DNA from: an uncultured Burkholderiales bacterium
GTDB lineage: Bacteria > Pseudomonadota > Gammaproteobacteria > Burkholderiales > Burkholderiaceae_D
Reading direction: 5' to 3'
Length of the DNA stretch: 20,317 bases
Assembly (NCBI GenBank): GCA_903904635.1
Contig: CAIVDH010000024.1
Coordinates: 1-20,317 of the forward strand
Of this stretch, positions 1-20,317 are shown one piece after another. Numbering within the stretch: position 1 is the stretch's first letter; the number at the start of each line of letters is the position of its first letter. A program made the translations under genes and the position numbers. Under the pieces are notes generated by a model. That model was not told the origin of the DNA, searched no databases, and saw only the letters and a list, made by a program, of their open reading frames with translations.

Positions 1-130
1 GTTTTCTGATGAATAAAAAAATATAACCACCAGATTGCTAATGAAATTATTCGTAATGTATTCTCGATGCGCTATTCACTTAAAAATAATAATAAACAAA
101 AGACTGAAAACTGTGCTCGCAAAGCCGCGC
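1..130. other. AT-rich non-coding segment downstream of dprA
   Basis: This stretch is clearly richer in A and T than the genes beside it and contains runs of A and T. I see no open reading frame on the minus strand that begins here: there is no CAT triplet, so no minus-strand ATG start. The plus-strand frame that crosses into the next gene is only the antisense shadow of dprA. No GC-rich stem followed by a T run is obvious, so a terminator for dprA cannot be called. Confidence 0.5.
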
Positions 131-1246
131 TCATTTCAGCAAACGATACTGCCCCCCTGCAAGGCACTCTATTTGACCCAGCATTTCCAAATTCAGTAAC
201 TCGGCTTGTAAAGACGCAGCAGATTGTGAGGTACGGGCAACAAGTTGATCTACCGTTACCGGATCATGACCAATGGCATCTAAAAGCGGCTGATGATTTG
301 AGCCGATTTGCGTTGGCACAGCCGCAGTTGCGACAGGTATTTGTTTTGTCTGCCAGCGTAATTCTTCCAAAACATCTTGCGCAGATTCAACCAGTTTTGC
401 GCCTTGCCGAATTAATTGATGGCAGCCTTTGGAAAGCGGTGAGTGTATGGAGCCAGGAATGGCAAATACCTCGCGCCCTTGGTCCAGTGCGCTGCGAGCC
501 GTGATCAGCGAGCCAGATTGCGCGGCAGCTTCCACCACCAGCACGCCCGATGCCAGTCCGCTGATGAGGCGATTGCGACGCGGAAAATTAGACGATATCG
601 CCGGTGTGCCCAGCGGATATTCACTCACCAGGCAACCGAGTTCGGCAATTTGATGTGCCAGCGCACGATGACGGGCCGGATAAACTAAATCGATGCCTGT
701 GCCTATGACGGCAATGGTAGAGCCACTGGCAGGAGCATGGGCGTTTTTAAGCGCGCCTGCATGTGCTGCTGCATCAATACCCAAAGCCATGCCGGACACG
801 ACAGTCAGTCGTGCTTCGCTAAATGTTTGTGCGAAACGATCGGCATTCTGCATACCTTGTAAAGTTGCATTGCGACTGCCGACGATGGCGATAGCTGTTT
901 GCTGCAGTAATGCCGTGCGACCTTTTGCATAAAGTAAGGGCGGCGGGTCGGCGATATTTAACAGCGAAGCAGGATAGCCGGGGTCGGCAAATGTCAGTAC
1001 GCAGTTATTCGGTTGAGCAGCCCAGTCGAGAGTTTTGTCTATCTGCGCTTGCATCGCATCAGATGGCTCGTTGCATAACAATCTGGCCAGCTTCTCGGGT
1101 ACGCGTTTTTGTAGCGCCGGAAAGCCCGCATGAAAAATATGTTCGGGCAATCCAAAATCATTGAGTAGTTCGCGTGCAGTCTGCGGACCCACGCCCTCAG
1201 TCAGCATCAATCGCAGCCAATACTGCAGGCCTTCAGCAGGAATCAT
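131..1246 (-). CDS. dprA: DNA-processing protein DprA (RecA loader in natural transformation)
   Basis: DprA (Smf) binds incoming single-stranded DNA in the cytoplasm and loads RecA on it during natural transformation. The 371-residue protein has the expected order: an N-terminal helical region (about 1-100), a Rossmann-like DprA core (about 105-295) and a C-terminal winged-helix DML1-like domain (about 317-371). Core motifs are GSRNAT at 123-128, SGMALGID at 151-158 and FPRRNRLISG at 221-230. Length is normal for proteobacterial DprA. The ATG at 1246-1244 overlaps the TGA of the upstream LysM gene (ATGA), and GAGGG about ten bases before it can serve as a ribosome binding site, so the two genes are probably translationally coupled. 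DprA also occurs in bacteria not known to be transformable, so competence itself is an inference. Confidence 0.96.
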   Translation of the reverse strand: MIPAEGLQYWLRLMLTEGVGPQTARELLNDFGLPEHIFHAGFPALQKRVPEKLARLLCNEPSDAMQAQIDKTLDWAAQPNNCVLTFADPGYPASLLNIADPPPLLYAKGRTALLQQTAIAIVGSRNATLQGMQNADRFAQTFSEARLTVVSGMALGIDAAAHAGALKNAHAPASGSTIAVIGTGIDLVYPARHRALAHQIAELGCLVSEYPLGTPAISSNFPRRNRLISGLASGVLVVEAAAQSGSLITARSALDQGREVFAIPGSIHSPLSKGCHQLIRQGAKLVESAQDVLEELRWQTKQIPVATAAVPTQIGSNHQPLLDAIGHDPVTVDQLVARTSQSAASLQAELLNLEMLGQIECLAGGQYRLLK

Positions 1247-2307
1247 TTTGCAGCGCCCTCGCTAGATACGACCAGGTCGCCGATATTAATGCCATCAATG
1301 GCGCGCATCACCATTGCAAACGCTACCTGATCGGTTACATCGGTAACTAAAAGCGTGGCAATGGTTTGCATGGGGGCGGTGAGATTGTTTTGGGTGCGGC
1401 TATTATCGGCCTTGATTTTAGCCTGCTTCACTACCGATAGCGTGCCACCGGCACTGAGGCCATGAAGATGACCGCGGTTGATGGCAACCAGATCATAAGG
1501 ACCCGCCCAAAGCCCATCGCGAAAAATGCTGGCGATGCGGCCAGAGATCGCAGCACTTGCATGTAAGGGTGGAAAATCAGATAAATCTTTAGTTGGCATA
1601 GCTGGTAAAAGAAGATCGCCGGCCAGCAGTTCAGCGTTTGAATCTGTAACGGTAAAATGATGCGCTTGCTGCGCATCAGTTGCCGCGCTTACGAGCCGGA
1701 CAACACCAACGCGCTTGCCAGCATAGGCGAGTATGACACCGGTTTCCGGATCTTTAATATGCAGATTCGGACGCACCACATGAAAATGCTGCTGACCTTC
1801 TAGCGGACCAGTGACATACACAGCATCATTTTTCATTCCCATGTTGCGGCCATCAGAGAAAGCTAAAATTTTTGCAGCCATTGTCATTTGTATGTTGTTC
1901 AATATCGGCATAGTTCTAACTAGCTCAAGTAGATGAGCTGGAATAACTGGAACTGCTTGAGCCTGCATGGGTGCTGCGCGTATGCGTGGTGAGAGCTTTT
2001 CGCTTTTAGTTGAACTCGCTACTTTGTTATCAAGCAGACTCAGTTTGCCCCGTTGTCTGTCAAAGTAAATGGTTTGACCGGGATAAATTTTATGGGGATT
2101 ATTTACCGACTCCCTGTTTTGATCCCAAACCTTGGGCCAGCACCAGGAGTTTTGCAAAAACTTTTCAGCGATGTCCCATAAATTGTCTCCAGCCGTAACG
2201 ACATGCGAATCTGGTGCATGCGCCTGAAACTCACAAAGCGGGGCGGCGGCATGGGTTTGCGTTGAAGGCAGAGCGAGCATGAAAGCAGCTGTGATAAACT
2301 TTTTCAT
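1243..2307 (-). CDS. Secreted LysM-domain protein, probably peptidoglycan-binding
   Basis: This is predicted to be an exported envelope protein that binds peptidoglycan through LysM. The chosen ATG (2307) gives 354 residues starting MKKFITAAFMLALPS, a typical signal peptide with a likely cut after THA (residue 20). AGGA lies about 11 bases upstream. An in-frame ATG at 2376 would add 23 polar residues in front of the signal peptide, so I consider it less likely. LysM occupies about residues 35-82, with the VTAGDNLWDIAEKF start and YPGQTIYF end of the fold. The remaining 270 residues match no domain I can name. The gene lies head to head with def and overlaps dprA by four bases. The start choice is moderately certain; the exact role is unknown. 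Confidence 0.85.
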   Translation of the reverse strand: MKKFITAAFMLALPSTQTHAAAPLCEFQAHAPDSHVVTAGDNLWDIAEKFLQNSWCWPKVWDQNRESVNNPHKIYPGQTIYFDRQRGKLSLLDNKVASSTKSEKLSPRIRAAPMQAQAVPVIPAHLLELVRTMPILNNIQMTMAAKILAFSDGRNMGMKNDAVYVTGPLEGQQHFHVVRPNLHIKDPETGVILAYAGKRVGVVRLVSAATDAQQAHHFTVTDSNAELLAGDLLLPAMPTKDLSDFPPLHASAAISGRIASIFRDGLWAGPYDLVAINRGHLHGLSAGGTLSVVKQAKIKADNSRTQNNLTAPMQTIATLLVTDVTDQVAFAMVMRAIDGINIGDLVVSSEGAAK

Positions 2308-2438
2308 AGTCTTGTTGTTCCTATCTTCATTTGAGTTTGTGCAAGATGGTGATGCAGGAGGTTGTGAATTTTGCATGAGCTAGCAAGCTTCTCCGACAAA
2401 AATGCTGTTTTTTTTCACTGCTGTTGCACAAAAGCCGT

Positions 2439-2960
2439 ATGTCTCTCTTAACTATCTTGCGTTACCCTGATGTTCGCCTGCATAAGCGCGCTAAATCGAT
2501 CACTGCGTTCGATGAACGTCTTGCAATATTGATTTCTGACATGGCAGCAACCATGTATGAAGCACCAGGTGTGGGCCTGGCTGCCACGCAGGTGGATGTG
2601 CACGAGCAATTGATTGTGATCGATGTTTCAGAGACGCGTGATCAGTTGCTAACGTTAATCAATCCCGAGATTATTTGGGCCAGTCCAGAGCGGCAGATAT
2701 ACGATGAAGGCTGCCTGTCTGTGCCCGGCATTTTCGACGGCGTAGAGCGCGCAGCGCAAGTGCACGTCAGGGCGCAAGATGCAACGGGAAAATCTTATGA
2801 GCTTAAAGCAGAAGGTTTGCTTGCCGTTTGCATACAGCATGAAATGGATCACCTGATAGGCAAAGTATTTGTTGAATATCTCTCGCCGTTAAAGCGCAAC
2901 CGCATCAAATCTAAATTACTAAAAGAAGAGCGCGAACTTAAGAAAGAGCGTCAGGGATGA
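2439..2960 (+). CDS. def: Peptide deformylase
   Basis: Def removes the formyl group from the N-terminal methionine of nascent proteins, using a metal ion (usually Fe2+). All three signature motifs are present: GVGLAATQ (44-51), EGCLS (90-94, metal ligand Cys92) and HEMDH (134-138, two His ligands and the catalytic Glu). The protein has 173 residues with a basic C-terminal helix rich in K, R and E. I chose the ATG at 2439; a TTG at 2424 would add only five residues. The ribosome site is weak. The gene lies 45 bases upstream of fmt on the same strand, the usual def-fmt pair, and is divergent from the LysM gene. Confidence 0.97.
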
Positions 2961-2993
2961 CATTGCTGACAGTGCCTGCAAGCGCTGCGCGAC

Positions 2994-2999
2994 TATAAT
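2994..2999 (+). promoter_or_regulatory. Candidate -10 element TATAAT just upstream of fmt
   Basis: A perfect TATAAT lies between the def stop and the fmt ATG at 3006. Usual spacing would start transcription at or next to the A of that ATG, giving a leaderless fmt mRNA. No good -35 hexamer sits 16-18 bases upstream (the closest match, CTGACA, is 22 away), so the promoter is uncertain. The fmt ATG also lacks a clear ribosome binding site. Confidence 0.35.
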
Positions 3000-3005
3000 C
3001 CTGCT

Positions 3006-3962
3006 ATGAAAGTTATTTTTGCTGGTACCCCTGAATTTGCCGCAGTCGCACTCGCAGCGCTGCATGAGTCTGGTTTTGAGATTCCCCTGGTGTTGACCCA
3101 GCCGGATCGTCCGGCCGGCCGTGGCATGCAGTTGCATCCATCGGCAGTCAAGCAATTTGCGCTCGAACACCAGATACCCGTTGCCCAGCCAGTCTCATTG
3201 CGCCTTGATGGCAAATATCCGCAAGAAGCGAAGCAGGCATTAGAACTTTTGCAAGCGACCCCACATGATGTGATGGTCGTTGCGGCCTATGGTTTGATAT
3301 TGTCGCCAGCCGTACTGCAAATTCCGCCACTAGGTTGCCTCAATATTCATGCCTCGTTGCTGCCGCGCTGGCGTGGTGCTGCACCTATACATAGGGCTAT
3401 TGAAGCAGGTGATGCCCAGACTGGCATCACCATTATGCAAATGGATGAGGGGCTCGATACCGGCGCGATGCTGCTGGCAGAGACTGAGCAGATTCGCGAG
3501 GATGACACCACCGCTAGTTTGCATGACCGGCTCGCCGCGCTGGGCGGTCGTATGATCGTTGAGGCGCTGCACAAGCTGGCAGAGGGTGGGTTAAAGGCGG
3601 TGCAGCAGCCATATGCAGGCATTACCTATGCTGCAAAAATTACAAAAGATGAAGCGGCGCTGGATTTTCGTTTACCGGCAAAAATTCTATTGCGGCGCAT
3701 ACGCGCATTTAATCCCTTTCCCGGCGCCAGTGGTCAAGCGTCGGGCATGGTGCTAAAAATCTGGCGCGCCGAGCACTCCACTAGCCAAGGGCGACCTGGC
3801 GAAATTCTGGAAATTACGCCCGCTGGTGTCGTGCTGGCTTGCGGAGAAGATGCGTTATTGCTCACTGAGTTGCAAAAACCTGGCGGCAAGCGCCTCGCTG
3901 CTACTGAATTCCTCAAAGGTTACCCACTCGCGCCGGGCCAGCAGTTCGAAGTCGATTCTTGA
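3006..3962 (+). CDS. fmt: Methionyl-tRNA formyltransferase
   Basis: Fmt transfers a formyl group from 10-formyl-tetrahydrofolate to Met-tRNA(fMet), making initiator tRNA. The 318-residue protein has the N-terminal formyltransferase Rossmann domain (about 1-185) and the C-terminal OB-like tRNA-binding domain (about 205-312). Catalytic residues are visible: Asn113 and His115 in the [12 protein letters not shown] segment, and Asp151 in the [10 protein letters not shown] segment. The GTPEF motif is at 7-11. Length is normal. The ATG at 3006 has no obvious Shine-Dalgarno sequence, but no better start exists. It follows def in the same direction. Its stop (3960-3962) lies only seven bases before the TATAAT that I assign to metH, so the metH promoter overlaps the end of fmt. 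Confidence 0.97.
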
Positions 3963-3969
3963 ATTCACG

Positions 3970-3975
3970 TATAAT
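3970..3975 (+). promoter_or_regulatory. Predicted metH promoter, -10 element TATAAT
   Basis: A perfect TATAAT lies eight bases after the fmt stop. Standard spacing predicts transcription start at about 3982, which is the first base of helix P1 of the riboswitch described next. No strong -35 is present; TTCGAA at 3945-3950 inside fmt is the nearest candidate, with a long 19-base spacer. The coincidence of predicted start and aptamer start is the main support. Confidence 0.5.
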
Positions 3976-3981
3976 TTGTCA

Positions 3982-4058
3982 GCGCCGATTTGATTGAAAA
4001 AGTCAAAACCAGCTTGCGGGCGCCGGGCTAAAGCCCATATAAATCCTGCTAAAGCGGC
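3982..4058 (+). promoter_or_regulatory. SAM-II family riboswitch aptamer in the metH leader
   Basis: The conserved blocks of SAM-II (metA motif, SAM_alpha) appear in order: helix P1 5' strand GCGCC (3982-3986), GAUUU (3987-3991), AACC (4007-4010), three bases, UUGC (4014-4017), one base, P1 3' strand GGCGC (4019-4023), AUAAAU (4039-4044), three bases, GCUAAA (4048-4053), two bases, GG (4056-4057). UUGC can pair with GC and AA of GCUAAA around a flipped U4050, CC (4009-4010) with GG (4056-4057), and G4012-C4013 with G4054-C4055, which rebuilds the pseudoknot. Two hairpins are inserted compared with the short SAM-II RNA I remember: 3992-4004 in loop 1 and GGGC-UAAA-GCCC (4025-4036) in loop 3. 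The match was made from memory, without a covariance search. Position before metH fits SAM feedback on methionine synthesis. Confidence 0.8.
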
Positions 4059-4063
4059 GCGCG

Positions 4064-4096
4064 AACCCGGCCCAGCTTTTGCAGGCCGGGTTTTTT
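4064..4096 (+). terminator. Intrinsic terminator (probable attenuator) in the metH leader
   Basis: AACCCGGCC (4064-4072) pairs perfectly over nine bases with GGCCGGGTT (4084-4092) across an 11-base loop, and T4091-T4096 form the U run. It lies after the riboswitch aptamer and 37 bases before the metH ATG, so it can stop transcription ahead of metH. GCCGGG (4022-4027), which overlaps the 3' strand of aptamer helix P1 and the inserted hairpin, can pair with CCCGGC (4066-4071) and would act as the antiterminator. It could also simply end fmt transcripts. Confidence 0.85.
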
Positions 4097-4133
4097 GTTT
4101 TCCAGACTCCAGATCAACACAGACACAGATCCA

Positions 4134-7100
4134 ATGAAACGCGACGCCACCTCACAAACTGAAGCTCATCTCCGCGATCTGCTGACTAAACGCATTTTGA
4201 TTCTTGATGGCGCAATGGGCACCATGATTCAGCGTTATAAGTTGACTGAAGAATCCTATCGTGGTGAGCGTTTCGCAGATTTTTCTGTGCCGGGCAAAGA
4301 GCTTTTTGTCAAAGGTAACAATGAGTTGCTGACGCTGACGCAGCCGCATATCATCAGCGCCATTCATGAACAATATCTGGCTGCTGGTTCAGACCTGATT
4401 GAAACCAATACCTTCGGCGCGACTACGATAGCGCAAGATGACTACCACATGGCCCATCTGGCTTATGAGATGAATCTTGAGTCGGCACGCTTGGCGCGTG
4501 CAGCCTGCGATAAATATTCCACGCCTGACAAGCCGCGCTTCGTTGCGGGCGCACTTGGCCCCACTCCCAAGACCGCTTCTATTTCGCCGGATGTAAACGA
4601 TCCAGCTGCCCGTAACGTCACCTTTGATCAGCTGGTAATCGCTTATTTAGATCAGACCCGAGCGCTGGTTGAAGGCGGTGCTGATGTACTGCTGATAGAG
4701 ACCGTGTTTGATACGCTTAATTGCAAGGCAGCGCTGTTTGCAGTTGATCAGTTTTTCGAAGAGAGTGGGCAGCATCTTCCCATCATGATTTCCGGAACCG
4801 TGACCGATGCGTCCGGTCGTATTTTGTCCGGTCAGACAGTCACCGCTTTTTGGAATTCTGTACGACATGCCCGGCCGCTGACCATAGGATTAAATTGCGC
4901 GCTCGGTGCTGCACTGATGCGACCTTATGCAGAAGAGCTTTCTAAAATCGCCGAGACATTTGTCTGCATTTATCCCAATGCCGGATTGCCCAATCCTATG
5001 TCGGACACCGGGTTTGATGAAACGCCGCCGGTTACATCATCCCTGCTGAAAGATTTCGCCGAGAGTGGATTTGTCAACATAGCCGGTGGCTGCTGCGGCA
5101 CCACGCCTGAACATATCAAGGCCATCGCTGATACGGTAGCCAATATCCATCCGCGCCATATACCTACGCATCTGCACGAGATGCGGTTGTCAGGTCTGGA
5201 GCCTTTCGTCATTGATGAAGATTCCTTGTTCGTTAATGTGGGAGAGCGTACCAACGTCACGGGCTCCAAAGCATTTGCACGACTCATACTTAATGAGCAA
5301 TACGATGAGGCATTGGCTGTTGCGAGGCAGCAGGTTGAGAATGGCGCACAGATCATTGATATCAATATGGACGAAGCGATGCTGGACTCAGTCGCAGCGA
5401 TGACCCGCTTTTTGAATCTGATCGCATCTGAGCCGGATATTGCACGCGTGCCCATCATGATTGACTCTTCAAAATGGTCGGTCATCGAAGCGGGTTTGAA
5501 ATGCGTACAGGGTAAAGCGATTGTCAATTCCATCTCGCTCAAAGAAGGCGAACCAGAATTTCTGCGCCAGGCAAAATTATGCCGACGCTATGGCGCTGCC
5601 GTGATTGTGATGGCGTTTGATGAACAAGGTCAGGCTGATACTTTTGCACGTAAGACGGAAATTTGCGCGCGAGCTTATAAGCTCTTGGTTGAAGAGACCG
5701 GATTTCCGCCTGAAGATATTATTTTTGATCCGAATATTTTTGCGATCGCAACAGGTATAGAAGAGCACAATAATTACGCGGTAGATTTTATTAATGCGAC
5801 ACGCTGGATACGTGAGAATTTACCTCATGCAAAAATTAGTGGCGGTGTGTCGAATGTAAGTTTTTCTTTCCGCGGTAATGATCCCGCACGCGAAGCAATA
5901 CACACCGTATTTTTGTATCACGCGATACAGGCCGGTATGAGTATGGGTATTGTCAACGCCGGCATGGTTGGCGTGTATGACGATCTGCCAGCCGAGCTCA
6001 AGGAGCGTGCCGAGGATGTCGTGCTCAATCGCCGCGAAGATGCAACTGAGCGCATGATAGAAATTGCTGCCACATTAAAAGCCGGCGGCAAAAAAGAAGA
6101 ACAAAATCTTGAATGGCGCGCAAACCCTGTTGAAAAGCGACTCGCGCATGCGCTGGTGCATGGCATCACGCAATGGATAGTTGAAGATACCGAAGAGGCG
6201 CGCGCGCATCACGCCGCAATCGGCGGCCGTCCTATTCATGTGATCGAAGGCCCGCTGATGGATGGCATGAATATCGTCGGTGATTTATTCGGACAGGGAA
6301 AAATGTTTTTGCCGCAGGTCGTGAAATCTGCGCGTGTGATGAAGCAGGCCGTGGCGCATTTGATACCTTACATAGAAGAAGAAAAGCAGCGCGAAGAACA
6401 GCGCACTGGTGTGGCCGCCAAACCCAAAGGAAAAATCGTCATTGCTACCGTTAAAGGTGATGTGCACGATATCGGCAAAAACATCGTATCGGTTGTACTG
6501 CAATGTAATAACTTCGAAGTCGTTAACATGGGCGTGATGGTGCCCTGCGCTGAAATTCTGGCGCGGGCGAAAGCGGAAAATGCGGACATCATAGGCTTGT
6601 CCGGACTGATTACGCCATCACTGGAAGAAATGACACATGTCGCCAAAGAGATGCAGCGTGATCCGCATTTTCGTGGCTTGAAAACGCCGCTATTAATCGG
6701 TGGCGCAACGACCAGTCGTGCGCATACTGCGGTCAAAATTGCGCATCATTATGATGGTCCGGTGGTTTATGTGCCGGATGCGTCACGTTCAGTGTCGGTT
6801 GCGCAATCGCTCTTAACGCCCGAACATCGCGACAGTTATATCGCCGAAATCGATGCGGACTATGCGCGTATTCGCGAGCAGCATGCCAATAAAAAAGCCG
6901 TACCGATGTTGCCGCTTGCGGCTGCACGAAAAAATAAAATGCAGCTTTCTTTTGATGGAAAACATGCGCCTGTCAAACCAAAATTCATAGGTCGCAGGCA
7001 TTTCCGTAATGTCGATCTGGCGACGCTGGCGCAATACATAGATTGGGGTCCATTTTTTCAGACTTGGGATTTGGCCGGGCCTTTTCCCGCGATCCTCACG

Positions 7101-7892
7101 GATGCGATAGTGGGACAGTCGGCCAGTACGGTCTACCGCGAAGCGCAGGCTTTATTGAAAAAAGTGATAGAAGGTCGCTGGCTGACCGCCAATGGCGTGA
7201 TGGCGATTTTGCCTGCCAATAGCATTAATGATGATGATATCGAGGTTTACACAGATGAGACGCGCAGCGAAGTGGCGTTCACTTATTACGGTTTGAGGCA
7301 GCAAACTGAAAAGCCGATCATTGATGGCGTGGCGCGTCCGAATCAGTGTCTGGCAGATTTTATCGCGCCTAAATCTTCTGGCGTAGAAGACTATATCGGT
7401 TTGTTTGCTGTCACCGCTGGCATAGGTATAGAGAAGTATGAAAAGCGCTTTGAAGATGCGCATGATGATTATTCATCGATCATGTTGAAGGCATTGGCAG
7501 ACCGTCTTGCTGAAGCGTTTGCAGAGCATTTGCATGAGCGTGTACGCAAAGATTTATGGGGCTATGCAAGCGATGAAACATTATCGAGCGAAGCATTAAT
7601 TAAAGAAGCTTACCGTGGCATACGTCCTGCGCCTGGTTATCCTGCTTGCCCCGAGCATACTGTGAAAGCCGATGTGTTCCGAATACTGGAGTGCGAAGAC
7701 GTAGGCATTAGCCTTACTGACTCGTATGCGATGTTCCCTGGGGCAGCGGTGTCGGGTTTCTACTTCGCGCATCCGGAATCAAAATATTTTACGGTGGGTA
7801 AAATCGGCGAAGACCAGTTGCGTGATATGGCAGCGCGTCGTGGTGAGAGCATTGAACAATTGCAGAGCTGGCTTGCGCCTAATTTGTCTTGA
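4134..7892 (+). CDS. metH: Cobalamin-dependent methionine synthase
   Basis: MetH transfers a methyl group from 5-methyl-tetrahydrofolate via methylcobalamin to homocysteine, making methionine in the cytoplasm. The 1252-residue protein has all four modules. The homocysteine domain carries zinc ligands Cys255, Cys320 and Cys321 ([10 protein letters not shown]). The pterin domain carries [11 protein letters not shown] from 368. The cobalamin domain carries DVHDIG at 776-781, with His778 as the lower axial ligand. The C-terminal reactivation domain binds SAM through [12 protein letters not shown] from Arg1164. The ATG at 4134 is chosen; a TTG at 4095 is in frame but falls inside the terminator U run. 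No strong Shine-Dalgarno is visible. It is preceded by a SAM-II-like riboswitch with attenuator, so high SAM should lower expression. Its stop is only four bases from the convergent amidotransferase gene. Confidence 0.98.
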
Positions 7893-7896
7893 TGGC

Positions 7897-8673
7897 TTAG
7901 GTGGTTGTTGTAATTGGTGCGCCGTCAAAAAATATTTTTAGTTCGCCAGGTGCAAATGCATGCCAGGTTTCATTGGTGGTCAGTGGCTCGGTGACGATTA
8001 AGGCAACGCGATCATTGGGCGTGGTCACTTCAGAAAAATCAACCGATAAATCTTCGTCCGACAGCATCGCTTGTGTAAACGGATATTGACGCACGATGTA
8101 GTGCAGTTTGGTCGAGCAGTAGGCATAAAGTGCTGAGCCGTCTGAAAGCATCATGTTGAATACGCCATGTGCGGCTATTTCTTCTGTGAGTGTTTTTAAT
8201 GCGTGACTTAACGCTTTTGTCGTTGGCGCAGTGTCACCGAATTGCGCATGCAGTTGTTGTAGCAAATAACAAAAAGCTAATTCACTGTCCGTGCTGCCTA
8301 CCGGACGAAATGGCCCATGCAACTTGGGCGCAAAATTTTTCAGATCTCCATTGTGTGCAAAGACCCAGTAGCGTCCCCAGAGTTCGCGTACAAACGGATG
8401 GCAATTTTCTAGCGCAATGTGCCCTTGCGTTGCTTTGCGTATGTGAGCGATGACGTTGCGCGATTTTATCGGATATCGTTTGATTAAATCGGCCACGGGT
8501 GAAGCAACCGCTGACTGATGATCCACAAACAGTCGCACACCTGCTCCTTCAAAAAAAGCAATGCCCCAGCCATCTTTGTGTTCATCCGTACGTCCTCCTC
8601 GGGTCGCAAATCCGGTGAAGCTAAATACAATGTCAGTTGGGACATTGCAATTCATACCTAGTAGTTGGCACAT
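7897..8673 (-). CDS. Class II glutamine amidotransferase (YafJ-like)
   Basis: This is a stand-alone N-terminal nucleophile glutamine amidotransferase domain, as in YafJ of Escherichia coli; these release ammonia from glutamine, but the acceptor is not known. Cys2 directly follows the start Met and is the predicted nucleophile once Met1 is removed. Family motifs are DGWGIAF (34-40), HIRKAT (77-82), NCHPF (90-94), HNGDL (107-111) and GSTDSE (126-131). The protein has 258 residues, normal for the family, and has no synthase domain. The ATG at 8673 is fixed by the MCQLLGMNCN start; no clear Shine-Dalgarno precedes it. It is last in the minus-strand series and ends tail to tail with metH, separated by four bases. 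Confidence 0.9.
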   Translation of the reverse strand: MCQLLGMNCNVPTDIVFSFTGFATRGGRTDEHKDGWGIAFFEGAGVRLFVDHQSAVASPVADLIKRYPIKSRNVIAHIRKATQGHIALENCHPFVRELWGRYWVFAHNGDLKNFAPKLHGPFRPVGSTDSELAFCYLLQQLHAQFGDTAPTTKALSHALKTLTEEIAAHGVFNMMLSDGSALYAYCSTKLHYIVRQYPFTQAMLSDEDLSVDFSEVTTPNDRVALIVTEPLTTNETWHAFAPGELKIFFDGAPITTTT

Positions 8674-8747
8674 CGTTTAATTAGAGGGAAAAAGTATTGA
8701 TGTATTGATCGACTACCTAAGTTATCACGAAATGCTTTTGATCCTGA

Positions 8748-9443
8748 CTATAGTAGGGCCCTGCACCGCCACAATGCATGACCAGATGTGTGATATTTTT
8801 CTTCAAAGGGTGTAATGGGTGTCGGTAGTGCAGTTGATTTTGTGCTGACTGATGCAATCAAATAAGGTTCACTTGCAATCGACTTCCCGGTGAGCTGCTG
8901 CAGTGCGGCCGCAAATTCATCGATATAAATTTTCCAGTTGCTACGACATTCTATGATTCCGCCTAATGCCACGAGAGTAGGAAACACGGCGTGCCCGTGC
9001 CAGCGTCTGCCGACATGTGTTTTTTTCGGCCATGGGTTTGGGTAGAGTAAGTAATGCTGCGATGGATGAATGCCGGCATCAAGTAGCAAACGCCAGAAGT
9101 CGACAACATCTGCACGCACCAGAAAAAAATTTTCTGGCCGCTTTGCTGGCCATTTAATTTGACGAGACAGCCGGTCGGCTGACTGGTCTATGCCTATGAC
9201 AAAACTTTTTGGAAATTTCTGCGCAAGATTGAGTGTGGATATGCCAACGCCGCAACAAGAATCAATAATCAAAGCTGGGCGTTTGGCAGCATCCCACATA
9301 GCAATAGCTTGTCTGTATGCCAGAAGATTAACTTCGTTAACGGGTTTTTTAAATAGCGTGGTTCTGTGGCGCTCCACCAGTATCGCCAGCTGTTCGTGCA
9401 AGTCAGTCTGGCTGCTAAATACCTGGCGGGAGTTGGCAAACAT
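8748..9443 (-). CDS. TrmB-like SAM-dependent methyltransferase
   Basis: The protein belongs to the Rossmann methyltransferases and resembles TrmB, which makes 7-methylguanosine 46 in tRNA. In the 231-residue form it shows the SAM-binding loop DSCCGVGIST (61-70), the acidic end of strand 2 in IGIDQSADRL (83-92), a TrmB-like YPNPWPKKTH segment (134-143) and a TrmB-like C-terminal TPFEEKY region (211-217). TrmB normally has PDPWPKKRH, so the Asp to Asn change and the divergent N-terminus argue for a side branch rather than the main TrmB. I chose the ATG at 9443; a TTG at 9464 adds seven residues. It lies 152 bases downstream of the DUF3567 gene and 74 bases before the amidotransferase gene. The substrate is uncertain. 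Confidence 0.75.
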   Translation of the reverse strand: MFANSRQVFSSQTDLHEQLAILVERHRTTLFKKPVNEVNLLAYRQAIAMWDAAKRPALIIDSCCGVGISTLNLAQKFPKSFVIGIDQSADRLSRQIKWPAKRPENFFLVRADVVDFWRLLLDAGIHPSQHYLLYPNPWPKKTHVGRRWHGHAVFPTLVALGGIIECRSNWKIYIDEFAAALQQLTGKSIASEPYLIASVSTKSTALPTPITPFEEKYHTSGHALWRCRALL

Positions 9444-9510
9444 AATCGTGTCGCTGCAAATCAAGAGCTGGTTTTGTCTGACTTGCAGGCAGTTAAGTTT
9501 GAGATAATCT

Positions 9511-9545
9511 GGTTGAGAGAACAGGGGTAAGTCTGTTACTCAACC
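9511..9545. repeat. Imperfect inverted repeat able to form a long hairpin
   Basis: GGTTGAG (9511-9517) is complementary to CTCAACC (9539-9545), and inside it AACAG (9520-9524) to CTGTT (9533-9537), with an internal loop of two against one bases and an eight-base tip. Neither side is followed by a run of T, so it does not look like a standard terminator. It lies in the 152-base gap between the DUF3567 gene and the methyltransferase gene and could be an operator or an RNA processing or stability element. Confidence 0.55.
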
Positions 9546-9595
9546 AGTATGGCTTGTTGTTGAATTTATTATTAACTAAGGATGCTTAAATTTTA

Positions 9596-9853
9596 TCAGT
9601 GCAGCGTAACGGGTTGCCTCATGAGCGAATCATAGTTACCAAGAAAATCATCGATTTCTTCCACGCTAGGCTGGGTTGCAATCAATTGAATGACATTCTG
9701 GCGGAACGCTTCTGCCAGCGGACCGGCAATAAAAATTTCACGTTTACCCGGTTTATCAAAAATTTCATAGCCGCCAAATTGCATGGCTTCCAAGCCGGCT
9801 TCTGCACCAAATTCAACGACGCTGTAATGCTCACTGTTATAGATCAGGTTCAT
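9596..9853 (-). CDS. DUF3567 family protein, function unknown
   Basis: I recognise this small acidic protein as DUF3567, a family I know mainly from Burkholderiales with no assigned function. The family traits are the MNLIYNSEHYSVVEF start, the GGYEIFDKPGKREIFI segment in the middle and the C-terminal EEIDDFLGNYDSLM helix. The 85-residue form starts at the ATG at 9853, five bases after a strong AAGGAG (9864-9859). A GTG two codons upstream would lie inside that ribosome binding site, so the ATG is preferred. It has no signal peptide or membrane segment. It follows the CobW-like gene by 104 bases, with an inverted repeat and possible promoter between them. Confidence 0.88.
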   Translation of the reverse strand: MNLIYNSEHYSVVEFGAEAGLEAMQFGGYEIFDKPGKREIFIAGPLAEAFRQNVIQLIATQPSVEEIDDFLGNYDSLMRQPVTLH

Positions 9854-9858
9854 GGTCA

Positions 9859-9864
9859 CTCCTT
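9859..9864 (-). promoter_or_regulatory. Strong ribosome binding site of the DUF3567 gene
   Basis: Read on the minus strand this is AAGGAG, five bases before the ATG at 9853-9851. It is one of the few good Shine-Dalgarno sequences in this window and decides between the ATG and the GTG at 9859. Confidence 0.75.
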
Positions 9865-9881
9865 AATACATAGTAAGGAAA

Positions 9882-9925
9882 TTATCTTCTGAAAGATAAG
9901 ATAGTGTCAGATCGAGTTTCTTCAA
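9882..9925 (-). promoter_or_regulatory. Possible promoter with overlapping palindrome upstream of the DUF3567 gene
   Basis: On the minus strand TTGAAG (9925-9920) and TATCTT (9903-9898) are separated by 16 bases, each matching four of six consensus bases. A perfect seven-base inverted repeat, TTATCTT (9882-9888) and AAGATAA (9893-9899) around a four-base loop, overlaps the -10 and the expected start. This could be an operator, or a weak AT-rich hairpin ending the ntrYX transcript. Both readings are tentative. Confidence 0.3.
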
Positions 9926-9957
9926 GGGGCCGAACAAAAACGCTTACCTAAATCGAT

Positions 9958-10323
9958 TCAGACCGGTAGTTCGCAATTAATATCTTCAGCTAAGTACAGT
10001 AAGTTGATGTATTGCGGATCTTGTAAAAATTTTCTAATTTCTTCCAGGTGTGTATTGCTGGCTAAACTGATATAAATTGCCTGTGGTGGTTGTCTTAGTA
10101 TGCGATTGAGGGTCACGCGCATAGTTAGATTCCCAGTGCAACATGGACAGCCTGGCGCAATACGAATTAGCTGGAAATTTTTTTGTTCTTCTATGCTTGC
10201 AAGCATAGAGCTGCTGTCTGCAATGCCTTCTAAAATCACAACTGTGTTGATGTTTTTGTTTAGTTGCGATGCAATGGCTTGCTCGCGTTCCTTGCTGCTG
10301 CGACCATAAACTAAGGTTGTCAT
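9958..10323 (-). CDS. Small CobW/COG0523-like protein with CxCC motif but no P-loop
   Basis: The 121-residue protein resembles the first half of CobW/COG0523 (G3E) GTPases, which handle metals such as zinc or cobalt. It has the characteristic GCPCC motif (58-62; Cys59, Cys61, Cys62) followed by a helix and the hydrophobic strand AIYISLAS (82-89) where family members have an IEtsGla-type segment. The N-terminal VYGRSSKER (5-13) stands where the GxxGxGKT P-loop should be, so nucleotide binding is unlikely in the usual form. The C-terminal half of CobW is absent. The ATG at 10323 overlaps the ntrX stop (ATGA), so it is probably coupled to ntrX. The ending looks natural, not frameshifted. Metal binding is an inference from the motif. 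Confidence 0.65.
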   Translation of the reverse strand: MTTLVYGRSSKEREQAIASQLNKNINTVVILEGIADSSSMLASIEEQKNFQLIRIAPGCPCCTGNLTMRVTLNRILRQPPQAIYISLASNTHLEEIRKFLQDPQYINLLYLAEDINCELPV

Positions 10324-11048
10324 TCCTGTTCTGTTTTTTTTTGCGCCTTAGGGAATTCAACACCCAGTTGTTTGAGTTTACGGTAAAGGTGCGTGCGCTC
10401 AAGACCGGTCCGCTCTGCAACGCGAGTCATGCTGCCGCCTTCTTTGATCAAATGATGTTCAAAGTAGGCGCGCTCAAATGCATCGCGTGCTTCACGCAGT
10501 GGTAGTTCGAAGGAAACTCGGAATTCATTTTCGGGGGGCGCATAGGATATTTGCTCAGCCAGTTCATTGGAAAACTCATTCGTGTCAAAGCTTGGCTGGG
10601 TTGGCGGCGCAGCTATCATGCCGTTTTCACGCATGGGATTGATACGGCCGTTAGCATTAAGCATGGCGCCACGCGCATTTTCTGGCCCGCGTGACAAACC
10701 CTGTTGCACTGTTTTTAATAATTTTTGAAGTGAGATCGGCTTTTCAAGAAAGTTCATTGCGCCGATGCGGGTTGCCTCAACGGCAGTGTCTATGGTGGCA
10801 TGACCTGACATCATAATGACGGGCATGGTCAGCAATCCGTCGCGCTGCCATTCTTTTAAAAGTGTCACGCCGTCAGTGTCCGGCATCCAAATGTCTAGCA
10901 GCACGAGATCTGGGGAGCTGGCCAGACGCATTTCTCTTGCCTGGTTTGCATGCTCTGCTGTGGTTACCACATGTCCTTCATCACCGAGTATTTCAGAAAG
11001 TAATTCCCGAATACCCATTTCATCATCAACCACCAGAATATTTGCCAT
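10320..11048 (-). CDS. ntrX: NtrX-like response regulator lacking the AAA+ domain
   Basis: This is the partner response regulator of the sensor kinase encoded just upstream. The receiver domain (about 3-120) has Asp8 and Asp9, the phosphorylation site Asp52 (LLDIWMPDTDG), Ser81 and Lys103. A low-complexity linker (about 121-175) leads to a Fis-type helix-turn-helix (about 184-228; ERTGLERTHLYRKLKQLGV). NtrX of alphaproteobacteria has a sigma-54-interacting AAA+ ATPase between these parts; here it is missing and the protein is 242 residues long. It should bind DNA but not drive sigma-54 open-complex formation. The ATG at 11048 has GAGGG seven bases upstream. It follows ntrY by 66 bases and overlaps the CobW-like gene by four. 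The ntrX name reflects pairing and the HTH similarity. Confidence 0.85.
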   Translation of the reverse strand: MANILVVDDEMGIRELLSEILGDEGHVVTTAEHANQAREMRLASSPDLVLLDIWMPDTDGVTLLKEWQRDGLLTMPVIMMSGHATIDTAVEATRIGAMNFLEKPISLQKLLKTVQQGLSRGPENARGAMLNANGRINPMRENGMIAAPPTQPSFDTNEFSNELAEQISYAPPENEFRVSFELPLREARDAFERAYFEHHLIKEGGSMTRVAERTGLERTHLYRKLKQLGVEFPKAQKKTEQE

Positions 11049-11114
11049 GTCTACCCTCTTTACGCGCAGGAACTGCCAAGCATTGTATTTTTAGCAACAA
11101 ACAATGTCAAATAC

Positions 11115-13379
11115 TTAATTGGCCAATATTTTTAATAACAAGATAGATATCCTGGCGCCACTCTGCTCTTTGCGGTTCTCGAGTTCTATGCGGCCACCGT
11201 GTTCTTCAATAATCTTCTTCACAACGGGCAAACCCAAACCAGTGCCGCGTGGTTTGGTTGTGACGTAGGGCTCAAAAGCTCTGGCAATCAGTTTCGAATC
11301 AAAGCCTGGACCATTATCGGTAATGGAAAGTCGCACAGCCGTTTTTATTGTGCCATCAGCATCCGGATAATGAATCGATTCTGTAACGAGATCGATACGT
11401 GGCGGGAAAAGGCTGGCCCGGTTTTCAGCGGTCGCGTCCTGTGCGTTCTGCAGCAGGTTATGAATCACCTGACGCAGCTGCGTCGCATCCCCTAAAATTG
11501 TGGGCAGGTTTTTTTCCAGTGAAGTTTGAATTACATGGGCTTCAATTTGGCTCATATAAAGTTCGAGAATTTCTACGATCAGTTCATTGAGATCAACCAC
11601 CTTCAGCACAGGTGCGGGTGTCTTGGCATAGTCTCTAAAATTATCAACCATCTGCTGCATGGCCGTGACTTGATTAACAATCGTGTTGGTGCCTCTCTCC
11701 AAAAGTGCAGCATCGCTGGCCTCGAGTTTGGCATGTAATTTCATTTGCAGACGCTCTGCTGAGAGCTGAATGGGTGTGAGCGGATTTTTTATCTCATGCG
11801 CCAGCCGCCTGGCAACCTCTGCCCACGCGACCGAGCGCTGCCCGGAAAGCATATCGGAAATATCATCGAATACCACCACATGCCCTATGCCAGTTCCGAC
11901 GGGGAGTCGTGAGCCGCGGGCCAGTAATGTGGTTTCACCGTTTGTGCCCTGCGTGATGTGATTGCGCTCGATTTCTATCTGCTGTTGCCAGTGCTGGTTT
12001 TGCGCGTCCAGATCTTTGGCGGCTGATTGTGCGTTTTGTTCGGAGAAGGCAGTAATAATGGGCTTAGTAAAATCATTCAATCCGGTCAGCGAGGCAAAGG
12101 CCTGGCCAAGAAAAGGTGTCAGATCATGGCGCAGTATTCTGCCTGCAGATGCATTGAACGTGACCAGCTTTAATTGATCATCCAGCACCATCACTCCGGC
12201 GGACATATTGGCCAAGACAGATTCGAGATAGGCTTTGGCGTCCTCTAATGCGAGCCGATTGCGCTCAACTGCAGCTCGCGCATCAGCCAATTGCAATGTC
12301 ATTGTGTTGAATGACTGAGTAAGCGTTCCCAGTTCATCTGAACTTGCCACAATCGGGCGCGGTGAAAGATTACCTTCAGCCACGGCTTTAGTGCCCTCAG
12401 CAAGCAGCAACAGTGGTCGAGCGAGATCAGAGGCGAGAAAAAAAGCACTGGCCATTGCTGCAAAAATTGCCAATAGCAATGTCAATGTTAGCGTGACTAA
12501 ATAAAATTTTCGTAATCCCGATCGCGCCAGCGCACGCTCCTGATATTCGCCATAAGCTGATCGTAGCGCTTCAGCATTAGCGGCCAATTGTTGTTGTACA
12601 GGCTGAATAATCTGCAGATAGCGGGGCTTGCCTCGTAAGGACAGCAGCGAGCCGTCACCACGGATTGCAACCACCACACGGAGTCGTAATGCGGTTGCGT
12701 GATCAGAATTTTTTTCCAGGATAGCAGACTCGGATTCGCCTTCAATCGCGCCGTAGCCATCCACGCCACGCGCACGGCTCAGCATGGATGCCGTAGGCAG
12801 ATCAGGCAGCAAATCTATCATGCTGCCGCTGCTGGCTATCAGCGTCCCATCGCCTGATACAACAAAAGCCTCATCGAGTTGAGCGTGCTCCAACATTCTG
12901 GGCAGCTGATTCATGACAGCACTGTCGGACATTTCAGATAATTCGCCGGCTATGTTGCGCGCCTTGGCTTTAAGATCTTGCAGAGAGGCTTCCAATGCAG
13001 AGCGGCCAAGGTTGAGGCCTGATTCCAGAGCAGATTCAACCTTGACGTTAAACCAGGATTCGATGGAGCGTGAAACAAACTGCACGGACACGAGATAAAT
13101 AACACTGCCAGGCAAAATACCTATCAATGCAAATACCAGCACCAGTTTGGCCATTAACCTTGAGCCGAACAGCCCGCGTCTGTAGCGGTTATAAAGTCGG
13201 CCAAGCAGTACACAAACTAGCGAGAAGAGCGCAATAGCAACGGTGATGTTGGCGCCGACAATCAGCGAATAATATTCGTCAAACAGCCAGGTATTTTCAG
13301 AGGCAGAGGCCAGCAAAAAAAGCAAAATGCTGACAATGGCAGCAGCGACTAGCAGCACATAGCGTAAAGCGCGTGTCAC
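11115..13379 (-). CDS. ntrY: NtrY-like membrane sensor histidine kinase
   Basis: NtrY-family kinases sense a signal, in some species nitrogen or redox state, and phosphorylate NtrX. The 754-residue protein has three N-terminal membrane helices (about 7-26, 40-62, 78-100), an extracytoplasmic region (about 101-290), a fourth helix (about 293-316), HAMP (about 317-370), PAS (about 385-510), a HisKA domain with phospho-acceptor His528 in AHEIKNPLTP, and an ATPase domain with N box NLLQNAQDAT (641-650), DNGPGF (688-693) and GTGLGLPVVKK (712-722). Start is GTG at 13379, overlapping the DUF4390 stop (GTGA), with GAAGG three bases upstream. The order rsmB-DUF4390-ntrY-ntrX is a familiar Burkholderiales arrangement. 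The signal sensed is not visible in the sequence. Confidence 0.93.
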   Translation of the reverse strand: MTRALRYVLLVAAAIVSILLFLLASASENTWLFDEYYSLIVGANITVAIALFSLVCVLLGRLYNRYRRGLFGSRLMAKLVLVFALIGILPGSVIYLVSVQFVSRSIESWFNVKVESALESGLNLGRSALEASLQDLKAKARNIAGELSEMSDSAVMNQLPRMLEHAQLDEAFVVSGDGTLIASSGSMIDLLPDLPTASMLSRARGVDGYGAIEGESESAILEKNSDHATALRLRVVVAIRGDGSLLSLRGKPRYLQIIQPVQQQLAANAEALRSAYGEYQERALARSGLRKFYLVTLTLTLLLAIFAAMASAFFLASDLARPLLLLAEGTKAVAEGNLSPRPIVASSDELGTLTQSFNTMTLQLADARAAVERNRLALEDAKAYLESVLANMSAGVMVLDDQLKLVTFNASAGRILRHDLTPFLGQAFASLTGLNDFTKPIITAFSEQNAQSAAKDLDAQNQHWQQQIEIERNHITQGTNGETTLLARGSRLPVGTGIGHVVVFDDISDMLSGQRSVAWAEVARRLAHEIKNPLTPIQLSAERLQMKLHAKLEASDAALLERGTNTIVNQVTAMQQMVDNFRDYAKTPAPVLKVVDLNELIVEILELYMSQIEAHVIQTSLEKNLPTILGDATQLRQVIHNLLQNAQDATAENRASLFPPRIDLVTESIHYPDADGTIKTAVRLSITDNGPGFDSKLIARAFEPYVTTKPRGTGLGLPVVKKIIEEHGGRIELENRKEQSGARISILLLKILAN

Positions 13380-13945
13380 TTGCCTTCAGCCTTGTACTGG
13401 AAGCGCGTCCAGCCTGATGAAAGACGCCAGTCTCCGCCACTGATGGCACTAACCTGTATGGGCTTGGGCAGCAGCGCTACATCCAGCTCCATTTGTAATG
13501 AGACCTGATAAAGTTCGCCGCGTTTCAACGCAGATAAATCTGCAATCATCCATCTGCTGGGCCGCCGCAGCAAGGCCAATACCTCTTCGAGTTTGGCAAA
13601 ATTGCGATGTAGATTGCCATCAACGGAAGCGCGATATTGTCTGGTCAGTAAGTTGTAGGAAATGCGCACAGTGCGAGTAGCACTGACCGCAGTTTCATCA
13701 AACCAGTACCAGCGTGGGCGAGTTATCTCAATCTGGGTGGTGAAATAAAGTGGAACGCCGCGCAAAAGCGCATCCTCAAGTGAGCGCGTAAGCTCCAGTG
13801 AAAATTCAGTGCGCAGCCGATAACCCTCATCAGTCGCCTCCACACTTGCTTCGATCACGTCTATACCTTCAGCCGCATGCGCAGCAAGCGGCGCCAGCGC
13901 CAGCAGTAGGGTTAACCAAATGCTAAGGATGAATCGATGAGTCAC
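13376..13945 (-). CDS. DUF4390 family exported protein
   Basis: This 189-residue protein belongs to DUF4390, found in betaproteobacteria between rsmB and ntrY, with unknown function. It begins with a signal peptide (about 1-24, hydrophobic core IWLTLLLALAPL, likely cut after AHA), so it is exported to the periplasm. The mature part looks rich in beta strands, with family features PLYFTTQIEITRPRWYWFDE (65-84) and WRLSSGWTRFQYK near the end. The start is GTG at 13945; no ATG is available nearby and the ribosome site is weak. It lies 45 bases after rsmB, and its stop overlaps the ntrY start, which suggests a link to the NtrYX system, perhaps in the periplasm. That link is an inference from gene order only. 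Confidence 0.85.
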   Translation of the reverse strand: MTHRFILSIWLTLLLALAPLAAHAAEGIDVIEASVEATDEGYRLRTEFSLELTRSLEDALLRGVPLYFTTQIEITRPRWYWFDETAVSATRTVRISYNLLTRQYRASVDGNLHRNFAKLEEVLALLRRPSRWMIADLSALKRGELYQVSLQMELDVALLPKPIQVSAISGGDWRLSSGWTRFQYKAEGK

Positions 13946-13990
13946 GCAAAATGATGGAGCAAGCTCCGAGGGAAAAGTTGATGGATAGTA

Positions 13991-15289
13991 TCAAACTGAG
14001 GGCTTTTGGAATAGCGCGTAAAACAAACCATCCTGATCACTGTCGCTGGAGGCCACAGGAAGCAGCTGGCCTGGGGCATCCAGCCGCGTTACGGCATGGC
14101 GCGCCGCGAAAGCATCGGCCTGCAAAGCCGACTCTTCTGGCCATAGCGAACAAGTTACCAGCAACAATCTGCCCCCGGGTTTTAGCAGGAGCCACAAATT
14201 ATCCAGAATCTTCGCTGACTGCCTAGCCAGTTTTGCAGAATCTTCCGGCCGGCGCAGCCAGCGTATGTCAGGATGGCGGCGCACTATACCTGAAGCTGTG
14301 CACGGAAGATCTGCCAAAATGCCATCAAAGAGATTGCCGTCCCACCATACCTGGCTGGCAGCGTCCCCAGTTTTGAGGTCTGCATGTAGTCGCAGTCGTG
14401 CAAGATTTTCTGCCACTTTTTTCAGGCGCTCTGCATCATGATCCAACGCGACCACGTCAAGCTCGGCGCACTCAAGCAAATGGCCAGTCTTGCCACCGGG
14501 CGCAGCACAGGCATCCAGTATGCGCATGCCATTTTCCAGCGCCAGTAGCGGGACAGCCAATTGTGCTGCGGCATCCTGCACCGACACCACGCCATCTGTA
14601 AACCCAGGAATGCGGCTAACCGGTACCGGTTGCGCCAGACGCACGGCTAAAGGACCAACTTGCGTACCTTGCATGTCATGCTGCGTGAGTAATTGCAGAT
14701 AATCTGCGACTGAAGATTTGCGTTGATTGACGCGTAAAGTCAGTGGTGGCGGCTTATTACCGGCGGCTAAAATTTCTTGCCATTGTTCAGGCCAAGCAGC
14801 GCTGCATTTTTTAATCCACCATTTGGGATAATTCCAGCGAGCTTCAGGATCATTTGCCAGTTGGCGTAATAAATTGTCACGCTCACGCAGAAACCGTCGC
14901 AAGATCGCATTGACCAGCCCCTTCGCGCGCCCCAGCTCCAAATCGGCATTTGCGGCGGCAACGGCCTGATCGACCACCGTATGTGCTGCATAGCTAGGCG
15001 AGCTGTCAGCCAACAAACCAAGTGCACAGCAGAGTAAAGTTTTTAGTCTGGGTTGCTGTGGCGGGTTATCTGCCAGTAAATTCAGTAGTGCCTGACTCAT
15101 GCCCCAGCTGCGCATACTGCGATAGGCGAGATCCTGTATTGCGCCGCGCGCGCCGGGCGGTGCAGCGCTAGAGGCAAAAACCATCGATAAAGCACGCGGT
15201 AATGCGGTGCCATTTTCAACGAAAGCGAGTGCATCGGCTGCGCCCAGTAAAGCAAAGCTGAGAGAGTCTGATTTTAATGAGTCTGACAA
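13991..15289 (-). CDS. rsmB: 16S rRNA (cytosine-967-C5)-methyltransferase RsmB
   Basis: RsmB (Sun, Fmu) makes 5-methylcytosine 967 in 16S rRNA using SAM. The 432-residue protein has an N-terminal NusB-like RNA-binding domain (about 10-150, with the GLVNAILRR segment) and a C-terminal Rossmann methyltransferase. Motifs are DACAAPGGKTG (259-269, SAM binding), DLPCTASGIVRRHPDIRW (327-344, Cys330) and VTCSLWPEE (378-386, catalytic Cys380). The start is TTG at 15289; no ATG or GTG lies in a suitable position (the first internal Met is residue 36), and no clear Shine-Dalgarno is seen, so the N-terminus is only fairly certain. It lies 63 bases downstream of the hydrolase gene. The htpX gene often found before rsmB in related species is not here. 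Confidence 0.95.
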   Translation of the reverse strand: MSDSLKSDSLSFALLGAADALAFVENGTALPRALSMVFASSAAPPGARGAIQDLAYRSMRSWGMSQALLNLLADNPPQQPRLKTLLCCALGLLADSSPSYAAHTVVDQAVAAANADLELGRAKGLVNAILRRFLRERDNLLRQLANDPEARWNYPKWWIKKCSAAWPEQWQEILAAGNKPPPLTLRVNQRKSSVADYLQLLTQHDMQGTQVGPLAVRLAQPVPVSRIPGFTDGVVSVQDAAAQLAVPLLALENGMRILDACAAPGGKTGHLLECAELDVVALDHDAERLKKVAENLARLRLHADLKTGDAASQVWWDGNLFDGILADLPCTASGIVRRHPDIRWLRRPEDSAKLARQSAKILDNLWLLLKPGGRLLLVTCSLWPEESALQADAFAARHAVTRLDAPGQLLPVASSDSDQDGLFYALFQKPSV

Positions 15290-15352
15290 AATAATTATGT
15301 TGATTTGAAAGTTGAAAAGAGAGATATGACGATGACTATTTTGCCAAGACCA

Positions 15353-16207
15353 TCAGATGTCTATGGAAAATTGTTCATTTAGCCACCGGCTTACGTCATT
15401 AAAAACTGCGACCGCATCGGGTTTGCTTTCATTAAAAATTTCATGATAAAGCGCGTTATACCGGTGGCGCGTCAGGATACCGGGCAAAAGTTTTCTAGCC
15501 AGTTGCTCGCTGCCATCCGGATCAACCAGATGATCATCTCCGGCAAATACCAAAAGTGTAGGCATGCGCAGTTGAGCCGCATCGCGCTGCGTAATAAAAA
15601 TTGCAGCCAGCATGGCGTTTAGCAGTCTAGCTGTGATTTTGCTGTGAACCAGCGGGTCTAGGGAATACGCTTGAATCACCTTGCTGTCATGAGAAAGATA
15701 ACGCCGTTTCAGTCCATTCGAGACCGCTACACCGGGGGCGACCGCAGTTAATATTTTTAGTAATAACTTTTGCGGGGCTGAAAGTGGCAATGCCAGTGCC
15801 GGAGAAGACAGGATCAGTCCACTTAAGGGCGCAATGCCTGCCACGGCAAATCGCGCGGCAAATAATCCACCCATGCTGTGTCCAAGTAAAAAGGGCGGGG
15901 TCTCAGGCGAATCGGCTTTGCTGCTCCAATCGCGCATGACAGCGGCGGCATCATCAAGCAGCGCAGTTTCATTCGGCACGTCACCGCGTGCGCCACCCGA
16001 CTTACCATGACCGCGATGGTCATATGCCCTGACAGCAAAACCGCGCGCGCAAAAAAATTCAGCAACATGCTGATACCGACCGCTATGCTCGCCCAGACCA
16101 TGCATGAGCAAGATACGATTACATGCACGGCCATTGGGTAAAAAATCTGTTACATGCAAAAGTATGTTGTCAGTGGTCTTAAGCGATATATGCGTGGTTG
16201 TGATCAT
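15353..16207 (-). CDS. Alpha/beta hydrolase, monoacylglycerol lipase/lysophospholipase family
   Basis: This cytoplasmic 284-residue protein belongs to the alpha/beta hydrolase branch containing monoacylglycerol lipase and PldB. The oxyanion loop HGLGEHSGRY (36-45), the DHRGHGKS segment (63-70) and the nucleophile elbow GHSMGG (109-114, Ser111) are typical. Asp229 (FAGDDHLVDP) and His255 (YHEIFNE) complete the triad. Substrates are probably monoacylglycerols or lysophospholipids, but this is a family-level inference. I chose the ATG at 16207; GGGGAG lies a few bases upstream. A TTG four codons earlier would start inside that site. The ATG overlaps the stop of the DUF1840 gene (TGATG), so the two are likely coupled. 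No signal peptide is visible. Confidence 0.9.
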   Translation of the reverse strand: MITTTHISLKTTDNILLHVTDFLPNGRACNRILLMHGLGEHSGRYQHVAEFFCARGFAVRAYDHRGHGKSGGARGDVPNETALLDDAAAVMRDWSSKADSPETPPFLLGHSMGGLFAARFAVAGIAPLSGLILSSPALALPLSAPQKLLLKILTAVAPGVAVSNGLKRRYLSHDSKVIQAYSLDPLVHSKITARLLNAMLAAIFITQRDAAQLRMPTLLVFAGDDHLVDPDGSEQLARKLLPGILTRHRYNALYHEIFNESKPDAVAVFNDVSRWLNEQFSIDI

Positions 16208-16560
16208 CAAACTCCCCAAATGACGAATTGCTTTTCCCGCTTGGCCGCGCGCAGCATCTCCAGCAAAGGAAATGCGCGTACTGCAAAGCTGACTGTCTGC
16301 TCATGTACAGTTTCGTTGTCATCTTTTGTGTGGTCTTTCGCATCAACTGACAGCGCGGTTTTTTGTTTTTTTTCTTCTGTCGTTAGTTCGCGCTTGCTTT
16401 CTGCAATTTTCGCCTCTAGCTTTGCGAGTGCATCCGGGATCTCCTCTACCGTGATGACTCCCTTGTCCGGGGACTTTTCCAGTAGATCAAATAGCGGTTG
16501 AGCATGCGTTTTGTACATGATGACATCAGCTGCAGCTTTGGATTTAAATGTAATTAGCAT
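16207..16560 (-). CDS. DUF1840 family protein, function unknown
   Basis: I recognise this as DUF1840, small proteins of betaproteobacteria and gammaproteobacteria with no known role. Family features are the MLITFKSKAAADVIMY start, the GVITVEEIPDALAKLEAKI helix (34-52) and the end FPLLEMLRAAKREKQFVIWGV (last 21 residues). The middle (about 53-85) is charged, rich in K, E and D, and probably disordered; it is the variable part of the family. It has 117 residues and no signal peptide or membrane helix. The ATG at 16560 is fixed by the conserved start, although the ribosome site is weak. Its TGA shares one base with the ATG of the hydrolase gene. Confidence 0.9.
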   Translation of the reverse strand: MLITFKSKAAADVIMYKTHAQPLFDLLEKSPDKGVITVEEIPDALAKLEAKIAESKRELTTEEKKQKTALSVDAKDHTKDDNETVHEQTVSFAVRAFPLLEMLRAAKREKQFVIWGV

Positions 16561-16626
16561 GATCGATAAATAAAAGTAATGTCACTTTAAAACGGACAGA
16601 TGAAAAACAAGAAAACGGTAGTCTGC

Positions 16627-17919
16627 TCATGGCGCCGCCGGCCGGTGATGTAAACTCACAGCCGGATTTTTTACAAATATAAATAAAGCTACGATCTGTA
16701 TAGCCAAATACACTGACCATGCCAACCGCATTGAAGACGATGCTGACCATCCCTGTGCCGCGAATAAATCAATCACCAGCCCTATACCCCACTGTATGGA
16801 AAATGCGCCTATGAACAACGTCAGATTAAATGCGCTATTTGCGCGCCCAACCTGATGCGGTGGAAAAGCAAGGCTGACATGCATTTGCGCCAGCGTTGTT
16901 ACCGTTACCAGGACTGCAAACAATATCCACAGCATCCATGTCCATGAGGCAGTGAAAAGCACAATTGCCAGTTGTATCAATACGGCGCCGGTAAGGCCTA
17001 TTGATACAGCTTTGAGTGCGGGTAGCCCGGCTTTTGCTCCGAACGATACATAGCGCGGTGCCCACCAGGATAAGATCAGATAAGAGAGCAACAACGCAAA
17101 ATTAAATAAAAATAATACCTGCGAAGTTTGCGCCACAGACAGACCCAGCACCGTCACCATCCAGGGGCCAGCCCATAAGGTTTGCATGGCCATAAACCCG
17201 CCCTGATGCACTGCACCCAGCAATGCCATGCGACGGAAATAAGGGTTAGCAAAAATTGCGCGGTAACTTTGATCGGATTGCTGATCTGATGCTTGTGTAA
17301 TGTTGGCGGCCTGCGCTTGCTGCGCATTGATGTCATCTTCCACATCCTTGAGCCTGAAAAAAAGCAGCGCCGTTGCAAGCAGGATCAGGCCAGACATAAT
17401 CCAGAATATGCTGCGCCACCCTATCAAAGGCAGGATCGCTGCAACCGGCGTCGTCGTAATCAGCGCACCGCAGGTACCAAAAACCAGCATCCAGCTACCC
17501 AACTGGCTTTGTTGCTCAGGTCTGTACCAGACACGATAAGCTTTTAATGGTGCCATCAGACATGCGGAAACGCCCACGCCTATCATCGCACGACCTATCC
17601 ACAGTCCGGTCAGGGACGTACTCATTGCAAATATAGCTGCGCCAATTGCCGCAAATAACAGCAGTGCAGATTCCGTGCGGCGAGCGCCGTATTTATCCAG
17701 CCATACACCCAAGGGCAACTGTAGACCGGCAAAGCCTAAGAAGTAGGCCGATGTCAGTAATCCGAGATCTGCATTGGATAAATGCAGATCAGACATTAAG
17801 GCTGGTGCGATCACAGCATTAATAGCGCGGAACGCATACGAGAGCAGATAGGCGGCAGCAAAAATCAAAACGACGCGCGTGCCCGCTTTGCCTTCGAGAT
17901 AGGGAATGTGTAGTGGCAT
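16627..17919 (-). CDS. Major facilitator superfamily transporter
   Basis: The 430-residue protein is a 12-helix MFS permease of the inner membrane. Motif A, GVWLDKYGARR (71-81), lies between helices 2 and 3, and RAMIGVGVSACLMAPLKAYRVWY (helix 4 and the following loop) is typical of drug/organic anion branches. A polar, glutamine-rich cytoplasmic loop (about 195-225) separates the two six-helix halves. The substrate cannot be read from the sequence. The ATG at 17919 lies one base after the stop of the lipoprotein gene (TGACATG), without a Shine-Dalgarno sequence of its own, so translation probably depends on the upstream gene. It is followed after 66 bases by the DUF1840 gene, with no terminator visible between. 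Confidence 0.9.
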   Translation of the reverse strand: MPLHIPYLEGKAGTRVVLIFAAAYLLSYAFRAINAVIAPALMSDLHLSNADLGLLTSAYFLGFAGLQLPLGVWLDKYGARRTESALLLFAAIGAAIFAMSTSLTGLWIGRAMIGVGVSACLMAPLKAYRVWYRPEQQSQLGSWMLVFGTCGALITTTPVAAILPLIGWRSIFWIMSGLILLATALLFFRLKDVEDDINAQQAQAANITQASDQQSDQSYRAIFANPYFRRMALLGAVHQGGFMAMQTLWAGPWMVTVLGLSVAQTSQVLFLFNFALLLSYLILSWWAPRYVSFGAKAGLPALKAVSIGLTGAVLIQLAIVLFTASWTWMLWILFAVLVTVTTLAQMHVSLAFPPHQVGRANSAFNLTLFIGAFSIQWGIGLVIDLFAAQGWSASSSMRLAWSVYLAIQIVALFIFVKNPAVSLHHRPAAP

Positions 17920-17920
17920 G

Positions 17921-18457
17921 TCAGCGCAAAATCAGAGAGCCAAGGAACGTCTCTATGACCTCTTGTGGCATATTTTTTTCTGGCCCGACAACCACGGCCT
18001 GAACCACCCATTTGCCTTTGCTGGCAAAGCGTGCAGCCATTAAGACGGGCATATTCGCATTGCCAATACGGCCAGAGGCCATAATTTCATTTGCGGTGAT
18101 ACCGCCTTCCAGCTTCACGGTTTTTTGCGTACGGATCTCGCCGTTTATATTGCGCACCATCGCCGTTTGCATCGCCAGCAGTGCATCGGCGTGTTTGGTC
18201 GGATCATCAATCGCTATGCTGCCCATAGCAAAGTTGACGCCATTAACTTCCGTTGCGGTCATAAACATCGTGACTTTATTGCCATTCAAGTCAATATCGC
18301 CAGTATGTGAAGAGGGCTTGGCGGGTAGCAGTACGGATACCGGCGCGTCATCAGATCTTATCTCGCGCCAATTCCAGTGCGGGCTGCAGGCAGAGACGCT
18401 CAGCAGCAAAATAATGGCAATAAAATTACGCCAGAAAAAAGTAAATGAAGAGTGCAT
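17921..18457 (-). CDS. Predicted lipoprotein, function unknown
   Basis: The 178-residue protein starts with a positively charged end, a hydrophobic stretch (about 11-22) and a lipobox VSAC, with Cys24 as the lipidation site, so it should be anchored to a membrane facing the periplasm. The mature part has no domain I can name with confidence; it looks like an alpha/beta fold with the sequence ASGRIGNANMPVLMAARF (127-144) and a C-terminal VIETFLGSL segment, a pattern seen in small periplasmic proteins that resemble PsbP or stress-induced lipoproteins, but this is only an impression. The ATG at 18457 has a weak ribosome site. The gene sits 69 bases after comM and one base before the MFS transporter, suggesting a shared transcript and perhaps a shared role. 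Confidence 0.75.
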   Translation of the reverse strand: MHSSFTFFWRNFIAIILLLSVSACSPHWNWREIRSDDAPVSVLLPAKPSSHTGDIDLNGNKVTMFMTATEVNGVNFAMGSIAIDDPTKHADALLAMQTAMVRNINGEIRTQKTVKLEGGITANEIMASGRIGNANMPVLMAARFASKGKWVVQAVVVGPEKNMPQEVIETFLGSLILR

Positions 18458-18526
18458 GGACGAGATGGTATCAGCACCATCAGATCATGGCCGATTTAAA
18501 GCGCAAACCGAGGACGAGATTTGTTT

Positions 18527-20053
18527 TCAGTCGTGCAGGCTCAGGGCGCGGCGATACTGAATCGCCTCTGCGACATGCGTGCCGTTAATTTGCGCGGCAT
18601 CGGACAGATCGGCAACCGTGCGCGCCACCTTCAGCACTCGATGGTAGGCGCGCGCAGACCAGTTCAGGCGCGTCATGGCTGCACGCAGTAATTGTTCGGC
18701 GGCCGCATCGGGTTTGCAGAGTGCATCAATCTCTGCCGTGCCTAGTAGTGCGTTGGCCTTATCCTGACGGGTTAGTTGCCGCACCCTCGCAAGGGCAACA
18801 CGCTGTGCAATAACGGCAGAATTTTCGCGACAGGCATCGTTCGTCAGCTCTTCCTGCGTCACAGGTGCAACCTGAATCTGAAGATCAATACGATCGAGCA
18901 AAGGACCAGAAATTTTGCCCTGATAGCGCGCAATGCCATCGGGTGTGCAGCGACAGGCGCGGGTAGGGTGCCCCAGATAACCGCAGGGACACGGATTCAT
19001 CGCGGCGATCAATTGAAAGCGGCACGGAAAATCTGCCTGCCGCCCCGCCCGCGAGATCGTAATGTGGCCAGATTCCAGCGGCTCTCTCAAGACCTCCAGT
19101 ACTTTGCGATCGAATTCGGTTAGTTCATCCAGAAACAAGACGCCGTGGTTCGCTAATGAAATCTCTCCTGGCCTGGGCACACTACTGCCCCCGACCAAGG
19201 CCACGCCCGATGCCGTGTGATGTGGCGCCCTGAATGGCCGTTCGCGCCAGCGAGACAGCGCGAAGCTGCCTGCCAGAGACTGCACGGCCGCCGCCTCGAG
19301 TGCTTCGGCATCCGTCATCGGCGGTAACACCCCCGGCAAACGGGTTGCCAGCATAGATTTACCGGCGCCGGGTGGGCCCACCATCAGCAGGCTGTGCGCG
19401 CCCGCGGCGGCAATTTCCAGCGCGCGCCGCGCCTGATTCTGGCCGCGCACGTCAGCGAAGTCTGCAGTAGTAACCGGGACTTGTTGCACATGGCTCTCAA
19501 AACGCGAAAGACGCGCATCCTGATTGGCTGCAGACAAATGCGCACAGACCTGCAGCAACGTATCGGCTGGATAAATCGTGGTGTCCGGAACCAGCGCGGC
19601 TTCGGCTGCATTGGCTCGCGGTAGTATGAATGCGCGCGGCTTGCCACTGGCGTTGCCGGCCTTGTACATGGCAAATGTCATGGCCAGTGCTGCGCGTATC
19701 GGCCGCAATGCGCCTGACAAAGACAGCTCGCCTGCAAACTCATAACGATCAAGTTCGGTAGCGGGCAGCTGGCCGGATGCGGCGAGTATGCCCAGCGCGA
19801 TGGGTAAATCAAACCGGCCTGATTCTTTGGGCAAATCAGCGGGCGCCAGATTGACGGTGATACGCCGGGCTGGAAACTCAAAGCCGGCATTTTGTAATGC
19901 GGCGCGTACGCGGTCCTTCGATTCGCGCACCTCCGTATCTGGCAGGCCGACTATCGTAAAGGTAGGCAGCCCATTTGCCAGATGAACCTCGACCGTCACC
20001 TCAGGCGCTTCCATGCCCGCCAATGCGCGGCTTTTAAGTACGGCCAGACTCAC
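18527..20053 (-). CDS. comM: ComM/YifB family AAA+ ATPase
   Basis: ComM (YifB) is a hexameric AAA+ helicase that promotes branch migration when transformed DNA integrates; it is related to magnesium chelatase subunits. The 508-residue protein has the N-terminal ChlI-type domain (about 20-165), Walker A GPPGAGKS (226-233), Walker B VLFLDE (305-310), the NPCPCGYLG segment followed by RACRC (four Cys, 355, 357, 367, 369, probably binding zinc), the GPLLDRID segment (383-390) and a C-terminal Mg-chelatase lid (about 405-505). Length is normal. The start is GTG at 20053, nine bases after ubiK. Together with DprA at the other end it supports a natural-transformation capacity. In non-competent species the role is unknown. 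Confidence 0.95.
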   Translation of the reverse strand: MSLAVLKSRALAGMEAPEVTVEVHLANGLPTFTIVGLPDTEVRESKDRVRAALQNAGFEFPARRITVNLAPADLPKESGRFDLPIALGILAASGQLPATELDRYEFAGELSLSGALRPIRAALAMTFAMYKAGNASGKPRAFILPRANAAEAALVPDTTIYPADTLLQVCAHLSAANQDARLSRFESHVQQVPVTTADFADVRGQNQARRALEIAAAGAHSLLMVGPPGAGKSMLATRLPGVLPPMTDAEALEAAAVQSLAGSFALSRWRERPFRAPHHTASGVALVGGSSVPRPGEISLANHGVLFLDELTEFDRKVLEVLREPLESGHITISRAGRQADFPCRFQLIAAMNPCPCGYLGHPTRACRCTPDGIARYQGKISGPLLDRIDLQIQVAPVTQEELTNDACRENSAVIAQRVALARVRQLTRQDKANALLGTAEIDALCKPDAAAEQLLRAAMTRLNWSARAYHRVLKVARTVADLSDAAQINGTHVAEAIQYRRALSLHD

Positions 20054-20062
20054 TTGCTGCTT

Positions 20063-20305
20063 CTATGGTTTGTTACGTGCTTCGAGTTCGGCAACTCTTG
20101 CTTCCAGTGCTTCCAACTTGGCGCGGGTGCGCGCCAGTACCTGAGCCTGAATATCAAATTCTTCGCGGGTCAGCAAATCGAGTTTGCCAAAGCCCGAACT
20201 GAGCATGGTTTTTAAATTTTTTTCTAAATCTTTGGCGGGTGATTGCTGCAAGACCTGACCGATCTTGGTTTGTATTTCATTGAGTATGCTGGGTTTATTC
20301 ATCAT
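20063..20305 (-). CDS. ubiK: Ubiquinone biosynthesis accessory factor UbiK
   Basis: UbiK (YqiC, BMFP family) is a small cytoplasmic factor that binds UbiJ and lipids and supports aerobic ubiquinone biosynthesis. The 80-residue protein shows the family pattern: an amphipathic N-terminal helix (about 5-35), the segment LLTREEFDIQAQVLARTRAKL (44-64) and a C-terminal coiled coil (about 52-77) that forms the trimer. Two adjacent ATG codons (20305 and 20302) could start it; the short upstream sequence inside the window has AGG but cannot decide between them. Its stop is nine bases before the comM start, so the two genes probably share a transcript. The promoter lies outside the window. Confidence 0.92.
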   Translation of the reverse strand: MMNKPSILNEIQTKIGQVLQQSPAKDLEKNLKTMLSSGFGKLDLLTREEFDIQAQVLARTRAKLEALEARVAELEARNKP

Positions 20306-20317
20306 GGGCCTGGTGTA

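Follow-up and report, generated by a model that had tools for sequence, protein, structure and literature searches.

The window, a stretch of 20,317 nucleotides from an uncultured Burkholderiales bacterium, carries on its plus strand the gene fmt (open reading frame 3006–3962, stop codon TGA at 3960–3962; TIGR00460, 292.5 bits against a cut-off of 201.5) and, downstream of it, the methionine synthase gene metH (4134–7892; TIGR02082, 1708.9 bits against a cut-off of 1010.85), whose open reading frame has an ATG at 4134 and an in-frame TTG at 4095. The original prediction placed a SAM-II-type riboswitch with two inserted hairpins before metH, and the family match bears out that assignment of the downstream gene. 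Likewise, the claim that the SAM-II consensus blocks are all present and ordered held up, since inspection of the sequence reveals a whole SAM-II pseudoknot core at 3982–4057 on the plus strand. In particular, the 5′ strand of P1, GCGCC (3982–3986; assigned from the sequence, the nested fold, alignment to relatives and covariation of P1 across a broader, hand-chosen set), is followed by the conserved L1 segment GAUUUGA (GATTTGA, 3987–3993), which has three conserved U residues in the sequence and in the consensus among relatives; by the 5′ strand of P2, CC(A)GCUUGC (4009–4017, comprising CC at 4009–4010 and GCTTGC at 4012–4017; sequence and covariation); by the 3′ strand of P1, GGCGC (4019–4023; alignment to relatives and covariation); by the L3 segment AAAU (AAAT, 4041–4044; sequence and alignment to relatives); and by the 3′ strand of P2, which is GCTAAAGCGG in DNA letters and GCUAAAGCGG in the RNA (4048–4057; consensus and covariation). 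Within this last strand, U4050 is presumably the ligand-facing U, as in SAM-II structures. The conserved SAM-II blocks GAUUUG, CUUGC and GCUAAAG are all present in the window, and we would place in them, by our own reading, the six conserved uracil residues that SAM-II RNAs carry (PMC1273637).

The spacing within the core (TTGC, one nucleotide, GGCGC; AAAT, three nucleotides, GCTAAAG) is that of the short forms found in relatives, which agrees with the prediction that the consensus spacing is kept apart from the inserts. The ordered set GATTTG, CTTGC and GCTAAAG occurs once in the window, both strands counted, and never in 200,000 shuffles of single letters across the leader (3963–4133). Strands complementary for P1 and for the P2 pseudoknot are found in the window, as is the final 3′ pairing between CC at 4009–4010 and GG at 4056–4057, and the predicted pseudoknot pairs can form (the folding was nested, and the pseudoknot is predicted from complementarity). 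Note that the nested minimum pairs 3982–3986 with 4056–4060, which we set aside as apparently incidental; the sequence past GCGG varies among the listed relatives.

BLASTN with the leader matched 36 genomes of the 96 searched, a number that includes the window's own, with two genomes (G023 and G031) matching by the terminator alone. We also used a covariance model, R1, made from 40 sequences of Burkholderiales that include the window sequence and its kin; the R1 scores of the window and its kin are not independent, whereas matches outside the order are. R1 found the element in most genomes examined of the order (185 of 250, E ≤ 0.01), in 136 of 195 genomes of the family (E ≤ 0.001) and in 29 of 299 genomes of the phylum (E ≤ 0.001). 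Four of the last lie outside the class, and these have SAM_alpha scores of 30.7–35.8 bits, just below the cut-off. From 110 R1 elements that remained once duplicates, weak matches and matches inside metH coding DNA were removed, and from a further 42, all but nine and two, respectively, could be parsed, giving 141 parsed elements. The gene that follows is metH in 76 of these, metX in 31, metZ in 20 and another or undetermined in 14, such that methionine genes follow 127 of the 141, in a sample skewed to metH, many loci having been fetched with the window leader or with MetH. (Gene classes were assigned by clustering and BLASTP, and NCBIfam bore out the names for representatives of full length: L045, L033 and L222 are MetX, at 666–687 bits against a cut-off of 560, and L046 is MetZ, at 722 bits against a cut-off of 522. 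L033 was assigned to metX by eye and later confirmed by NCBIfam; two of the 76 metH loci, L011 and L015, have no open reading frame before the locus end and were assigned by the leader alone.) Among the best 80 named metH loci, 13 have an element of at least 45 bits and one more has a weak 22-bit match. The 13 include Oxalobacteraceae MAGs, a Herminiimonas MAG, Noviherbaspirillum pedocola, Undibacterium terreum, Accumulibacter and Methyloversatilis; the Massilia, Duganella, Janthinobacterium and Herbaspirillum loci among these best 80 are without an element of that score. The core blocks are kept in the metH leaders of many relatives, a conservation on which the original prediction had made itself depend.

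No Rfam family reaches its gathering score anywhere in the window, and no SAM family matches 3900–4150 even at E ≤ 10. Because the window falls short of the gathering score of RF00521 (SAM_alpha), which is 36, we refer to the element as a SAM-II-type variant rather than as a member of that family. The scan with this model that had been proposed as a check was thus negative for the window and positive for some insert-free relatives. SAM_alpha exceeds its cut-off in two of 56 relatives' genomes; the element before metZ in L043 scores 45.2 bits, the insert-free element before metH in L081 scores 39.4 bits, and L206, likewise insert-free, is also above the cut-off at 36.2 bits. Three short elements with the same core as the window (L049, L065 and L050) score about 32 bits. 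Eight more SAM_alpha places in the 56 relatives, at 26–35 bits, coincide with R1 places, and one (G078:C13, 29.5 bits) is not among the R1 matches listed. Note that at E ≤ 10 some SAM_alpha match occurs in all 56 relatives and in 13 of 14 control genomes, so weak matches are meaningless by themselves. In a set of 18 loci picked to cover the range of forms, SAM_alpha finds all five insert-free metH elements (29.2–39.4 bits, one above 36) and, at E ≤ 1, none of the 13 insert-bearing ones. Thus, the inserts, not a different core, best explain why Rfam is silent on the window, and the SAM-II assignment is supported by a core equal to that of insert-free relatives that Rfam scores as SAM_alpha.

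Covariation, which had been put forward as a further check, supports P1 and P2 in a diverse set and is absent from the metH forms. In 16 diverse members, P1 and P2 contain four pairs with two-sided changes, a number reached by one of 500 shuffles, and their covariation score is equalled by none of 500. (Both this set and the set of 29 metH forms that follows were chosen by hand, and one of the 16 members, L052, seems out of register at P1.) In 29 aligned double-insert metH forms, chosen from 61, the core blocks are invariant; covariation is uninformative for P1 and P2 there because both never vary.

Two hairpins interrupt the core, one in each loop. The predicted L3 hairpin, GGGC-UAAA-GCCC, folds as claimed at 4025–4036, right after the 3′ strand of P1. 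The predicted L1 hairpin is also present in the fold, with an extent larger than the 3992–4004 that had been proposed: its stem pairs 3989–3995 with 4001–4007 (feature 3989–4007), such that the conserved UUUGA pairs with the AGUCAAA of the insert. Both inserts occur in 61 of the 76 metH elements. Inserts were folded one by one and compared with shuffles because the MAFFT alignment lost the register of the stems; partners were set by the fold, which favours pairing. By this measure, distinct L3 inserts outperform shuffles at p ≤ 0.05 in 32 of 55 cases for metH and in 22 of 26 for metX (23 of the 55 miss this level singly), and at p ≤ 0.2 in 52 of 55 and 26 of 26, respectively. The outer three-pair stems are of 13 kinds in metH and nine kinds in metX elements, with GC, CG, AU, UA and GU pairs all represented.

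The L1 inserts behave differently before the two genes. In metX elements, 12 of 14 reach p ≤ 0.05 against shuffles, and their stems include several that are unrelated to one another, whereas the metH L1 insert seldom folds by itself (3 of 32 distinct forms). When the conserved AUUUGA that precedes it is included, 30 of the 32 forms beat shuffles at p ≤ 0.05. Moreover, UCAA, the complement of UUGA in the core, is found in 44 of 44 distinct metH L1 inserts (5.8 expected after shuffling), a conservation that could be inherited, the sequences being related; the pair next to UCAA/UUGA is U-G in 34, C-G in four and U-A in four, and is unpaired in two. In the 29 chosen metH forms, no pair of the L1 helix is altered on both sides and 318 of 500 shuffles score as high, so the L1 hairpin, unlike P1 and P2 in the diverse set, is not proven by covariation. 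The UCAA/UUGA pairing may be a self-masking element of the ligand pocket. A tentative reading, which we hold to be possible rather than probable, is that the metH form is a self-masking aptamer in which an L1 competitor (UCAA, mostly GUCAAA) pairs with the uridines of the pocket and SAM displaces the hairpin; together with the different L1 hairpin of the metX form, a single cell would then possess two SAM-II switches, each with a threshold of its own built in.

The L1 insert also bears on a different reading, that the aptamer is that of SAM-II and that the inserts, chiefly the UUUGA-pairing L1 insert, shift the ligand, for example to S-adenosylhomocysteine (SAH), or abolish binding. When paired, the insert could hide two or three of the conserved L1 uridines, and MetH uses homocysteine, which is close to SAH. 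Against this reading, no core block varies among the 29 double-insert metH forms chosen from 61; a second copy of the element stands before metX in the window's genome, with the same core, another L1 hairpin and an L3 hairpin; and that genome also contains a separate SAH riboswitch (G000:C305:5204–5280, L262; 64.5 bits), no gene being visible downstream of it in the short sequence examined. We therefore regard a changed or lost ligand as improbable and retain SAM as the putative ligand.

Two features additional to those originally described flank the core. The first is a TATAAT at 3970–3975, 6 nt before P1, which is likely a −10 box and which recurs in relatives: a TATAAT-like hexamer lies no more than 25 nt upstream in all 57 distinct double-insert metH elements, and it is 6–7 nt from P1 in 58 of 61 hexamer-bearing metH elements of any form. 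(A consensus scan of the window recognised no plus-strand −35/−10 pair.) Its position predicts a transcription start close to the first nucleotide of P1. The second is an intrinsic terminator at 4063–4096, with arms GAACCCGGCC and GGCCGGGUUU and a U tract at 4091–4096; the fold of 4060–4096 has −21.1 kcal/mol and a z-score of −4.13. This assignment rests on the fold, as the consensus scan did not report a plus-strand terminator. Terminators were detected at 132 of the 141 parsed elements, leaving nine without one.

The 5′ arm of the terminator contains CCCG (4066–4069), complementary to CGGG at 4017–4020, an invariant segment within P1 and P2 of the pseudoknot that straddles P2b and P1. CCCG is present in all 103 distinct element-linked terminator 5′ arms and in 24 of 141 control arms, a comparison in which the control terminators were chosen more strictly (5 T, −10 kcal/mol, 6 or more pairs) than the linked ones (4 T, −8 kcal/mol) and came from the collected loci at large, some gammaproteobacteria among them. 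Kinship inflates this statistic; the arms otherwise differ, with the base after CCCG being G in 48, A in 24, T in 19 and C in 12. The complementarity suggests antitermination, and CGGG would be a concrete antiterminator candidate for terminator-type SAM-II switches, whose mechanisms were not yet experimentally established as of a 2007 survey (PMC2258182). In nested folding, the terminator state (−49.3 kcal/mol) is about 13 kcal/mol more stable than a state with a forced antiterminator (−36.2 kcal/mol), which means that any switching would need to be under kinetic control. When the transcript ends before the 3′ arm (3980–4075/4076), the free minimum is −30.0 kcal/mol and pairs the terminator arm with GCCG at 3984–3987, in the 5′ strand of P1, rather than with CGGG; the forced pairing CGGG/CCCG reaches −24.8 kcal/mol, about 5 kcal/mol weaker than that minimum, and GCCGGG/CCCGGC reaches −27.4 kcal/mol. 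In transcripts ending at 4072–4080 the arm is partly paired upstream, with a mean probability of 0.35–0.49.

These observations suggest the following scheme. In a transcript that begins near the first P1 nucleotide, abundant SAM would clasp P1 and the P2 pseudoknot and hide the invariant CGGG, such that the downstream hairpin CCCGG..CCGGG would form and transcription would stop before metH. At low SAM, a freed P1 strand would pair with the 5′ arm of the terminator and permit readthrough into metH; by the family-wide rule this strand would be CGGG (4017–4020), and here perhaps also GCCGGG (4022–4027) or GCCG (3984–3987). The L3 hairpin probably stacks beneath P1, and the L1 hairpin, through its strand complementary to the UUUGA of the pocket, probably rivals SAM and so tunes the threshold. 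An alternative, slightly less probable even than a changed ligand, is that the terminator is constitutive, the aptamer is decaying and metH is expressed by occasional readthrough. The hairpin is indeed strong, and the nested fold of the full leader settles in the terminator state; the invariance of the core over 29 distinct forms, though the inserts vary, and the CCCG in 103 of 103 arms argue against a decaying aptamer.

We consider it very likely that the leader is a SAM-II riboswitch whose two loops each carry an inserted hairpin, and that it probably acts as a transcriptional OFF switch for metH. The computations show that the core is homologous, that the L3 hairpin recurs and the L1 hairpin can form, that a terminator follows, that CCCG in the arm goes with CGGG in the core and that the element is linked to methionine genes; the ligand (SAM), the direction of control, the antiterminator and the function of the hairpins are inferred. 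The two inserts and the possible self-masking loop would be what is new here; the class, the putative ligand and the presumed logic would be ordinary.

The Rfam family RF02424 (Bp2_287) derives from Bp2_Cand287, a proposed cis element for methionine metabolism (PMC3521395), and is modelled on the strand opposite to the methionine-gene-strand elements described here. All 19 of its matches in 120 genomes of the order (L210, L211, L220, L263 and 15 others) lie antisense on R1 elements, 16 as placed by comparison with the R1 listing and three by separate checks, and one of the 19 is above the family's own cut-off. It may thus be that RF02424 was modelled on the wrong strand. The converse, that the element in the window is an opposite-strand small RNA of the kind that RF02424 annotates in Burkholderia, we judge to be very improbable: the minus strand of the window has a weak RF02424 match (15.2 bits, cut-off 70), a terminator-like site at 4026–4009 (one found, 0.4 expected in the consensus scan) and a promoter-like site at 3982–3955 (one found, 0.1 expected), but this last site is directed away from the element, the terminator, −10 box and methionine genes suit the plus strand, and SAM_alpha matches the methionine-gene strand in relatives. 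That the blocks, which are short and on which Rfam is silent in the window, were assembled by chance can be rejected as next to impossible given the 200,000 shuffles and the retention of the core before metH in many relatives.

The RNA in the window shares with SAM-II (RF00521) P1, the P2 pseudoknot, the blocks GAUUUG, CUUGC and GCUAAAG, a predicted start near P1, a terminator and methionine genes; it differs by its two inserted hairpins and scores below the reporting threshold. Terminators follow many SAM-II representatives, for which an OFF switch was suggested (Corbino 2005, PMC1273637), and in the window, too, a terminator lies between P2 and the open reading frame of a methionine gene. 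In Sinorhizobium meliloti, where two SAM-II switches were tested in vivo, a terminated small RNA from the metZ SAM-II increases at high SAM (PMC9373788); that switch is likewise of the terminator type, and loop hairpins are not mentioned in the available text of that study. The suggestion that the enlarged form might be a distinct subtype because its host is a betaproteobacterium was not supported. Bordetella bronchiseptica is among the aligned SAM-II RNAs of Corbino 2005 (PMC1273637), betaproteobacterial SAM-II RNAs with terminators are mentioned by Barrick and Breaker 2007 (PMC2258182), and Beta- is among the groups with SAM-II in Meyer 2009 (PMC2704228). Moreover, inserts appear and vanish inside one homologous family (short, L1-only, L3-only and double forms), so that we regard them as the sign of a lineage-specific variant within one riboswitch rather than of a separate class. 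SAM-V (RF01826) has a similar pseudoknot and similar ligand-contacting bases but is without the final 3′ pairing (PMC2704228) that the window has. SAM-II long loops (RF01726), whose name implies enlarged loops, is described from Bacteroidetes and marine sequences (Weinberg 2010, PMC2864571). Neither the SAM-V model, with which a scan had been advised, nor the RF01726 model has a match above cut-off in 20 relatives or any match in the window's genome at E ≤ 1, and both were rejected as the identity of the element.

Rfam profiles gave SAM_alpha only in Rhizobiales and Rhodobacterales in the comparative study of Leyn 2014 (PMC4239095), which describes a new metXZ element in most betaproteobacteria studied and, in the available text, does not call it SAM-II or name metH as a target. 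By that text description, the metXZ element would share with the RNAs found here metX and metZ leaders, a pseudoknot of conserved regions, a non-conserved terminator and a proposed antiterminator, one that was speculated to be broken by SAM; our metX and metZ members fit the description, and the two are probably one. In the literature as partially covered, we found nothing that links the metXZ element or RF02424 to SAM-II or that describes these loop hairpins. Three records (SAM-II, the orphan metXZ element and the Burkholderia small RNA family RF02424) would thereby be tied to one RNA family, one now extended to metH, and the inserts account for why Rfam misses the forms that bear them.

Several further arrangements were seen among the R1 matches. 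Weak matches (20–25 bits) antisense in metH coding DNA, at about 3580–3690 on the minus strand in L166, L182, L165, L177 and others, are probably due to chance. Two SAM-II-type elements stand in tandem before a small protein in L044 (1507–1743), L068 (1501–1737), L075 and L082; the second copy has GATTTAA (GAGTTAA in L082) and AACTTGC, and a MATE efflux transporter follows in L044 and L082 (TIGR00797, above cut-off). (Tandem SAM-II has already been published; PMC9481103.) A GATTTAA/AACTTGC variant, which appears to have an L3 hairpin, precedes a short conserved protein, without an NCBIfam match, in L205, L207 and L208, which belong to the same class and lie outside the order. One 2.3 Mb genome of the family (G303; L242 and L243) has six R1 matches, with two nearby copies in L243. 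In G043, a metH element (L029/L040) has about 130 extra nucleotides in loop 3 and is matched by R1 in two pieces. Finally, a manganese riboswitch match of 44.1 bits (cut-off 45; L202:2319–2451, minus strand) lies upstream of a SAM-II-type element that precedes metX, under 1 kb away from it.
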